NCBI GenBank assembly: GCA_016871195.1
Contig: VFZN01000014.1
Location: 1-64,000, forward strand
Direction of reading: 5' to 3'
Length of the DNA: 64,000 nucleotides
Origin: Acidobacteriota bacterium
GTDB lineage: Bacteria; Acidobacteriota; Vicinamibacteria; Vicinamibacterales; UBA2999
The translations under genes were made by a program, and so were the position numbers. Under the pieces are notes generated by a model. The model was not told the origin of the DNA. It made no database searches and saw only the letters and a list, made by a program, of their open reading frames with translations. Below, in pieces: positions 1 to 64,000 of the stretch. Within the stretch, counting starts at the first letter, position 1; each line of letters opens with the position of its first letter.

Positions 1-1
1 C

Positions 2-190
2 GCGCGCTTCGGGCACGACGAGGTCGGGACGATCGGCACCGATGTGACGCTGAACTCGGGGGATGTCAGCGGCATTCTGATCGCGGCCCTGCAGGCGGCC
101 GACCGTCGGACCGACGCGTTGACTACCGAGGTTGCCGAGTTGAGAGCCCTTGTCGAGACGTTGATGCGCCAGGTGGCGCGGCAGCACTAG
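2..190 (+). CDS. C-terminal fragment of a coiled-coil protein, possibly phage tail-fibre type
   Basis: An open frame enters from the left edge and ends at TAG 188-190, giving the last 62 residues of a protein. The tail has a short Gly/Asp/Ser-rich stretch, then a helix (residues starting ILIAALQAADRRTD) and a leucine heptad-like coiled coil (VAELRALVETLMRQVA). Tail-fibre and S74-chaperone-type proteins often end this way, but so do many unrelated proteins. The tRNA-end copy 270 bases downstream makes a phage or integrative-element origin plausible. The catalytic part is outside the window, so the function cannot be fixed. Confidence 0.45.
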   Translation, partial: ARFGHDEVGTIGTDVTLNSGDVSGILIAALQAADRRTDALTTEVAELRALVETLMRQVARQH

Positions 191-206
191 GCGACCCACG
201 CACGGA

Positions 207-245
207 CCGGCCCTCGACCCCACAGGGATTCGGGTGGAGGGCCGG
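207..245. terminator. strong terminator-like hairpin after the partial gene
   Basis: The arms CCGGCCCTC (207-215) and GAGGGCCGG (237-245) pair perfectly, and an inner CCC/GGG can extend the stem. It lies 17 bases after the TAG of the partial gene. The following bases are GAAAATTG rather than a run of T, so it may act as a hairpin without a classical U-tract. Confidence 0.55.
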
Positions 246-458
246 GAAAATTGTGCGGCGGCTTTCACGCGCCCCAGACCCACCCCGGGGGCAGGATGTA
301 GGGGGGGTGCCGTCTCCACAATGTCTCCAACACGGGGGGCCACGGGCGGCGACCGGAGGCGACCCCCGTCCACCGCTGTCCACTGGCCAAGTGGTTCAGG
401 TGAAAGCGCTTAGGACCAGAACCGCAGCGCCATCAATGATTTATGCTAAGGCGTGGCT

Positions 459-486
459 CAGGGTTCGAATCCCTGCCTCCCAGCCA
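459..486 (+). other. tRNA-Gln 3'-end copy, candidate attachment site (att)
   Basis: The bases form a perfect T-arm (CAGGG, loop TTCGAAT, CCCTG at 459-475), followed by an acceptor 3' strand CCTCCCA, discriminator G and CCA. A tRNA with this end would start TGGGAGG, which fits bacterial tRNA-Gln, one of the few that begins with T. No matching 5' acceptor, D-arm or anticodon arm lies upstream, so this is a 3' fragment and not a gene. Such fragments are the usual scar where a tRNA-targeting integrase has inserted an element. The region 191-458 between the partial gene and this site has no convincing gene. Confidence 0.6.
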
Positions 487-678
487 TTTTTCTCTCCTGT
501 CCATCACCGAGTGACGGGGTGTTCTCACGCCTGACGCCGGCGGGTGTCCGACCACGTGACGCGCAGCAGGGCGTACCCGATGGTCGGCCGCCGTTCATGC
601 CGGCGCAGCGGGACGTGCCTCTCGTTGTTACAATCCCGAAGTCAACGACCCGCGGCGATTCCGCCTGACTTCAACATC

Positions 679-1536
679 GTGCCTCTGTCCCACATCCTCA
701 GAGTCGTCTTGAGCCCCCTCGGCTCTCTTCATCACGTGCTGGGCCCTGTGCTCGTGCTGTGTGCCACAGGACTCATTGCCGGGCCCATGCCGGCCTCGGC
801 ACAGGCCGCCGCGACAGGCGATAGACCACTGGTGGTCGAGAGGCCCAGCTTCTCGACGCCTCCCGACCTCGTCGGCGAACGACGCTGGCAAATTGAGTCG
901 GGCATCAGTTGGCGACGCCTGGCGGAAGACGAACGCGACTCGCCCCTGGTCACCACCGCGCCAAACCTGACGCTGCGCGTCGGTGTCCATCCGCGGCTCG
1001 AGTTGCGTCTGGCATCAAGCGGCGTCGACTGGTGGACCATCGGCGGTCAGGTCTCCCGCACGATGGCTAACCCCGCCGTCGGCGTGAAGTATCACCTGCT
1101 GCTCGAGCGGCACACGGGTCTCGACCTCTCGCTGGTGCCCATGGTCACCATGGGCTGGCCCCACGAGCCGTCACCGTCCGCATCCGTCGTCGTGACCGCT
1201 GCCAAGGTGCTCGGGCCGCTTGGACTCAACGCCAACCTGGTTCTGGCACGCGATTGGTCCGATGCACCCGCGGTCGAACGAGACCTGAGTCTGGCAGTCA
1301 CGGAAGCGATGTCTCCAAACTGGAGCGCCTTTGCCGAACTGGTTCGGGTCCAGACCGCAGCAGACCAGCCCGGCCAGTGGTCTGTGAACACCGGCATCGG
1401 GCGACTACTCGGCTCGGATATGGCCGCCGACCTGTTCGTGGGTCGGCCTGCACGTGGGGTCGCAGGCGCGTGGCGCTACGGTGTGGGTCTCAGCTGGCGT
1501 AGTCGCTATCGTCCAGTCGCCCCGCGCATCCCCTGA
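679..1536 (+). CDS. putative outer-membrane beta-barrel protein (phenol MetA-like transporter fold)
   Basis: The protein has 285 residues from the chosen GTG, which directly precedes a hydrophobic signal segment ending PASAQA. The frame is open further upstream to 544, but that extension has no signal character. The mature part is a chain of alternating short strands typical of beta barrels (LTLRVGVHPRLELRLASSG, AVGVKYHLLLE, LSLAVTEAMSPNWSAFAEL) and resembles the PF13557 family often labelled transporter. It carries no catalytic motif. It stands alone; the next gene is convergent. Substrate unknown. Confidence 0.6.
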   Translation: MPLSHILRVVLSPLGSLHHVLGPVLVLCATGLIAGPMPASAQAAATGDRPLVVERPSFSTPPDLVGERRWQIESGISWRRLAEDERDSPLVTTAPNLTLRVGVHPRLELRLASSGVDWWTIGGQVSRTMANPAVGVKYHLLLERHTGLDLSLVPMVTMGWPHEPSPSASVVVTAAKVLGPLGLNANLVLARDWSDAPAVERDLSLAVTEAMSPNWSAFAELVRVQTAADQPGQWSVNTGIGRLLGSDMAADLFVGRPARGVAGAWRYGVGLSWRSRYRPVAPRIP

Positions 1537-1546
1537 CGGCGCATCG

Positions 1547-2056
1547 CTACTCGCCGCCCGACACCATCATCCCGATGCCGACGATCACCATCACCAGGCC
1601 ACCACCAGCCAGCAGCACGGCAAGCGCGATCGCCATGGCCTTTTCGCGTCCTTCGCTGATCGTGCCGTCGAGATAGGCCCCATCATCAGGTGTCGGCCCC
1701 ACATGCACCGCTACGGTCGCGCCCAAGGGAAAACGGTCACAGACCGCCTCCGCGCCTCCGCGCGTGACATACGCGGGATCTTCCAGCACATGAATCCGCA
1801 TACCCGTTCTCATCTGCCCATGCGCCTCGTACTGATAGGCGATGCGCGGCGCATATCGGGTCGACGTCTCGGTGCTACCATCCGAATTGGTCGACTCTTC
1901 CTCGAACTCTTCGAGGCCATTGGTCGTGATGGTGCCGGTCACCGCCGGCCACGTCACCTTCAGCCGTGCCTCGGCCAGTTGACGCTGCCGCTGTGTGAAC
2001 GTGTATCGTGCCAGCCAGATTAGTGCGACGCCCACCAGCAGTGTAACGATTCCCAT
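1547..2056 (-). CDS. DUF3592-like membrane protein
   Basis: A 169-residue protein with one N-terminal membrane helix, a soluble middle and a C-terminal membrane helix rich in Gly/Val/Met. The middle has the DUF3592 pattern: W-P-x-V-x-G-x-I near residue 35, then a Y-x-Y strand and a segment reading G-x-x-V-x-V-H-V-x-P near residue 110. ATG at 2056 is preceded by AGGAGG about 7 bases upstream, which decides the start over a longer open frame. Role unknown; members are small integral-membrane proteins. It is convergent with the beta-barrel gene and divergent from the ParA-like gene. Confidence 0.7.
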   Translation of the reverse strand: MGIVTLLVGVALIWLARYTFTQRQRQLAEARLKVTWPAVTGTITTNGLEEFEEESTNSDGSTETSTRYAPRIAYQYEAHGQMRTGMRIHVLEDPAYVTRGGAEAVCDRFPLGATVAVHVGPTPDDGAYLDGTISEGREKAMAIALAVLLAGGGLVMVIVGIGMMVSGGE

Positions 2057-2338
2057 CACCCCCTCCTCTCCTGACGATCCTGCCCGCCTGCTGCCGCATA
2101 CCCTATCGCAAACCGGATGCCTTGGCGAGTATCTTCGTGGGAACCGCTCGACCGCGTGTTCGAACACGCGTGTGAGAATCTCACCGTGCGGGGGTGCAAT
2201 GCCTGAGCCACGCACAACCGAAGTGCGTCCGACGCCCTGCACGCCTGGTGTAGCCACAACGCGACGAGGGCCGACCGCTCGCGGGTTCAGCGCTTGCCCA
2301 TGTCCGATCTCGGCTACCATGACTCGAGGAATGACGTC

Positions 2339-3034
2339 ATGCGTTCGCTGAATTTGGTGGGGGGTGAAAAGGGAGGCGTCGGCAAGTCTGTTGTCTCACG
2401 GCTGCTGGCCCAGTACTTCATCGACACGGGCCGAACGTTCATCGGGTTCGACACCGACCGGTCGCATACGTCGTTTGCCCGCCATTACCCGGCACACGCG
2501 TCCCCCGTCATCGTCGACTCCTACGAAGGCCTTGATGGCATCGTTGAGACGCTGGTCTCAGGCGCTGACACCAGCGCCATCGTCGACCTGGCAGCGCAGA
2601 CGCTGGCACCGGTGTCCCAGTGGATGACCGATTCCGATGTGCTGGGTCTGATGCTCGACATGGGCATCGCCGTCAACGTCTGGCATGTGTCAGACGGAGG
2701 CCAGGAATCCGTCGAACTGCTGGCTGAGCTGACACGACGCTATCGCGACCGCCCGTCGTATGTCATCGTGCGGAACACGGGTCGCGGACACGACTTCAGC
2801 CACCTCGACACCTCGTCCGGCCTGGCGGACGCCCAGCGTTTCGGCGCAGATGTCATCACCGTGCCACCCCTGCATGAAGCCTGCATGCGCAAGGTCGACC
2901 GTGCCGGCGTGTCATTCGGCGAGGCCTTGAACAGTGATCTGCCGGGTGGACCGGTGCTCGGCCTGCTGGAGCGCCAGCGACTGAAGACCTGGCTGCGCCA
3001 GTCATTTGCTGAATTCGCGCGCCTAGCCGTCTAG
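2339..3034 (+). CDS. orphan ParA/MinD-like P-loop ATPase
   Basis: The 231-residue protein carries a deviant Walker A (GGEKGGVGKS, residues 8-17) typical of the ParA/MinD/Mrp superfamily, followed by a switch-like FDTDRS. The remainder is shorter and more divergent than chromosomal ParA, and no parB or helix-turn-helix gene is next to it. It resembles the mobilisation/conjugation-type small ParA proteins (MobD-like) more than segregation ParA. ATG 2339 has GAGG about 10 bases upstream; an earlier in-frame ATG at 2300 is less likely. Partner unknown. The nearby att-like site is suggestive of a mobile history but does not prove it. Confidence 0.7.
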   Translation: MRSLNLVGGEKGGVGKSVVSRLLAQYFIDTGRTFIGFDTDRSHTSFARHYPAHASPVIVDSYEGLDGIVETLVSGADTSAIVDLAAQTLAPVSQWMTDSDVLGLMLDMGIAVNVWHVSDGGQESVELLAELTRRYRDRPSYVIVRNTGRGHDFSHLDTSSGLADAQRFGADVITVPPLHEACMRKVDRAGVSFGEALNSDLPGGPVLGLLERQRLKTWLRQSFAEFARLAV

Positions 3035-3071
3035 CGAGGCGCCCGCCGGCGCCCCTGCCAGCCCGTGCTCG

Positions 3072-3704
3072 TCAGAACCGGCGGGACAACCCCAAACTGA
3101 ACATCAGCGTCCCGTGCGCCGATGGCCGGATGTCGATGGCCGCGCCAGCAGTCGCTTCCCATCCGGCGGATAAGGGTCGACCAAATTCGGCACCCACGCG
3201 GAACAGGTTCAGATCGCCTTCGGGGTCGAATTCACGACCAGCTCCGGCAGACACCGTCCAGGCGTTCGCGGGTTTCCAGCTCAGCATCAGGGCCGGGGCC
3301 ACAGGCCGCGAGCGTCGAATGAACCCCTCATCACTCTCGTCGCCATCAACCACCACGACCAGGCTCTCGATGGTGAGGTCGGTGTGCACGCCGACGGCCC
3401 ACCGGCTGTTCAGCCAGTAGTTGTAGTTGAAGCCCCACCCCGCCACAGTCAGCCACTCCGTACGCCCCGTATCCGACGCGCCTGACGGGACGTGCGCGTG
3501 CGACAGTGACAGGTTGAGTTCGTGGCGTCCCTCCTCGGACGCCTCTTCGCTGTCAGATTCAGCGGCGTCAGCTGTGCGAATCGGCGCGTTCGGCTCCTGT
3601 GCGGAAGCGCCAGAGGGCATCCCGCACAACACCAGGGCAAACAGCGCGAGGAGTGCGGCAGGGAAAGAGAAGCGGGAACGGTGACACACCATCGAGAGTG
3701 ACAT
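3072..3704 (-). CDS. secreted outer-membrane beta-barrel protein, hypothetical
   Basis: A 210-residue protein with a clear signal peptide (FSFPAALLALFALVLCG, cleavage near ASA-QE), an acidic linker (AESDSEEASEEGRHE), and then repeated amphipathic strands. The final strand reads MFSLGLSRRF, with the terminal Phe recognised by the BAM machinery. It probably folds as an outer-membrane barrel. No named family recognised. Transcribed away from the cupin gene, with about 100 bases of shared upstream DNA. Confidence 0.6.
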   Translation of the reverse strand: MSLSMVCHRSRFSFPAALLALFALVLCGMPSGASAQEPNAPIRTADAAESDSEEASEEGRHELNLSLSHAHVPSGASDTGRTEWLTVAGWGFNYNYWLNSRWAVGVHTDLTIESLVVVVDGDESDEGFIRRSRPVAPALMLSWKPANAWTVSAGAGREFDPEGDLNLFRVGAEFGRPLSAGWEATAGAAIDIRPSAHGTLMFSLGLSRRF

Positions 3705-3805
3705 GGCCTCATAGTGTTGCACGATGATGCACTGTCGTGCCACGGACGACAGAGGCTGGCCCCGCCTCTGGCATAATGCGCGCCAGCCACCACGGGAGGT
3801 GTCCG

Positions 3806-4510
3806 ATGAATGCTCTGCGCCGCATGATGCTGCTGTCGCTGCTCGCTGCCGGTCTGCTCGTTCCTGTCGTCATGGCCCAGACCTATCCCCACGCCTTCCC
3901 GCGCACGGGTGTGGCGAAGCTCTTCGAGAACGAGCGCGTCATCGCGTGGGATGTAAAGTGGCTGCACGATGTGCCGCAGCCATACCACCGCCATCAGTAC
4001 GACATGGCCGGCGTCTACACCGTATACGGGCCAATTCAGGTCATCGGCCTCGACGGCACCGTCGCGCCCATCACCCCGTTTGCGGTGCCCCGGCCATACT
4101 TCCAGCCGAAGGACATCACGCACAAGGAAGAAGCGACGGGACTCGCTGGCGCACCCGTGCGCGAGGCCGTCATGCTCGATCTCAAGGAAGGTTCATTCGC
4201 GCCCGTGACCCGCGCCGGAACGCCAGTCGCCTTCCCCAGGGACGGCGCCGCAAAGGCCATCGACAACGCCCGCGTCGTCGAGTGGGACTATGTGTGGATT
4301 CCCGGGCGTCCCGTCGAGACGCGCATCTACGAGCGCGACGCCGTCGAGGTGTTCTTCGACGGAGGCACCCTCCGGTACCGCACCCCGGACGGCAAGGAAG
4401 AGACGCGCACCTTTGCACGGAAGGATGCGCGCTTCATTCCCCGGGGCACCATCCGCAGTGAAGAGGCCGTGGCCGGCGCACCGCGGGCGGTGATCGTGGA
4501 ACTCAAGTAA
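3806..4510 (+). CDS. secreted double-cupin protein
   Basis: The 234-residue product starts with a signal peptide ending VMAQT and contains two similar modules. The first begins FPRTGVAKLFENERVIAWD (about residue 31) and the second begins FPRDGAAKAIDNARVVEWD (about residue 141). Each is followed by beta-strand and Gly/Pro patterns of RmlC-like cupins. The first keeps a possible metal-binding H-R-H-Q-Y-D; the second has no such histidines. GGGAGG lies 8 bases before the ATG. It is probably an exported binding or regulatory cupin; substrate unknown. Confidence 0.65.
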   Translation: MNALRRMMLLSLLAAGLLVPVVMAQTYPHAFPRTGVAKLFENERVIAWDVKWLHDVPQPYHRHQYDMAGVYTVYGPIQVIGLDGTVAPITPFAVPRPYFQPKDITHKEEATGLAGAPVREAVMLDLKEGSFAPVTRAGTPVAFPRDGAAKAIDNARVVEWDYVWIPGRPVETRIYERDAVEVFFDGGTLRYRTPDGKEETRTFARKDARFIPRGTIRSEEAVAGAPRAVIVELK

Positions 4511-4534
4511 CCGCAGGGGGTATGCCGCCCCGAC

Positions 4535-5989
4535 TCATCGTCGGGACGCGATAGCAAACAGGTTCACGCCACTCGGATCAAAGCGAATCCGGTCGCATGG
4601 CCGCCCGAACGCGGACTGCGCACACAGGCGATGCATGTCGTCCTCGGAGCGGTGAATCAGCGGCCAGTCGAGCACCTCGTCCATCAGGGCGCGTGTGGGA
4701 TTCGACGGGTGGAAGTTGCCGAGAATCACCTGCCCGCCCGGCGCAAGACAGCCGTGGATGAAATTGAGCAGGTTCACCACGAACCGGTCATTAAAGTAGT
4801 CGATAAGACCAATCGAATACATAAGGTGTTGCGGCGGAAGGTCGAGGGTCGTGCGTCCGAGTGCCAGATACACCAGATTGGCCTGCTCAAGGCACACGCA
4901 CGGAGCGAGCCGGTCATCGAGCCGCGCACGCACGTAGGCCAGCGCCTCGGCATCGATGTCGAGGCAGGTGGCCTGCAGGATTGCGGGATCGTCAAGCGAG
5001 GCGAACACATCGAACAGTTCCTGCGCCGGCCCGCAAGCTAGGCTCGTGACGCGCGTCAGCTGCCCGGCACGACCAGCGATGGCGCGGCCGATTTCCTCAG
5101 CCAGTAACGGTCGCCGATTTCGCACGGCTGAGCCTGCTGACTGGTCACGGAGGCAGCGATCCAGCAGCGGGCCCAGGCGACCGCTGCCTGAGGACACATC
5201 GGCATACAGCTGGGCGATGGTCAGGTAATCACCGGCATATCCACGGGGCTTGGCATACATTCGCTCGCCCATGTCGCTCAACAGCACATAGGGCAGCAGT
5301 TCGGCCTGCAGCCTCGCGCCCACCCGCGAGCGCTGTGGTTCGTCGTCAAGAGCGCTGACGACGGCGTTCATCTCGTGCACGAGTGACGTGAATGCCTCGC
5401 GCACGACAGTCGCCGTCGCCTCAGCGACGATGCCGTCGGCCTTGAGGGCGGCGCGGTCGACGGCCACCAGTTCGGCTTTCATGTCCGTGATGCGCGCAAA
5501 GAGCTGCGTGACCGCATCGATCTCGTCAGGCGTGCCGGCGTCGGGCCTGAGTGCCAGTGCCCGGTCTAGGCGCTCATTCGACACCCGAAGACGTGCCGCC
5601 AGTGTGGCCGCCAGTGCACGGTGTACGCGCATGCCAAGCGGCGGATCCTCGACGCTCAATGCGTCGAGCTCGGCTGTGCCGATGACCAGCAGCAGCGAAT
5701 TTTCTCTGGCTCGGACGTCGGCAGACGCGGGTTGCTGCCGCACGTAGCCCATCTCGCCGAAAATCTCCCCTGGCCCCAGAGTGGCCAGCACCTCGCTGGT
5801 GCGTGGAGATACCACCTCCATGAGCCCCTCGAGCACAATGAATACGGCTGAGGGGGCCCCCCCGGCCCGTACCGCCAGGTGTCCCGAGATGACCTGCTGC
5901 TCACGGCTCACGCCGAGCAGCCGGTCGACATCGGCCGGCATCAACGCGCCGAGCAGCGTCAGGCTCGGAAACGGCGTGCGCGTCCGCAC
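4535..5989 (-). CDS. cyclic-nucleotide-binding domain fused to SAM methyltransferase
   Basis: A 484-residue protein. Residues about 20-120 form a CAP-type cyclic-nucleotide-binding fold (FIVLEGLMEVV, then GEIFGEMGYV). A helical linker follows, and residues about 290-484 are a class I SAM-dependent methyltransferase with the motif TSLACGPAQEL and a post-I acidic C-L-D-I-D. The overall form resembles proteins often annotated as extracellular-factor 3-hydroxypalmitate methyl ester synthases, named by analogy with Ralstonia PhcB; that substrate is inference. The GTG start directly abuts the stop of the upstream lipid-exposed small protein gene, whose last codons supply the ribosome-binding site GGAGGAGAAG, so translation is coupled. 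Confidence 0.72.
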   Translation of the reverse strand: MRTRTPFPSLTLLGALMPADVDRLLGVSREQQVISGHLAVRAGGAPSAVFIVLEGLMEVVSPRTSEVLATLGPGEIFGEMGYVRQQPASADVRARENSLLLVIGTAELDALSVEDPPLGMRVHRALAATLAARLRVSNERLDRALALRPDAGTPDEIDAVTQLFARITDMKAELVAVDRAALKADGIVAEATATVVREAFTSLVHEMNAVVSALDDEPQRSRVGARLQAELLPYVLLSDMGERMYAKPRGYAGDYLTIAQLYADVSSGSGRLGPLLDRCLRDQSAGSAVRNRRPLLAEEIGRAIAGRAGQLTRVTSLACGPAQELFDVFASLDDPAILQATCLDIDAEALAYVRARLDDRLAPCVCLEQANLVYLALGRTTLDLPPQHLMYSIGLIDYFNDRFVVNLLNFIHGCLAPGGQVILGNFHPSNPTRALMDEVLDWPLIHRSEDDMHRLCAQSAFGRPCDRIRFDPSGVNLFAIASRR

Positions 5990-6454
5990 CTACTTCTCCT
6001 CCGACCGCTCGACCTTGATGCCCATGTCGGCCTCGAGCGTCGCCAGCGCCATCGTCACATTGCCCTTGTCGAGACGGATGATCTCGAACTTGCCGGCGCC
6101 GGAGGCATCCGTGTACTGCACGGTCACGAAGTGCTTCTTCGACTTGGTGAACAGCAGCGGCCAGGCCAGCAGCAGACCCATGCCGTAGCGTGGCTTGGCG
6201 GCCCGCTCGTAGAGCAGCCCCTTGACGCGGTCGTACGGGATCTCAACGGTGGCGCGTCCACCGGTTTCAAATCGCAGCTGCTTCGCACGCGAGTCGGACA
6301 CCAGAGCCCCTTCCAGCTCCTGGGCCTTGCCATCGTCTTTCGGCACGACCAGATTCGCCTTTGCGAACCGACCATCCGCCAGTAGGCTGACCGGCGTCCA
6401 CGCCAATGTCGCCGCGAGCGTTCCCGCCACCATCCGACGCATGCATGCAGTCAT
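5990..6454 (-). CDS. small secreted protein of unknown function
   Basis: A 154-residue protein with an N-terminal signal peptide (VAGTLAATLAWTPVSLLA). The mature part has a repeated-strand pattern with a hydrophobic patch (GMGLLLAWPLLFTKSKKHFVTV) and a C-terminal IKVERSEEK. It is the first gene of a two-gene unit with the cyclic-nucleotide/methyltransferase gene. A GGGGAG ribosome-binding site precedes its ATG. No family recognised; it could be a periplasmic accessory of its coupled partner. Confidence 0.55.
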   Translation of the reverse strand: MTACMRRMVAGTLAATLAWTPVSLLADGRFAKANLVVPKDDGKAQELEGALVSDSRAKQLRFETGGRATVEIPYDRVKGLLYERAAKPRYGMGLLLAWPLLFTKSKKHFVTVQYTDASGAGKFEIIRLDKGNVTMALATLEADMGIKVERSEEK

Positions 6455-6550
6455 CGTGTCTCCCCGTTTCGGGACCGTCCACCGATCCTCCGTCTGCAGA
6501 TGCTATCCTCGGAGGGCGACGGCGGCAATGCCCGCCGCGCCCATCAGCCC

Positions 6551-7828
6551 ATGCTCACTCCGGCCCTGCTGCTGACCGTCATTCTGGTGCCTGCACTCAT
6601 CCTGGCTGCCGGCCTGTTCGCCGTCTGGCAGCGCCTCGGTCCTCCTGCGGCTGATCCACGCCTGGCCGACCTGCTGCAGCGGGTCGAGGGACTGTCGCGT
6701 GACCTGCATGCGATGCGCGAGATGTCGAGCGCACAGACGCCGGTGCTGGAAGCCCGCCTGCAGTCACTGAGCCAGCAGGTGCAGCTGACGCTCGACTCGA
6801 TGCGCGCCGACATGTCAGAACGCCTGGGCCGCATGTCGCAGGCCAGTGACCAACACGGCGAGCGCATGCGCACCGTGCTGCATGAACAGCTCACTAGCCT
6901 GCAGAAGGACAACGCGGACAAGCTCGAGCAGATGCGCAAGACGGTGGACGACAAGCTGCATGCCACGCTCGAGGATCGGCTGGCGCAGTCGTTCAAGGTG
7001 GTGTCCGAACGCCTCGAGGCCGTGCATCGCGGCCTCGGCGAGATGCAGCAGCTGGCCTCGGGCGTCGGCGATCTCAAGCGGGTGCTGACGAATGTGAAGA
7101 CGCGCGGCACCTGGGGGGAATATCAGCTCGAGGCGCTCATCGAACAGATTCTCGCGCGCGACCAGTACGAGACCAACATTGCCACGCGCCCCGGCTCGGC
7201 CGAGCGTGTCGAAGTGGCGGTCCGACTGCCGGGCCGCGACACCGACCAGCCGGTCTGGTTGCCCATCGACGCCAAGTTTCCCCTTGAAGACTATCAGCGG
7301 CTGATCGACGCCTACGACCGCGCCGACCTCTCAGCCATCGAGGAGGCCGCCAAGGCTCTCGAAACCCGTGTGCGCGCCGAGGCGAAGAAAATCAGGACCA
7401 AGTATGTCGAGTCGCCGCACACCACAGACTTTGCGCTGATGTACCTGCCCACCGAAGGCCTCTACGCCGAGGTGCTTCGCCGCCCGGGCCTCGCCGATAG
7501 CCTCCAGCGCGAGCTGCGTATCGTCATCACCGGCCCCACCAACACCGCGGCCATGCTCAACAGCCTGCAGATGGGTTTCCGAACGCTGGCGATCGAGAAG
7601 CGGTCATCGGAGGTCTGGACCCTGCTCGGCACCGTGAAGACCGAGTTCGAGAAGTTCGGCCAGGCCATTCAGGACACCGAAAAGAAGCTCGCGGAAGTGG
7701 CGAACAAGTTCAAGCACGTCGGCGTCCGTGCCCGTGCCGTCGAACGCAAGCTGCGCGGCGTCGAGACGATGCCTGACCTCGACGGCCCGGCCGACCCACT
7801 GGCGTTGCCCATCGACACCGAAACGTGA
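6551..7828 (+). CDS. rmuC: DNA recombination protein RmuC
   Basis: RmuC-family proteins limit inversions at short inverted repeats and have a nuclease-like core. The chosen ATG gives 425 residues and starts directly with the expected membrane anchor (LTPALLLTVILVPALILAAG). An ATG at 6500 would add 17 unneeded residues. A long coiled coil covers about residues 40-180. The RmuC core then follows with the hallmark G-T-W-G-E-x-Q-L-E near residue 195 and L-P-I-D-A-K-F-P near residue 240. A hairpin overlaps the stop codon. Monocistronic. Confidence 0.92.
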   Translation: MLTPALLLTVILVPALILAAGLFAVWQRLGPPAADPRLADLLQRVEGLSRDLHAMREMSSAQTPVLEARLQSLSQQVQLTLDSMRADMSERLGRMSQASDQHGERMRTVLHEQLTSLQKDNADKLEQMRKTVDDKLHATLEDRLAQSFKVVSERLEAVHRGLGEMQQLASGVGDLKRVLTNVKTRGTWGEYQLEALIEQILARDQYETNIATRPGSAERVEVAVRLPGRDTDQPVWLPIDAKFPLEDYQRLIDAYDRADLSAIEEAAKALETRVRAEAKKIRTKYVESPHTTDFALMYLPTEGLYAEVLRRPGLADSLQRELRIVITGPTNTAAMLNSLQMGFRTLAIEKRSSEVWTLLGTVKTEFEKFGQAIQDTEKKLAEVANKFKHVGVRARAVERKLRGVETMPDLDGPADPLALPIDTET

Positions 7829-7837
7829 CAACGTTTC
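7820..7837. terminator. short inverted repeat over the rmuC stop codon
   Basis: GAAACGT (7820-7826) and ACGTTTC (7831-7837) form a perfect 7-bp stem around a 4-base loop containing the rmuC TGA. No T-tract follows; the next bases are an A/T-rich CATAATGTTATGTTA. It may help end the rmuC transcript, or it may be an operator-like palindrome. Confidence 0.35.
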
Positions 7838-7895
7838 ACCGCGCGCATAATGTTATGTTACGGCGTCATCCCTGCACCGCAGCGGCCGACAACCG

Positions 7896-8307
7896 TCAGC
7901 AGCGTTGCAGCACGAATCGCGGAGTCAACGGGTTGCCGGCGACGAGGTTGCAGTTGCCGGTGAATCCGGCACTCGACCAGTTGAGCGTTGCGGCTCCGGC
8001 CATTCCGCTGAACGACCCTGAACATCCGGCCGCCTGATTGATGCTATACGTGATGGTGCCCGTGAATGTCGTCTGGTCGACGGTACCGCTGATGTTGCCG
8101 GCGATGCCGGCACTGCCCGTCTGACTGGCCCACGTGCCTGTCACCGTGGCCCCTGACTGGTTCAGCGTCACAAACACCGGCAGGGGGATGTAGTTCGTCG
8201 TTTCCAACGTGCCGCTCCACTGGCCGACCACTTGCGCCGGTGGCGGCGGTGATGGACACAAGCAGCATCGCTGCGGCCTGTCTCATGGTGTGCATGGTGC
8301 TAGTCAC
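7896..8307 (-). pseudogene. frameshifted small secreted protein, probably a lipoprotein
   Basis: The leftward frame starting with GTG 8307 encodes a signal peptide (MRQAAAMLLVSITAA). The sequence then makes sense only in another frame, which runs from about 8258 to the TAG at 7896. That frame reads CPSPPPPAQVVGQWSG and continues as a Ser/Thr/Gly-rich strand repeat (GNISGTVDQTTFTGTI). Joining the two frames around codon 16 would give a lipobox-like LL-x-C followed by a Pro-rich linker. The GTG start overlaps the stop of the upstream HTH gene by 8 bases, and GGAGGGGG precedes it. Either a real inactivating frameshift or a sequencing/assembly error in this GC-rich run. Confidence 0.55.
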
Positions 8308-8542
8308 GTTCCCCCTCCGTCTTTCTGGCGATGCGTCGACCGCCGGTCACATCCCGCGCCACCATCAGCACCGCGAGTTCGGACCGCCTGCGGATGCCGG
8401 GCCGGGCGTACAGTAGTGCCAGGGTGTTCCCGACCGTGCGTGGGCTGCACCCGAGGACTGCCGCAATTTCCTTGTTCGACTTGCCCCGCGCCACAAGTTC
8501 GGCGATCCGTGTTTGCTGTCTGGTCACGTTCCGGACACTCAT
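8300..8542 (-). CDS. small LuxR/GerE-type helix-turn-helix protein
   Basis: About 80 residues, consisting of little more than a GerE HTH. It has the hallmark T-x-x-x-x-x-I-A-x-L-V-A-x-G-K-S-N-K-E-I-A-x-x-L with S-P-R-T-V instead of the usual S-x-x-T-V near residue 36. There is no sensor or receiver domain, so it resembles stand-alone regulators. ATG 8542 was chosen; a TTG at 8569 would add nine residues. Neither has a good ribosome-binding site. The gene is translationally coupled to the frameshifted small secreted gene and is divergent from the SMP-30 gene, across an A/T-rich spacer with a direct repeat. Confidence 0.75.
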   Translation of the reverse strand: MSVRNVTRQQTRIAELVARGKSNKEIAAVLGCSPRTVGNTLALLYARPGIRRRSELAVLMVARDVTGGRRIARKTEGERD

Positions 8543-8604
8543 GCTGGAGTGCCGCGCCCGCAAACGCAATAGGACGTACGGCCTAAGTCATTGATAACAA
8601 GATG

Positions 8605-8628
8605 TTTGATTCAGTTCATTTGATTCAG
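8605..8628. promoter_or_regulatory. direct repeat TTTGATTCAG in divergent intergenic DNA
   Basis: TTTGATTCAG occurs at 8605-8614 and again at 8619-8628, within the unusually A/T-rich spacer between the small LuxR-type gene and the SMP-30 gene. Tandem 10-base repeats 14 bases apart could be an operator for the adjacent regulator. That link is inference. Confidence 0.4.
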
Positions 8629-8684
8629 GACACACTGGCCGCCGGACCTGCGTCGGCACGACTCGGCAGCGCTATGATGGAGAA

Positions 8685-9620
8685 ATGCATCTCCACTCAT
8701 TCCTCCACTGGTCCGCCGCCGTCGCCCTGACACTTGCATCCGTCACGGCCAGCTTCGCCCAGGCCCCCACGCCACCCGCAGGAACGTTCCAGGCCGGTGC
8801 GCCGCTGAAGACCACACCGAACGTCAAGGTCTTCGGCAGCTTCCGCTTCAGCGAGAGCCTTGTCTACGACGCCGACCGCGATCTCATCGTGTCGATCAAC
8901 GCCGGCATGGCCCAGGACGTCGTGCCCAACGACGGCTATGTCTCGCTCATCAACCCCGATGGCACCGTGCACACCCTCAAGTGGATTGGCGCCACGCGCG
9001 CCGGACTCACCCTCAACCATCCGCTCGGCAGCGATATTGCCAACGGCCGGCTCTACGTGGTCGACATCGACACCGTGCGCTGGTTCGACCTGAAGAGCGG
9101 CACCCCGCAGGGGCAGATTCAGGTACCAGGTGTCTCACGCTTCAATGATCTGGAAGTGGCTGCCGACGGCACCATCTACGCTACGCAGACCGGCATGCCG
9201 AACGACCCCACCAGCTGGAAGGTCTACCGCATCGCGCCGGACGGCACCGCATCGGCCATCATCACCGGCGCCCCGCTGTCGATGCCCAACGGCATTGCCT
9301 TCGACGGCGCAGGCAATCTCGTCGTGGTCAACATCGGCACCAATGAGGTGCACACCTTCTCGACGACCGGCACCCTGCTCAAGACCGAACAGACGGTCGA
9401 CCCGGGCAACGACGGCATTGTCGTCACGGCCGATGGCACAAAGTATGTGAGCAGCGTCCGTATCGGCACCGTCTCGCGCATCCGCCCCGGACAGAAAGCC
9501 GAGGTCGTGGCCTCGGGCATTCCTACCGCCGCCTCGATGACCTACGACTTGAAGCGCAACCGCCTCGTCATTCCGATGAACGACTGGAACGCCATCGCCT
9601 TTGTGGACCTCGGGCAGTAG
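8685..9620 (+). CDS. secreted SMP-30/gluconolactonase-like beta-propeller
   Basis: The 311-residue protein has a signal peptide ending SFAQA and then a six-bladed-propeller pattern typical of the SMP-30/LRE family. Blade motifs include SLVYDADRDLIVSI, GRLYVVDIDTV, FNDLEVAADGTIYAT and MPNGIAFDGAGNLVVV. Family members are calcium-dependent lactonases or sugar-binding sensors. The N-x-x-x-x-A-D-G region is conserved, but I cannot verify every metal ligand. Exported; substrate unknown. It is monocistronic and divergent from the LuxR-type HTH gene. Confidence 0.75.
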   Translation: MHLHSFLHWSAAVALTLASVTASFAQAPTPPAGTFQAGAPLKTTPNVKVFGSFRFSESLVYDADRDLIVSINAGMAQDVVPNDGYVSLINPDGTVHTLKWIGATRAGLTLNHPLGSDIANGRLYVVDIDTVRWFDLKSGTPQGQIQVPGVSRFNDLEVAADGTIYATQTGMPNDPTSWKVYRIAPDGTASAIITGAPLSMPNGIAFDGAGNLVVVNIGTNEVHTFSTTGTLLKTEQTVDPGNDGIVVTADGTKYVSSVRIGTVSRIRPGQKAEVVASGIPTAASMTYDLKRNRLVIPMNDWNAIAFVDLGQ

Positions 9621-9664
9621 CGACCAGATTTACCCGTCACCAGCGTCAGGGGTAGAGTGTGCCC

Positions 9665-9982
9665 ATGGGTCTCTCGTCACTCCCGATCACCGTCCGGGTC
9701 GCCGCAAGCGGTGTGGCCGTCATGCTCTTCGCCGGGTTGTCAGGATGTGCCCACCCCGACACCGACGCCACGCCCCACGTCGACCACGTGACCCTGTCAC
9801 CCCACAAGATTTGGAGGGTGATTTCGGTCCAGCGCTACAAGGGCCTCGAAGAGGTGGAACTCGTCCGCGTTGACTGGCCCACCGCCACCGAGGCCAGCCT
9901 CGCCTTCGCACTCACGCGCGAAGGCCTTGATGCCGGCGACCCCATCTGCATCGATCACATCGTCGAAATCGACACCCTCTAG
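9665..9982 (+). CDS. small lipoprotein of unknown function
   Basis: About 105 residues with a hydrophobic N-terminus ending in the lipobox LSGC, so it is predicted to be lipid-anchored. The mature part contains IWRVISVQRYKGLEEVELVRVDW, reminiscent of small ligand-binding or inhibitor domains, but no family was recognised. An alternative GTG at 9659 adds two residues. Confidence 0.55.
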   Translation: MGLSSLPITVRVAASGVAVMLFAGLSGCAHPDTDATPHVDHVTLSPHKIWRVISVQRYKGLEEVELVRVDWPTATEASLAFALTREGLDAGDPICIDHIVEIDTL

Positions 9983-10033
9983 GCCCACCCTGTACCCGAG
10001 GGCGGCTGTCAGGCCCGACCCTAGACCGGGTCC

Positions 10034-11035
10034 TCAGCCCAGCTGCTGCGTCCGTATCGCGCGTCGATAGGCCACAGCCACCGCATCGAAACGCAGGTGC
10101 AGTTCATCCGCAAGGTCGAACGGCACCTGGTCGGGCCGCTGTGATTCGACGATGCGCTGGTCCTGGCCGAAGATGACGTCCTCAAACTCCTGCAGCGTGC
10201 TGTCCGGGTCGTCAAAGTCATAGTTCCGGCCGATGATGCAGTACCCGCGGCAGCGATTCGCCTTCTCTGGCTGCGACGCGAAGAAATACACCATCCCCTT
10301 TGTGCCGCCCCAGCCCAGGCGTAGCACGATGGTGTATGGCAGGTGCAGTTCATACCGGCTGCGTCGTTCGGGGCGCTCGGTCACCTCGTTGGCAAACACC
10401 GGAAATTCGTCACTGTTCGGCGCTTCGGGCCTGACGATGGTGTAGTGCAGCACGTGGTCGCGGATCTCGACGGAATGATCCGGAACGACAGGCCGGTCAG
10501 GGTCGCCCAGCAATCCCGGATGTACCCACGGGAAGTGACCGAAGTCCGTGAAATTCTCAACCTGACGCGAGGCATCGGCCTGCCACCCGAAGGGCCCCGT
10601 GTTCACCACCTTCCAGCCTGTCGATTCGAACTCGGGTATCTCAGGTAGCGGGTACGCCGGCGCATCATCGCTGAGGCACACCCAGACGAGACCGTAGCGT
10701 TCCTGGCACTGATAGACGGGGGTGCGGGCCCTGGCAGGAATGGTCGTCAGCGCCGACTGTGGAATCCGCACGCACGCACCGGTCGCATCGTAGCGCCACG
10801 CATGATAGGGACACACGAGGCAGTCGTCGGCCACCCAGCCCAGCGAGAGTGCCGTGCCACGATGAATGCACAGATCGCGCATCGCATGCGCGCGGCCATC
10901 CGCTGTGCGCCAGACGACCACCGCCTCGCTGAGCAGGGAGACCGCCACCGGGCGGTCGGTGACCTCGTGGGCGTAGGCCACCGGGTGCCAGCACCGGCGC
11001 AGCCTCGCGGGAAACTCTGGTGTTGCAGATGCCAT
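10034..11035 (-). CDS. Rieske-type aromatic-ring or O-demethylating oxygenase
   Basis: A 333-residue oxygenase alpha subunit. The N-terminal Rieske domain binds a 2Fe-2S cluster through C-x-H (DLCIHRG) and C-x-x-H (CLVCPYHAW), residues about 54-76. The catalytic domain has the mononuclear iron motif NFTDFGHFPWVHPG (about residue 162), with the bridging Asp and two His. The length and single-subunit form resemble vanillate O-demethylase and related oxygenases. The reductase partner is not next to it. The start was set at the ATG directly before the conserved F-P-A-R-L-R-R-C-W-H-P-V-A. It is divergent from a solute-binding lipoprotein gene. Confidence 0.82.
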   Translation of the reverse strand: MASATPEFPARLRRCWHPVAYAHEVTDRPVAVSLLSEAVVVWRTADGRAHAMRDLCIHRGTALSLGWVADDCLVCPYHAWRYDATGACVRIPQSALTTIPARARTPVYQCQERYGLVWVCLSDDAPAYPLPEIPEFESTGWKVVNTGPFGWQADASRQVENFTDFGHFPWVHPGLLGDPDRPVVPDHSVEIRDHVLHYTIVRPEAPNSDEFPVFANEVTERPERRSRYELHLPYTIVLRLGWGGTKGMVYFFASQPEKANRCRGYCIIGRNYDFDDPDSTLQEFEDVIFGQDQRIVESQRPDQVPFDLADELHLRFDAVAVAYRRAIRTQQLG

Positions 11036-11093
11036 AACGGCGGGTATGCTACCACCGGCCGTCAGGCGCTGCCCGTGTACGGCCGGAGGATGC

Positions 11094-11882
11094 ATGCGAC
11101 TGATCGTTCGTGCCCGAGTGATGCTGTGTGTGGCGCTGGTGTCGGCCTGGGGCTGCGGCGGGTCGACGCCGACGGGAACGGCGACCCCTGAGGCGACAGC
11201 CATCCAGACGCTGCAACCAGGCGTCATCCGCATCGCCATCACCGGCAACGCGACCGACACGCTCGACCCTGAGGCCTGGATGAATCGCTACGCCGAACGC
11301 CTCGCGGCCGACCTTGGCCTTCGGCCCGAGTGGGCGGTGGTGTCGTTCGACAAGTCGTGGGCACTCGCGGGGAAGGGCGAGGTTGATGTGGTCGCCACCA
11401 ATCTCGCCAGCTTTCCCGACCGCGTCAGTGAGGGTGGCACCTTTTCGCGGCCGTTCCTCTATGAACAACGCGCCCTGCGCATCCGCAGCGCCGATCGCTC
11501 CCGTTACACCACTATCGCCGACTTCCACGGCCAGCGCGTCGGAGCCGTCACCGGCATGGCGGCGCTCCGCGACCTCCTGCAGCGGGCCCCCGAGGGCGTC
11601 ACGGTCGTCGCCGCCGGCACGTTTCCAGAGCTGTACGCGATGTTCGACAAGGGCGAGCTGCAGGCGGTCGCCCAGGCCGAGTACTTCACGCTCGATGGCC
11701 GGGTGATTCCGTCGTACACCAGCGCCCTCGCGCTCATCGACCATCACGACCTGAACCCGGGACAGCGCGAAGAGTCGGTGTTCGTGGTCCGCGACGCCAG
11801 CACCGGGTTGCTCGACGCCGTCAATGCGTTCGTGCAGCGCACTCCGTTTCCGCTGCACCTGCCGCCACCACCGGCACGGTAG
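11094..11882 (+). CDS. family 3-type extracellular solute-binding lipoprotein
   Basis: The 262-residue product begins with a lipoprotein signal (VMLCVALVSAWGC). It then follows the PBP2 fold of polar amino-acid binding proteins: strand IRIAITGN, helix YAERLAADLGL, K-G-E-V-D-V-V-A-T-N, then I-A-D-F-H-G-Q-R-V-G-A-V-x-G hinge near residue 140. No permease or ATPase gene follows, so it may be a sensor or lytic-enzyme-like MltF relative without the catalytic half. GGAGG is 4 bases upstream of the ATG. Confidence 0.72.
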   Translation: MRLIVRARVMLCVALVSAWGCGGSTPTGTATPEATAIQTLQPGVIRIAITGNATDTLDPEAWMNRYAERLAADLGLRPEWAVVSFDKSWALAGKGEVDVVATNLASFPDRVSEGGTFSRPFLYEQRALRIRSADRSRYTTIADFHGQRVGAVTGMAALRDLLQRAPEGVTVVAAGTFPELYAMFDKGELQAVAQAEYFTLDGRVIPSYTSALALIDHHDLNPGQREESVFVVRDASTGLLDAVNAFVQRTPFPLHLPPPPAR

Positions 11883-11969
11883 GCGCGCGCCGGGGTCGGT
11901 GGGCTGCCCGACCGGGCACGGCGTACCGTATCCGGCACCCCGCGCCGGCAGGCCGTCATGCCGGGATAG

Positions 11970-13118
11970 TCAGGCGCGAATCCACCAGCCGCGCCGATAC
12001 AGCCACGCACACAGACCGTAGAGGCACCCGAGCATGGCCAGCGCAAAGGCCAGTGACGTGTTCTCGGGTGATCCGTAGGGAGCAAACAGCGTCTCGTACA
12101 GCCACGCGTAAGCGGTGTGCATATCCCCGGCAGCGGATGAGATGCGCACCAGCAACAGGGTCTTCACCAGCCAGCCACTGACGACAAACAGCGTGAGCGC
12201 GTTCACGCCCAGCACCACAAGCAGGTGGGTTCCCCGCCGATGGCCGGCCACATCACAGGCGGCATACGTCAGGGCCAGCAGCAGCGCCGCCAGTCCACCG
12301 GTGAAGGCCGCGTACGAGCTGGTCCAGAGGTTCTTGTTGATGGGGAATGACTGGTCCCAGAGCAGACCCACGGCCATCACCAGTGTGCCGCCGCCTGCGA
12401 GCATCGCCGCGCGTCGCCACGACGGGCGCGGCTCGTCCAGGGCAGCACCCGCCGCGACACCCAGCATCGCCGTGCCGATGGCAGGCAGTGTCGACAGCAG
12501 TCCTTCGGGATCCCACGTGCGGCTGCTGCGCCAGAGGTGCGCCTCGCCCAGCACGGTGCGGTCGAGCCAGGCCCCGAGATTTCCCGAGGGTGTGAGGTCG
12601 CCGGCCACTCCCCCCGGAGGCGCCATCTGCATCAGCAGGGCCCAGTAACCTACCAGGCACGCGCACGCTAGGCCGAGAGACGCAAGAGCCCGCTGCCGCA
12701 GCGGCAGGCCTGCCAGTCCGCGATACAGCAGCGCAGCCGCGAGGTAGCACAGGGCCAGCCGCGGCAGCACGCCCATCAGCCGCACCGTGGTCACATCGAA
12801 ACGCGGATACAGCGCCAGTAGCAGGCCCAGCAGATACAGCACCGAGGCACGGCGCACAATGGATATCACCGACCGGCTGCGCGCCCGGGAGAGCGTCACC
12901 GAGACCCCCAGCAGGAACACGAAGAACGGAAAGATCAGATCCGTTGGCGTCCAGCCATGCCACGCCGCGTGCAGCAGCGGTGGATACACGTGGTTCCAGT
13001 CACCCGGGTGGTTCACGACGACCATGGCGGCCATGGTGGCCCCGCGAAAGGCGTCCACCGACGTCAGCCGTGGCGTGCGGACAGTACCGCTTGCACGCGA
13101 GGGAACTGCCTGTGTCAT
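11970..13118 (-). CDS. heparan-alpha-glucosaminide acetyltransferase-like membrane protein (DUF5009)
   Basis: A 382-residue polytopic protein with about ten hydrophobic helices. The N-terminus has the family signature RLTSVDAFRGATM (about residue 17), followed by N-H-P-G-D-W and W-T-P-T-D-L-I-F-P-F-F-V-F-L-L-G near residue 60. The region is preserved in the HGSNAT/YeiB-like acyltransferases that move acetyl groups across a membrane. The conserved His of the N-H-P-G segment is present. The acceptor is unknown; a glycan role is inference. Stand-alone gene. Confidence 0.82.
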   Translation of the reverse strand: MTQAVPSRASGTVRTPRLTSVDAFRGATMAAMVVVNHPGDWNHVYPPLLHAAWHGWTPTDLIFPFFVFLLGVSVTLSRARSRSVISIVRRASVLYLLGLLLALYPRFDVTTVRLMGVLPRLALCYLAAALLYRGLAGLPLRQRALASLGLACACLVGYWALLMQMAPPGGVAGDLTPSGNLGAWLDRTVLGEAHLWRSSRTWDPEGLLSTLPAIGTAMLGVAAGAALDEPRPSWRRAAMLAGGGTLVMAVGLLWDQSFPINKNLWTSSYAAFTGGLAALLLALTYAACDVAGHRRGTHLLVVLGVNALTLFVVSGWLVKTLLLVRISSAAGDMHTAYAWLYETLFAPYGSPENTSLAFALAMLGCLYGLCAWLYRRGWWIRA

Positions 13119-13145
13119 ATCCTCTGCGTGGCCGCTCGTGTCATC

Positions 13146-14954
13146 TCACTCGTGGTCATGATGGTGCGCCTCGTCGCTCAGCACATACGGCTGCCCGGGG
13201 CCGGCGGCCCTTGAGGGATCCCGCCGATACACCACCCGACCGGCCAGCAGCGTCATGTCGCACGTGAGGTCCTTGAGACGGGTTGCAGGCACGGCGTAGG
13301 GGTTCTCGGTCCACACGGCGAGGTCGGCCTCGCGTCCGACGTCAATCGAGCCGATGCGGTCATCCATGAACATCGTGTGCGCCACCCAGCGCGTGTACGA
13401 GCGCAGGGCCGTGCGGATGTCGATCGATTCGCCCGTGCCGAACGGAGTGGCTCCGTGCGTGCTGTTGAGCGTCTCGCGTACGACCGACGACCACAGGCCG
13501 TAGCGCGCAGGGAACGGTGCCACACCGAAGTCTGATCCGCCGCCCCACTGCACACCCCGCTGCTGGAAGGTGCGGAAGGGCTTGAGCCGCAGGCCGCGCT
13601 GCGACCCCAGGTTGGCGGCATAGTTATCACCCAGCCACCAGAGGAAGGGCGCCTGCGCCTCGGGATAGCCCGACTGATGCTCGCGCTGCAGGCGCGCCAT
13701 CACCTCGATGGCATGGTCGGTCGGCGTGTTCGCGTGGATGATGCCGTGCCGCATGTTGGCCCGCGGCTGAGCCTTCAGGACCTGATCGTAGGTGTCGACC
13801 ACCCAGTCAATCGCCCGATCGCCGATGGCATGGGTGCTGACATGCAGGCCGGCCGCATGCAGGTCACGCACAATGCTCCGGTATTGCTCCGGGTCTGTGG
13901 TCGGATACCCGGCATTGCCCGCATCTTTCTGCGTGAACTCGCGGTTCCAGTCGTCGTACATCCATGCCGTGCGCGCGCCACCGCTGCCGTCCATGTAGAG
14001 CTTCACGCCACCGGAGACCAGACGCCCCTCACCGCCGGGCGGCGTGGGATGACGGCGGACCCGATCGATCACCGTCGCGGTGTCGGACGCCTGTCGCGGT
14101 CCGCTCCACAGGGCGAACATGCGCACGTTGAGGGTGCCTTCCTTCAGCAGTTCCTCGTAGATGTTCCACTTGCCTTCGCTGATGCCCGGATCCTTTGCAC
14201 CGGTCATGCACTCCTGGTTGAAGTCGGTGACGATCTGCTCGATGCCGCGCTTCTGCTGTGCGCGCGTCAGCGGGGGAATCAGCGATGTAATCAGGCCCTG
14301 TGCCGATTCCTTCATCACGCCGGTCGGCGCCCCGCTCGCCGAGCGATCAATCGTGCCCGCAGGAGGGTCTTTCGTCTCGCGACTCACCTCGGCCATCTTC
14401 AGCGCATACGTATTGGCCACGCCGTAGTGGCCGGTGGTCTGCGTCAGCCAGACCGGATTGTTCGGAGCGACCGTGTCGAGATCGGCGGCCGTGATGTAGC
14501 GCTTCTCAACCAGGCGCCCTTCATCCCATCCGCGTCCGCGAATCCATTCGCCGGGCTTCAGCTGTCGGGCACGCGCGCGCACCCGCTCGAGCACATCGGC
14601 CATGGTGCGAATCGACGGATCGCTCAGGTCGACCGTGAACAGCTTGTCGGCCTCGGTGAAATGCACATGCGAATCCATCAGGCCCGGTGTCACCGTGCGC
14701 CCGCGCAGGTCGGTGACCGTCGTGGAGGGTCCGGCCAGTGCGCGGATGGCGGCGGTCGTCCCGACGGCCGTGATGCGTCCGGCGGTGATGGCCAGGGCCT
14801 CGGCGACCGTGTCGCGGTCGTCGACCGTCAGGACCACGCCATTGATCAGTACTTCCTCGGGCGGTGGCCCCTGTTGTGTGCGCGTCTGCGCCACGACCAC
14901 CCAGAGACAGGCCATGAAAACGGCGGACCCCAGTCCGACGATGAGTCGCTGCAT
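13146..14954 (-). CDS. YtcJ-like metal-dependent amidohydrolase, exported
   Basis: The 602-residue enzyme has a hydrophobic N-terminus (VGLGSAVFMACLWVVVAQ) and so is probably secreted or anchored. It then has the Amidohydro_3 fold: beta-sandwich V-L-I-N-G-V-V-L-T-V-D, T-P-G-L-M-D-S-H-V-H-F (metal H-x-H), internal V-S-T-H-A-I-G-D-R-A-I-D and G-S-D-F-G-V-A-P-F near residue 490. Members hydrolyse amides, carbamates or formamides; the substrate here cannot be told. The start was chosen at 14954 because the longer frame adds an uninformative Arg/Pro-rich leader. It is divergent from the cyanophycinase-like gene. Confidence 0.85.
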   Translation of the reverse strand: MQRLIVGLGSAVFMACLWVVVAQTRTQQGPPPEEVLINGVVLTVDDRDTVAEALAITAGRITAVGTTAAIRALAGPSTTVTDLRGRTVTPGLMDSHVHFTEADKLFTVDLSDPSIRTMADVLERVRARARQLKPGEWIRGRGWDEGRLVEKRYITAADLDTVAPNNPVWLTQTTGHYGVANTYALKMAEVSRETKDPPAGTIDRSASGAPTGVMKESAQGLITSLIPPLTRAQQKRGIEQIVTDFNQECMTGAKDPGISEGKWNIYEELLKEGTLNVRMFALWSGPRQASDTATVIDRVRRHPTPPGGEGRLVSGGVKLYMDGSGGARTAWMYDDWNREFTQKDAGNAGYPTTDPEQYRSIVRDLHAAGLHVSTHAIGDRAIDWVVDTYDQVLKAQPRANMRHGIIHANTPTDHAIEVMARLQREHQSGYPEAQAPFLWWLGDNYAANLGSQRGLRLKPFRTFQQRGVQWGGGSDFGVAPFPARYGLWSSVVRETLNSTHGATPFGTGESIDIRTALRSYTRWVAHTMFMDDRIGSIDVGREADLAVWTENPYAVPATRLKDLTCDMTLLAGRVVYRRDPSRAAGPGQPYVLSDEAHHHDHE

Positions 14955-15103
14955 GCGGGTGCTCCTTGTGTGGCGACACAATACCACCGCCGTACTCGCC
15001 GCGGTACGTGGGGGCCCCGGCCACACGGTCTCGCCGCACAGCCCCGCAGGGCACACGGCCCGTCCGTCCGGTCCACCAGGGCACCTCGCATAGAATCACC
15101 GCC

Positions 15104-15934
15104 ATGCGCACTGCTGATGTGTTCCGTCGTTCATGGCTCACGCTTCTGATCGTCGTGTCGACCCTCTCTCTGTGGTCGACAGACAACCTCGCGCAGCCTT
15201 CGGCCGGTCCCCTGGTGGTTGTCGGCGGCGGTCCCACCGTGGCGGCGATCACGGCGCGCACCCTCGAACTGGCCGGGGGCACGGCGGCACGCGTCGTCGT
15301 GCTGCCGCAGTCCTCGGCGCTGCCAGACGCCGGTGATACCTCGGTGAAGATGTGGCTCGACGCCGGCGCCAGCGATGCCAGGAAGGTGCTCTTCGGCGAC
15401 GTGGCTGCGGCGCGCGCGGCCATTGAACAGGCCACGCTCATCTGGATGCCGGGCGGCGATCAGAACCGGTTCATGGACGCCATTGCGCCCACGGGTCTCG
15501 CCGACGTCATTCGGGCCCGTCACCGCGCCGGGGTGGTGGTCGGCGGTACTAGCGCAGGCGCCGCGATTCTGTCGGCGTCAATGATGACCGGCGAAGCCGA
15601 CCTCAGGTCGCTCGCCTCCGGATCGACCGAGCTCAAACCCGGACTGGGTCTGTGGCCCGAGGTCATCGTCGATCAGCACTTCCTCAAGCGGCAGCGGCAT
15701 AACCGACTGCTGAGCGCCATACTCGACCATCCCTCGCTGATCGGCGTGGGGATTGACGAGTCGACGGCCGTGATCGTGCGGGGACGTGATCTGGAAGTGG
15801 TGGGCGTGAGCGCGGTGGTGGTGCTCGACGCCAGAAACGGACGCGTCACGCCTGCGTCGGCGGGCCAGCCTGTGGCGGCCACCGACGCACGCGTGACGGT
15901 GCTGCGCGCGGGACTGCGCTATACGCTGCCCTAG
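15104..15934 (+). CDS. cyanophycinase-like S51 peptidase, exported
   Basis: The 276-residue protein has an N-terminal signal-like helix (WLTLLIVVSTLSLW). It then carries the S51 core: L-V-V-V-G-G-G, W-M-P-G-G-D-Q-N-R, and the nucleophile elbow G-G-T-S-A-G-A-A with Ser150. A conserved D-Q-H-F segment follows, and G-V-G-I-D-E-S-T-A supplies the C-terminal Asp/Glu region. Cyanophycinases hydrolyse beta-Asp-Arg dipeptide polymers; many secreted homologues act on other isoaspartyl peptides. The stop overlaps the stop of the convergent lipoprotein gene by four bases. Confidence 0.85.
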   Translation: MRTADVFRRSWLTLLIVVSTLSLWSTDNLAQPSAGPLVVVGGGPTVAAITARTLELAGGTAARVVVLPQSSALPDAGDTSVKMWLDAGASDARKVLFGDVAAARAAIEQATLIWMPGGDQNRFMDAIAPTGLADVIRARHRAGVVVGGTSAGAAILSASMMTGEADLRSLASGSTELKPGLGLWPEVIVDQHFLKRQRHNRLLSAILDHPSLIGVGIDESTAVIVRGRDLEVVGVSAVVVLDARNGRVTPASAGQPVAATDARVTVLRAGLRYTLP

Positions 15935-16731
15935 AAGCGGCCGGCGCCGGTCCAGCGGCCCGGCTCTTCGCCGGTGAAATTGCGGTAGGTCAGCGCCGGC
16001 GAGCCACAGTGGCTCAGAAGAATGTCGATCAGATAGACCTCGGTAGACCCCTCGTCCGGATTGGCCGAGTAGTTATACGCAATCTCGTCACCCGCCGCCA
16101 CCACAGGGACGCCGCCGTTGTCCGCGGCCGTCTTGGTCGGCTTGGCGTTATAGCCCCACCGGGTATCGAGCTCACGCAACCCGTCCATAATGAAATCGAG
16201 CCAGGGGCTGGTCACATACTTGATGCCACGCGGGCACGACTGCGAGAACATGAGCGTCGGCTGCCGGGCATTGATGCGCGACACCGTCCCGAGGATATCG
16301 GCGGGCAGCGGCAGGCGCTGGCCGGGTGCCGGATCGGGAGTGCGGGGTGCAAAGCTCACACGCAGCCGGGACGTAGCAGTCAGCGCGCCAACCGTGGCGG
16401 TGATGACCACCTCCCCCTCGCCCACCGCCGTCACCAGGCCACCGGAGACCCTGGCGATGCCGGCGGCACTGGAGGACCAGCTGGCTGACGCCGTCCGATC
16501 CTGAATGGTTCCGTTTTCCAGCTGCACCGTCGCCTGCATCTGGACGGTGGATCCCTCGCCGGACAGTCGGGCTGGTCCGCTCACGGTGACCGACGAGACC
16601 GCCGTCGGCGGCGGAGGAATCACGGTAATGGTCGGGCTCGTCGGGCTGGTGCCGCTGCTACTGTCTGAGCTGCAGGCGACGAGGCCCGCCATCAGCACCA
16701 CGCCCATCATCAGTCCGTGCAGAGATCGCAT
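15931..16731 (-). CDS. lipoprotein with bacterial Ig-like domain
   Basis: A 266-residue lipoprotein (lipobox LVAC near residue 20) with a Ser/Thr/Pro-rich linker. One Ig-like Big-2-type domain follows (A-R-V-S-G-G-L-V-T-A-V-G-E-G-E-V-V-I-T-A-T near residue 100). The C-terminal 120 residues have two Cys (SQSCPRG and LSHCGSP) that could form a disulphide. It is probably surface-exposed and may bind glycan or protein; no enzyme motif seen. The region 16732-16907 between this gene and the next has no gene I can support. Confidence 0.65.
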   Translation of the reverse strand: MRSLHGLMMGVVLMAGLVACSSDSSSGTSPTSPTITVIPPPPTAVSSVTVSGPARLSGEGSTVQMQATVQLENGTIQDRTASASWSSSAAGIARVSGGLVTAVGEGEVVITATVGALTATSRLRVSFAPRTPDPAPGQRLPLPADILGTVSRINARQPTLMFSQSCPRGIKYVTSPWLDFIMDGLRELDTRWGYNAKPTKTAADNGGVPVVAAGDEIAYNYSANPDEGSTEVYLIDILLSHCGSPALTYRNFTGEEPGRWTGAGRF

Positions 16732-16907
16732 GTCAGAAGTCCTTCGAAGGGTCGACGCCGTGGCGGGTCAATTCCCGCAATCGGCAGCGTCGACCAGAGG
16801 TCGCGCTCAAGGGTGTCGCGACGGCGCCGTCTTGTCAATATTCCCCGGGGATTTCTCGTCATGGCCGGCAGGAGGCGTTGCCGGCCAGGGTCCGGGCCCG
16901 GAGCCAC

Positions 16908-17681
16908 TCACGCCAGCGCCGCCCGCACACGGGTCAGGTCCTGCCTGACGATGGCCAGGAACCGGTCGCGGGGCATGTCGAGCGTCCACTTCCCGACATC
17001 ACTGCCTAGCAGTCCGTTGTGTTCGTAGTGGATGTTCACCGGACCGCTGAAGTGACTGGCCTTGAGAAACCGGGCGACGGCGGCAAAATCGCCCTGGCCC
17101 TCGCCAACCGGCACGAATTCCGCCCGCCACCCCCGGGGTCCCTGCTGCCACCGCTCGTCCTTCACGGCCAGGCATGCCACATACGGCTCGGCCAGACGGG
17201 CATCGTCAATCCATCCGGTGCCGCCACGGACCGTGGTGTGTCCCGTGTCGTAGTTGAGGGCCATGCGCACCGGGTCGAGTCCGCGCAGCACGCTGACCAT
17301 GTCCCAGACGTTGCCGCCAATCATGCCCCGGGCCGAGTGCGTGTGATAGGCCCAGGTGGTGCCGTAGCGTTCGTTGAGAGGCAGTAGCGAGGCAATCCGC
17401 ACACGCAGTGCCTCGAGCTGGCTGGCCTGCGGCACCGTATAGTCATAGCGGAAGTATTTGCCGCCCCGGAAATACCGGATGCCGAGGGCCTGCATCGTCC
17501 TAAGGATCGACTCGGCGTGCGGCGACTGGCTGTCCTGAATTGTGGTGGTGATCATGGTCACCGCCAGACCTGCCTTGCGCGTGCGCTCGACGGCCCGCGG
17601 GAGATCGTCGGCGACCCGCTCGGGCAACACATGTCCCCCGCTGCGGACATTCCACTCGATGGCATCGAAGCCGGCCTCCAC
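16908..17681 (-). CDS. sugar-phosphate isomerase/epimerase-like TIM-barrel, N-terminally short
   Basis: The 257-residue protein has the xylose-isomerase-like (AP endonuclease 2) pattern. It begins abruptly at E-A-G-F-D-A-I-E-W, which is normally the second strand. It then shows Y-F-R-G-G, T-W-A-Y-H-T-H-S-A near residue 115, M-A-L-N-Y-D-T-G-H-T near residue 150 and a late G-P-V-N-I-H-Y-E. Only a GTG at 17681 opens the frame after an upstream in-frame stop at about 17746. The usual first 30 residues and any signal peptide are therefore missing, which suggests N-terminal truncation or frameshift. Function cannot be fixed beyond the fold. Confidence 0.68.
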   Translation of the reverse strand: MEAGFDAIEWNVRSGGHVLPERVADDLPRAVERTRKAGLAVTMITTTIQDSQSPHAESILRTMQALGIRYFRGGKYFRYDYTVPQASQLEALRVRIASLLPLNERYGTTWAYHTHSARGMIGGNVWDMVSVLRGLDPVRMALNYDTGHTTVRGGTGWIDDARLAEPYVACLAVKDERWQQGPRGWRAEFVPVGEGQGDFAAVARFLKASHFSGPVNIHYEHNGLLGSDVGKWTLDMPRDRFLAIVRQDLTRVRAALA

Positions 17682-17808
17682 CCGGGTCAGCCGAACGATC
17701 CCGGAAGATCGGCCCAGCGAACAGGAGCTGCTCGGAGAGTTCTACGGGTCCGAGACGTTCTGAGCTACCCTGCGGCAGGTCATCGCCCCCGCGGGGTGGC
17801 CTGCCGCC

Positions 17809-18819
17809 ATGTCTGCCACGCCGCCGCAACATCTCGACCGCATCCAGATTTTTCCACCGGCACGCCCGGGGATTCCTCGGACGCCCGCGCGTCACCGGCG
17901 GGCCTGTGCTGCGGCCCTCGCTGCCAGCCCGCATCGCCCGCTGCTCTGCACTGAGGTGCTGCGGTGCCTGCACCCGGCCCCGGGCGATCTCATCGTCGAC
18001 GCCACACTGGGGGGCGGGGGGCACACCTCGGCACTGCTGCCTCTGCTTGATCCCGGCGGGCATCTGCTCGCCATCGATACCGATCCCCACGCGCTCGCGG
18101 TCGCCGCGCCCCGCCTCCGCGCGCAGGTGCCGGCCTCCGTGCAGTTCACCGCCCGGCACGCCTCCTTCCGTGATCTGCACCGCACCATGCAGACCTGCGG
18201 CGTGGACCGGGCCCAGTCCATCCTCGTCGACCTGGGCATCTCCCAGCTGCAGCTCGACGACCAGACCCGCGGATTTCACTTCACCGGAGTTGGTCCGCTC
18301 GACATGCGCCTCGACCCGTCCGGCACCAGCACGGCGGCCGAGTGGCTGGCCTCGCTCGACGCCGCCGCGCTGGCCCGGTTGCTCGAACTCAACGCCGACG
18401 AGCCGCACGCACAGCGCATCGCCGACCTGCTGACACACGCCCCGGTCACCACCACGCACGCCCTCGAACGCCGCATCCGCCTCGGGCTCGACGCCTCAGG
18501 CCTCGGGCTCACACGGCCCGAGATCAGACGCTCTGTGCGACGCACGTTCCAGGCACTCCGCATCGCCGTCAACAATGAACTGGCAGCACTCGAGGCCCTG
18601 CTCGCGCAGCTGCCCGACTGCCTGGCCCCCGGTGGGCGTGTCGTGATCCTGACGTTTCACTCAGGAGAGGAGCGGCGTGTCATCGACGCCTTCGGCGACG
18701 GACGGCGCCGGGGACTCTATGCGCGCGTCGCACGCACTCCGATCCGCTCCCTGAAAGCAGAAACACGCGCTGACCGCCGTGCGGCCGCCTGCAAGATGCG
18801 CTGGGCAATTCGTGCCTAG
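17809..18819 (+). CDS. rsmH: divergent RsmH-like 16S rRNA C1402 N4-methyltransferase
   Basis: The 336-residue protein has the RsmH/MraW layout. It has the SAM motif D-A-T-L-G-G-G-G-H-T (about residue 66), I-D-T-D-P-H-A, then D-L-G-I-S-Q-L-Q-L-D and G-P-L-D-M-R-L-D near residue 165. The late V-I-L-T-F-H-S-G-E-E-R replaces the usual F-H-S-L-E-D. The canonical C-terminal N-P-R-S-R-S-A-K-L-R is altered to ADRRAAACKMRW. The first 45 residues are an unusual Arg/Pro-rich extension. It is not beside mraZ, ftsL or mur genes, so it may be a second, diverged paralogue. Confidence 0.78.
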   Translation: MSATPPQHLDRIQIFPPARPGIPRTPARHRRACAAALAASPHRPLLCTEVLRCLHPAPGDLIVDATLGGGGHTSALLPLLDPGGHLLAIDTDPHALAVAAPRLRAQVPASVQFTARHASFRDLHRTMQTCGVDRAQSILVDLGISQLQLDDQTRGFHFTGVGPLDMRLDPSGTSTAAEWLASLDAAALARLLELNADEPHAQRIADLLTHAPVTTTHALERRIRLGLDASGLGLTRPEIRRSVRRTFQALRIAVNNELAALEALLAQLPDCLAPGGRVVILTFHSGEERRVIDAFGDGRRRGLYARVARTPIRSLKAETRADRRAAACKMRWAIRA

Positions 18820-18834
18820 CCGGCACACGTGAGG

Positions 18835-19317
18835 TCAGTCCGCCGGCCACGCACGTGGCTTCAGGGCCTTCGGCAGATACAGCGGATGACCGGGGTAGCC
18901 GTGCATCGTCAGGCGCAGCCGGTGCAGCGAGGGCAGCAGCGCCCGGACCTGCGCGTGCCGGTCACGATGCGCGCCGTGCACCCCCCACGCCGCCACTACG
19001 ATCGCGGCACGACGTGCCGATTCGACGAGCCAGTAGTCGTTGTCGGCTCCAACAGGATCCGGTTCGGCAAGCATCACCGCCGGGTCGGTCGCCCGGAAGG
19101 CAAAGATGTTCGTCATGCACAGCCCGCTGTAACCCCAGGCCCGTGCGTAGCCGATGCATCGACGGACCGTCGGGTCGTCACGTTCTTCATCGGCGGTACT
19201 CGGATTGAGCCCGACAAACATCGCATAGCCCCGGCGTCCTCCCCAGCGACGCCACAGCGTGTAGCGGTAGCGGCGGCACGGGCTGAAGAGCGCCGTGCGT
19301 TCGTCCAGCGCCGACAT
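18835..19317 (-). CDS. DUF1643 domain protein
   Basis: The 160-residue product matches DUF1643: a start of F-S-x-x-x-x-Y-R-Y-x-L-x-R-x-W, then F-V-G-L-N-P-S-T-A-D-E (about residue 34), D-D-P-T-V-R-R-C and a GADND near residue 88. The biochemical role of the family is unknown. It starts 10 bases after the E2 stop on the same strand, so it is probably the last gene of the phenylacetate/dehydrogenase transcript. Confidence 0.85.
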   Translation of the reverse strand: MSALDERTALFSPCRRYRYTLWRRWGGRRGYAMFVGLNPSTADEERDDPTVRRCIGYARAWGYSGLCMTNIFAFRATDPAVMLAEPDPVGADNDYWLVESARRAAIVVAAWGVHGAHRDRHAQVRALLPSLHRLRLTMHGYPGHPLYLPKALKPRAWPAD

Positions 19318-19326
19318 GCTGCCGGA

Positions 19327-20535
19327 CTACTTCGACCCGGCACTCGCCGGGCTCTCGAGCGCCGAGACACACGCCACCATGAACGCGTTCGACTGCTGCG
19401 CATCAAGCACGCGATGGTCCAGGGTCAGCGTCACATACACCATGGGCTTGACCACGATGGCCTCGGAACCCTCGATGAGCCGCACCACCGGCCGCCGCTG
19501 CAGGGCACCCACGCCCAGCACCGCCGCCTGCGGCTGCGGGATGATGATGGGCGCCGCCAGCAGGCTGCCGCTGACCCCATGATTGGAAATGGTGAAGGTG
19601 CCACCCGACACATCCGCCTGCGACAGCGTGCCGGCGCGCGCACGGGCGGTCACATCGTCGAGCCGTGCGTGAATCGCCTCGAGTGACAGATGCTGCGCGC
19701 CGTGAATCACCGGCGCGATCAACCCGCCATCCGGGGTCGCCACACCGACGCCGATGTTGACGTCCTCGAAAATTTCCACGGCATCTTCATGCCAGCGGCT
19801 GTTGACTTCGGGCACACGGGCGAGCGCCGTGACCACGGCCTTCACCACGTAGGCGGTCACCGTCGGAGCCGCACCCGTCGCGGCCTTGCGGGCTTCGCGG
19901 TCCGCGAGAATCGCCGACATGTCGGCCTCGAACACCGACGTCACGTGCGGTGCCGCCGCGAGGCTGCGCGCCATGTTGCTGGCGATGCTGCGCCGCATCG
20001 GGGTATGCGGCACGCGGCGCGAGGGACGCGCCTGCCGTCCGGCCGGGTCCGGAACACTGCTGTCGTCGGTCACATGCCGCTGCGCGACAAACGCCAGAAC
20101 GTCTTCGCGGGTCAGCCGACCGCCGGGCCCTGTGGCCGGCACCTGCGCGGCATCCAGCTGGTGCTGTTTGAGCAACTGCCGCACCGCCGGGGTGAGTCCC
20201 AGTGCGGCGGCTGGCGGCGCTGTCGACGGCATGACCGCCGGCACCGGACGAGGCGCGGCCGTCGTCGCCTGGTCGATGCGAACGGCAGCCGCGTGGTCGG
20301 TCGACAGCCGGCCCAGCACCGCTCCGGGCTCGATCCGCGTGCCCGCCACACAGCACACCTCGACCAGCACGCCGGCCGCCGGGGAGGGCACTTCCATGTT
20401 GACCTTGTCGGTCGTGATCTCCACAAGCGGTTCATGCAGCGCCACGGGGTCGCCCACCTGCTTGAGCCAGGTGCCAACGGTGGCTTCAGTACCTTCCGCC
20501 TGGTCGGCGGGCATGAGGATGTCGATAGTGGCCAT
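19327..20535 (-). CDS. 2-oxoacid dehydrogenase E2 (dihydrolipoamide acyltransferase)
   Basis: The 402-residue E2 transfers acyl groups from E1 to CoA. It has one lipoyl domain with the modified Lys44 in I-T-T-D-K-V, a Pro/Ala linker and a peripheral-subunit-binding domain (TPAVRQLLKQHQ, then G-P-G-G-R-L-T-R-E-D-V near residue 140). The catalytic domain ends in D-H-R-V-L-D-A, where the usual H-x-x-x-D-G has Ala in place of Gly. The E1 stop is 20 bases upstream. The single lipoyl domain is typical of branched-chain-type E2; the substrate is not decidable here. Confidence 0.9.
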   Translation of the reverse strand: MATIDILMPADQAEGTEATVGTWLKQVGDPVALHEPLVEITTDKVNMEVPSPAAGVLVEVCCVAGTRIEPGAVLGRLSTDHAAAVRIDQATTAAPRPVPAVMPSTAPPAAALGLTPAVRQLLKQHQLDAAQVPATGPGGRLTREDVLAFVAQRHVTDDSSVPDPAGRQARPSRRVPHTPMRRSIASNMARSLAAAPHVTSVFEADMSAILADREARKAATGAAPTVTAYVVKAVVTALARVPEVNSRWHEDAVEIFEDVNIGVGVATPDGGLIAPVIHGAQHLSLEAIHARLDDVTARARAGTLSQADVSGGTFTISNHGVSGSLLAAPIIIPQPQAAVLGVGALQRRPVVRLIEGSEAIVVKPMVYVTLTLDHRVLDAQQSNAFMVACVSALESPASAGSK

Positions 20536-20555
20536 GGGCGGTCTGCTTCCGAACG

Positions 20556-22622
20556 CTAGAAACTCAGCACGTGCGTGATGCGGTCGACAATGGCGTCAAC
20601 CGACGGCAGCACAGCATCCATCAGGGTCGTGTTGTAGGGCAACGGCACATCGGGCGTCGCCAGCCGGGTCACTGGCGCATCGAGATCATAGAAGCCCTCG
20701 TGTGCGACCACGGCCGCAATCTCGGCACCGTTACCGGCGGTAAGTGTGTCTTCGTGAACGATGAGGCAGCGCCGCGTGCGGCGCACCGACGACAGGACGA
20801 GGTCACGATCCCACGGTGCCAGCGACCGCAGGTCGATGACATCGGCTGTCACACCCGCCACCGCCACGGCCTGCACACACCGCTCGACCATCGCACCCCA
20901 GCTGACCAGGGTGATCTGTTCGCCCGTCTGCACCATCCGTCCCTTGCCGATTGGTACCAGGAACGTGTCACCCGGGTATGGCCGCCGGGCCCACGGCGCA
21001 TCGAGCATCGCACGGTGTTCGAAGAAGATCGTCGGGTTCGGGCTGCGCAGTGCCGCACGCAACAGGCCGACGGCGTCTTCCGCATTCGACGGCATCACGA
21101 CCTGCCAGCCCGGATTGTGCACCCATTCCACTTCATTCGACTGGCTGTGCCAGGGGTCACCCACCTTCGCAAAGCCGCCGGGAATGCGGACGACGATCGG
21201 TGCCGCAAACCGGTTCGCCGTGCGCCACCGGATGGTGCCGCAGTCGTGCATCTGCTCGGCGCCGGGATCGGCATACTTGCGGAACTGAATCTCGGCCACC
21301 GGACGCAGGCCCGCGATAGCCATGCCGACCGCGTTGCCGATGATGCCTTCCTCCGAGAGGCTGGTGTCGAACACGCGGCCCGTACCGTACTTGTCCTGCA
21401 GGCCGAGCGTCGCCGCATGCACGCCGCCTTTGGGGCCGATATCCTCCCCGAACACCACCATGTGGCGGTTGAGCGAGAGTTCGACATCGAGCGTGCGTCG
21501 AATCGCCGTCAGCATGTTGACGCGCGCGGGGTTGTCGACCACCGGATCGGGCTCGACGATCTCAGGCGCTTCGTCGCCCTCTGCAAAGACGTGCCGCAGC
21601 ACCTGCGTCGCATCGGGATCAGGCCGCGACAGGGCTTCGGCGAGTGCATCGCGCACCTCGGCCTCGGCCGCAGACTCGAGCGCCAGCCACTCGTCAGCCG
21701 TGCAGACATCGCCCACCATGGCCGCACGCAGCCGCACGAGCGGATCGCGCGACTGCTCGTCGGCGACCAGCGCCGACGGCTTGTAGGCCTGCGTATCCTG
21801 GCCCGAGTGGCCCGACAGCCGCGGCATCGTCAGCCGCAGCAGTGCCGGCCCCGCGCCGCTGCGCACATGCGTGATGGCCGCGCGCATGAGCCGCGTGGCG
21901 TCGACGGGGTCACAGCCGTCGCCGTCACAGATGTGCAGCTGGCCGAACGACGCCAGGTTGCGGGCAATGTTGCCACCCGGTGTCTGAACCGTCGACGGCA
22001 CCGACAGTCCATAGGCGTTGTCTTCGATGTAGAACAGCATCGGCAGCCGCTGCGTGGTCGCCACGGTCAGCGCCGACCAGAAGCCGTTGGTGGCCACCGA
22101 TCCGTCACCGCCCAGCGCCACCGCCAGCGCACCGCTGTACGCGGCATCGCCCAGCGTGTCGCGATAGTAGGCAATCGCCCGCGCCCAGCCCGCCGACGTC
22201 GAGTACTGCGTGCCCACGCCCCCTGCGGTCGGCAGGCCCGTCGCACCGCCCGTGGACGGGTGGTTGTGCACCACGCCGATGTCGCGCCCCTCGCTGACAC
22301 CGCCGCTCTTGCCCATGCTGCCCGCCAGCGAATCGGCGGCCGAGAGGCCCAGCGCCAGCATCAGTGGCCGCGAACGATAGTAGCCGCCTGCCGCATCGTG
22401 CGGGTGCGTCAGCATCGCACCGAGCAGCAGCTGCCCCAGTTCGTGTCCCCGCGCCGAGAACTGATACGTGGTCTTGCGCTCGGGCAGCAGCTGCGTCTCT
22501 TCCACATGATCGAGTGCGCGCGACACGAGAAACAGGTGAGCCAGCCGTCGCCAGTCGACCTGCGGATCGAGGCGGGGCCTGAGCGCAGACGCCGCAGACG
22601 GCAATGCAGAGTGATCGGTCAT
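20556..22622 (-). CDS. fused E1 alpha/beta 2-oxoacid dehydrogenase
   Basis: The 688-residue polypeptide fuses both halves of the thiamine-diphosphate E1. The alpha half (about 25-330) has G-D-G-S-V-A-T-N-G-F-W plus the downstream N-A-Y-G of the ThDP fold, and a branched-chain-type G-K-S-G-G. The beta half (about 370-688) starts RVNMLTAIRRTLD and carries G-E-D-I-G-P-K-G-G and D-T-S-L-S-E-E-G-I-I-G. This type normally oxidises branched 2-oxoacids to acyl-CoA. The gene begins 30 bases after paaZ, so it belongs to the phenylacetate transcript; an aromatic 2-oxoacid such as phenylpyruvate is a possible substrate (inference). Confidence 0.9.
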   Translation of the reverse strand: MTDHSALPSAASALRPRLDPQVDWRRLAHLFLVSRALDHVEETQLLPERKTTYQFSARGHELGQLLLGAMLTHPHDAAGGYYRSRPLMLALGLSAADSLAGSMGKSGGVSEGRDIGVVHNHPSTGGATGLPTAGGVGTQYSTSAGWARAIAYYRDTLGDAAYSGALAVALGGDGSVATNGFWSALTVATTQRLPMLFYIEDNAYGLSVPSTVQTPGGNIARNLASFGQLHICDGDGCDPVDATRLMRAAITHVRSGAGPALLRLTMPRLSGHSGQDTQAYKPSALVADEQSRDPLVRLRAAMVGDVCTADEWLALESAAEAEVRDALAEALSRPDPDATQVLRHVFAEGDEAPEIVEPDPVVDNPARVNMLTAIRRTLDVELSLNRHMVVFGEDIGPKGGVHAATLGLQDKYGTGRVFDTSLSEEGIIGNAVGMAIAGLRPVAEIQFRKYADPGAEQMHDCGTIRWRTANRFAAPIVVRIPGGFAKVGDPWHSQSNEVEWVHNPGWQVVMPSNAEDAVGLLRAALRSPNPTIFFEHRAMLDAPWARRPYPGDTFLVPIGKGRMVQTGEQITLVSWGAMVERCVQAVAVAGVTADVIDLRSLAPWDRDLVLSSVRRTRRCLIVHEDTLTAGNGAEIAAVVAHEGFYDLDAPVTRLATPDVPLPYNTTLMDAVLPSVDAIVDRITHVLSF

Positions 22623-22652
22623 ATCGGTGTGATCCGACAGGCACGCCGCCTC

Positions 22653-24722
22653 TCAGCGGTCGGGCGTGACAGGCCCCTCGGGTGTGGGATGTTCACTCAC
22701 CATGGTCAGCACGTCGTAGCTGGCGACGGTCTCGCCGCGCTGGTTCACAATCTCGGTGTCCCATCGCACTTCGCCGTAGCCCTTCCCCGCGCGCAGCGTC
22801 TTTTCCTTGCACGTCACCCGCACGCGGATCACGTCGCCCGGATAGGCCGGCGACAGAAACCGCAGATGGTCGATGCCGTAGTTGGCCATCACCGGTCCGA
22901 ACACCGGATCGACAAACAGCCCGGCCGCCGCCGAGATCAGGAAGTAGCCGTGCGCCACCCGGCCCTGGGGAAAGAACGGATTCCGCGACGCCAGTGCCTG
23001 ATCCATGTGGGCATAGAAGCGATCGCCGCTGAGATCGGCAAACCGCTCGATGTCATCGATGGTGACGGTGCGCTCGGCGCTCCACAGCGTGTCGCCGATG
23101 CGCAGGTCGTGGAAGGTCTTGCGGAAGGGATGCGTGCCCGGGTCATGCTCCGTCGCGCCCTTCACGAAGCGGCCCGTGATGGCCGTCAGCGTCTGCGGTG
23201 AACCCTGGATGGCCGTGCGCTGCATGTAGTGCAGCACGCCCCTGATACCACCGAGTTCCTCGCCCCCGCCAGCCCGACCGGGGCCCCCGTGCACCAGATG
23301 CGGCAGCGGGGAACCGTGACCCGTCGATTCCCTGGCGCAGTCGCGGTTCACCACCAGCAGGCGCCCGTGATATGGACCCAGCCCCATCACCAGCCGCGCC
23401 GCCACCTCATCGTCTCGCGTGAAGAGTGAACCGGCGAGACTGCCCTCGCCGCGCCGCGTCAGTGTGATCGCCTCGTCAAGGTCCGCATACGGAATCACGG
23501 TGCACACCGGGCCGAACGCTTCGACGGCATGCACCGCACGTGCGCGCTCCGCATCGCGGCACAGCAGCAGGAAGGGCGGTACGAAGGCGCCTGTGGTGGC
23601 ATCCGCACCCCTGGGCGCGAGCGTGGCCATGTCGCCCGACACCACATCGGCTTCCTGCCGCAGCTCGTCGACGCGCGCCAGCACTTCACGGCGCTGGTCG
23701 AGGGAGGCCAGCGGCCCCATGTGCACGCCGTCGAGTGCAGGATCACCGATGGTCACACGGGCCAGTGCCGCCTGGAGGGCCGTGACGACCTCGGCGGTCA
23801 GCGCCTGCGGCACGAGGGCCCGCCGGATGGCCGTGCACTTCTGCCCGGCCTTTGCGGTCATTTCCCGGACGACTTCCTTCACGAACAGATCGAACTCGTC
23901 TGTGCCGGGCACGGCATCGGGCCCGAGAATGCATGAGTTGAGCGAATCGGTTTCCGCAATGAAGCGCACGGCGTGGGCCACGACCGTCGGATGCGTCTTG
24001 AGCCGCAGAGCCGTCGAAGCCGAGCCGGTGAACGACACCACGTCCTGTCCGGTCAGGTGGTCGAAGAGATCGCCCACCGAGCCGCACAGCAGCTGCACCG
24101 ACCCTGGCGGCAGGATGCCCGAGGCGATGATGGCCTCGAACACGCGCGCGGCCAGGTACGAGGTCGCGGTGGCCGGCTTGATGACGGCCGGCACGCCGGC
24201 CAGCAGTGTCGGCGCGAGTTTTTCGAGCATGCCCCACACGGGGAAGTTGAACGCGTTGATGTGCACGGCCACGCCGTCGAGTGGCAGGCAGATGTGCTGG
24301 CCGAGAAACGTGCCCTGCTTCGAGATGATCTCGGGCGGGCCATCGGCATACACCCGCGCATTGGGCAGCTCGCGCGTGCCCTTGCTCGCGTACACGAACA
24401 GGGTGCCGAAGCCGCCCTCAATGTCGATCCACGAGTCGCGACGCGTGGCGCCGGTCGCAAACGACACGGAGTAGAACTCGTCCTTGCGTTCGGTGAGGTA
24501 CCGGGCCAGCGCCTTCAGCATCGCGGCCCGTTCGTGGAAGGTCAGGGCGCGCAGCTGCGGTCCGCCCACCTCACGCGCGTGCCGCAGCACCGAGGCGAAG
24601 TCGAGGCCCTGCGTGGAGGCCTGCGCCACCACCTCGCCGGTCGTGGCACTGCGAAGCGCCGTCAGCCCGGTCTCGGGCAGGTGCCACTGGTCACGCACAT
24701 AGTTGCGCAGCGTCATTGTCAT
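22653..24722 (-). CDS. paaZ: PaaZ, oxepin-CoA hydrolase / semialdehyde dehydrogenase
   Basis: PaaZ opens the oxepin-CoA ring with its C-terminal hydratase domain and oxidises the released aldehyde with its N-terminal dehydrogenase domain. The 689-residue protein fits E. coli PaaZ (about 680). The aldehyde dehydrogenase half has [11 protein letters not shown] near residue 255 with the active-site Cys. The hot-dog half (about residue 550 on) has F-Y-A-H-M-D followed by G-R-V-A-H-G-Y, with the catalytic Asp and His. ATG 24722 sits close behind GAGGTG; ATG 24716 is an equally good start. Confidence 0.95.
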
Positions 24723-24753
24723 CACCTCGCGGGCTCGGGGACGTGCGGCCCGT

Positions 24754-25965
24754 TCAGACGCGTTCAAGGATCAGGGCGATGCCCTGCCCCACTCCGATGC
24801 ACATCGTGCAGAGCGCATAACGTCCGCCCGTACGCCGCAGCTGATAGGCCGCGGTCGTGGCGAGGCGTGCGCCGCTGGCGCCGAGCGGATGCCCGAGGGC
24901 AATCGCCCCGCCATTCGGATTCACATGTGCGGCCTCGTCAGGCAGGCCCAGCTGGCGCATCACCGCCAATCCCTGCGCCGCAAATGCCTCGTTGAGCTCG
25001 ATGACGTCCATCTGCGCCAGTGACAGACCGGCGCGCGCCAGCACGGCCTGCGTGGCCGGCACGGGGCCGATGCCCATGATGCGCGGCGCAACGCCGGCGG
25101 TGGCCTGCGCCACGACGCGCGCCATCGGCGTCAGACCATGCTGCGCGGCGGCAGCTTCGCTGGCCAGCAGCAGCGCGCAGCTGCCATCGTTCACTCCGGA
25201 CGCATTGCCCGCCGTCACCGTGCCGTCCGGACGCACCACACCCTTCAGGCGTGCCAGCTGCTCGAGTGTCGTGTCAGGCCGCGGGTGTTCATCGACCGTC
25301 ACCTGACGGGTCTCGCCCTTGCCCGCCGTGATCGACACCGGGACCAGCTCGTCGGCAAACACGCCTGCGGCATGGGCGGCGGCCCAGCGCTGCTGGCTGC
25401 GCAGCGCGAACGCGTCCTGATCGGCCCGCGCAATGCCGAACTCGGCCGCCACATGCTCGGCCGTCTCAGGCATCGAGTCGGTGCCGAACTGCTGTCGGAA
25501 TGCCGGATTCACGAAGCGCCAGCCGATGGTCGTGTCCTCAATCTTCGCGGCCCGCGAGAAGGCCGTATCGGCCTTCCCCATCACATACGGCGCCCGCGAC
25601 ATGCTCTCAACGCCGCCAGCCAGCACCAGCGACGCATCGCCCACGCGAATGGCGCGCGCCGCCAGACCTACGGCATCGAGGCCCGATCCGCACAGGCGGT
25701 TGACGGTGGCCCCGGGCACCGTGATCGGCAGGCCGGCCAGCAGCGCCGCCATGCGCGCCACATTGCGGTTGTCTTCACCGGCCTGGTTCGCACAGCCGAG
25801 ATACACCTCGCCGACGGCAGCAAAGTCGACCTGCGGATGCCGGGCCACCAGCGCACGCAGCGACACCGCCGCAAGGTCGTCGGTGCGTACAGACGACAAG
25901 GCCCCGCCGTAGCGGCCAATCGGGGTACGGACAGCATCACAGATGAAGGCGTGGGTCATGGTCAC
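24754..25965 (-). CDS. paaJ: PaaJ, beta-ketoadipyl-CoA thiolase
   Basis: The 403-residue thiolase cleaves 3-oxoadipyl-CoA and 2,3-didehydro-3-oxoadipyl-CoA in the last step of phenylacetate degradation. It has the nucleophilic Cys in T-V-N-R-L-C-G-S-G (about residue 90), V-E-S-M-S-R-A-P, H-P-L-G-A-S-G-A-R near the end and the second active-site Cys in L-C-T-M-C-I-G-V-G-Q-G. It lies between paaG and paaZ on the same strand and is about the length of E. coli PaaJ. Confidence 0.92.
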   Translation of the reverse strand: MTMTHAFICDAVRTPIGRYGGALSSVRTDDLAAVSLRALVARHPQVDFAAVGEVYLGCANQAGEDNRNVARMAALLAGLPITVPGATVNRLCGSGLDAVGLAARAIRVGDASLVLAGGVESMSRAPYVMGKADTAFSRAAKIEDTTIGWRFVNPAFRQQFGTDSMPETAEHVAAEFGIARADQDAFALRSQQRWAAAHAAGVFADELVPVSITAGKGETRQVTVDEHPRPDTTLEQLARLKGVVRPDGTVTAGNASGVNDGSCALLLASEAAAAQHGLTPMARVVAQATAGVAPRIMGIGPVPATQAVLARAGLSLAQMDVIELNEAFAAQGLAVMRQLGLPDEAAHVNPNGGAIALGHPLGASGARLATTAAYQLRRTGGRYALCTMCIGVGQGIALILERV

Positions 25966-25999
25966 TGCTCCGGCAGAAACATCGTAGGCATGGGACGTG

Positions 26000-26779
26000 T
26001 CAGCGTCCGGTGAATACCGGTGGACGCCTGGCCAGAAAGGCAGCTACGCCCTCGGCGTAATCGTGCGTGCGCCCGAGTGCGCGCTGCAAGTCGCCCTCGA
26101 GGGCGAGCTGCTCCTCCAGCGTGTGGGTCGCGGCCGCCTCCAGCGCACGTCGCGTGCTGACCAGGCCGCGTGTCGGCGACGCAGCCAGGCGTGCCGCGAG
26201 TGCCGCGATCGTGGCGGCAAACTCTTCGTCCGGCACGGCCTTCCAGATGAGCCCCCACTCGGCCGCCTGCGAGGCCGTCAGGCGGTCGCCCAGCAGCGTC
26301 AGTCCCATCGCGCGTGCGTGTCCGACCAGGCGTGGCAGCATCCACGTCGCTCCCGAGTCAGGTACCAGCCCCAGCTGGCAGAAGGGCTGCAGGAATGACG
26401 CCGACATCGTGGCCACGACGAGATCGCAGGCCAGGGCCAGACTGGCGCCGGCACCGGCGGCCACGCCATTGACCGCCGCGATGGTCGGCACAGGCAACGT
26501 GCGCAGCGTCGTAATGAGTGGCGCATAGTGCTGCGCGATGTAGTCGCCGAGGTCTGACTCGGCCGTCACGGCAGGGTCAGCCAGGTCCTGCCCCGCGCTG
26601 AAGGCGCGATCCGCCCCGCTCAGCACCAGCACACGCGCGCCCTCGGCCTCGAGGCGCGACAGGGCATGGCGCAGTTCACCGTGCATCTGCACCGTAATGC
26701 TGTTGAGGCGATCAGGGCGGGCCAGCGTGAGGCGCGCCACGTGATCGGTCACGGACCACTGCAGGGTGTCGTAGGGCAT
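26000..26779 (-). CDS. paaG: PaaG, ring-1,2-epoxyphenylacetyl-CoA isomerase
   Basis: The 259-residue crotonase-fold protein isomerises the 1,2-epoxide to oxepin-CoA. It closely follows PaaG rather than PaaF: S-A-G-Q-D-L with Asp, A-V-N-G-V-A-A-G-A-G-A-S-L-A-L-A, and L-V-P-D-S-G-A-T-W-L/M-L-P-R near residue 135. It ends AFLARRPPVFTGR, almost the same as E. coli PaaG. It directly follows paaE. No separate paaF-type hydratase is in the window. Confidence 0.92.
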   Translation of the reverse strand: MPYDTLQWSVTDHVARLTLARPDRLNSITVQMHGELRHALSRLEAEGARVLVLSGADRAFSAGQDLADPAVTAESDLGDYIAQHYAPLITTLRTLPVPTIAAVNGVAAGAGASLALACDLVVATMSASFLQPFCQLGLVPDSGATWMLPRLVGHARAMGLTLLGDRLTASQAAEWGLIWKAVPDEEFAATIAALAARLAASPTRGLVSTRRALEAAATHTLEEQLALEGDLQRALGRTHDYAEGVAAFLARRPPVFTGR

Positions 26780-26784
26780 GGCGT

Positions 26785-27888
26785 CTACCGCACGTCGTAG
26801 TCGAGGGTGATGGTGCCTGAGGTCGGCACCGACTGACACGTCAGCATATAGCCGGCCTCGACTTCCCACCGCTCGAGAGAATGGTTCACGGCCATGTGCG
26901 CGGCACCCGCCGTCACCCGGCAGCGGCAGGTGGCGCACGCTCCCGCCTTGCACGAGTAAGGCAGATGCAGACCCTGGCGCAGCCCGGCGTCGAGCAGCCT
27001 CTCGCCCGACTGGGGCATCCGGAATGTACGGGTGCGACCATCCATCACCACCGTGACGGTCGTCATCGGTGCGCCGGTCTCTTCAGCGGTCTTCGCCGCC
27101 GCCGTGGCCGCGGCGATCGAATCAGGACGGGCCCCGGCAACAAATCGCTCGGTGTGCACATGCGCGGCATCGACCACGCCGGCCCCGATCAGGGCGGCGC
27201 TTACCTCGTCGATCATCTCGCCCGGCCCGCACACAAAGCAGTCATCAAAGTGGCGGGCGCCGAACACCGTGGGAATCAGCGCCTGCACCTTGGTGCCGTC
27301 GAGCCGTCCATTGAAGAGCGGAATGTCCTGAAATTCACGGCTCAGGAAAAAGCACAGCTCGAGCCGGGTCATGTACCGGTTCTTGAGCGCCAGCAGTTCG
27401 TCGGCAAACATCGTGCTCGCCACAGTCTGGTTGCCGAAGCACAGCAGACACTGACTGTGAGGTTCGGCCTCGAGCACACTGGACAGGTTCGACAGAATCG
27501 GTGTGATGCCCGAGCCCGCCGCAAAGAACGCATAGGTCTTCCGGTGCCGCGCATCGAACGGTACGGTAAAGCGCCCTGACGGCGGCATCACGTCGACGAG
27601 GTCGCCCACGCGAAGCGCGCGATTGATATGCGTCGACGCCAGACCGCCCGCCACGTGCCGCACCCCAATGCGCAGCTGCTGCGCCCCTGCGCTGCTGCAA
27701 ATCGAGTAGGGCCGCCGCACCTCGACACCATCCACCATCCGCCGAAGCGTGATGTGCTGTCCCGGCACATAGCGATACTGCTCGCGCAGCTCCTCGGGCA
27801 CGGCAAAGGTCACCGCCACGGCACCATCGGCGACCTGCGTGATGTCGGTCACTGTGAGCGCATGGAAGGTCGTCATGTCGTCAGCCAT
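26785..27888 (-). CDS. paaE: PaaE, reductase of the phenylacetyl-CoA epoxidase
   Basis: PaaE passes electrons from NADPH to the PaaAC oxygenase. The 367-residue protein has an FNR-like module: R-R-P-Y-S-I-C-S for FAD near residue 60, and A-A-G-S-G-I-T-P-I near residue 120 for NAD(P). A C-terminal plant-type 2Fe-2S domain follows, with C-K-A-G-A-C-A-T-C and a distant M-L-T-C-Q-S. ATG 27888 gives the family length (E. coli about 356) and starts after the paaD stop. Confidence 0.94.
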   Translation of the reverse strand: MADDMTTFHALTVTDITQVADGAVAVTFAVPEELREQYRYVPGQHITLRRMVDGVEVRRPYSICSSAGAQQLRIGVRHVAGGLASTHINRALRVGDLVDVMPPSGRFTVPFDARHRKTYAFFAAGSGITPILSNLSSVLEAEPHSQCLLCFGNQTVASTMFADELLALKNRYMTRLELCFFLSREFQDIPLFNGRLDGTKVQALIPTVFGARHFDDCFVCGPGEMIDEVSAALIGAGVVDAAHVHTERFVAGARPDSIAAATAAAKTAEETGAPMTTVTVVMDGRTRTFRMPQSGERLLDAGLRQGLHLPYSCKAGACATCRCRVTAGAAHMAVNHSLERWEVEAGYMLTCQSVPTSGTITLDYDVR

Positions 27889-27904
27889 GCTGTGAACGCC
27901 CGCG

Positions 27905-28402
27905 TCAGAGGCACTTGAACCGCTCGAACGGCTCGAGGCAGCTGTCGCAGCGGTGCAGCGCCTTGCAGGGCGTCGATCCGAAGGCACTCACCACCGAGGT
28001 GTTCGGTGATCCGCACTGCGGGCATGCCACGGCCTGCAGCCCGCGCGAGGCCGGGCGATCGGGCGGCACAATACCCATGGCCTGCAGCGTGCGGCGGCCG
28101 TCCTCAGTCACAAAATCGGTGGTCCACGGCGGATCAAGCACCGTCTGCACCGTCACCTCGGGAAAACCCTCCGCGCGCAGCGCCTCGCCCACCGACTGTT
28201 CGATGACGGACGTCGCCGGACACCCCAGATAGGTCGGCGCCACGCCCACAGAGACGCCACCCGTCCCGGTGGCCCGCACATGACGGATGATGCCGAGGTC
28301 GACCACGGTCAGCAGCGGCAGCTCGGGGTCAGGCACCTGCCGCAGCGCCGTCCAGGCACGTGCTTCGATCTGTTCCGATTCCATGAGTCCGCCGCTTACC
28401 AT
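27905..28402 (-). CDS. paaD: PaaD, Fe-S maturation factor of the epoxidase
   Basis: The 165-residue protein has the MIP18/PaaD domain: D-P-E-L-P-L-L-T-V-V-D-L-G-I (about residue 25) and T-Y-L-G-C-P-A-T. At the C-terminus is a zinc-ribbon-like C-P-Q-C-G and C-D-S-C, ending E-R-F-K-C-L. It is thought to help Fe-S loading of PaaE. Its start overlaps the paaC stop by 7 bases, which indicates coupled translation; an ATG at 28384 is an alternative. Confidence 0.93.
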   Translation of the reverse strand: MVSGGLMESEQIEARAWTALRQVPDPELPLLTVVDLGIIRHVRATGTGGVSVGVAPTYLGCPATSVIEQSVGEALRAEGFPEVTVQTVLDPPWTTDFVTEDGRRTLQAMGIVPPDRPASRGLQAVACPQCGSPNTSVVSAFGSTPCKALHRCDSCLEPFERFKCL

Positions 28403-29193
28403 GACGCCCCCGGATAGGCGCGCTGGAGGAACTGCATCTCGGCCAGCAGGCGACCAAGGCCCTCGCCGTGATGACCCTGCTTGCCGCCCGTGTGAAAAAA
28501 CCCGTCGGTGGGTCGCGTCAGCATGGCGTCACGCAACACAGCATCGAGCGCCGCGAGCCAGCCCAGGCGAAGCGACGGCAGCGACGGCAGCACTCCGCCC
28601 TCGGTCAGTCGCGCGTCGACGGCATCGGGCGTGAACATCTCGCCGGTGAACCGCCACAGGTCGTCGAGTGCCTGCTGGGCGCGCCGGTGGCTCTCGTCGG
28701 TGCCATCACCGAGACGCACGACCCAGCCGCTGCTGTACTGCACGTGATAGGTCGTCTCGGTCAGAGCCTTGCGCGCCACCTGCGCCAGCCGCTGATCGGC
28801 CGACTGCGACAGGGCCGCAAACAGCTCGCGCTGGAACAGGTCGAACAGGCACTGCCGCACAAGCGTCACACTAAAGTCGCCGTTGGGCTGCTCGGCCAGC
28901 AGCAGGTTGCGGTACTCGCGAGTATCGCGCAGGAACGCGAGGGCATCTTCGTCACGGCCACGGCCCTCGAGCTCGCCGGCATACGTCAGGAACGCCCGCG
29001 CCTGACCCACCAGATCGAGCGCGGTATTCGAGAGCGCCAGGTCTTCCTCCACGGCAGGGGCATGGCCAATCCACTCGCCGAGGCGCTGCGCCAGAATGAG
29101 GCTGCTGTCGCCGAGGCGCAGCAGCAGTTCGCACAGATCGTCTGTGGCCACACCGGCGCTGTTGAGCGGCGCGGAAGAGGACGCCTCGGTCAC
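28396..29193 (-). CDS. paaC: PaaC, structural subunit of phenylacetyl-CoA epoxidase
   Basis: The 265-residue helical ferritin-like subunit pairs with PaaA in the epoxidase. Recognisable motifs are D-S-S-L-I-L-A-Q-R-L-G-E-W (residue 29), A-L-S-N-T-A-L-D-L-V-G-Q-A-R and E-T-T-Y-H-V-Q-Y-S-S-G-W-V-V-R-L-G-D-G-T near residue 150. The GTG start overlaps the paaB TGA in a GTGA. The first 17 residues are a family-untypical Ser/Ala-rich leader. Confidence 0.93.
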   Translation of the reverse strand: MTEASSSAPLNSAGVATDDLCELLLRLGDSSLILAQRLGEWIGHAPAVEEDLALSNTALDLVGQARAFLTYAGELEGRGRDEDALAFLRDTREYRNLLLAEQPNGDFSVTLVRQCLFDLFQRELFAALSQSADQRLAQVARKALTETTYHVQYSSGWVVRLGDGTDESHRRAQQALDDLWRFTGEMFTPDAVDARLTEGGVLPSLPSLRLGWLAALDAVLRDAMLTRPTDGFFHTGGKQGHHGEGLGRLLAEMQFLQRAYPGASW

Positions 29194-29483
29194 AGTCCCT
29201 CGACTCCCTCGGGAATGGTGTAGAACGTCGGGTGCCGGTACACCTTGTCGTCCGCCGGCGAGAACAGCGCATCGGCATCAGACGGATCAGAGGCGGAAAT
29301 CTGGTCGGACCGGACCACCCAGATGCTGACACCTTCCTGCCGACGCGTGTAGGTGTCGCGCGCATGCTGCAGCGCCATCTGCGGGTCGGCAGCATGCAGG
29401 CTGCCGACATGCTTGTGGTCGAGGCCTGCACGGGCTCGCACAAACACCTCATACAGCGCCCAGTCGTGTGGTGTGGTCGACAT
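29190..29483 (-). CDS. paaB: PaaB, epoxidase complex subunit
   Basis: The 97-residue protein shows the PaaB pattern: W-x-x-Y-E-V-F-V-R-x-R-x-G-L-D-H-K-H-V-G-S-L-H-A-A-D near the start, then A-R-D-T-Y-T-R-R-Q-E-G and V-W-V-V-R-S-x-x-I. It joins PaaA and PaaC subunits. It starts 16 bases after paaA, and its stop overlaps the paaC start. Confidence 0.95.
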   Translation of the reverse strand: MSTTPHDWALYEVFVRARAGLDHKHVGSLHAADPQMALQHARDTYTRRQEGVSIWVVRSDQISASDPSDADALFSPADDKVYRHPTFYTIPEGVEGL

Positions 29484-29499
29484 CAGCGTCCCCCGGCTC

Positions 29500-30486
29500 T
29501 CAGCTGGCCCGCGACTGGCGCGCCTGCTGCTTGCGGCTGTATGCCAGCGCCGCCGCGCGCACCCAGGCACCCTCGTCGTGCGCCGCACGGCGCGCGGCGA
29601 GCCGCTCGCGGTTGCACGGACCATTGCCCTTCAGCACCTCGTGGAACTCGTGCCACGGCAGTTCGCCAAAGTGATAGTGCCCGGTGGCGTCATCCAGACG
29701 CAGGTCGGGGTCGGGCACCGTGAGCCCGAGGAACTGGGCCTGCGGCACCGTCGCATCGACAAACTTCTGCCGGAGGTCGTCGTTCGACACGCGCTTGATC
29801 TTCCAGCGCATCGACTGCGCCGAGTGGACGCTGTCGCGATCGCTCGGGCCGAACATCATCAGGCTCGGCCACCACCAGCGGTTGAGCGCATCCTGCGCCA
29901 TGGCCCGCTGCGCCGCCGCGCCCCGCGACAGGGTCAGCATGATCTCGAAGCCCTGCCGCTGGTGAAAGCTCTCTTCGCGGCAGATGCGCACCATCGCGCG
30001 CGCATACGGACCATACGAGCAGCGGCACAGCGCCACCTGGTTCATGATCGCCGCACCGTCGACCAGCCAGCCAATCGCACCGATATCGGCCCAGGTGGGC
30101 GTCGGATAGTTGAAGATGCTCGAGTACTTGGCCGTGCCGGCCAGCAGCTGGTCAATCAGCTCGGCGCGCGATACACCCAGGGTTTCGGCCGCGCTGTAGA
30201 GGTAGAGACCATGGCCGGCCTCGTCCTGCACCTTGGCCATCAGCACGGCCTTGCGCCGCAGCGTGGGCGCGCGGGTGATCCAGTTGCCCTCGGGCAGCAT
30301 GCCCACGATCTCTGAATGCGCATGCTGCGAGATCTGCCGGATGAGCGTGCGGCGGTACGCCTCGGGCATCCAGGCCCGGGCCTCCACTTTCTCTTCCGCA
30401 GCCACATGCGCCTCGAACCGCGCGAGCCGGGCCGCGTCATCGGCAGCGGGCACAGGGGTCAGGGTCGTGACGTCAGGGGTGGTCAT
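29500..30486 (-). CDS. paaA: PaaA, catalytic oxygenase subunit
   Basis: The 328-residue di-iron oxygenase epoxidises phenylacetyl-CoA. It follows PaaA with [23 protein letters not shown] near residue 55, K-V-Q-D-E-A-G-H-G (E-x-x-H), and [12 protein letters not shown] (second E-x-x-H) near residue 200. Its end is [15 protein letters not shown] lies just upstream of ATG 30486, which sets the start. First gene of the leftward operon. Confidence 0.96.
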
Positions 30487-30526
30487 GGCAGCTCCTCGAC
30501 CGGGATGGCGCCGGGTCTGTCCGGAA

Positions 30527-30572
30527 TATGACACCAACATCGGCACTATGCAACGGGGTTTTGTGTCACATA
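30527..30572. promoter_or_regulatory. inverted repeat in paaA/paaX divergent spacer
   Basis: TATGACAC (30527-30534) and GTGTCACATA (30563-30572) form an interrupted inverted repeat in the 95-base spacer between paaA and paaX. The position suits an operator for the PaaX regulator, but the sequence does not clearly match the E. coli PaaX box, so this is inference. Confidence 0.4.
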
Positions 30573-30581
30573 CCATGAGGC

Positions 30582-31628
30582 GTGCGCCTCGTCGCCTCCG
30601 CCCTCCGCGCCTTCCGCCAGCGCCGTCCCCTGCGCGGGGGCTCGCTGCTGGTCACCCTCGTCGGCGACGCTGTCGCCCCCCACGGCGGCGACATCGCCCT
30701 CGGCAGCCTCATCACCCTCGCCGCGCCGTTCGGCCTGGCCGACCGCCTCGTGCGCACCTCAGTGTCGCGCCTCACCCACGATGGGTGGTTTCACACGAGG
30801 CGCATCGGACGCCTGAGCTACTACCGGCTGACGCCCGACGGCACCGCCCGCTTCGCCGAGGCAGCGCAGCGCATCTATCACCCCCCGCCCTCACTGCCCC
30901 GCCGCGCCTGGACCATGGTGCTCATGCCCGGCGGGCTCACCGCGCGTGATGCCGTCGCCCGCGATCTGCAGTGGCTCGGCTTCGGACGCATGACACCGGA
31001 GGTGTTCGTGCATCCGACCTGCGATCCCTCCCACGTCGCCGCTCACCTGCAGCCCCATGGTGCCGCCGACGAGGCCATCGTCATGCAGGCGTCGATGCAG
31101 TCGCGTGCCGATGAACAGCGACTCGTGCAGGCCAGTTGGAACCTCGCTGATCTGAGCGAGCGCTACGAGCGGATGATTGGCACGTTCGCCCCCATCAACC
31201 ACCACCTCGAGCGGGGCGGCGATCTCTCACCCGCCGACAGCTTCATCGTCCGTACGCTGCTTGTGCACGAATATCGGCGCATTGTGCTGCGTGACCCGAG
31301 ACTGCCGACCGCGCTGCTGCCAGACGACTGGGCGGGCGGACGTGCCTATGCCCTCTGCCAGTCGCTCTATGCCCGCGTGTTCGGGGCGTCGGAATCACAC
31401 CTGCAGCAGATCGTCGCTGGCACCGCCGAGCGCTGGCGCGCCCTCGACACGTCGGTCACCGCACGCTTCGGGGGCGTACTGGCGCCGCCGCTGCTCGAGC
31501 GCGGACTGTTCGGGAAGAACCCGGCCCGCAGCGCACCAGGCATGGGCAGTGATCAGTCGGCCCTATCGGGTGTGGTCAGCGACACGCCCAGCGCCGCACG
31601 ACGACGCAGCCACAGGCTGGGTCGATAA
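30582..31628 (+). CDS. paaX: PaaX-like phenylacetyl-CoA-responsive repressor
   Basis: The 348-residue protein has the PaaX architecture. The N-terminal winged helix carries T-S-V-S-R-L-x-x-D-G-W-x-x-x-R-R-I-G-R near residue 60. The middle has P-R-R-A-W-T-M-V, and the C-terminus has [15 protein letters not shown] near residue 225. PaaX represses paa genes until it binds phenylacetyl-CoA. The start is GTG. It is divergent from paaA, and its last 25 codons overlap the end of convergent paaH on the other strand. Confidence 0.93.
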
Positions 31629-33088
31629 CGCGGGTCACCGGTCTGCCAGTGCAGGGCCTCGAGCACCTGCAGCACACGCGCCGGGGTCAGGGCGTCGCCG
31701 AGCGCGAGCGGGCCTCTCGGGTAGCCCAGTCCGCGCTCGACTGCCGGATCAATGTCTTCGGGCGCTGCGATGCGCTGCTGGGCAATGTCGCAGCCCACGT
31801 TCACAATCATCGCTGCCACGCGTTGCGCCACCGCACCCGGACTGTCAGCCACCATCGTCACCGCGTGTCCGCCCGAGCCGATGAGACCCTGGGCGGCACG
31901 ACGCATCGCCGTGCTCGTGAGCGGCGTATGCATCAGCGTGATTCTTCCATCGAGTCCAAACAGCATGTCGACGGCCACGGTGCGTACCGGGTCCAGCCGC
32001 TGGGCCAGCGCGGCCGTGGTGGCATCGGTCCCGAAGGGCGTGACCAGACACAGCGCCGCGGGTGATGGCACCGCCGCATCCTCGATAACGATGGCCCCTG
32101 GCAGTGCGCGCACGAACGCAGCCAGCGCCTCGCCGCTGGCAACATCTGCACGGCTGATCCACACCGATGCCGGACGGTCATTGGGAACCGGCGTTTCAGG
32201 CGCGAGGACGGCCCGTCCGTCCTGATAGCGATAGAACCCTTCGCCACTCTTGCGGCCCAGCAGCCCGGCCTCGAGACGGCGCTGCGTTTCGGGTGAGGGT
32301 CGGAATCGCGGCTCCTCGTAGAACTGGTGATAAATCGACTCCATCACCGGATGCGACACATCGAGCCCCGTCAGGTCGAGCAGCTCACAGGGCCCCATGC
32401 GGAAACCGGCGGCCTCCCGCATGATGCGATCGAGATCAGCCGCCGACGCCACGCCTTCCGACAGCACACGCATCGCCTCGGTGACATACGCGCGCCCGGC
32501 GTGATTGATGAGAAAGCCCGGCCAGTCTTTCACCCGCACCGGCCGATGACCGAAGGCGCGGGTCAGTGTGCACAGCGCCTCGCACGTGGCGTCCGAGGTG
32601 CGGGCCCCGGCGACCACCTCGACAATCTTCATCAGCGGTGCCGGATTGAAGAAGTGAAACCCGGCCATGCGATCGGGACGCTCGAGTGCCGCCGCAATCG
32701 CCGTCACCGACAGCGACGAGGTGTTAGTGGTCAGCACGCACGTCGGTGCCACACGTGCTTCAAGCTCTCTGAAGAGCGCCTGCTTCACATCAAGCCGCTC
32801 GACGATGGCCTCGATGATCAGATCGGCGGAGACCAGATCGTCGAGCGCGGTCACCACGATCAGCCGTGATGCCGTCGCCGCGGCATCCTCAGATGACAGT
32901 CGGCCTTTCGCAGCAAGCTGCTGCAGCACCTGCGTGATGCCGTCGCGTGCCGCCTCGGCCGCGCCGGGCCGGGTATCGTACAGGAGCGTTCGCAGGCCGG
33001 CCTGCGCAGTCAGCTGGGCAATGCCCCGGCCCATGACGCCGGTGCCGATGAGTGCTGCGGTCGAGAAAGGGCGGGAGCCGTCATCCAT
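31553..33088 (-). CDS. paaH: PaaH, 3-hydroxyadipyl-CoA dehydrogenase
   Basis: The 511-residue enzyme oxidises 3-hydroxyadipyl-CoA with NAD. It has the Rossmann G-T-G-V-M-G-R-G-I-A (residue 15), the E-A-I-V-E, and S-L-S-V-T-A-I-A near residue 125. F-H-F-F-N-P-A-P-L-M-K-I-V-E-V-V near residue 140 holds the catalytic His/Glu surroundings. PaaH is longer than fatty-acid-type enzymes because a second C-terminal domain repeats the fold, and this one does too. It is not in the paaA operon: it reads toward paaX and overlaps its end by 76 bases. Confidence 0.92.
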   Translation of the reverse strand: MDDGSRPFSTAALIGTGVMGRGIAQLTAQAGLRTLLYDTRPGAAEAARDGITQVLQQLAAKGRLSSEDAAATASRLIVVTALDDLVSADLIIEAIVERLDVKQALFRELEARVAPTCVLTTNTSSLSVTAIAAALERPDRMAGFHFFNPAPLMKIVEVVAGARTSDATCEALCTLTRAFGHRPVRVKDWPGFLINHAGRAYVTEAMRVLSEGVASAADLDRIMREAAGFRMGPCELLDLTGLDVSHPVMESIYHQFYEEPRFRPSPETQRRLEAGLLGRKSGEGFYRYQDGRAVLAPETPVPNDRPASVWISRADVASGEALAAFVRALPGAIVIEDAAVPSPAALCLVTPFGTDATTAALAQRLDPVRTVAVDMLFGLDGRITLMHTPLTSTAMRRAAQGLIGSGGHAVTMVADSPGAVAQRVAAMIVNVGCDIAQQRIAAPEDIDPAVERGLGYPRGPLALGDALTPARVLQVLEALHWQTGDPRYRPSLWLRRRAALGVSLTTPDRAD

Positions 33089-33273
33089 GCGTGTCCCGAT
33101 GATACGCGAGGGGCCTGCGATGCCAGCAGGCGGTACCACCCGTAGAGCGGGGCGAGCGCTTCGTGCCAGCTGCGGCGTTCGGCATAGGCGCGGGCACCGT
33201 GCACGAGCGACGGCCTCGAGCGAACGTCGATGTAAACGTGACGAGAGTGTTCGGTATGCGACGGTTCAGGCAC
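33010..33273 (-). pseudogene. possible remnant of a glycosyltransferase C-terminus
   Basis: A leftward open frame of 87 codons contains S-R-P-S-L-V-H-G-A-R-A-Y-A-E-R-R-S-W-H-E, followed by A-P-L-Y-G-W-Y-R-L-L. The A-R-x-Y-A-x-x-x-S-W-x-x-A-x-x-x-x-x-x-x-Y pattern is what many group 1 glycosyltransferases have at their very end. Nothing like the catalytic domain lies upstream, and the frame runs into paaH. Treat as weak evidence for a decayed gene. Confidence 0.3.
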
Positions 33274-33434
33274 CGGCGCGCGGGCTGTCGCTGCTCCCCC
33301 CAGGGAGACTACCGCCGCGCAGTCGTCAGGTCGCCGGGCCGCTCGTCAGGCGTCTGCGCAGGCGGGGGCACAGCCGCCGCAGGGGTGGCACGCCGGGTCA
33401 GCAGGTCACCGTCCAGTGACCTCACGTTCGGCAC

Positions 33435-33518
33435 TCAACAGCCGGGGGGTTCGTTGTAGATGGCCTTGAACACCTCAATAAAGGTGCGCACGGCCGCGCG
33501 CCAGATAGGTTCAGGCAT
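33435..33518 (-). CDS. possible 27-residue amphipathic peptide ORF
   Basis: ATG 33518 opens a short frame starting MPEPIWRAAVRTF and ending YNEPPGC, with TGA at 33435-33437. Third codon positions are mostly G/C, as in the real genes here. The peptide would have a charged amphipathic helix and a Cys tail. There is no ribosome-binding site. It lies in the roughly 500-base gap between paaH and the next gene, where apart from this and the remnant to its left I see nothing. Confidence 0.25.
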   Translation of the reverse strand: MPEPIWRAAVRTFIEVFKAIYNEPPGC

Positions 33519-33596
33519 ATCGCGTGAGACCAAACCTTAGCATCTCACGGGCGACAGGGTTTGGTTTACACTTCGCGTTTGGAGGCACGTAGTTCC

Positions 33597-34610
33597 ATGT
33601 TCACGGCACGTTCTCTTGCGATGACCCGCTCCGGCGCAGCCATCGCGGGTTTCTCTCTCTCGATCTTCGCCGCCGCGTGCGCACAGTCGGCCGGCACGGC
33701 CACGACCACGCCCAGCAGCCCCGCCCCGACGGCACAGGCACCCGCCCCGGCCAGTCCAGCTCCAGCTGGCCGCACGGTCACTGCCGCGCCGGCCGCCGCA
33801 CCGGCCGCACCAGCTACCCCCGCAACCCCGACGGCCAAGGCCGCCGACGGCACCCTCATCGCCTACGAGAAGACCGGTGCAGGGCCCGCGCTCATCCTTG
33901 TGCATGGCGGCGGACAGACGCGGCGCTCGTGGGTCGAACGCGGCTATGTCGAGCGCTTCGCAAAGCGCTTCACGGTCATCACCCTCGACATGCGCGGCAG
34001 CGGCGGCAGCGGGAAGCCCGACACCGCCGAGGCCTATGCCCTCGACCGCCTGACCGGTGACATTCTCGCCGTCGCCGACGCCGCGGGTGTCAAGCAGTTC
34101 CTGCTCGTCGGCTTCGGCCACGGGGCCAGCATCGGCCGCTATCTCGCCGCGCAGTCCGACCGTCTGTCGGGCGCCGTGCTCATCAGTGCCGACATGGGAC
34201 CCACCGTCACTGGCCCGGTGAAGGACGCCATGCTCGCCATGCGGGCCAAGTGGAAGCCGCTGCTCGATGCGGACAAGGCCGGCACCTTCAAGCTCAGCAG
34301 ACTGTCACCGGGCGATCAGGATGCGTGGAAGGCCGGCGTGGCCCGCTCGGCCCTCGCCCTCGGGGCCCTGACCGAGTATCCGTCGCTGGAACCGGCCGCA
34401 TTCAAGGTGCCCACGCTGTGGGTGCTCGGCGGCGCCGATCAGAGCGGCCTCGAACTGGCCAAGACCTACGAGACGAAGCTGTCAGGCACGAAGGTCCAGT
34501 ACAAGACCATCGCGGGGCTGAGCTACTCGGACACGTTCTACCGCACCGATGCGGTGGCGACGGAAATCGAACCGTTCCTCATCGCCAACGCCCCGGCCGC
34601 CGGCAAGTGA
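33597..34610 (+). CDS. secreted alpha/beta-hydrolase fold protein without nucleophile
   Basis: The 337-residue lipoprotein (lipobox FAAAC, then about 50 residues of Ala/Pro/Thr linker) has an alpha/beta-hydrolase body. The oxyanion region H-G-G-G and D-M-R-G-S-G-G-S-G are present. At the elbow, where G-x-S-x-G is expected, the protein reads V-G-F-G-H-G-A-S (residues 171-178), so Ser is replaced by Gly174. The usual late His is absent too (IAGLSYSDTFYR). It therefore looks like a non-catalytic member. Its TGA overlaps the GTG of the MFS gene. Confidence 0.7.
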   Translation: MFTARSLAMTRSGAAIAGFSLSIFAAACAQSAGTATTTPSSPAPTAQAPAPASPAPAGRTVTAAPAAAPAAPATPATPTAKAADGTLIAYEKTGAGPALILVHGGGQTRRSWVERGYVERFAKRFTVITLDMRGSGGSGKPDTAEAYALDRLTGDILAVADAAGVKQFLLVGFGHGASIGRYLAAQSDRLSGAVLISADMGPTVTGPVKDAMLAMRAKWKPLLDADKAGTFKLSRLSPGDQDAWKAGVARSALALGALTEYPSLEPAAFKVPTLWVLGGADQSGLELAKTYETKLSGTKVQYKTIAGLSYSDTFYRTDAVATEIEPFLIANAPAAGK

Positions 34611-35872
34611 CACGCGCCGTCAACACACCCCGACAGATTCTGCTCGCCAGCCTCATCGGCACGGCGATCGAGTTCTTCGACTTCTACATCTACGCCACCG
34701 CGGCCGTGCTGGTCTTTCCGAGGCTGTTCTTCCCAGCCTCGGAACCGGCCACCGCCACCCTGGCGTCTCTCGCCACTTTTGCCGTCGCCTTCGTCGCTCG
34801 ACCCATCGGCTCGGTGCTGTTCGGTCACTTCGGCGATCGCATCGGCCGCAAGGCGACGCTCGTCGCCGCACTGCTCACCATGGGTCTGTCGACGATGGCC
34901 ATCGGGCTGCTGCCGTCCTACGAGACGCTGGGGCTGCTCGCACCGGTGCTGCTGGCGGTCTTCCGCTTCGGACAGGGTCTGGGCATCGGCGGGGAATGGG
35001 GCGGCGCCGTGCTGCTCGCTACCGAGAACGCGCCCCCGGGCAAGCGCGCGTGGTACGGCATGTTCCCGCAGCTCGGGGCCCCCATCGGCTTCTTCTTCTC
35101 GGGTGGCATCTTCCTGCTGCTGTCACGCACACTGACCAACGAACAGTTCCTCGACTGGGGCTGGCGTGTGCCGTTCATTTCGAGCGCGCTGCTCGTGGGC
35201 CTCGGGCTCTATGTCCGGCTCTCTGTGACCGAAACGCCAGTCTTCCAAAAGGCCATGGCAGCGCAAGCACACCGCGAGGTGCCGCTGCTCACCGTCATCC
35301 GCCACCACACCGGCGCCGTGGTGCTCGGCACGCTCATTGCCCTGGCGGTCTACGTGAACTTCTATCTAATGACGGTCTTCTCGCTGTCGTGGGGCACCAG
35401 TGCCCTCGGCTACACGCGCGAGCAGTTCCTGTTCATCCAGCTGTTCGGGGTGTGCTTCTTTGCCGCCACCATTCCCGTGTCGGCCCTGCTCGCCGAACGC
35501 GGACGACGACGCCTGCTGATGCAGGTGTCGGCAGCCACGTTCCTCTTCGGCCTCGTGTTTGCCCCCCTGTTTGAAAGCGGCACCGTCGGCGCCACGGTGA
35601 TGATGGCCCTTGGCATGGCCCTCGTGGGCTCGGCCTACGGCCCCCTCGGCACCGTGCTCGCCGAACTGTTCCCGACGACCGTGCGCTACACCGGCAGTTC
35701 GCTGGCTTACAACTTTGCAGGCATCTTTGGTGCGTCGCTCGCACCGTATGTCGCCACCTGGCTGGCTACCACCTACAGCCTCTCGGCCGTCGGCTACTAC
35801 CTCTCGGCGGCCACGGTCCTCTCGCTCGTCGGCCAGGGGCTCAGCCGCGAAACCAAGGACGACGCGCTCTGA
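34607..35872 (+). CDS. MHS-family MFS transporter
   Basis: The 421-residue, 12-helix protein is a metabolite:H+ symporter of the ShiA/ProP/KgtP type. It has F-F-D-F-Y-I-Y-A-T in helix 1, P-I-G-S-V-L-F-G-H-F-G-D-R-I-G-R-K in loop 2-3, and F-R-F-G-Q-G-L-G-I-G-G-E-W-G-G near residue 125. A short R-E-T loop precedes T-P-x-F. The GTG start lies in a GTGA overlap with the hydrolase-like gene, so the two are co-translated. The substrate is probably a small organic acid; not decided by sequence. Confidence 0.88.
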   Translation: MTRAVNTPRQILLASLIGTAIEFFDFYIYATAAVLVFPRLFFPASEPATATLASLATFAVAFVARPIGSVLFGHFGDRIGRKATLVAALLTMGLSTMAIGLLPSYETLGLLAPVLLAVFRFGQGLGIGGEWGGAVLLATENAPPGKRAWYGMFPQLGAPIGFFFSGGIFLLLSRTLTNEQFLDWGWRVPFISSALLVGLGLYVRLSVTETPVFQKAMAAQAHREVPLLTVIRHHTGAVVLGTLIALAVYVNFYLMTVFSLSWGTSALGYTREQFLFIQLFGVCFFAATIPVSALLAERGRRRLLMQVSAATFLFGLVFAPLFESGTVGATVMMALGMALVGSAYGPLGTVLAELFPTTVRYTGSSLAYNFAGIFGASLAPYVATWLATTYSLSAVGYYLSAATVLSLVGQGLSRETKDDAL

Positions 35873-35936
35873 CGTCGCGGGTGACACCGGGTTCCCGCAC
35901 CTCGGGCACGCCACGCGCCTCAACCACAACAGCAAC

Positions 35937-35973
35937 GGCCTCAGTCATCCGGTGCATCCGGACCACTGAGGCC
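35937..35973. terminator. bidirectional terminator-like hairpin
   Basis: GGCCTCAGT (35937-35945) pairs perfectly with ACTGAGGCC (35965-35973) around a 19-base loop. It lies between the convergent MFS and peptidyl-prolyl isomerase genes, where both transcripts should end. Confidence 0.5.
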
Positions 35974-36026
35974 GTATCTCACTCACTCGCGGCACCCGCA
36001 GGCACCGCACGCGCCGCTGCCCGGGC

Positions 36027-37085
36027 TCAGGGCTTCGGCAGGGCGCCCTGGCCGGCCACCAGCCGTGCCGCCAGGTGGTTCACCACGACCGCATTGTTCC
36101 GCACCGCCGACAGGTAGGCCGCCCGCAGCAGCTGTTCCTTGCGGCCTCGGATGGCATCAGTGATGCGGGCCTTCACCTCGGGCATGCTCGGGTCACGCTT
36201 GCCGGCCGGTTCCTTCGCAATGAGCGCCACCAGCGTGTGACCGCCGCCCTCGCTGACCAGCGTCACCGACCCCGGTTCCGACTTGAGCACCGCATCCCGC
36301 AGCTTCTGCGGCGCGCGCTGCAGGGCCGACAGGGGCACAAATCCGAGGTCACCCCCGCGCTGCGCCGTCTCGCCATCTTCCGAGAAGTCCGCAGCCACGT
36401 CCGAGAAAGTCGCGCCCTGCTTCAGCCGCTCCATCAGCATCTGAATCTTCGCATTGGCCTCCTGGGCCGTGGTCGCGTCGTTTCCCGTGCGGTTGGTCTG
36501 CTGGGGCTCGCGCACAGGCGTCACCACAATCTGGCCGATGCGGTAGGCATCTTCGGCAAACTCGAACTGCGAACGGTTCGCCTCGAAGAATGCCGTGATT
36601 TCGGCATCGCTCACCGAGACCTTCTTCGTCACCTCGGCCTCGAGCACCTTCTGTGACAGCATCTCGCGGCGCAGCTCCTCGCGCATGTCGGCGGCGGTCA
36701 GGTTGCGTGCCGTCAGCTGCTGCTGGAACTGTTCCTCGGGGATGTCTTTTCGGCCCTCGTTGTAGGCCGTATCGAGCTCGCTGTCGGGCACCTCGAGCTT
36801 GAGGGCCTTGGCCGTGTTCACGAGAATGTCCTGCACGATCAGCTCGTTCAGTAAGGTCAGCTTGGCCGCCAGCGCCTCTTCCTCGGAAGGGGCCGGGGTG
36901 GTCTGCGCCGTGCGGCGATACGACTTCTCCACCAGATCGCGGCTGATGGCACGGCCATCAACGGTCGCCCACGTGTCGGGCGAGGCAGGAGCCGGCGCCC
37001 CACCGGTGCCCTTGCAGGCACTCACCAGCAGGGTCAGGCTCAGAACAGTCAGCAGTGCATGACGGGCGCGGGAAGCAATCAGCAT
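36027..37085 (-). CDS. PpiC/SurA-like peptidyl-prolyl isomerase lipoprotein
   Basis: The 352-residue lipoprotein (lipobox LVSAC) has the SurA-N-like helical region (A-K-L-T-L-L-N-E-L-I-V-Q-D-I-L, residue 75). A parvulin core follows near residue 195, with I-G-Q-I-V-V-T-P, F-S-D-V-A-A-D-F-S-E-D, and R-G-G-D-L-G-F-V-P near residue 250. Such proteins chaperone outer-membrane proteins in the periplasm. The start was set at the Met that directly opens the signal. It is divergent from the lactate permease gene. Confidence 0.88.
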   Translation of the reverse strand: MLIASRARHALLTVLSLTLLVSACKGTGGAPAPASPDTWATVDGRAISRDLVEKSYRRTAQTTPAPSEEEALAAKLTLLNELIVQDILVNTAKALKLEVPDSELDTAYNEGRKDIPEEQFQQQLTARNLTAADMREELRREMLSQKVLEAEVTKKVSVSDAEITAFFEANRSQFEFAEDAYRIGQIVVTPVREPQQTNRTGNDATTAQEANAKIQMLMERLKQGATFSDVAADFSEDGETAQRGGDLGFVPLSALQRAPQKLRDAVLKSEPGSVTLVSEGGGHTLVALIAKEPAGKRDPSMPEVKARITDAIRGRKEQLLRAAYLSAVRNNAVVVNHLAARLVAGQGALPKP

Positions 37086-37176
37086 CCCGACATTGTATAG
37101 GCCGAATGGCATGCGTGTGCTATAAGCAGCGACAGTTTCCGTGGTTCTCCCCTCACGGCAAGGAGCGCTCGATACC

Positions 37177-38868
37177 ATGTGGCAGCACAACTATGAACCC
37201 CTCGGCGGCAGTCTGGCCCTCTCGGCCCCGGTCGCCGCCCTGCCCATTCTGGTGCTCTTCCTGTTGCTCGGCGTCTGGCGCCTGCCCTCATGGAAAGCCG
37301 CCCTGGCCGCGCTGGCCACCGCCCTGGCCGTCGCCATCGGCGTCTACGGCATGCCGGTGCCGATGGCCCTCATCTCGACGGTCTACGGGGCAGCCTACGG
37401 CCTCTTCCCCATCGCCTGGATTGTCTTCTCGTCGATCATGCTCTATCGACTGGCCGTCGACACGGGCAAGTTCGAAATCATCAAGGACTCGGTCGGCAGC
37501 CTCACCGATGACCGCCGGCTGCAGGCCATGTTCATTGCCTTCTCGTTCGGGGCCTTCATCGAAGGAGCCGCCGGCTTCGGCGCTCCGGTCGCCGTCTCGG
37601 GCGCGATGCTCGCCGGCCTCGGCTTCAATCCGTTCTATGCCGCGGGCATCTGCCTACTGGCCAACACGGCGCCGGTGGCCTTCGGATCCATCGGAATTCC
37701 CGTGACCACACTCGCCAACGTCACGGGCCTGCCGGTGCTGCCGCTGTCGGCCATGGTCGGACGCCTCTGCGCGATGATTTCGGTCATCATCCCCGGCTAT
37801 CTCATCGTGGTCATGGCGGGACGGCAGCGGGCTCTGGAAGTGCTGCCCGCCATCCTGGCGTGCGGCCTGTCATTTGCGGGCATGCAGTTCTTCGTGTCGA
37901 ATTACATGGGCCCGGAGCTCACCGACATCCTCAGTTCGCTCACCTGCATCGTGGTGATGGTGGCCGTGCTCAAGCTGTGGAAGCCCGCCTCGATCATGCG
38001 CCTCGACGGCGACGCGCCGGTCACGCACGCCTCGTTGAAGCACTCGGGGCGCGACATCCTGCTGGCGTGGCTGCCCTACCTGCTGCTGGTGGTGTTCGTG
38101 CTCACGTGGGGCGAGCCCGAGATCAAGGCGGCCATCGACCGCTGGACGCACGGCGTGATGCCCTCGTGGCTGCCCCAGGCACCCACCGGGCTGAACGGAA
38201 TCATGGTGCCCGGACTGCACAATGCCATCACGCGCATTCCGCCCGTGACGGCGGCGCCCGCGCCCTACGCAGCGGTGTTCACGCTCAACTGGCTGAGCGC
38301 CTCCGGTACGGCGTGCTTTCTTGCCACGCTGGTCACGGCCCTGCTGCTTGGGGTGAAACCGCGGCAGGTGGTGGGGATCTATCGCGCGACCTTCGCGCAG
38401 CTCAGCTTCGCGATGCTGACGATTGCATCGATGCTGGGGCTGGCCTACCTGATGAATTACTCGGGCATGACCTCAACCCTCGGCCTTGCCCTGGCGGCCA
38501 GTGGCGTCGCCTTCCCCTTCTTCAGCGCCGTCGTCGGATGGCTGGGCGTGTTTCTCACAGGCAGCGACACCTCGGCCAATGCGCTCTTCGGCAACCTGCA
38601 GGTGGTGACGGCCAATGCGCTGGGCCTGAACCCCGTGCTGACCGCCTCGGTCAACTCGGCCGCCGGCGTGATGGGCAAGATGATTTCCGTGCAGAGCATC
38701 GCCGTCGCCGTCGCTGCCACAGGCATGACCGCCGACGATGAGAGCCGGCTGTTCCGGTTCACGATCAGGCACAGCGTGCTGCTGATGGTGATGATGGGCA
38801 TCATCTCGATGATCTTCGCCTACGCGCTGCCGTCGCTCGTGCCGACAGTGCCGGCGACTGCGCCCTGA
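37177..38868 (+). CDS. lldP: L-lactate permease
   Basis: The 563-residue polytopic protein is of the LldP/LctP family and takes up L-lactate or glycolate with protons. It has an N-terminal M-W-x-H-N-Y-x-P and, near residue 110, the hallmark F-S-F-G-A-F-I-E-G-A-A-G-F-G-A-P-V-A. N-T-A-P-V-A-F-G-S-I-G-I-P follows, and T-G-S-D-T-S-A-N-A-L-F-G-N-L-Q near the end. AAGGAG lies 9 bases before ATG 37177. No lactate dehydrogenase gene is in the window. The roughly 300 bases after it (38869-39169) hold no gene I can support. Confidence 0.94.
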   Translation: MWQHNYEPLGGSLALSAPVAALPILVLFLLLGVWRLPSWKAALAALATALAVAIGVYGMPVPMALISTVYGAAYGLFPIAWIVFSSIMLYRLAVDTGKFEIIKDSVGSLTDDRRLQAMFIAFSFGAFIEGAAGFGAPVAVSGAMLAGLGFNPFYAAGICLLANTAPVAFGSIGIPVTTLANVTGLPVLPLSAMVGRLCAMISVIIPGYLIVVMAGRQRALEVLPAILACGLSFAGMQFFVSNYMGPELTDILSSLTCIVVMVAVLKLWKPASIMRLDGDAPVTHASLKHSGRDILLAWLPYLLLVVFVLTWGEPEIKAAIDRWTHGVMPSWLPQAPTGLNGIMVPGLHNAITRIPPVTAAPAPYAAVFTLNWLSASGTACFLATLVTALLLGVKPRQVVGIYRATFAQLSFAMLTIASMLGLAYLMNYSGMTSTLGLALAASGVAFPFFSAVVGWLGVFLTGSDTSANALFGNLQVVTANALGLNPVLTASVNSAAGVMGKMISVQSIAVAVAATGMTADDESRLFRFTIRHSVLLMVMMGIISMIFAYALPSLVPTVPATAP

Positions 38869-39169
38869 GGCCGGCGGGCGCGACGGCGGGGCATCGTTGG
38901 TGCTGACGGCGGCGCCTCGGAATCAGTGGCGGTGAGTCCGGGTATGTGTCCGTGCTGAACCCTGCAGACGCGGCGTGAGACGTACACGTCGAGACGTCAT
39001 CCGCGCACCGGTCAGAGGCGCACGGCGCCATCGATTCGGGCGAGGGAAACAGTCGAAGAGGGGCTGTCGGCGCGGCGTCTCCTGGCCGACGACCGCCTCG
39101 TGGATGTCGAGTGACGATGGGCGACCGGAACGGCGGACGAGGACGGCCACGCCCGCCGGCCCGCCCGCG

Positions 39170-39766
39170 TTACTGCGGCCGCCGGAACAGGCCCACGTAA
39201 ACGGCCTTGCCGAGCACGTGGCCTTCCATGGCCTTCCACACCGCCGTGCGGGTCACCCACGCATCAGCGCCAGCCGGCACGTCGAGCTTCGTGTCGAGCG
39301 CATACAGCTCGAACGTGTAGTGATGCTGCGGCCCCGACGCCGGAGCGCCGGGGCCACGGTAGACCGGGCCGCTTGCGCTGATCTGCTGGCTGCCGTCCGG
39401 CAGCGTCGCCCCCTTGGGCACCCCTTCCGGAAGGCCGGTTGCCGTGCCGGGGAGGTTCCACACCAGCCAGTGCACCTGATCTTCGGTGCCGCGATTGCGC
39501 GCCACATCGGGGTCGCGCATGTGCAGCACAAAACTCTGCGTGCCGGCCGGCACGTTGGTCCAGTTGAGCACGGGCGAGACCTGCTCACCCGCCTGCGTGT
39601 ACTTCACGGGAATGGGGTCGCCGTCGGGAAATGCCGGCGTGGTCAGCGTCAGGGCCGGGCGGGGCGGCTGCGCCGGGGCAGCACCGGGGGCGGGGGCCTG
39701 AGCCGCCGCCACGAGGGGCAGGGCCAGCACGAGGGTCGCGGTCAGCACCGAGGACATGGTCTTCAT
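39170..39766 (-). CDS. secreted PEBP (YbhB/YbcL) family protein
   Basis: The 198-residue protein has a signal peptide ending AAAQ and the phosphatidylethanolamine-binding fold of YbhB/YbcL. Motifs are F-P-x-G-x-x-I-P-V-K-Y-T (residue 45) and V-L-H-M-R-D-P-D-V-A-R with H-W-L-V-W-N-L-P-G-T. Y-R-G-P-G-A-P-A-S-G-P-x-H-H-Y near residue 140 is the ligand site. The ligand is unknown. It is divergent from a small lipoprotein, with the two starts about 30 bases apart. Confidence 0.9.
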   Translation of the reverse strand: MKTMSSVLTATLVLALPLVAAAQAPAPGAAPAQPPRPALTLTTPAFPDGDPIPVKYTQAGEQVSPVLNWTNVPAGTQSFVLHMRDPDVARNRGTEDQVHWLVWNLPGTATGLPEGVPKGATLPDGSQQISASGPVYRGPGAPASGPQHHYTFELYALDTKLDVPAGADAWVTRTAVWKAMEGHVLGKAVYVGLFRRPQ

Positions 39767-39796
39767 GCCGCACAGCATACGCGCTATGATTTTCAG

Positions 39797-40249
39797 ATGC
39801 ACGTCACACTTCGTTCGCGACTGTCAGTGATGCTGTCAACGGCTGCGGTGGTCCTGGTGACCGCAGCTTGCGGTGGCGGCTCGTCCACACCGGCTGAGGC
39901 ACCGGCCACTCCGGCCCCTGCGGCCGACACCTCGGCGGCTCCCGCCACACCGGCGGCTGCGCCAGCCGGCGTCATCATTCCGCTCGAGCCCAAGGAAGGC
40001 AGTTCGTCGGGACACATCGACCTGTTCCGCTGGGAAGCCGTGCCCGGCGCTGACGCGTATGTGGTCAAGGTGACGGCCGTCACCGATGGCCGCGTGCTCT
40101 GGGAAAGCCCGGCGCTGACCACCACCGAGGCCCACCTGCCCAATACCATCGCCCTCGAACCCGAGGCCTACTTCTGGCAGGTGAAGGCATCAGCGGCCGG
40201 CAAGCCGGTGGCCGAAACCGGCGCCATCCGCTTCCTCGTCACCCCGTAA
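39797..40249 (+). CDS. small lipoprotein with fibronectin-III-like domain
   Basis: A 150-residue lipoprotein (lipobox VTAAC) with a Pro/Ala/Thr linker. One beta-sandwich domain follows, in which F-R-W-E-A-V-P-G-A-D-A-Y-V-V-K-V-T is the typical FN3/SusE-like opening. It ends at the barrel edge with IRFLVTP. It could bind a surface partner; no enzyme motif. A strong hairpin follows the stop. Confidence 0.6.
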   Translation: MHVTLRSRLSVMLSTAAVVLVTAACGGGSSTPAEAPATPAPAADTSAAPATPAAAPAGVIIPLEPKEGSSSGHIDLFRWEAVPGADAYVVKVTAVTDGRVLWESPALTTTEAHLPNTIALEPEAYFWQVKASAAGKPVAETGAIRFLVTP

Positions 40250-40265
40250 CACCGCCCGCGACTGC

Positions 40266-40291
40266 GCCCGGGTGCCGCTCGGCGCCCGGGC
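40266..40291. terminator. strong GC hairpin after small lipoprotein
   Basis: GCCCGGGTGCC (40266-40276) pairs with GGCGCCCGGGC (40281-40291) over 11 base pairs including one G-T. The loop is four bases. It lies between convergent genes, so it can end both transcripts. Confidence 0.6.
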
Positions 40292-40419
40292 CGTCGCCGC
40301 CCCTCTCCCGGGACGCCCTCTGCCCGGACCGTCTCAGACCTTCGTCCGCGGCGCACGTCCCCGACATCATCCGACCGGGTCTCACCGGGAAGGCACTCGC
40401 GTCTGCACGCGGACACCCG

Positions 40420-41232
40420 CTACGGCCGCGGCAACCCCTCGCTCAGCAGACGCACCATCAGGTCGGGCCGCTCCGCGTGAATCCAGTGCCCCCCCTCTTC
40501 GGAGTGCACGGTCAGTCCCGCACCCGCCGCGGCCTGCAGCCGTGCCAGCGCCCCCGCTGAAATCGCTTCGGACCGCGTTGCCTTCAGCACATGAATGTCG
40601 TGCAGCGGTGCTCGCTGCTCGACGGGCGCCCACATGTCGGTCCGGAAGAAGTCGTGCAACAGCGCGTCCATCACCTCGACGTCGAGCCCCCACCGCAGGT
40701 GGTCGCCGTCGCGCACCAGGTTGGTGGCCATCCACTGCGCCACGCCCAGGTCGACGCCGCCCGCCATCAGCGCCTCCTGCGCCTCGGTGCGGCTGGCAAA
40801 CCGCGCGGGCAGCCGGCGCACCAGTTGCAGCATGTCCCAGGCACTGCCACTGGCGCTCTTGGTTTCCGGGGTGGAATCGATGACCCAGACCTGCAGCGAC
40901 ACCTCCTGCAGGGACGGCAGCATCGCCAGCGCCACCTTGCCGCCATACGAGTGTCCCAGCACGGCGCGCGGCGTCAGGCCCGTCGATACCCGCCACCCCA
41001 GCACCGCCTCGGCGCAGTCGCGCACACCGGGCGCACCGGGTCCCGGCCCCGAGTCGCCGTGATGCGGCAGGTCGACCAGCCAGCACGCATAGTCGGGTCG
41101 CGCCGCCACCAGCGCACGCGCAATGCCCTGCCAGTTGCGCCCGCGGCCATAGATGCCGTGCAGCATCACCAGCGCATGCGGCGCATCATCGGCCCCAATG
41201 CGCGAGGCCGCGAGTGTGGTGTGAGCACTCAT
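40420..41232 (-). CDS. alpha/beta hydrolase (YbfF-like)
   Basis: The 270-residue cytoplasmic hydrolase has H-G-I-Y-G-R-G-R-N-W (oxyanion region, residue 25). D-L-P-H-H-G-D-S follows, then the nucleophile elbow L-G-H-S-Y-G-G-K near residue 95 and a late G-G-H-W-I-H-A-E-R-P that supplies the catalytic His. It resembles YbfF/abhydrolase esterases. It is followed on the same strand by nothing; upstream is the MliC-domain gene, 48 bases away. Substrate unknown. Confidence 0.83.
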   Translation of the reverse strand: MSAHTTLAASRIGADDAPHALVMLHGIYGRGRNWQGIARALVAARPDYACWLVDLPHHGDSGPGPGAPGVRDCAEAVLGWRVSTGLTPRAVLGHSYGGKVALAMLPSLQEVSLQVWVIDSTPETKSASGSAWDMLQLVRRLPARFASRTEAQEALMAGGVDLGVAQWMATNLVRDGDHLRWGLDVEVMDALLHDFFRTDMWAPVEQRAPLHDIHVLKATRSEAISAGALARLQAAAGAGLTVHSEEGGHWIHAERPDLMVRLLSEGLPRP

Positions 41233-41280
41233 CGTGCTATTGAAGCACTGCCGAGGGGGCGGCACGCAAGGCGCACACAC

Positions 41281-42180
41281 TCACCGCATCGGCTCGAGCA
41301 TCAGCACAGGCGGCGTGGCCGAGGCGCCGTCGAGCACCACCACCGCGGTCGTCGTGCGCCAGCGTACGCGCCCCTCGACCGACGCCGTGGCCTGCAACAG
41401 ATAGCGCCCGCCCGCCGGCGTGGTTGCCGGCGCATAGTCGATCGCGAACGACATCGATGCCGCACCGGCATCGACCACGAGGACCTGCCGCGCCAGCGCG
41501 GTCGACGGCGCATCGGCACGCGACGCCTCGACCAGCCGCACATCCACCACCGCGCCGACGGGCAGCACACGCCCGCCGCGCACCGTCAGCGAACCCGTCA
41601 GGGTCGCCGATGCGGCCTCGGGTGCCCAGCGGCATCCGCGCGCCCGTACCCGCGCGCCATCCGCGCTCGACAGACTGAACGCGCCGGGCCGCCCCCGCCA
41701 CCGCTGACGGCCATCGGTGTAGAACACTCCGCCCGTATCCGGCACCTCACGCAGCACGAGACGTTCGCCCTGAAACTCGAGCACCAGGCGCTCGAGCACC
41801 GGCCGCACCACCACACTGCGCGCATCGTCGCAGGTCACAAGCAGCGGGTCGACAAACGGCACGCGGCTGCCGTGACCCTCGAGCACACACCGCTGGCTCA
41901 GCAGGTCGCTCTGCCCGGGAATCGACAGCTGTGCCCCGGTGCGGGTCACGCGCCACTCGCGGCGCTCGTTCACATAGCGGGATTGCGACGGACGCGGCGC
42001 GACGAGATGCTCGAGCCGGCCGTCAAGGAACAGGTCGATCGATGACCCGGATGTCCACACAGGCACGATCAGGTCATCGCCACACCGGTATGAGGTGCGC
42101 AGGTCGGGGGCCGGCACAGGCGCCGCAGGCGGGCCCTGAGCCAGCAGCACCGCCAGTCCCATCAGCGTCAGCAGACCCAT
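41281..42180 (-). CDS. secreted protein with two MliC-like domains and a YbaY-like domain
   Basis: The 299-residue protein has a short signal (LLTLMGLAVLLAQ). Residues 28-95 resemble the lysozyme inhibitor MliC (YRCGDDLIVPVW, then L-F-L-D-G). Residues 115-190 repeat that pattern with C-D-D-A and V-F-Y-T-D-G-R-Q-R-W. The C-terminal third (195-299) looks like the YbaY/YscW fold, with L-T-G-S-L-T-V-R and A-I-D-Y-A. MliC proteins bind C-type lysozyme. The combination suggests a periplasmic defence against lysozyme-like enzymes, which is inference. Confidence 0.68.
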   Translation of the reverse strand: MGLLTLMGLAVLLAQGPPAAPVPAPDLRTSYRCGDDLIVPVWTSGSSIDLFLDGRLEHLVAPRPSQSRYVNERREWRVTRTGAQLSIPGQSDLLSQRCVLEGHGSRVPFVDPLLVTCDDARSVVVRPVLERLVLEFQGERLVLREVPDTGGVFYTDGRQRWRGRPGAFSLSSADGARVRARGCRWAPEAASATLTGSLTVRGGRVLPVGAVVDVRLVEASRADAPSTALARQVLVVDAGAASMSFAIDYAPATTPAGGRYLLQATASVEGRVRWRTTTAVVVLDGASATPPVLMLEPMR

Positions 42181-42239
42181 CGGGCCATCTTACAATCGCG
42201 TGCAGGCCCGCTCACGGGCCACCCCGTTGAGGAGCATCC

Positions 42240-42716
42240 ATGCCGCGCCGCTACTGGCTGATGAAGTGCGAACCCGAGGCCTACACCATCGGTCAACTGG
42301 AACAGGACGGCCAGTCGAGCTGGGAAGGTGTGCGCAACTATCAGGCGCGCAATTTCATGCGCGACGGCATGCAGGTTGGCGATGATGTGCTCTTCTATGC
42401 CTCGAATGCCGAGCCCTCGGGCGTGACAGGCCTGGCGACGATTGCCCGCGCCGGCTATCCCGATCACTTTGCGTGGAAAAAGGGCCACCGCTACTTCGAC
42501 GAGGCCAGCACACCCGAGGCGCCCGTCTGGTACATGGTCGACGTCGCGTTCCGCGAACGCTTTCCCGAGTGCGTGCCCCTCGCGACGCTCAAGGCGACGC
42601 CCGGCCTCGAGCAGATGATGGTCACCCGCAAGGGCGATCGACTGTCTGTGCAGCCCGTCACCAAAGCCGAGTTCGACATCATCGTCAGGCTCGGACGGAA
42701 GAAGGCGCGCGCGTAG
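42240..42716 (+). CDS. EVE domain protein
   Basis: The 158-residue protein matches the EVE (PUA-like) fold of thymocyte nuclear protein 1. It starts Y-W-L-M-K-C-E-P-x-x-Y, and has W-E-G-V-R-N-Y-Q-A-R-N near residue 28, G-D-D-V-L-F-Y-A-S-N and a W-Y-M-V-D-V near residue 98. EVE proteins bind modified bases in nucleic acids. GAGGAG sits 4 bases before the start. Confidence 0.93.
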   Translation: MPRRYWLMKCEPEAYTIGQLEQDGQSSWEGVRNYQARNFMRDGMQVGDDVLFYASNAEPSGVTGLATIARAGYPDHFAWKKGHRYFDEASTPEAPVWYMVDVAFRERFPECVPLATLKATPGLEQMMVTRKGDRLSVQPVTKAEFDIIVRLGRKKARA

Positions 42717-42870
42717 GTCCCAGCGACAGAGGCGATAGAAGAGACCTGGACCAGGAGCGCACGCCCGCCCCCGATGCACGCCGCGGAGGCTGCCGGATGT
42801 GTGCTCGTGCACCCATGCGCGGGTCGGGCACTCAGATCGCGAGACGGGTGGCCCTGCCGGTTGCCGGCTG

Positions 42871-43224
42871 TCAGCCGTCCAGTTCCACAGGAAAAATGTG
42901 GCGGCCGTCCGACCCGAGGGGCAGCGGTGTGACGGCCGACACCGCCGACAGGGGCAGGGACGCATACAGATGCGGAAAGCGCGCACCTCCGCGCGATACT
43001 TCCCATCGCAGGGCCTCACCCAGCGCCTCGGGACGCACAGCCACCAGCAGCAGGTGCGATTGTCCCGCAAAGTGCTTCGCCGCGGTCTCGGCCACCTGCG
43101 CGGCCGACGAAAAATGGATGAACCCGTCCTGCACATCGACGGCCGCACCGGTGAAGACCCCGGCGGCCTCGGCCGCCTGCCAGGCGGCCACATCCACAAT
43201 CTTGTAAATCGGTGTGTGTGACAT
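42871..43224 (-). CDS. DUF952 family protein
   Basis: The 117-residue protein matches DUF952: I-Y-K-I-V-D-V-A-A-W, D-G-F-I-H-F-S-S-A-A-Q near residue 33, R-W-E near residue 74 and F-P-H-L-Y-A-S-L-P near residue 84. The family has no established activity. It is divergent from the zinc metalloprotease gene; the 60-base spacer holds both starts. Confidence 0.9.
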   Translation of the reverse strand: MSHTPIYKIVDVAAWQAAEAAGVFTGAAVDVQDGFIHFSSAAQVAETAAKHFAGQSHLLLVAVRPEALGEALRWEVSRGGARFPHLYASLPLSAVSAVTPLPLGSDGRHIFPVELDG

Positions 43225-43280
43225 TTCAGATGCTCCCCCGGCGCAGCCCCCATCGTAGAATGACCGCCGAAGGAGTGTGC

Positions 43281-45836
43281 ATGTTCAGATATGGCATTGT
43301 GCTGCTGGCCATTGTGGCCGCCGCCGCCACCGCAACCGCCCAGCCGGCCCCCACGCCCGCCCGTCAGGGCGGTGCGCTGCCCACGATTGAAGACCGCGTC
43401 AGCGGCCTCCGGAAGATCGACGGCTACTATCCCCTCTACTCGGACGACCGGGCCGGCACGATGCTGCTCGAGATCGCCCACGGCGAGACGCCGTTCCTCT
43501 ACTCGACCGGTCTTGCCGCCGGCCTCGGATCCAACGATCTCGGGCTCGACCGCGGCATCGGCGGACAGGGCCGGCTCGTGCTGTTCCAGCGCCTCGGCGC
43601 GCGCATGGTGCTGGTGCAGCCCAATCAGACCTTCCGGGCGAGCAGCACCAATCCGCTGGAACGCAAGGCCGTCGAAGACTCGTTTGCCAAGTCGATTCTG
43701 TGGGGCTTCACCGTCGTGGCCGAGACCGGCCCGCGCGTGCTGGTCGATGCCACCGACTTTTTCGTGCGAGACGTGTTCGGCGCCGTCGCCGGACTGCGGC
43801 CGGGCAACTACCGCGTCGACCGTACGCGCAGCGGATTCAACCTGCCCAACGTGAAGGGCTTCCCGAAAAACACGGAAGTCGACGTCATCCTGACCTTTGT
43901 CAACGAACAGCCCCCCTCGGGCCGCGGCGGCGCCGGCCCGATGCAGGGCCCCGAGCTGATTCCCGCACCGGCCGTGGCCGGCATGATCGGCCGCACCAGC
44001 GGCATGTTCTCGGGCACCGTGGCCAGCGTCACGCCCACCCCTGATTCGGTCACCCTGCGCCAGCACATGTCGTTTGTCGAACTGCCCGACAGCAACTTCA
44101 CGCCGCGCGTCGACGACCCGCGCGCCGGCTACGGCGGCCTGGCGTTCGCCGACTACAGCGCGAAGGTGAACGAGCCGATGATTGTGCGCTACATCCGCAA
44201 GCACCGGCTGCAGAAGAAAGACCCGAAGGCGGCCATCAGCGAGCCGGTCAAGCCCATCGAATACTGGGTCGATCCCGGGGCTCCGCCCGACGTGCAGAAG
44301 GCGCTCATCGAGGGCGCCTCGTGGTGGAACCAGGCCTTCGAGGCCGCCGGCTTCCGCAACGGCTTCAAGGTCGCCGTGCTCCCCGAGGGCGCCGACCCGA
44401 TGGACATCCGCTACAACATGATCAACTGGGTCCACCGCTCGACCCGCGGCTGGAGCACGGGCGGATCGATCGCCGACCCGCGCACCGGCGAAATCATCAA
44501 GGGCACGGTGACGCTGGGTTCGCTGCGCGACCGTCAGGATCACATGATCATCGAAGGCCTGCTGTCGCCCTACAAGAGCGGCGGCGAAGTCTCGCAGGCC
44601 GCCTATGACACTGCAATGGCGCGCATCCGCCAGCTGTCGGCGCATGAGGTCGGCCACACCCTCGGCCTCGGCCACAACTATTACGACAGCACGAAGGGCC
44701 GCATCTCGGTGATGGACTATCCGCATCCGCTGGCCGAGCTCAGGCCCGACGGCACGCTCGATCTGTCGAAGGCCTACACCGCCGAGATCGGCGCATGGGA
44801 CAAGGTGGCCATCAACTTCGGCTATCGCGAGTTCGCCCCGGGCACCAACGTCGATGCCGAGCTGATCCGCATCCTCACCGAGGCGTGGGATCAGGACCTG
44901 CGCTACTTCACCAATCAGGATTCCAACATCCATCCGCGCGTCGAGCAGTGGTCGAACGGCGTCAATCAGGCCGATGAACTCGACCGCCTGATGAAGATTC
45001 GCCGCTCGGCGCTCGATCGCCTCGGGCCCGAAACCATCCGCACCGGCGCACCGATGGCCACCATCGAGGAACCGCTGGTGCCGGTCTTCATGTATCACCG
45101 CTACACGGTCGAAAGCGCGTCTTCGATGATCGCCGGGCAGGACTACATCTATGCCATGCGCGGTGACGGTCGCACGCCGGTCAAGTGGGAATCGGCGGCC
45201 AACCAGCGCAAGGCCCTCGAGTCACTGGCTGCCACGCTCACGCCGTCAGAGCTGACCATTCCGAAGAAGGTCCTCGACAGCATTCCGCCGCGTCCGCCCG
45301 GCTTTGCGATGCACCGCGAGCTGTTCCCGCGCACGACCGGCGAAGGCTTCGATCCGATTGCCCCCGGCGCCATTGCGGCCGACGTCACCATCGGCTTTGT
45401 GCTCGACTCTGATCGGGCCGCCCGCATGGTGGCGCAGCACGCCGTCGACCCGAGCCTGCCCGGGCTGGACGAGGTGATCGATCGGCTCGTGAAGGCCACC
45501 TTCGACGCCACAGCCGCCAATCCCTATGAAGAGGAAATCCGCCGCGCCATGCAGCGCGTGATGGTCGACCGGCTCATGGGTCTGGCGGCCGCCAACCAGA
45601 ATGCGCAGGTGCGGGCCATGGCCTCACTCAAGCTGCAGCGGCTGGCCACGCGCATCGCTCCTGAAGCCGGGAAGTCTGACGCCGATGCGGCACAGCACAT
45701 GCTGCTGGCGGCCGACATCCGTCGCTTCCTCGAGCGCCCCAACGCGCCGACCACCATGCTGCCGGCGGCCCCGGCACCTCCGGGCGCGCCCATCGGAGAC
45801 GAAGGGCCGCAGTGGCTGGCCCGCCCGCCCCGCTAG
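43281..45836 (+). CDS. secreted zinc metalloprotease (DUF5117/DUF4953 type)
   Basis: The 851-residue exported protein (signal ending ATATAQ) has the two-domain arrangement of DUF5117 and DUF4953. An N-terminal module includes L-R-K-I-D-G-Y-Y-P-L-Y and G-L-G-S-N-D-L-G-L-D-R-G near residue 85. The protease core has the extended zinc motif S-A-H-E-V-G-H-T-L-G-L-G-H-N near residue 455, followed by S-V-M-D-Y-P. Such proteins are common in Acidobacteria and Bacteroidetes; substrate unknown. AAGGAG lies 6 bases before ATG 43281. Its stop overlaps the next gene's stop by four bases. Confidence 0.9.
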   Translation: MFRYGIVLLAIVAAAATATAQPAPTPARQGGALPTIEDRVSGLRKIDGYYPLYSDDRAGTMLLEIAHGETPFLYSTGLAAGLGSNDLGLDRGIGGQGRLVLFQRLGARMVLVQPNQTFRASSTNPLERKAVEDSFAKSILWGFTVVAETGPRVLVDATDFFVRDVFGAVAGLRPGNYRVDRTRSGFNLPNVKGFPKNTEVDVILTFVNEQPPSGRGGAGPMQGPELIPAPAVAGMIGRTSGMFSGTVASVTPTPDSVTLRQHMSFVELPDSNFTPRVDDPRAGYGGLAFADYSAKVNEPMIVRYIRKHRLQKKDPKAAISEPVKPIEYWVDPGAPPDVQKALIEGASWWNQAFEAAGFRNGFKVAVLPEGADPMDIRYNMINWVHRSTRGWSTGGSIADPRTGEIIKGTVTLGSLRDRQDHMIIEGLLSPYKSGGEVSQAAYDTAMARIRQLSAHEVGHTLGLGHNYYDSTKGRISVMDYPHPLAELRPDGTLDLSKAYTAEIGAWDKVAINFGYREFAPGTNVDAELIRILTEAWDQDLRYFTNQDSNIHPRVEQWSNGVNQADELDRLMKIRRSALDRLGPETIRTGAPMATIEEPLVPVFMYHRYTVESASSMIAGQDYIYAMRGDGRTPVKWESAANQRKALESLAATLTPSELTIPKKVLDSIPPRPPGFAMHRELFPRTTGEGFDPIAPGAIAADVTIGFVLDSDRAARMVAQHAVDPSLPGLDEVIDRLVKATFDATAANPYEEEIRRAMQRVMVDRLMGLAAANQNAQVRAMASLKLQRLATRIAPEAGKSDADAAQHMLLAADIRRFLERPNAPTTMLPAAPAPPGAPIGDEGPQWLARPPR

Positions 45837-46282
45837 CGCGTCGGACAATCGGCCGGCAGGGGACGCCAGCCTTCCACATCCAGCACCACCTGGGTGTAGT
45901 TGGCGTCCCGGCCGGCCATCCCACCCATCGCCGAGGGGCCAGGCCCGATGCTGACCCCGCCGCCCAGCGACACGCCGCTCTGATCCATCTGCCCGCGGCG
46001 AATCAGGCCGGTCACCTCGATCATCTGGCCCTCGGCACGCTTCAGATCGTTCAGCAGCGCCTTCTTGCCCGACAGGCGGAATCGCCGCCCCGGCGGCACC
46101 GATGATCGTGACTCGTGCTCGGGGCTTTCCATCACCGTGAACGCCACACCCTTCGCGCAGCCGGGAATGGTGATGCGCATCGAGTCTTTGGGCACGGGCT
46201 TCTCCTGGGCGATTCCCGCAGCCCCGCCCGCCATCACCACCACCGCCATCACGGCGACGGTCATGCTGTTGCGACGTCTCAT
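45833..46282 (-). CDS. small secreted protein of unknown function
   Basis: A 149-residue protein with a Met/Val-rich signal ending GIAQ. One OB-like stretch (RRFRLSGKKALLNDLKRAEGQMIEVTGLI) is followed by a Gly/Ser-rich linker. It has a Cys (PGCAKG) and a final Cys (ADCPTR) that could bond. No family recognised. It reads away from efp, 41 bases apart. Confidence 0.5.
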   Translation of the reverse strand: MRRRNSMTVAVMAVVVMAGGAAGIAQEKPVPKDSMRITIPGCAKGVAFTVMESPEHESRSSVPPGRRFRLSGKKALLNDLKRAEGQMIEVTGLIRRGQMDQSGVSLGGGVSIGPGPSAMGGMAGRDANYTQVVLDVEGWRPLPADCPTR

Positions 46283-46323
46283 GGAATGTCCTCCTTCGAT
46301 AGCCGCACAGGTCGTCCGCGGCG

Positions 46324-46899
46324 TCAGGCGCGTCCGGCGAACTCGCGCGTCTCGGTGTGCACCTTGATGCGCTCGCCTTCCTTGATGAACAGCGGCACGC
46401 GCACTTCCAGCCCCGTCTCAACGACAGCCGGCTTGGTGACGCCGCCACTGGCGGTGTTGCCGCGTTCGCCCGGCTCGGTTTCCGTCACCGTCAGCTCGAC
46501 AATCGACGGCAGCGTGATCGCAATCGGCTGACCGTTGTACTTCTGCACCTCGACCACGAGATTGTCCGACAGCAGCAGCCGGTCGTCGCCGAGCACATCG
46601 GCCGTCAGTGTCAGCGTGTCGAAGCTCGCCTGATCCATGAAGTGATAGCCGTCGGCGTCACTGTACAGAAACGCCGCGGGAATGAAGTCGAGGTCAGGCT
46701 CCTTGAACTTTTCACCCGCCTTGAAGGTCTTGTCAAAGACCGCCTGCGTGATGAGGTTGCGCATCTTCAGGCGCACCAGAGTCTGGCCCCCGCGGGCCGT
46801 CGGCTTCGAGACCTCGAAGTCGAGGCACAGATACGGTGCGTCCTCAAACTCGAAATAGGTCTTCCGCTTGATCTCAATCGCTTCCAGCAGTGCGCCCAT
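46324..46899 (-). CDS. efp: elongation factor P family protein, YeiP/EfpL-like loop
   Basis: The 191-residue translation factor frees ribosomes stalled at polyproline. Domain I has A-I-E-I-K-R-K and the tip loop S-K-P-T-A-R-G-G-Q-T (residues 31-40). The E. coli EF-P Lys34 region (P-G-K-G) is replaced by P-T-A-R-G, as in YeiP/EfpL. Domains II-III follow with D-K-T-F-K-A-G-E-K and L-Y-S-D-A-D-G-Y-H-F-M-D, and at the end V-P-L-F-I-K-E-G-E-R-I-K-V-H-T. ATG 46899 has GAGG 7 bases upstream. The 375 bases to its right (46900-47274) have no gene I can support. Confidence 0.88.
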   Translation of the reverse strand: MGALLEAIEIKRKTYFEFEDAPYLCLDFEVSKPTARGGQTLVRLKMRNLITQAVFDKTFKAGEKFKEPDLDFIPAAFLYSDADGYHFMDQASFDTLTLTADVLGDDRLLLSDNLVVEVQKYNGQPIAITLPSIVELTVTETEPGERGNTASGGVTKPAVVETGLEVRVPLFIKEGERIKVHTETREFAGRA

Positions 46900-47274
46900 G
46901 CAAATCCTCACAGGCATGGTAACGCGTTCACGGGTCAGTCTGGCAGCCGTTCGTTTTCCTGTATCCTCTGTCTCAGCGCCGTCGGCGCTGTGTCTGTGTC
47001 GTGGCTGTGAACTCTTCGTCGATCCTGTCTGCCCGCCTGTCGGCCCGCATGTGTCTCGCGGTCGCACTGGCCGTCACCCCCTCAGCGACACTCGCGCGCA
47101 CTGATTTGCTCGCCAGGACCACAGCTGTACGGGTGATGTCACTCAGCCAGGGTTGGTGCGCCGGACAGCGCAACGCTCGTACCGCGGGGCTGTCAGGGGG
47201 AGCGGTGACGACAGTGACTGCGTACCGTGGACCGATCGCGACGCGAGGGCTCGCCCGGTCCGTGCTTCATGCAC

Positions 47275-48279
47275 TCAGACGACACGCGCTGCGACAATCA
47301 GGGTCAGGCCAATGACAAACGCCACAAACATCAGCGTCAGCAAGCGTGAGGTCCCGGCCGGTGCCGTCCTGAATTCCTTCCAGACAAACACGCCCCACAG
47401 GGCGGCCACAAGCGTGGCCCCCTGTCCGAGTCCATACGAGATCGCAAAGCCGGCAGCGCCGGCGGCAATGATGCTCAGCGACATACCGAGATTCCAGATC
47501 GCCCCGCCCAGAATGCCGATCAGGTGCAGACGCGTCGTGCCCTTGGAAAAATAATCTCCGAATGGCACAGGCTCGCCAACAAACGGGCGCATCATCACCA
47601 GCGAATTCCAGAGAACGTTCGACGCCAGCAGCCCGACCGAAAACAGGACGATGGCCGTATAGGGACCGAGCTTGCCCGACTCGAGGTTGATAAAGTCTGC
47701 AGACATCGATGCTGCAACGAAGCGATAAAAGAAACCCATCAGGACACCAGCCACGACTGACAGCACAATGCCTTTGCTGGCCGTGCGCTGCCCCTGCGAC
47801 GGCAGGCGGCTGTAGGCCAGGGCCGAGAGAAGGATTGCCGCCACCACACAGCCCACACCGATGAACAGCAGTGGCGCATTGCCGACCGGGCTGGCCAGGT
47901 AGTTTGTGATCACGCCGAGCACGAGCGCGAGTCCGACGCCGATGGGAAAGGCCACGGCCATGCCGGCGATGTCGATGGCAGCCACGAGGAGGATATTCGA
48001 CAGATTGAAGACGGCCCCGCCAATGAACGCTGACTGCATCGACGCGCGATCGGCCTGATTGAGATCGTCGAGAAAACTGCGGCCGGCTGTCCCTGTGCTG
48101 CCAAGTGAGAACGCCAGCGCCAGCGCAAAGAGCAGCACCCCGATGGCATAGTCCCAGTAGAAGAGCTCAAAGCGCCATTCCTTGCTCGCCAGCTTCTGCG
48201 TATTCGCCCACGATCCCCAGCAGATCATGGTGACGACGCAGAGCACGACGGCTACGACGTACGATTCGACTACGGTCAT
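47275..48279 (-). CDS. sugar/ureide-type permease (DMT superfamily, GRP/UPS-like)
   Basis: The 334-residue protein has about ten membrane helices. It opens with the signature W-G-S-W-A-N-T-Q-K-L-x-x-K-x-W-R-F-E-L-F-Y-W-D-Y near residue 21, seen in GRP (glucose/ribose porter) and ureide-permease proteins of the drug/metabolite superfamily. Helical repeats end with I-G-L-T-L-I-V-A. It is the third gene behind the TonB receptor and a nucleoside hydrolase, with 34 bases to the latter. The likely job is import of ribose or a freed base (inference). AGGAACAGCG precedes the ATG. Confidence 0.83.
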   Translation of the reverse strand: MTVVESYVVAVVLCVVTMICWGSWANTQKLASKEWRFELFYWDYAIGVLLFALALAFSLGSTGTAGRSFLDDLNQADRASMQSAFIGGAVFNLSNILLVAAIDIAGMAVAFPIGVGLALVLGVITNYLASPVGNAPLLFIGVGCVVAAILLSALAYSRLPSQGQRTASKGIVLSVVAGVLMGFFYRFVAASMSADFINLESGKLGPYTAIVLFSVGLLASNVLWNSLVMMRPFVGEPVPFGDYFSKGTTRLHLIGILGGAIWNLGMSLSIIAAGAAGFAISYGLGQGATLVAALWGVFVWKEFRTAPAGTSRLLTLMFVAFVIGLTLIVAARVV

Positions 48280-48313
48280 CGCTGTTCCTCCGGCATGGCG
48301 GCCGCACCGCCCG

Positions 48314-49372
48314 TCATGGTTGTCGCCGCATCGGCGCGGGCCTCGCCGTCACGCGCTCGACAAAGAGCTGGATGAATCGATCCCAGTCGAGATCGGACTG
48401 CACCTGCATGGGCTGCGCCTGCTCGCCGCCAGGCCATCGTTCCCGGCCGCCCACCGTCACGCCGTAGCTGGGTCCCGGATTCACGTCGACATCGACCAGC
48501 AACTCTTCGGTTTTCGCGACGGACGGTGCCACGAGGGAAACCGCCGCCACCTGGTCGTACATCAGCATCACGCGGTCCGGACGTGCCTCGTACATCGGGC
48601 CGAGATGTTCACGTATCAGTCTGGTGATCGGGGTGTCGGTGGCAAGGATGCGGTCAAGCCACGGCTTCGTGAATCGCGCCTTGCGGGACACATTGAGAGG
48701 GGACAGCAGGATGGGGATGCCCGACCTGAGCACGATCTGGGCCGCCTCGGGATCGACGTAGATGTTGAACTCGGCGTTCGGGGTGTGGTTTCCAGCGCCG
48801 TCTGGAAGTGCCGCAATGGCTCCGCCCATGATAACCAGCTGTTTGACGTTCGACGCAAACGCGGTGTCCATCCGCATCGCCATGGCAATGTTGGTCAGCG
48901 GGCCAATGGCCAGGATGGTCACCTCCCGAGGATGAGCACGGACGGTCTGCACGAGGTAGTCGACGGCACCCTGTCGTTCAGCCCGCTTGCTGGTCGCAAA
49001 TCCACCGGGAGGTTCACGTGCCGGGGGATTGCTGTACCAGCCCCCATGAGTCCGGCGGTCCCAGTCGGTGCCCACATGCAGCAGGGGCGCTGCTGCGCCC
49101 TCGTACACGGGAACCTCTCTTCGCTCCGTCGCTTCCAGGATCTTGAGCACGTCGGCCGTCGCGACATTCAGGCTGCGGTTGCCTGCTACTGTCGTGATTC
49201 CCAGCAGATTGATGTCGGGCGAGTTGAGAACGAAGAACAGTGCCAGCGAATCGTCCTGGGGAGGAAACGCGAAGTCCGTGTCAAAGATCACCTTCTGCGC
49301 AGGCTGGGCGGCGGCGGAAGCCGCCACCAGCACCGCACAGAACCACTGGGTGACGAGGCGTGTCATGGACAT
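48314..49372 (-). CDS. exported nucleoside hydrolase (1)
   Basis: The 352-residue enzyme cleaves the N-glycosidic bond of ribonucleosides. It has a signal peptide ending ASAAAQ, so it is exported. The calcium/catalytic Asp cluster is present as D-T-D-F-A-F-P-P-Q-D-D, with a longer loop than the usual D-x-D-P-G-x-D-D. P-L-T-N-I-A-M-A and A-E-F-N-I-Y-V-D-P-E-A-A are conserved. The usual H-D near the end is Y-D (MLMYDQVAAV), so the leaving-group His is missing. The gene sits 22 bases after the TonB receptor. The start has no clear ribosome-binding site; an in-frame ATG two codons later is possible. Confidence 0.87.
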   Translation of the reverse strand: MSMTRLVTQWFCAVLVAASAAAQPAQKVIFDTDFAFPPQDDSLALFFVLNSPDINLLGITTVAGNRSLNVATADVLKILEATERREVPVYEGAAAPLLHVGTDWDRRTHGGWYSNPPAREPPGGFATSKRAERQGAVDYLVQTVRAHPREVTILAIGPLTNIAMAMRMDTAFASNVKQLVIMGGAIAALPDGAGNHTPNAEFNIYVDPEAAQIVLRSGIPILLSPLNVSRKARFTKPWLDRILATDTPITRLIREHLGPMYEARPDRVMLMYDQVAAVSLVAPSVAKTEELLVDVDVNPGPSYGVTVGGRERWPGGEQAQPMQVQSDLDWDRFIQLFVERVTARPAPMRRQP

Positions 49373-49394
49373 GCATAAGGCACACACGTGACGC

Positions 49395-52300
49395 TCAGAA
49401 CACATATTTCAGTGCCAGCTGAATCTGGCGCGACCCTTTGACCGTCGACGTGATCTGACCGAACAGCGGCGAGCCCACCACGGTGTTCGGAACGGCATAC
49501 TGCGGATTGTTCAGCAGGTTGAATGCCTCGGCGCGGAACTGGAAGCGGGCCATCCGCTTCACCACCGCCATGTCGATGTTGTAGCGACCCGGCCCGAAGA
49601 GCGTGGTGCGGGCAGCGTTGCCAAGCACACCGACGGCAGGGGCGGCAAAGCAGCTCGTGTCGAACCAGCGCTGGGGTGTGGGATTGTCGTTCCGGCCATC
49701 ACAGATGCGGTTCGGTCGGTTGCCGAACGCCGTGCCGGACTGGTTGTTGGCCATGCTCATGCCCAGGGGATAGCCGCTGTGGGCGATGAAGATGGTGTTG
49801 ATGCTCCAGTCGCCGAAGAGCGCCTGCGGCAGCATCCCGGCATTGCTCATGAAGCGGCGGCCCTTGCCGAACGGGATCTGCACGAGCGTACTCACCGACA
49901 GGTTGTGACGCAGGTCGGTGTTGGCCGAACCGATGTCAGCCTTGTCATCGGTCACGACAGGGAAGTAGACAATCCCGGGATCACCACCGAAGCCGGACAC
50001 GCCGTTAGTCAGCGCACGCGCGTACGTGTAGGCCGCGAGGATGTAGTTGCCCCCCGTGGCCCGTCGTTCCAGTCGCAGTTGCAGCGAGTTGTACTTAAGC
50101 CAGCCGCGACTCAGGGCAGTGGTGACGTTGACGAGGTTCGGATACGGACGTCGAGCCGCCGGGTTAAAGCCCGTACCCGGGGTGGCGGTGTTGAGGTTGC
50201 GGCTCTTGTCAAACAGACGGTCGGCATAGGTGCCGGCGTAGGCCACACCGAACACCGAGTTGAACGGCAACTGGCGCTCGACGTTCAGACTCCACTGCTG
50301 GATGCGGCCCTGCTTGATGTTGGGGTCGATGGTGGTCCAGTCGCCCCTATGCGTGGCAGGGTCGATGGGTTGGTTGTTGGGGGGAAACCCGGTGGCCAGC
50401 GTGCGCACCGGGGTGATGTTGTCGCTGACAAACGAATAGGCGTTGGCGAACGGCGGGTTCTGGTACGGCCCCGTCGACCCTCCGATGGCCGAGACGTCGT
50501 GATAGATGCCATAGCCGCCGCGCACCACCGTCTTCGCACTGCCCGGGCTCCATGCGAACCCGATGCGGGGCTGCACGTTGCTCCAGTCGGTCTTGACGCC
50601 GACCGTCCCCCCCACAAAGATCTTTCCGGTGTAGAAGTCGAAGTTGGCAAAGCGATCCTTGGCCTCGCTCTGCGGCGTCGTGACCATGTAGGCCATGCCG
50701 AGCGTCAGCGTCAGCGACTGGCTCACGCGCCACGTATCGTCGAAGAAGATGCGGTATTCCTTCCAGCGGCGGCCCTTGACAGAGCCGTTCAGCTGGTCGT
50801 TGCGGCCCCCCGAGGCCGGCAGCCCGAGCAACAGGCTGGCGATGGAGTTTCCGGTGGCGCCGTTGAGAGATCCCGCTGCATTGAATCCCGACGTGAAGAA
50901 CGGCGTGAAGGCGAACTGGCCCGCCAGCGCCGTGTCACCCAGCAGATTCAGTTGCATCGCGCGGAAGGTGCCTCCCGTGTTGAGCGTGTGGTTCCCTTTC
51001 ACGACGGTGAAGGCGTTGGTGTAGTGATACACATTCGTGCCACCGATGAACGGTGAGAAACCGCGGTCGCCAACGCCCGCGAAATTCTGGAATGTCATGC
51101 GGGTCAGCGACGAGGTCTCGGCTGTGCCCAGATTGGCTCCGGGAATGCCGAGCGCCTGTGACTTGTTCGACCCGTAGCCGAATGAGGTAATGGTGTTATA
51201 GACCCGGTTGTAGCCGGCGGTGAACTGATTCACCGCGCCGCCCTTGAAAACATGGGTGTGCGACAGGGCCACATTGGTGGCTGAGGTGTCGAACGTCTGA
51301 TTGCTCTGGAAGGCAGCAGGAGCACCGAAGTCCGGCAGCCCCGTCGGCAGGTACTGGTCGGCCAGCTCGGCGCTGTAGCGTGCGAAGATGCGATCGCTGT
51401 TGGAAAAATTGTGGTCGATGCGCAAATCACCCTGGTAGTCATTCAGGGTTTTCACCGGGTTGGCCAGGAAGTTCCCCCCGAGCCGATCCATGCGCGTCGG
51501 CAGCGGCAGCAGTTCGACCAGGGCACGGCCGATGGGACTGATGCGATCGGCGGGAATCTGGTTGCCGGGGAAGGGGTCCCGAATCAGTTGACCCGTGGTC
51601 GGATCGACGCGCGTCGTCGCCGGATCGAAAATGGTCGTGGCCGGGGCCCCAGGAAATGATTCGGTGAAGATGCCCTGGCGCATGAGCGCCGTCGGCACGG
51701 TGAGCACGGTCGTCAGGCCTTCGTCGATGTTGTTGCCCTGGAATCCTGCGAAGAAGAACGTCCGGTTGCGGCGGACGGGACCGCCGAGCGACCCGCCGTA
51801 CGTATTCTGATTCCACGGGCGTTTGGTGGCGCCATCAAAAGGGTTACGGGCATCAAGCGCGTCGTTGCGGAAGAATTCGAAGGCCGAGCCCCGGAATGCG
51901 TTCTCGCCCGCCTTACTGCTGACGAGGACGGTCGTGCCGCCACGGCTGCCGTACTGCGCCTGATAGTTGTGCGTCAGCACCTTGAACTCCCGGATGGAGT
52001 CGACATTCGGCAGAATGCCGACGCCACCCGCCGTAAGCTCGTTGTCATCGATGCCGTCGTAGAGCCAGTCATTGGCGTTCTCGCGCATGCCCTGCGCCGA
52101 CACCGACATGCTGCCGCGATACGACACCTCGCTCGTCGGTCCCTGCGCCAGAAAGCTGCCGGCGCGTCCGGTCACAACCCCGGGACCAAGCAGCGCCAAC
52201 TGAACGAAGTTGCGGCCGTTCAGCGGTAACTCAGCCACCTGCGCGGCGTTGATCAACTGTCCGAGGTTCGCGTCGTTGCGCTGCAGCTGCACGACGGTGG

Positions 52301-52673
52301 CGCCCCCGGTCACGGTGACCGAATCAGTCAGCCCGGCCAGACCGAGGGTGAACTCGAGCGTCAGCGAGGCTTGCACCTCCAGCATGACTCCCGAGCGTTC
52401 CTGCGACTGAAAGCCGCTCATCGTGGCCGTGACGGCATAGCGGCCGATCGGCAGCAGCGGCAGGGTGAAGCGGCCGGATTCATCCGTGACGACCTCACGG
52501 ACGGCGCCCGTTCCCTCGTTCCGTGCGGTGACAGTGGCCCCGGGCAGGCTTGCAGCCGACCCGTCGAGCACCGTTCCGGAAATCGTGCCGGTCGACTGCG
52601 CCCAGGCCGTCGACGACAGCAACACGCCCACCACCCCGAACACCGATGTCATCCGCCGCAATAGCCGTTTCAT
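49395..52673 (-). CDS. Oar-like TonB-dependent receptor
   Basis: The 1092-residue outer-membrane receptor has a signal ending STAWAQ. A carboxypeptidase-regulatory domain lies at about 28-110 (T-G-T-I-S-G-T-V-L-D, G-R-F-T-L-P-L-L-P-I-G-R-Y-A-V-T). A plug follows with Q-V-A-E-L-P-L-N-G-R-N-F, then a large barrel ending IQLALKYVF. It is the first gene of a leftward unit with a nucleoside hydrolase and a permease, with a LacI-type operator just upstream. This suggests import of nucleosides or ribose-containing compounds, but the ligand is inference. Confidence 0.9.
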   Translation of the reverse strand: MKRLLRRMTSVFGVVGVLLSSTAWAQSTGTISGTVLDGSAASLPGATVTARNEGTGAVREVVTDESGRFTLPLLPIGRYAVTATMSGFQSQERSGVMLEVQASLTLEFTLGLAGLTDSVTVTGGATVVQLQRNDANLGQLINAAQVAELPLNGRNFVQLALLGPGVVTGRAGSFLAQGPTSEVSYRGSMSVSAQGMRENANDWLYDGIDDNELTAGGVGILPNVDSIREFKVLTHNYQAQYGSRGGTTVLVSSKAGENAFRGSAFEFFRNDALDARNPFDGATKRPWNQNTYGGSLGGPVRRNRTFFFAGFQGNNIDEGLTTVLTVPTALMRQGIFTESFPGAPATTIFDPATTRVDPTTGQLIRDPFPGNQIPADRISPIGRALVELLPLPTRMDRLGGNFLANPVKTLNDYQGDLRIDHNFSNSDRIFARYSAELADQYLPTGLPDFGAPAAFQSNQTFDTSATNVALSHTHVFKGGAVNQFTAGYNRVYNTITSFGYGSNKSQALGIPGANLGTAETSSLTRMTFQNFAGVGDRGFSPFIGGTNVYHYTNAFTVVKGNHTLNTGGTFRAMQLNLLGDTALAGQFAFTPFFTSGFNAAGSLNGATGNSIASLLLGLPASGGRNDQLNGSVKGRRWKEYRIFFDDTWRVSQSLTLTLGMAYMVTTPQSEAKDRFANFDFYTGKIFVGGTVGVKTDWSNVQPRIGFAWSPGSAKTVVRGGYGIYHDVSAIGGSTGPYQNPPFANAYSFVSDNITPVRTLATGFPPNNQPIDPATHRGDWTTIDPNIKQGRIQQWSLNVERQLPFNSVFGVAYAGTYADRLFDKSRNLNTATPGTGFNPAARRPYPNLVNVTTALSRGWLKYNSLQLRLERRATGGNYILAAYTYARALTNGVSGFGGDPGIVYFPVVTDDKADIGSANTDLRHNLSVSTLVQIPFGKGRRFMSNAGMLPQALFGDWSINTIFIAHSGYPLGMSMANNQSGTAFGNRPNRICDGRNDNPTPQRWFDTSCFAAPAVGVLGNAARTTLFGPGRYNIDMAVVKRMARFQFRAEAFNLLNNPQYAVPNTVVGSPLFGQITSTVKGSRQIQLALKYVF

Positions 52674-52812
52674 CGCTCACCCGCCTTACTGTGCTGGGGC
52701 TGCCATCCCTCGGCGGCAGACCCTGAGTCACCGACACCGCACCCGGCCTTCCGAACCTCCGCGCCCGGAATCGCCAGTTCGAGGACGTCCAGTGCCCTCG
52801 GCGGGCCTTGCC

Positions 52813-52826
52813 TGAAAACGTTTTCA
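52813..52826. promoter_or_regulatory. LacI-type operator O1, perfect palindrome
   Basis: TGAAAACGTTTTCA is a perfect 14-base palindrome with the central CG of LacI/GalR-family sites. It lies 140 bases before the TonB receptor and 125 before the lacI-like gene, so it can serve both. Confidence 0.75.
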
Positions 52827-52847
52827 CACAAGGACCAAACTTTTACC

Positions 52848-52875
52848 TTGAATTGGTCTCGTCCGTCCGTATGAT
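52848..52875 (+). promoter_or_regulatory. sigma-70-like promoter for the LacI gene
   Basis: TTGAAT (52848-52853) and TATGAT (52870-52875) are spaced by 16 bases. They lie just before operator O2, so a bound repressor would cover the expected transcription start. Confidence 0.5.
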
Positions 52876-52886
52876 TCCAGTGACCG

Positions 52887-52898
52887 TGAAAACGTTCG
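52887..52898. promoter_or_regulatory. LacI-type operator O2, imperfect
   Basis: TGAAAACGTTCG shares eight bases (GAAAACGTT core) with O1 and differs only at the 3' half. It sits downstream of the putative promoter and 52 bases upstream of the lacI-like start. The spacing between operators is about 74 bases, which could permit looping. Confidence 0.55.
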
Positions 52899-52950
52899 GC
52901 AGACTAAAACACGGACCGCACCTGATGTCAAGCGTGGTCGGAGGGTGGAC

Positions 52951-54072
52951 ATGGCCCGCGCACGACGCGAGACACTGACGCCGGCACGCCGCGGCACGGC
53001 CGGCACGCACGCCGCCGCCCCGCGGTCAGCATCCATCACCCGTGTGGCCCAGCGGGCCGGGGTCTCCATCGCCACCGTCTCCCGGGTCTTTGCCGATCAT
53101 CCCGCCGTCAGCGAGGCGCTGCGCCAGCGTGTGCGCGACGCCGCCCGCGCACTCAACTACCGGCCCAGTCGCGCGGCCCGCGCCCTGCGCGCCGGCACCA
53201 GCCAGGCCGTCGGCGTCGTCATTCCCGATCTCGAAAACCCGTTCTTCACCGCGGTCGTCCGAGGCATCGAGGGCGTGCTGCAGGCCGCCGGCTACATGCT
53301 GCTCCTTGCCAACTCCGACGAAGATACGACGCGCGAGCAGCGCATCCTCGAGACCTTCCGCGCCGATGGTGTCGCGGGCGTCATCTTTGTGCCCATCAAT
53401 GGGGCCCGCCATGCGTATCAGGACGTGCTGGCGCCTCCCTTGCAAGTCGTGGCCATTGATCGTTCGGCCGTAAGCCTCCGCACCGACCTCGTCACCGTCG
53501 ACAACGTTGGGGGTACACGCCGGGGCGTGCTGCACCTGATCGGGAAGAACCACAGGTCCGTCGCCCTGCTCGGAGGACCCTCCAGACACAGCACTGCCAA
53601 GGAGCGCGAGCGCGGCTACTACGAAGCCCTGCGCTCAGCGGGACTCCCAATCCGGTCGGAGCTGATCTATCACGGCGACTTCCGGGAAGGCGGAGGCTAC
53701 CGCGGCATGAAGGCACTGCTCGCCCTGCCCCGTCGGCCAGGTGCCGTCTTCGTCGCCAACAACCTCATGACCCTCGGGGCTTTTCGTGCCCTGCACGAGG
53801 CTGGCGTGCGCGTACCCGGGGACCTGGCGCTGGTCGGCTTCGATGACATGCCGTGGGCGACCTCGTTGAATCCGCCACTTACCGCCGTCAGCCAACCCTC
53901 GCACGAACTCGGATCGTCAGCCGCAGATCTGCTGCTCGATCGCATCGCACGCCCGGGTCGGGCCGTCCGGCATGTCATGCTCGATACCACACTGGTGGAA
54001 CGGGCCTCCTGCGGGCCGGCGACCAATCAGGTCCCGGCCCCGCCCGCAACGGTGAGGCGTTCCAGGCGATGA
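52951..54072 (+). CDS. LacI-family repressor of the nucleoside locus
   Basis: The 373-residue regulator has an Arg/Ala-rich leader and a LacI HTH: S-I-T-R-V-A-Q-R-A-G-V-S-I-A-T-V-S-R-V-F (about residue 27), with hinge N-Y-R-P-S-R-A-A-R-A-L. The periplasmic-binding-like sensor domain runs from V-G-V-V-I-P-D-L-E-N-P-F-F to V-G-F-D-D-M-P-W-A. CGGAGGG precedes ATG 52951, the start used. Divergent from the TonB receptor, with two operator-like palindromes between them. The ligand is possibly ribose or a nucleoside (inference). Confidence 0.92.
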   Translation: MARARRETLTPARRGTAGTHAAAPRSASITRVAQRAGVSIATVSRVFADHPAVSEALRQRVRDAARALNYRPSRAARALRAGTSQAVGVVIPDLENPFFTAVVRGIEGVLQAAGYMLLLANSDEDTTREQRILETFRADGVAGVIFVPINGARHAYQDVLAPPLQVVAIDRSAVSLRTDLVTVDNVGGTRRGVLHLIGKNHRSVALLGGPSRHSTAKERERGYYEALRSAGLPIRSELIYHGDFREGGGYRGMKALLALPRRPGAVFVANNLMTLGAFRALHEAGVRVPGDLALVGFDDMPWATSLNPPLTAVSQPSHELGSSAADLLLDRIARPGRAVRHVMLDTTLVERASCGPATNQVPAPPATVRRSRR

Positions 54073-54164
54073 TCCGCCTCACGCTGCCGTGTCGTGTACG
54101 TCCCGTCGTGCCCGTGCTCACCCCTGCCGTCCGCGCGTGTGGACGGACTCCGGAGGCCCCGTCC

Positions 54165-55289
54165 ATGCATCGACTGTTGCCCGCCGTCCTCTTCCCCGCA
54201 CTCGCCCTCGCCGTCGCCCTGCTCGTGACGCCGACCCCCGTCGCTGCCCAGGAACGTGTCATCGTCGATGCGGACATGGGCGTGCTCAATGACGATGCCG
54301 TGGCGTTGTTCATGCTGGTCAATTCACCCACGGTCGAGGTGCTCGGCGTCACGATCGTCCCCGGAAATTCGTGGGCAGAGCACTGCACGGCCAGCGCGCT
54401 CAGGCAGCTCGAGCTGATTGGCCGTACCGACATCCCCGTGTTCATGGGTGTCCGCGAGCCGCTGATGGGGTCCCGACAGCCCTGGCTTGAAGCCGAAGAG
54501 CGTCTGTGGGGACGCACCGAGGTGCTCGGCGCGTATGGCCGCCCGCGTGCCACGTCTTACCTCGCACTCGACCGGGAACCGGTCATCGGCTACCCGACGA
54601 CGACCCCTGCCGCCGAAAATGCCGTCGACTTCATCGTCCGATCGGTCAAGGCGTACCCCAACGAGATCACGCTCTTTGTCATCGGCCCCGCCACAAACGT
54701 GGCACTGGCCGTCCGCAAGAATCCCGAAATCGTGCCATTGGTCAAGCGCGTGTATTACATGGGTGGCTCGGTGGACGTGCCGGGCAACTCGACGCCTGCC
54801 GCTGAGTTCAACTGGTGGTTCGATCCCGAGGCCGCCCGCATTGCCCTCCGTACGCCCTTCCGCGAGCAGATCATCGTCCCCACGGATGTCGCCGAGCGGA
54901 TGTTCTACACGAAGGCCGAGTACGACCGCATCGTGTCCGCGCCGGAGACCCCCATCACCAGATTGTTCCAGCAAATCCACGGGCCGCGCTTTGAACGCGA
55001 CCCCCGGTCGCGTTCGTTCATCTGGGACGCACTCGCCACGGGAATCTTCCTGCAGCCATCCCTCGCCACGCAGCTCGTCGACCGCTATATCGATGTGGAT
55101 GTCACCTATGGTCCCAACTACGGCCGCTCCATCGGCTATCACGAGTCGCGCCGACGGTCATTCGCCACTCCGAACGACTTCCCGGCCGGCACCCAGAAGG
55201 TGAAGGTGCTGATGGCCGTCGACCAGCCGAAGTTCTGGGATCTGTACATCGACCTGATGACCCGCCCCGTTCGCGGTGCCAGGCAATAA
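54165..55289 (+). CDS. exported nucleoside hydrolase (2)
   Basis: The 374-residue protein has a signal peptide ending VAAQE and the nucleoside-hydrolase fold. The Asp cluster is D-A-D-M-G-V-L-N-D-D, then P-A-T-N-V-A-L-A-V near residue 180, A-A-E-F-N-W-W-F-D-P-E-A-A and a late I-W-D-A-L-A-T-G-I-F. The usual catalytic His next to that Asp is Trp. CGGAGG is 9 bases before ATG 54165. It follows lacI by 92 bases and precedes a second hydrolase by 11 bases, so it is in an operon with them. Confidence 0.87.
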   Translation: MHRLLPAVLFPALALAVALLVTPTPVAAQERVIVDADMGVLNDDAVALFMLVNSPTVEVLGVTIVPGNSWAEHCTASALRQLELIGRTDIPVFMGVREPLMGSRQPWLEAEERLWGRTEVLGAYGRPRATSYLALDREPVIGYPTTTPAAENAVDFIVRSVKAYPNEITLFVIGPATNVALAVRKNPEIVPLVKRVYYMGGSVDVPGNSTPAAEFNWWFDPEAARIALRTPFREQIIVPTDVAERMFYTKAEYDRIVSAPETPITRLFQQIHGPRFERDPRSRSFIWDALATGIFLQPSLATQLVDRYIDVDVTYGPNYGRSIGYHESRRRSFATPNDFPAGTQKVKVLMAVDQPKFWDLYIDLMTRPVRGARQ

Positions 55290-55300
55290 GGAGGGCCATT

Positions 55301-56416
55301 ATGACGCACAGGACTTTACTGCTCGGGACCCTTGCCGTCGTCGCGACGCTGCTGACCGGCGGCGTCTCAGCTGCCGCCGCTCAGCCACAGCCCCGGAAAA
55401 AGGTCTTCATTGATCAGGATGGCGCCGCGCTCGGCACCGATATGATTTCGACGCTGACCATGCTGCAGTCTCCTGATGTGGAGGTGCTGGGCATCACCGT
55501 GACCGCGGGCGACGCGTGGGTCAAGGCCGGCACAGCGCACATGCTGCGCATGCTCGAGTTGACAGGGCACGGCAATGTGCCGGTGGCCGCCGGCGCAGCC
55601 TTTCCCCTCATCAATTCGCGGGATCTGGCGACCGCATGGGAAGCCCAATACGGCGAGTTCTCCTACAAGGGCGCATGGAACCCCGGCCGCTACCACGAGC
55701 CCCACGTCGTCCCGACGCCGCCCACCGGTGTCACCACGCTCGCGCCTGTCGATCTCCACGGCGCACTGTTCATGATTCAGCAGATTCGCAAGTATCCCGG
55801 CGAAGTCACGCTCTGGGTCGGCGGGCCGTTCACCACGGTGGCACTTGCGCTCGGGCTCGATCCCGAAATCGCCTCCCTCGCCAAGGAACTGGTGCTCATG
55901 GGTGCCGGATTCAACGTCGACGGCGGCGGCAACCACCGCATCAACGGGCGCCGTGAGTTCAACTGGTGGTGGGATCCCGAGGCGACCCGCATCGCCATGA
56001 GTGCCCCGTGGCGACGCATCGTGATTACCCCCGTGGACATTTCCGTCAAGACATCCCTCGGTGACGACGTGAAGCGACGCCTCGCGGCGTCCTCGTCGCC
56101 AGCGGCGCAGTTCATCACGCGATTTCATCCCGTCGGCCAGAACGCAGGCTACATGTGGGATGAAATCTCCGTGCTGGCCTTCCTCGATCCCAGTCTCATC
56201 ACCAGACAGCAACAGCTCTTCGTCAATATCGATATCAACCATGGTGCAGGATACGGCCAGACGATCTTCGTCGAAGACGTGGTGCCGGGCACGCCCGCAA
56301 GGCCGCGCACCATGCCGTCGTGGTGGCGCGTGGCCACGGTGCAGTGGGATCTCAACCTGCCGAAGTTCTATGACCAGTTCGTGCAGCTGATGAGCAGAAC
56401 GCCGGCGCGCCGGTAA
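55301..56416 (+). CDS. exported nucleoside hydrolase-like protein (3), altered active site
   Basis: The 371-residue protein has a signal (LLTGGVSAAAAQ) and the family order. The Asp cluster reads D-Q-D-G-A-A-L-G-T-D, so the first of the two adjacent Asp is Thr. G-P-F-T-T-V-A-L-A-L has Thr where family members have Asn, and the late motif is M-W-D-E-I. R-E-F-N-W-W-W-D-P-E-A-T and a Gly-rich insertion are conserved with hydrolase 2. It may have shifted substrate or lost activity. GGAGG precedes the ATG. Confidence 0.83.
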   Translation: MTHRTLLLGTLAVVATLLTGGVSAAAAQPQPRKKVFIDQDGAALGTDMISTLTMLQSPDVEVLGITVTAGDAWVKAGTAHMLRMLELTGHGNVPVAAGAAFPLINSRDLATAWEAQYGEFSYKGAWNPGRYHEPHVVPTPPTGVTTLAPVDLHGALFMIQQIRKYPGEVTLWVGGPFTTVALALGLDPEIASLAKELVLMGAGFNVDGGGNHRINGRREFNWWWDPEATRIAMSAPWRRIVITPVDISVKTSLGDDVKRRLAASSSPAAQFITRFHPVGQNAGYMWDEISVLAFLDPSLITRQQQLFVNIDINHGAGYGQTIFVEDVVPGTPARPRTMPSWWRVATVQWDLNLPKFYDQFVQLMSRTPARR

Positions 56417-56427
56417 GCCGAGGGCAC

Positions 56428-57372
56428 ATGACCAGACGACCCAGAATTGCAGTGATTGGCAGTGCAAACGTCGATCTGACGACCTTCTCCGATCGGTTTC
56501 CGAGGGCGGGCGAAACGATCTTCGGCCAGCACTTTGATCTCGGATGGGGTGGAAAGGGCGCCAATCAGGCGGTGGCTGCCCGGTTGTGCGGTGCGGACGT
56601 CTCCATGATCGCCAGAGTTGGCGACGACCTGTTCGGTCCGGCCACGATTGCAAACTTCAATGCCCAGGGCATCGACGCGTCGCACGTGCATGTGGTGCCT
56701 GGTGTCTCCAGCGGCGTCGCACCGATTTTTGTCGAGTCGAACGGACAGAATCGAATCATCGTGGTGAAGGGAGCCAACGACCGGTTGCGGCCGGCCGATG
56801 TCGACGCCGCTGCACCCATGCTGGCCGTCGCCGACTGCATCGTGCTGCAGTTCGAAATTCCGCTCGACACGGTCTTTCATGCTGTCCGGTTCGCCCGTCG
56901 CCATGGCATCCGCTGCATCGTGAACCCGGCCCCGGCTCAGGCGTTCGAGCTTCGGGAGCTTGAAGGTGTCGACTATTTCGTACCCAATGAGACCGAAGCC
57001 GAAGCCATTTCCGGCATGCCTGTGCGGACGATTGAAGACGCGACCGCGTGCGCAGTGCACATGGTCAGCCAGGGACTGACACGTGTCATCATCACGCTCG
57101 GTGCCAACGGGGCGCTGCTGGCCACCGCTGATGGCGCGACGCACATTCCCCCGTTCCCGGTGGATGCTAGGGACACCACCGGGGCAGGCGATGCATTTGT
57201 CGGCAGCTTCGCCGTCTATCTCGGAGAGGGGCTTTCCGAGCCTGAGGCGATTGCGAGAGCCAACCTCTATGCGGCGCTGTCGACGACAGGCATCGGCTCG
57301 CAGAAGTCGTTTGTGACACGACAGCGCGCCGATGAGGAGTGGACCGCGCGCGCGGCCCCGCCGCACGCATAG
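56428..57372 (+). CDS. rbsK: ribokinase-like PfkB sugar kinase
   Basis: The 314-residue kinase has the N-terminal I-G-S-A-N-V-D-L-T-T and W-G-G-K-G-A-N-Q-A-V-A-A near residue 40. V-N-P-A-P-A is near residue 170. The signature 2 D-T-T-G-A-G-D-A-F-V-G-S (about 250) contains the catalytic Asp. It fits ribokinase, which makes ribose-5-phosphate, and lies 11 bases after the third nucleoside hydrolase. It is the only cytoplasmic catabolic enzyme of the locus. Confidence 0.9.
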   Translation: MTRRPRIAVIGSANVDLTTFSDRFPRAGETIFGQHFDLGWGGKGANQAVAARLCGADVSMIARVGDDLFGPATIANFNAQGIDASHVHVVPGVSSGVAPIFVESNGQNRIIVVKGANDRLRPADVDAAAPMLAVADCIVLQFEIPLDTVFHAVRFARRHGIRCIVNPAPAQAFELRELEGVDYFVPNETEAEAISGMPVRTIEDATACAVHMVSQGLTRVIITLGANGALLATADGATHIPPFPVDARDTTGAGDAFVGSFAVYLGEGLSEPEAIARANLYAALSTTGIGSQKSFVTRQRADEEWTARAAPPHA

Positions 57373-57416
57373 GCATTGCCCACGCGATCGTCACGCCTTC
57401 AGGGCGGGTGATGTGC

Positions 57417-58481
57417 CTACTTTGGCGCGGTCGTGGCCCCGGTGCGCGTGAGGAACCGCTCGATCGCGTCGGGATTGAACCGCGCCACGCTGAACGGGTG
57501 CGGCAGGGCCGCTTCAAAGGTTGTCGACTTGAGCCTGCCCTGCCCATTGGCCAGAATGAGTGTCGTCGGTGACATTCCACGCATCGTGGCAAACGAACTC
57601 GTTTCGAAGCCATATTGCCGATCGCGATAGGTCACCCTCGGCCAGGCGGGGCCGGTGCCAACCATGGCGATCGCCCGCACGAAATACTCGCGCTCCGTTG
57701 CGGCCTGCTGCAGGACCGCACCCACGGGATAGCGATAGTGAAAGGCAGCGTCATCGGCCCCGGCGGCGCGATAGATGCGCCCGGTCGAGGTCAGGGCAGC
57801 GACACCGACCTGCTGTTCGGGTGGCGTAAACAGAGAGACACCGCCAGCCCGGGCGTCGGTTGCTGCGGCCAGCAGGCGCTCCAGATCGGCGTCCGGCAGT
57901 CCAATCGCCCCGGGCGTGGCGTCTGCGAAGTGTTCTTCCTCGACGAGGCCGTCTGCCAGTTTCCGGATATGAATCGTTCGGTCCGTTGCCCGGCCGCAGA
58001 CCAGCATGAGTGCGTTGTACTCGGTGGTCGCCTTGAGATAGTCGCGACAGTCCCCGCACCCTCGGCTGTCACCGCAACTCTGCGAATGGAACGCGATGAA
58101 CTGCACCTGCCGCGCTGCCGCTGCGCCGAATCTCGCGATCACGTGATTCATGACCGACACTTCGCCATGGACAGCCTGGGGCCAGGGATACTCGGTATTG
58201 CCACCGACCACCACTTCCTCGCTGCCGTCGACGGTCACCACAGTAGCTGTCCGTACATGAAACTGCGAAATGGCCGGGTCGGTGCCGGCATTCGCAGCGG
58301 CGTCGAGGGCCTTGCCAATACGTCCCAGCAGGGCCTGGTCATCCGTTCGGATGGATGAGTCGACCGCCAGGGTCCAGGTCGGGACAGGCGACTCCCGGCG
58401 GCACCCACCGACGGCGAGAGCCGCGACCGCGAGGCCGACGCCGAGCAGTTGACGACGTCCGGGAGGCATCATGCTCATCAT
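57417..58481 (-). CDS. lipoprotein with tandem cytidine-deaminase-like domains
   Basis: A 354-residue protein with a Tat-like RRQLLGVG and a lipobox VGGC. The first domain has H-G-E-V-S-V-M-N-H (zinc His and catalytic Glu) near residue 103. It also has G-C-G-D-C-R-D-Y-L (two zinc Cys) near residue 140, in the order used by cytidine deaminases. The second half (about 235-330) starts G-V-A-A-L-T-S-T-G-R-I-Y, like a second deaminase fold, but lacks the zinc residues. An exported deaminase is unusual. Its ATG overlaps the amidohydrolase stop as ATGA. Confidence 0.72.
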   Translation of the reverse strand: MMSMMPPGRRQLLGVGLAVAALAVGGCRRESPVPTWTLAVDSSIRTDDQALLGRIGKALDAAANAGTDPAISQFHVRTATVVTVDGSEEVVVGGNTEYPWPQAVHGEVSVMNHVIARFGAAAARQVQFIAFHSQSCGDSRGCGDCRDYLKATTEYNALMLVCGRATDRTIHIRKLADGLVEEEHFADATPGAIGLPDADLERLLAAATDARAGGVSLFTPPEQQVGVAALTSTGRIYRAAGADDAAFHYRYPVGAVLQQAATEREYFVRAIAMVGTGPAWPRVTYRDRQYGFETSSFATMRGMSPTTLILANGQGRLKSTTFEAALPHPFSVARFNPDAIERFLTRTGATTAPK

Positions 58482-59908
58482 ACTCCGGGAATGCCCTTGG
58501 CGACGGCGTCCTCAATCTTCCGGCCGATGGCCCGCATGCGCGTCCTCACGTCGCGCACATCAATAGTCGTGAGCCGGCGGTCCTGCATGAGCACCCGCCC
58601 GTGCACAATCGTTGTGACCACATCCTTCGGGCTCGTGGCATAGACCAGTGACGAATACACGTCATAGCGCGGCACGAGGGTCGTCGAATCCCCGTCCAGC
58701 ACGATGACATCGGCGAGCTTGCCGGCCTCGAGCGAGCCCAGACGGTTCTCCATGTGGAGGGCCCGTGCGCCCCCACGCGTCGCCATCTCGACGACATCGA
58801 CGGCCGGCATCGCTCGCCGGTCGCGCTGGTCGAGCTTGTGGATCTTCGCGACGTAACCCATCTGCCCGATGATGTCGAGCGTGTTGCCGCTCATCGCGCC
58901 GTCGCTGGCAAGGCCAATGCGCAGGCCGCTCTTGAACATCTTCGTCGCTGGCGCCACAGGCCGTGCAGACTTGGCGTTGGACACCACGGCATGTGCGAGG
59001 CCCACATCTCGCGCCTTCAGAAGGGCGATGTCGCTGTCGTTGACATACACACCGTGCGCCGCCAGCAGGCGCGGGCTGAGCAGGCCAATGGCGTCGAGAT
59101 ACTCCACTGGCGTCTGTCCGCGTTCCGTGCGCAGTGTCTCGACTTCATCGGTCATCTCGGCGACGTGCATGAGAATCGGCAGATTCAGGGCGTCGGCTTC
59201 CTTCGCGATCTCGCGCAGATGCCCCTCGTCGAGCGAGTACGGGGCGTGGGGAGCAAGTGCAGGTGTCACGAGCGGATGATTGCGGTACTGGGCCGCAAAC
59301 GAACGGGCATAGCCAAGGCCGCCATACGGCTCGGGTGCATCGGGCGCGGCGAAGTTGACGATGGTCTCGCCCAGCACGCCACGCAAACCCGCCTGTACCG
59401 TCGCCCTGGCCACCTCGTCTTCGAAGTAGTACATGTCGACGAACGTCGTCACGCCGCCCTCGATCATTTCGGCCATCCCGTGCAATCCTCCCCAGAACAC
59501 AAGCTCACGATCGATGAGAGCCTTTTCCAGTGGGAAGATCAGCGTCCGCAGCCGATCGGGTACATCGTCGCCGAGGCCGCGGAAGACCGTCATTGACACA
59601 TGCGTATGCGTGTTGATCAGACCCGGCATGACAATGCCGCCCCGCGCATCGACCGTGCGGGCTGCCCGGTATTTGGCGGCAATGGAGGCTGGTCCCACCT
59701 CAACGATATCGGAACCCCGGATGACGACCGTACCGCCTTCGAGGACATCGCGCTGGTCGTTCATGGTGACGACGGTGCCGTTAGCAATCACGAGATCGGC
59801 AGCCGTTGTCGCTGGAGTGCCCGGTGAACTGCAGCCTGCAGACACGATCACGGCTGTCACGGAAAGGGCCGACAGACGCTGGCGCCAGCGTAAGAAGAGT
59901 GTTGGCAT
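58478..59908 (-). CDS. lipoprotein amidohydrolase, MTA/SAH/adenosine-deaminase family
   Basis: The 476-residue protein has a lipobox VSAGC. It then follows the SsnA/MtaD deaminase family: P-G-L-I-N-T-H-T-H-V-S-M (metal H-x-H, residue 95). I-L-M-H-V-A-E-M gives the third His and Glu near residue 247, A-A-H-G-V-Y-V the fourth, and A-S-D-G-A-M-S-G the Asp near residue 338. Such enzymes deaminate 5'-methylthioadenosine, S-adenosylhomocysteine or adenosine. Being exported and translationally coupled to a cytidine-deaminase-like lipoprotein suggests nucleoside deamination outside the cytoplasm (inference). Confidence 0.85.
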   Translation of the reverse strand: MPTLFLRWRQRLSALSVTAVIVSAGCSSPGTPATTAADLVIANGTVVTMNDQRDVLEGGTVVIRGSDIVEVGPASIAAKYRAARTVDARGGIVMPGLINTHTHVSMTVFRGLGDDVPDRLRTLIFPLEKALIDRELVFWGGLHGMAEMIEGGVTTFVDMYYFEDEVARATVQAGLRGVLGETIVNFAAPDAPEPYGGLGYARSFAAQYRNHPLVTPALAPHAPYSLDEGHLREIAKEADALNLPILMHVAEMTDEVETLRTERGQTPVEYLDAIGLLSPRLLAAHGVYVNDSDIALLKARDVGLAHAVVSNAKSARPVAPATKMFKSGLRIGLASDGAMSGNTLDIIGQMGYVAKIHKLDQRDRRAMPAVDVVEMATRGGARALHMENRLGSLEAGKLADVIVLDGDSTTLVPRYDVYSSLVYATSPKDVVTTIVHGRVLMQDRRLTTIDVRDVRTRMRAIGRKIEDAVAKGIPGV

Positions 59909-60049
59909 GGCGCGCGGAGTCTACCACATCACCTCCGAGACACTGGCAGCGCAAACGACCGCTTGCCGCACCGATGTTCTGGCCCGATCGCGACGCCAGG
60001 GCTCGCCCTCGCACGGGGTCGCGTTTAAGATGAAGACACAGAGGCACCC

Positions 60050-61438
60050 GTGCGCATGACCCCCTGCCCGCTTCGTCTGCTCCTGCCAGGGCTGCTGCTG
60101 GCCGCGAGCCTCGGCCTCTCGGCCCAGACCCGGGTCGAGCCGCCGAAGAACCGCTACACGATTGAGCAGGACGTGCAGATGGGCCGCGAGGCAGCGGCTG
60201 AGGTCAGGCGCGAATATCCCATCATCAATGACCCCGACATCGACGCCTATCTCGACGGCCTCGGCAAGCGGCTGGTCGCCGTGGCCCCCCCTGAGCTCAA
60301 CCATCCCCAGTTCCAGTATTCCTTCACGCCGGTCAATCTCACCGACATCAATGCCTTCGCGCTGCCCGGTGGTCCGATGTTCGTCAACCGCGGCATGGTC
60401 ACCGCAGCGACGACGGAGGGCGAAGTCGGCGGCGTCATGGCACACGAGCTGGCCCATGTGCTGCTGCGGCATGGCACCGCGAATGCGACCAAGGCCCAGG
60501 GCTTTCAAATCGGCGCGCTTGCCGGCGTCATCGCCGGCGCTGTCGTGGGCGGCGGCTGGGGCGAAGCCATCTCGCAGGGCTCACAGCTCGGGCTGGGCAC
60601 CTGGCTCCTCAAGTACAGCCGCGACTACGAAAAGCAGGCCGACCTGCTCGGCGCGCAGATCATGGCGCGCGCCGGATACGACCCGCGCGACCTCGCCCGC
60701 ATGTTCGAAACCATCGGCCGCAAGTCGAAAGGCACGCCGCCGCAGTGGTTGAGCAGCCATCCCAACCCAGGCAATCGCTCGCAGTACATCTCGCAGGAAG
60801 CCGCGCTGCTGACCATCGCCGCCGCGGCCGACACCAGCGGGTTTGCCCCGGCGAAGGCACGGTTCGAGGCTCTGCCGGCCCCGCGCGGGACGACGGGCAG
60901 CGCACGGGGTTCATCCAGCGGCAATGTCGCCGTCGGCACCGTCGGCCGACCGGTGCCGGCGCCGGCCCGCACCTGACGCACCATGCGGGGTGGACGACTC
61001 TTCGAAGTCGATATCCCCTCGAACTGGACCGCCGTCCCATCGAACAACACCATCAAGTATGTGCCGCAGAACGCCTACGGCCCGATGCGCGGTGTGACCG
61101 TGCAGACGCACGGCGTCGAACTCGGCACACTGCGCGCCTCGTCTCGCGATCTTGCACGCGCCACGGACGACTTCGTCTCGACGCTGATGCGCGGCAACGC
61201 CGACATGCGCATCGCCGGTCGCAGCTCTTCGATGCGGATGTCGGGACATGTGGCCCTGGCCACGCCCCTCGACAACCAGTCACCGCTCGGTGGCATCGAG
61301 CACGTGCAGGTGTTCACCACCTTGCTGAGCGACGGCAGCCTGTTCTACGTCCTCACCGTCGTCCCCAACAGCGACGCGCGCGAGTACGGTCCCGTCTTCG
61401 ACCGCATCGGCCAGTCGCTGCGATTGTTTGATCGGTAA
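60050..61438 (+). CDS. M48 metalloprotease with C-terminal domain beyond an in-frame TGA
   Basis: Residues 1-308 form a secreted M48 peptidase: signal ending GLSAQT, M-A-H-E-L-A-H-V zinc motif (about residue 130), E-K-Q-A-D for the third ligand, and S-S-H-P-N-P-G-N-R. After TGA 60974-60976 the same frame continues with no further stop to 61436-61438. It encodes about 150 residues beginning FEVDIPSNW, a domain that in homologues is usually fused to this peptidase. The start is GTG 60050 behind GAGG. Either two separate ORFs (restart at ATG 60983), a nonsense mutation or readthrough of TGA-C. Confidence 0.8.
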
Positions 61439-61489
61439 TCGTCGCGCGAAGTCAAGCGGCCCGCGGACGCCCGCGGTCCCGTCGCTGTG

Positions 61490-62407
61490 CTACCCCCCAG
61501 CCTGCACCGGGCGCAGGGTGCTCGCCGGCACGCCACCGGGCCAGCCCGCACGCGCCGCCACCTCGACCAGCACCATATGCGGCACCGTCAGCGCAGCGAG
61601 CCCGACAAAGATCAACTGCATCACAGCCGCATCAAGTGACTGGGCTCCGAGCAGTCGCCATGCCACCAGCGCCGCCGCTCCAGTCCCCGCCATCGGCCAC
61701 GCCGCCGCACGGACCAGCGCACGCACTGACATCGCGCCTTCGCCCATAGCCGCGCGAAGCAGATGCCGCAGACTGTGCATTAGACAGAAGAACACGGTGA
61801 AGCTCACGAGCGGAGGCGCACACGCCGACAGTACCGCCACCCCGGCAATCTCCGCCCCGGTCATGGGTCGTCGCCGCCCTTCAATCACCGCGCACAGCAG
61901 CGCCGCCACGAGCAGCGGCCACGCCGATTGCGACAGCAGCATCGTGACCGGCACGGCTGCATCGGCACCAGCCACCAGCCCCAGCAGACGCTCGGTCTCG
62001 GGTCCGTAGCGCAACGCAGGCAGCACGACCACTGTCGCACCGTATACGACGCGAGAGAGCCACGGCACACCCGTGACCAGATCCTCAGAGAAATGCAGCA
62101 GGGAGACGAGCAGGAAGCCCGTCAGGAACACCACCGGTGCCAGCAGCCACAGCAGCACCACGCTCAGCGCCAGGCCGGCATAGCATGCGGCGAAGATGGC
62201 CCACTCACCCGGGCGCGAAAAACGATAGACACGTGCCGCCAGCAGGGGATCAATCGCGCCGTGTGGAAGTCCCGCCAGGCCAATGAGGCCGGCAGCCACC
62301 AGCAGCTCTGTCTGCACCGCAAGGCGCGCCCCAAACATGGCCGCCACACACGCGACCGCGGCGGCACACAGAAACACGACACTCTGCCAACGAGGGACCG
62401 GGGCCAT
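61490..62407 (-). CDS. blh: Blh/Brp beta-carotene 15,15'-dioxygenase
   Basis: The 305-residue membrane protein splits beta-carotene into two retinals for rhodopsin. It has about eight hydrophobic helices and the four family His in G-L-P-H-G-A-I-D-P, S-L-L-H-F-S-E-D, C-L-M-H-S-L-R-H and T-V-P-H-M-V-L. AGGAGG is 6 bases before ATG 62407. It follows the rhodopsin gene by 77 bases with a hairpin in between. No carotenoid synthesis genes are in the window, so beta-carotene must come from elsewhere. Confidence 0.93.
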   Translation of the reverse strand: MAPVPRWQSVVFLCAAAVACVAAMFGARLAVQTELLVAAGLIGLAGLPHGAIDPLLAARVYRFSRPGEWAIFAACYAGLALSVVLLWLLAPVVFLTGFLLVSLLHFSEDLVTGVPWLSRVVYGATVVVLPALRYGPETERLLGLVAGADAAVPVTMLLSQSAWPLLVAALLCAVIEGRRRPMTGAEIAGVAVLSACAPPLVSFTVFFCLMHSLRHLLRAAMGEGAMSVRALVRAAAWPMAGTGAAALVAWRLLGAQSLDAAVMQLIFVGLAALTVPHMVLVEVAARAGWPGGVPASTLRPVQAGG

Positions 62408-62425
62408 GCGATCCTCCTGTGACGG

Positions 62426-62460
62426 CAAACAACAGGTGCCAGGACGATGCCCGGCACCTG
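62426..62460 (-). terminator. hairpin between rhodopsin and blh
   Basis: On the coding (minus) strand, CAGGTGCC (62460-62453) pairs with GGCACCTG (62440-62433), and TTGTTTG follows. It is a weak intrinsic-terminator-like element that could reduce blh transcript relative to rhodopsin. Confidence 0.5.
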
Positions 62461-62484
62461 CACCTGAAGCGGGCGCGCCTGCGC

Positions 62485-63261
62485 CTACTTGTGACCCTCG
62501 GTCTCGCTGACCGCGACCGACCAGATGATCACGCCGAACGCGATCTTGTTCACCACGTCGGCAAAGTTGTAGACGATGTTCAGCATGCCCATGCTGTCGG
62601 CAGGATTGCCACCAGTGAGATAGCCCACAAAGTAGCCGATCGGATACACCGCCCAGCCGAACGTCACAATCAGACGCATCGTCTTGTAGGCCGCCTGCAC
62701 CGAGGCCGGCGCATCACCCGCGGCCGCCTTCGACGCTTCACCCGCGAAAATCTCGTAGAGCACCGCGAACCAGAACAGCATGCTCACGATGAAGGCCGGC
62801 CACACGCCCACGTAGCCCGCCTCACCGACATAACCGGCTACCAGCATGCCTGTCGTGCTGCCGATCAGGCGCCAGAAGATACCCGACGATGCCCGGCCAA
62901 TGGCCGAGAGGATCAGGTGGAACTCGGTGATCAGCAGTGGCACCGTGATGAGCCAGTCGATGTAGCGATACACCGTCGGGGTCGACCCGGTCGCAATCCA
63001 CACTTCCCGCATGTAGAAGTAGTGGGTGGCGGCCACCAGCGTCACGAGGCCCGACACGGTGAGCGAGGTCTTCCACTTGCCCGCGACGCGCTGCGTCTCG
63101 AGGAAGAAGAACGCGGTCGCGGCCACGAGGGCCATCGAGATCAGCCAGAACGAAATGCCGACAAAGTCGCTGGACTCCAGCGTCTTGGCCGACTGTGCAG
63201 ATGCGAGGGAGGGCACCAGTGCGAGCAGGGCCCATGCCGATGCAACGCGGAAACGAATCAT
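62485..63261 (-). CDS. proton-pumping proteorhodopsin, green type
   Basis: The 258-residue retinal protein has a signal peptide ending LASAQ and seven helices. Helix C reads R-Y-I-D-W-L-I-T-V-P-L-L-I-T-E-F, with Asp102 (acceptor), Thr106 and Glu113 (donor), the D-T-E pattern of outward proton pumps. His80 pairs with Asp102 as in proteorhodopsin. Leu110 at the tuning site predicts green absorption. Lys239 in V-N-K binds retinal. GGAGG is 7 bases before the ATG. Followed by blh. Confidence 0.95.
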   Translation of the reverse strand: MIRFRVASAWALLALVPSLASAQSAKTLESSDFVGISFWLISMALVAATAFFFLETQRVAGKWKTSLTVSGLVTLVAATHYFYMREVWIATGSTPTVYRYIDWLITVPLLITEFHLILSAIGRASSGIFWRLIGSTTGMLVAGYVGEAGYVGVWPAFIVSMLFWFAVLYEIFAGEASKAAAGDAPASVQAAYKTMRLIVTFGWAVYPIGYFVGYLTGGNPADSMGMLNIVYNFADVVNKIAFGVIIWSVAVSETEGHK

Positions 63262-63349
63262 ATCTGAACCTCCATGAGAGAAACCCGACAGAGCGAAGCG
63301 AAGCCGTGCAGCGATTGCCCGTGCGCGCCAGTGTAGGCACACTTGCACC

Positions 63350-63355
63350 ATTATA
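63350..63355 (-). promoter_or_regulatory. -10 box candidate for the rhodopsin gene
   Basis: TATAAT on the minus strand lies about 90 bases before the rhodopsin start. No good -35 is at the right spacing. A palindrome CCATAA (63410-63415)/TTATGG (63423-63428) is 55 bases further upstream and could be an operator. The rest of 63262-63491 has nothing I can name. Confidence 0.4.
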
Positions 63356-63491
63356 ACGTCGGGGGGGTCAGGAGGGATTCGTCGGCCCGGAAAACACGTG
63401 CGGCCGTCACCATAATCATGACTTATGGGGTGGCCGCCTACATACTAGTGGTGAGGCGTTTGGCCCCTCCCCGTGACCATTCACTGACAGA

Positions 63492-64000
63492 TCAGGGCTT
63501 CGTCGCCGTCCAGGTCGCACCCGTCGACGTCGTGCCCTTCATCGAGGTGCCCGACACCGTCCCCGTGTACTTCACCGTGCCTACGGTGAACATGATCTGC
63601 TCGCCGCGCAGTTTGGCGTCGACGAGGGAGGTTCCGCCGAATGTGCCGTTCAGCATCTGAAACGTCTGCTGCAGCACAAGCGGACCCTGCGGCGTCTGCC
63701 ACGTGCCTTCGACTTTCGCCGGCACCACCCACAGCAGCGCCTGACACCAGCTTGAGCAGTTCTCCGTCACATTGACCGTCTCGTCGGCCATCCAGTCTTC
63801 CATCGTGAACGAGTTGGTCACGATGCGCGTGCCCGGCTTCAGCCCCAGTAATTTCGGACGCAGCTTCATGTTGATCGACGGCAGCAGGAACATTGTGATT
63901 ACCTGGGCCTTCGACAGGTCGGCTTCAAACAGGTCGCCTTCCACAAACTGTGCGCGGTCGCCCACCTTGGCCTCGGTCGCCGACCGGCGCGCCAGCGCCA
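63492..64000 (-). CDS. SAM-dependent methyltransferase, 3' part
   Basis: The frame is open to the right edge, so the N-terminal SAM-binding part is outside the window. The visible end contains G-D-R-A-Q-F-V-E-G-D-L-F-E-A-D-L, a class I motif II-III region, followed by L-P-S-I-N-M-K-L-R-P-K-L-L-x-L-K-P-G-T-R-I-V. A roughly 90-residue beta-rich C-terminal extension with two adjacent Cys (SSWCQ) then follows. The substrate is unknown. Confidence 0.78.
   Translation of the reverse strand, partial: ALARRSATEAKVGDRAQFVEGDLFEADLSKAQVITMFLLPSINMKLRPKLLGLKPGTRIVTNSFTMEDWMADETVNVTENCSSWCQALLWVVPAKVEGTWQTPQGPLVLQQTFQMLNGTFGGTSLVDAKLRGEQIMFTVGTVKYTGTVSGTSMKGTTSTGATWTATKP

Follow-up and report, generated by a model that had tools for sequence, protein, structure and literature searches.

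To our knowledge, the known nucleoside cytidine deaminases (CDAs) are cytoplasmic salvage enzymes. In the window analyzed here, a 64,000-nucleotide stretch of an Acidobacteriota contig, an earlier note had pointed to an open reading frame that joins cytidine deaminase motifs to an export signal, raising the question of whether a member of this family may work outside the cytoplasm. The best explanation we can offer, to which we assign a probability of about 0.7, is a nucleoside deaminase of the CDA family, nearest to the two-domain dimeric (E. coli-type) enzymes, that is exported and anchored to a membrane and would act in the periplasm, feeding uridine to exported nucleoside hydrolases. The features on which this reading draws are collected in Table 1.

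Table 1. Features of the CDA-like gene and its neighbourhood, in window coordinates.
Feature	Coordinates	Strand	Remarks
Predicted exported cytidine-deaminase-like protein	57417..58481	-	354 aa; two CDA-fold domains; ATG start
Predicted signal peptide with lipobox AVGG/C27, residues 1-27	58401..58481	-	includes GRRQLL (not conserved)
N-terminal, predicted catalytic CDA domain, residues 38-192	57906..58370	-	F73, N95-x-E97, H105-G-E107, C142-G-D-C145
H105-G106-E107	58161..58169	-	predicted zinc ligand and catalytic glutamate
C142-G-D-C145	58047..58058	-	predicted zinc-binding cysteine pair
C-terminal pseudo-catalytic CDA domain, residues 193-349	57435..57905	-	invariant A242-D-D-A-A-F-H248; without zinc ligands
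Putative amidohydrolase lipoprotein, MTA/SAH/adenosine-deaminase type	58478..59908	-	stop overlaps CDA start (ATGA)
Predicted exported inosine-uridine nucleoside hydrolase 1	54153..55289	+	ORF listed from 53853; start probably MHRLLPAVL, near 54165
Predicted exported inosine-uridine nucleoside hydrolase 2	55301..56416	+	
Predicted exported nucleoside hydrolase 3	48314..49405	-	
Ribokinase, without signal peptide	56428..57372	+	TIGR02152 over cut-off
Membrane transporter, ureide-permease/RhaT-GlcU type	47275..48279	-	putative ribose or base uptake
Outer-membrane beta-barrel receptor, Oar-like	49395..52673	-	
LacI-family regulator	52945..54072	+	
Perfect palindrome TGAAAACGTTTTCA, probable LacI operator	52813..52826	.	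between two divergent arms

Relationship to known cytidine deaminases

The motifs named in the earlier note are present, HGE at residues 105-107 and CGDC at 142-145, and residues 71-165 match the NCBIfam cytidine deaminase model TIGR01354 with an E-value of 8e-7. At 29.3 bits this match to the tetrameric CDA model lies under the curated cut-off of 113.65, as does the score for the dimeric CDA model TIGR01355 (18.5 bits, cut-off 275). In the second half of the protein, a second NCBIfam CDA model was matched weakly at residues 202-275, and phmmer aligned the B. subtilis CDA to residues 218-332 (E 3e-4). A Pfam search gave no match for the window copy, and PF00383 was matched by two of its homologues with E-values of merely 0.016-0.042. 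Judged from these profile and sequence matches, both halves of the protein are remote CDA relatives and the resemblance is not due to chance. Since the profile matches are remote and below cut-off, ordinary annotation would overlook this protein.

E. coli Cdd aligns collinearly with the 354-aa protein at 21% identity, its F71, N89, E91, H102, E104, C129 and C132 falling on F73, N95, E97, H105, E107, C142 and C145; by this alignment all E. coli Cdd catalytic positions are present in the first half. Across nine homologues (alignment A1) N95, E97, H105, G106, E107, C142, G143, D144 and C145 are invariant, and residue 73, which is F or Y, is the sole variable E. coli Cdd catalytic position. The catalytic positions are held down to 46-50% identity. 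Two further cysteines, C136 and C162, flank the predicted zinc pair (57996-58076, minus strand) and are invariant in nine of nine homologues; they may form a disulfide in the periplasm.

An AlphaFold model of the full protein, built from nine sequences, has two CDA-like domains (pLDDT 79.8, pTM 0.74). Its top Foldseek match is the V. cholerae two-domain CDA 4eg2 (276 columns, E 2.6e-8), with a low overall TM-score which indicates that the monomer model places the two domains relative to each other either unreliably or differently. The C-domain is matched to mouse CDA with a Z-score of 18.1 (rmsd 1.8, 131 residues). The N-domain modelled alone had a pLDDT of 71, with low confidence near the cysteine loop; CDAs took all the top places among its structural matches, with Z-scores reaching 10.5 (rmsd 3.0 across 124 residues), ahead of the other families listed. 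Structure prediction and fold comparison thus give CDAs as the best match of both halves, in agreement with the deaminase fold proposed earlier. HHalign of one half against the other gave no meaningful match, and an internal duplication is argued instead from the fold and from the separate CDA match of each half.

In a domain tree, the N-domains group with the N-domains of dimeric CDAs (support 95/89, with long branches). The C-domains do not group with dimeric-CDA C-domains in the best tree, and a shared clade was not rejected (p-AU 0.233), again with long branches. Two Azospirillum records considered as candidate two-domain CDAs are single-domain enzymes. Dimeric CDAs (E. coli Cdd, V. cholerae 4eg2, Arabidopsis CDA; TIGR01355) have the same arrangement of a catalytic N-domain and a zinc-less C-domain in one collinear chain, the same catalytic positions, His as the first zinc ligand and A-x-x-A-A-F in the pseudo-domain. 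The acidobacterial protein differs from them in its low identity (~21%), its predicted export, usually with a lipobox, its scores far under the family cut-off, HGE in place of the usual HAE, an insert that lengthens the loop ahead of the cysteine pair, and, just ahead of the first Cys of the P-C-x-x-C motif, Gly or Ser instead of Pro in all nine sequences. Tetrameric CDAs (B. subtilis 1jtk, human, mouse; TIGR01354) have the same fold as each half and the same N-x-E, [HC]-x-E and C-x-x-C layout, but are single-domain cytosolic chains; the window's genome encodes an enzyme of this type as well.

The C-terminal half and the export signal

The earlier note had taken the second half for a dead paralogue domain. 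It does have the CDA fold and lacks zinc ligands, but the word "dead" is misleading: 62 of its 157 positions are invariant in the nine-sequence alignment A1 versus 46 of 155 in the N-terminal half, dN/dS is ~0.06-0.25 in both halves, indicating purifying selection on each, and E. coli Cdd is built on the same two-domain plan. This conservation and the dN/dS values rule out a degenerate second half. Because it is the better conserved half and its dN/dS is equally low, the C-terminal half is, on sequence grounds, dead as a catalyst only and a working part of the protein. The AENAAFN of E. coli Cdd (residues 228-234, in its zinc-less C-domain) aligns to ADDAAFH (242-248), and four other dimeric CDAs have ENAA[FY] at the same motif. 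In CDA structures, the AENAAF-type loop of one subunit enters the active site of the neighbouring subunit. By analogy with the dimeric CDAs, the C-terminal domain probably completes the active site of the partner chain, and a loop reaching into a neighbour's active site would explain the strong conservation of a non-catalytic domain.

The export signal and lipobox described earlier were recovered here. The N-terminus of the window copy is hydrophobic, its C27 fits the PROSITE pattern PS00013, and PS00013-type lipoboxes were found in seven of nine proteins (the window copy and six of eight homologues), the copies at L004 and L006 having a hydrophobic anchor and no lipobox Cys. The first ATG of the window copy leaves no K or R among the first seven residues, which is a proviso on the lipobox match; if translation began at one of the later in-frame ATGs (58472 or 58469), the basic residue that the lipobox rule wants would be there. 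As part of our main reading, the CDA-like protein is therefore taken to be exported and membrane-anchored, probably in the periplasm. The Tat route suggested in the earlier note did not hold up, since GRRQLL occurs only in the window copy and none of the eight homologues, including the 76% identical one at L002, has a Tat-like RR. TatC is encoded in the window's genome, so Tat export is possible, but with a twin arginine that is not conserved it is unsupported, and we rejected it as a conclusion.

Gene neighbourhood and a possible nucleoside pathway

The closest solved relative of the amidohydrolase that precedes the CDA-like gene is the 5-methylthioadenosine/S-adenosylhomocysteine deaminase 4f0r (E 5e-80). 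It appears to be an exported lipoprotein from a purine-nucleoside-type deaminase family that is normally cytosolic; its counterparts at homologous loci carry a lipobox-like end (L002) or a Sec-type signal (L003, L005, L008 and L009). Export signals were found in the CDA-like protein, the amidohydrolase and the nucleoside hydrolases and not in the ribokinase. The Oar-like gene, hydrolase 3 and the transporter run divergently from an arm consisting of the LacI regulator, hydrolases 1 and 2 and the ribokinase. The palindrome between these arms, TGAAAACGTTTTCA, is unique within the window, and L002 has TGAAAACGTTATCA, with one change. A shared LacI operator was looked for ahead of the amidohydrolase-CDA pair and not found there; the probable operator was seen elsewhere.

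The transporter scores 84 bits as a plant-type ureide permease, versus a Pfam cut-off of 27, and is weak as a RhaT/GlcU sugar transporter; it may therefore import bases rather than ribose. The calcium-binding Asp motif of hydrolase 2 is DQDGAALGTD, in which Thr replaces one of the paired Asp residues, as compared with DADMGVLNDD in hydrolase 1 and DTDFAFPPQDD in hydrolase 3. Related variants, DQDSAGPHGTN and DQDTSGPAGTD, occur in L007. The variant motif possibly reflects an altered metal site or substrate.

Most of these neighbours also surround the CDA-like gene in L002, L005, L007, L008, L009 and G255, and on the short contig of L003 the amidohydrolase adjoins it. In three relatives that have no CDA-like gene (G025, G048 and G057), the transporter is still grouped with one or more hydrolases and the ribokinase; the deaminase pair therefore appears to have been added to a broader module. 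Nucleoside hydrolases were found in all ten carrier genomes versus 13 of 58 non-carrier relatives, a contrast that ignores ancestry.

The occurrence of an exported CDA relative beside exported nucleoside-splitting enzymes suggests digestion of nucleosides outside the cytoplasm. Following Sec export and, for seven of nine members, lipid attachment, the CDA-like protein would reside in the periplasm, where two chains would pair. The N-terminal domain would hold zinc via H105, C142 and C145, with E107 activating water, N95 and E97 holding the ribose and F73 the base, and the partner's C-terminal domain would close the pocket with its A245-A246-F247 loop. Cytidine and/or deoxycytidine could in this manner be converted to uridine and ammonia, while the translationally coupled amidohydrolase lipoprotein may carry out the equivalent step from adenosine-type to inosine-type nucleosides. 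Uridine and inosine would then be split into ribose and bases by the three exported hydrolases; the ureide-permease/RhaT-type transporter may take up either product, and the ribokinase would trap the ribose. These steps suggest that the acidobacterium digests RNA building blocks outside the inner membrane for ribose and nitrogen. We consider the chances roughly even that a two-domain CDA lineage has left the cytoplasm and, in partnership with an adenosine-type deaminase that is also exported, makes up a deaminate-then-hydrolyse route outside the inner membrane. Such a route would convert common nucleosides to forms of the uridine/inosine type that exported nucleoside hydrolases can use, with ammonia and ribose set free for uptake.

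The rus (ribose-utilisation) locus of Bacteroides is likewise equipped to obtain ribose from nucleosides, with an outer-membrane receptor, exported enzymes that cleave nucleosides, and ribokinases, and we know of no cytidine-deaminase lipoprotein in it. A precedent for periplasmic nucleoside hydrolysis is the nucleoside hydrolase Nuh of Pseudomonas aeruginosa, with ribose and base taken up after breakdown (PMC5437708, PMC5522865). Nuh differs in that adenosine and inosine are split directly, and the portions of the report drawn on here describe no exported deaminase step (PMC5437708). A search of the open literature, which covered few subscription papers, found no exported, periplasmic, extracellular or secreted bacterial CDA, the secreted matches being fish AID/APOBEC-like proteins only, and nothing similar to a combination of periplasmic hydrolase and deaminase. 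If active, the enzyme would move pyrimidine deamination into the periplasm, give soil and freshwater acidobacteria a route to feed on extracellular nucleosides, and offer a testable case of a pseudo-catalytic domain under strong selection.

Alternative explanations and distribution

The exported deaminase could act on a substrate other than cytidine, such as a modified nucleoside, a free base or an antibiotic that resembles cytidine and is encountered extracellularly, and be detoxifying or scavenging rather than supplying ribose. HGE for HAE, the lost Pro before C-x-x-C, the insert before the cysteines and the extra invariant C136 and C162 would suit such a substrate, as would the blasticidin deaminases among the structural matches and the gene copies of L004 and L006, which have no adjoining hydrolases. 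However, the blasticidin deaminases are outranked by CDAs in every fold comparison, the nucleoside-binding N-x-E is invariant, and it is nucleoside hydrolases, a purine-nucleoside-type deaminase and a ribokinase that are conserved beside the gene; we regard a different substrate as unlikely. The great divergence from known CDAs and the loss of catalytic residues in the second half are also consistent with an inactive homologue, a periplasmic nucleoside-binding or sensor lipoprotein handing nucleosides to the receptor or the hydrolases. The zinc set would be superfluous in a protein that only binds nucleosides, so the invariance in nine proteins (to 46-50% identity) of the three zinc ligands, along with the catalytic Glu and the substrate-binding Asn and Glu, counts against this role, which we find quite improbable.

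Some deaminase-superfamily proteins that bacteria export are toxins, DddA among them (PMC7901873), and a secreted toxin of the interbacterial type was weighed as well. The CDA-like protein, however, has its own signal peptide and lipobox and not a delivery domain, matches nucleoside-type CDAs and not toxin-type deaminases, and occurs in a single conserved architecture among metabolic neighbours. With no delivery domain and a metabolic context, a toxin is hardly credible and was set aside. A periplasmic nucleoside deaminase of the CDA family is thus the reading we prefer. What speaks against it is the distance of the scores from the curated CDA cut-offs and the lack of a Pfam match, the changed HGE and lost Pro, the low confidence of the N-domain model around the cysteines, the L004 and L006 copies with neither a lipobox nor these neighbours, and the position of the probable LacI operator away from the amidohydrolase-CDA pair.

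Eight relatives of the CDA-like protein, all in Acidobacteriota, came out of a scan across 84,980 species genomes, and searching 396 acidobacterial genomes with an HMM added one further clear relative, in G255. The gene is absent from all 58 close relatives, four of them of the same genus, and is therefore rare and patchy. The plasmid and phage collections gave no tblastn match to the protein, by which a plasmid or phage origin was ruled out. Every carrier has an ordinary cytosolic CDA as well (at G000:C6:131550-131918 in the window's genome), which rules out a replacement for a missing cytosolic enzyme. In the two gp1 Acidobacteria loci, L004 (5980-7032) and L006 (718-1767), neither a hydrolase nor a ribokinase gene adjoins the CDA-like gene, and nucleoside hydrolases are found elsewhere in both genomes.

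Elsewhere in the window, a bacteriorhodopsin-family gene (62485-63351) adjoins a beta-carotene 15,15'-dioxygenase gene (61490-62428), both on the minus strand, as a putative retinal-making pair. The DWLITVPLLITEF of this rhodopsin resembles the motif of proton-pumping proteorhodopsins, here in an acidobacterium.
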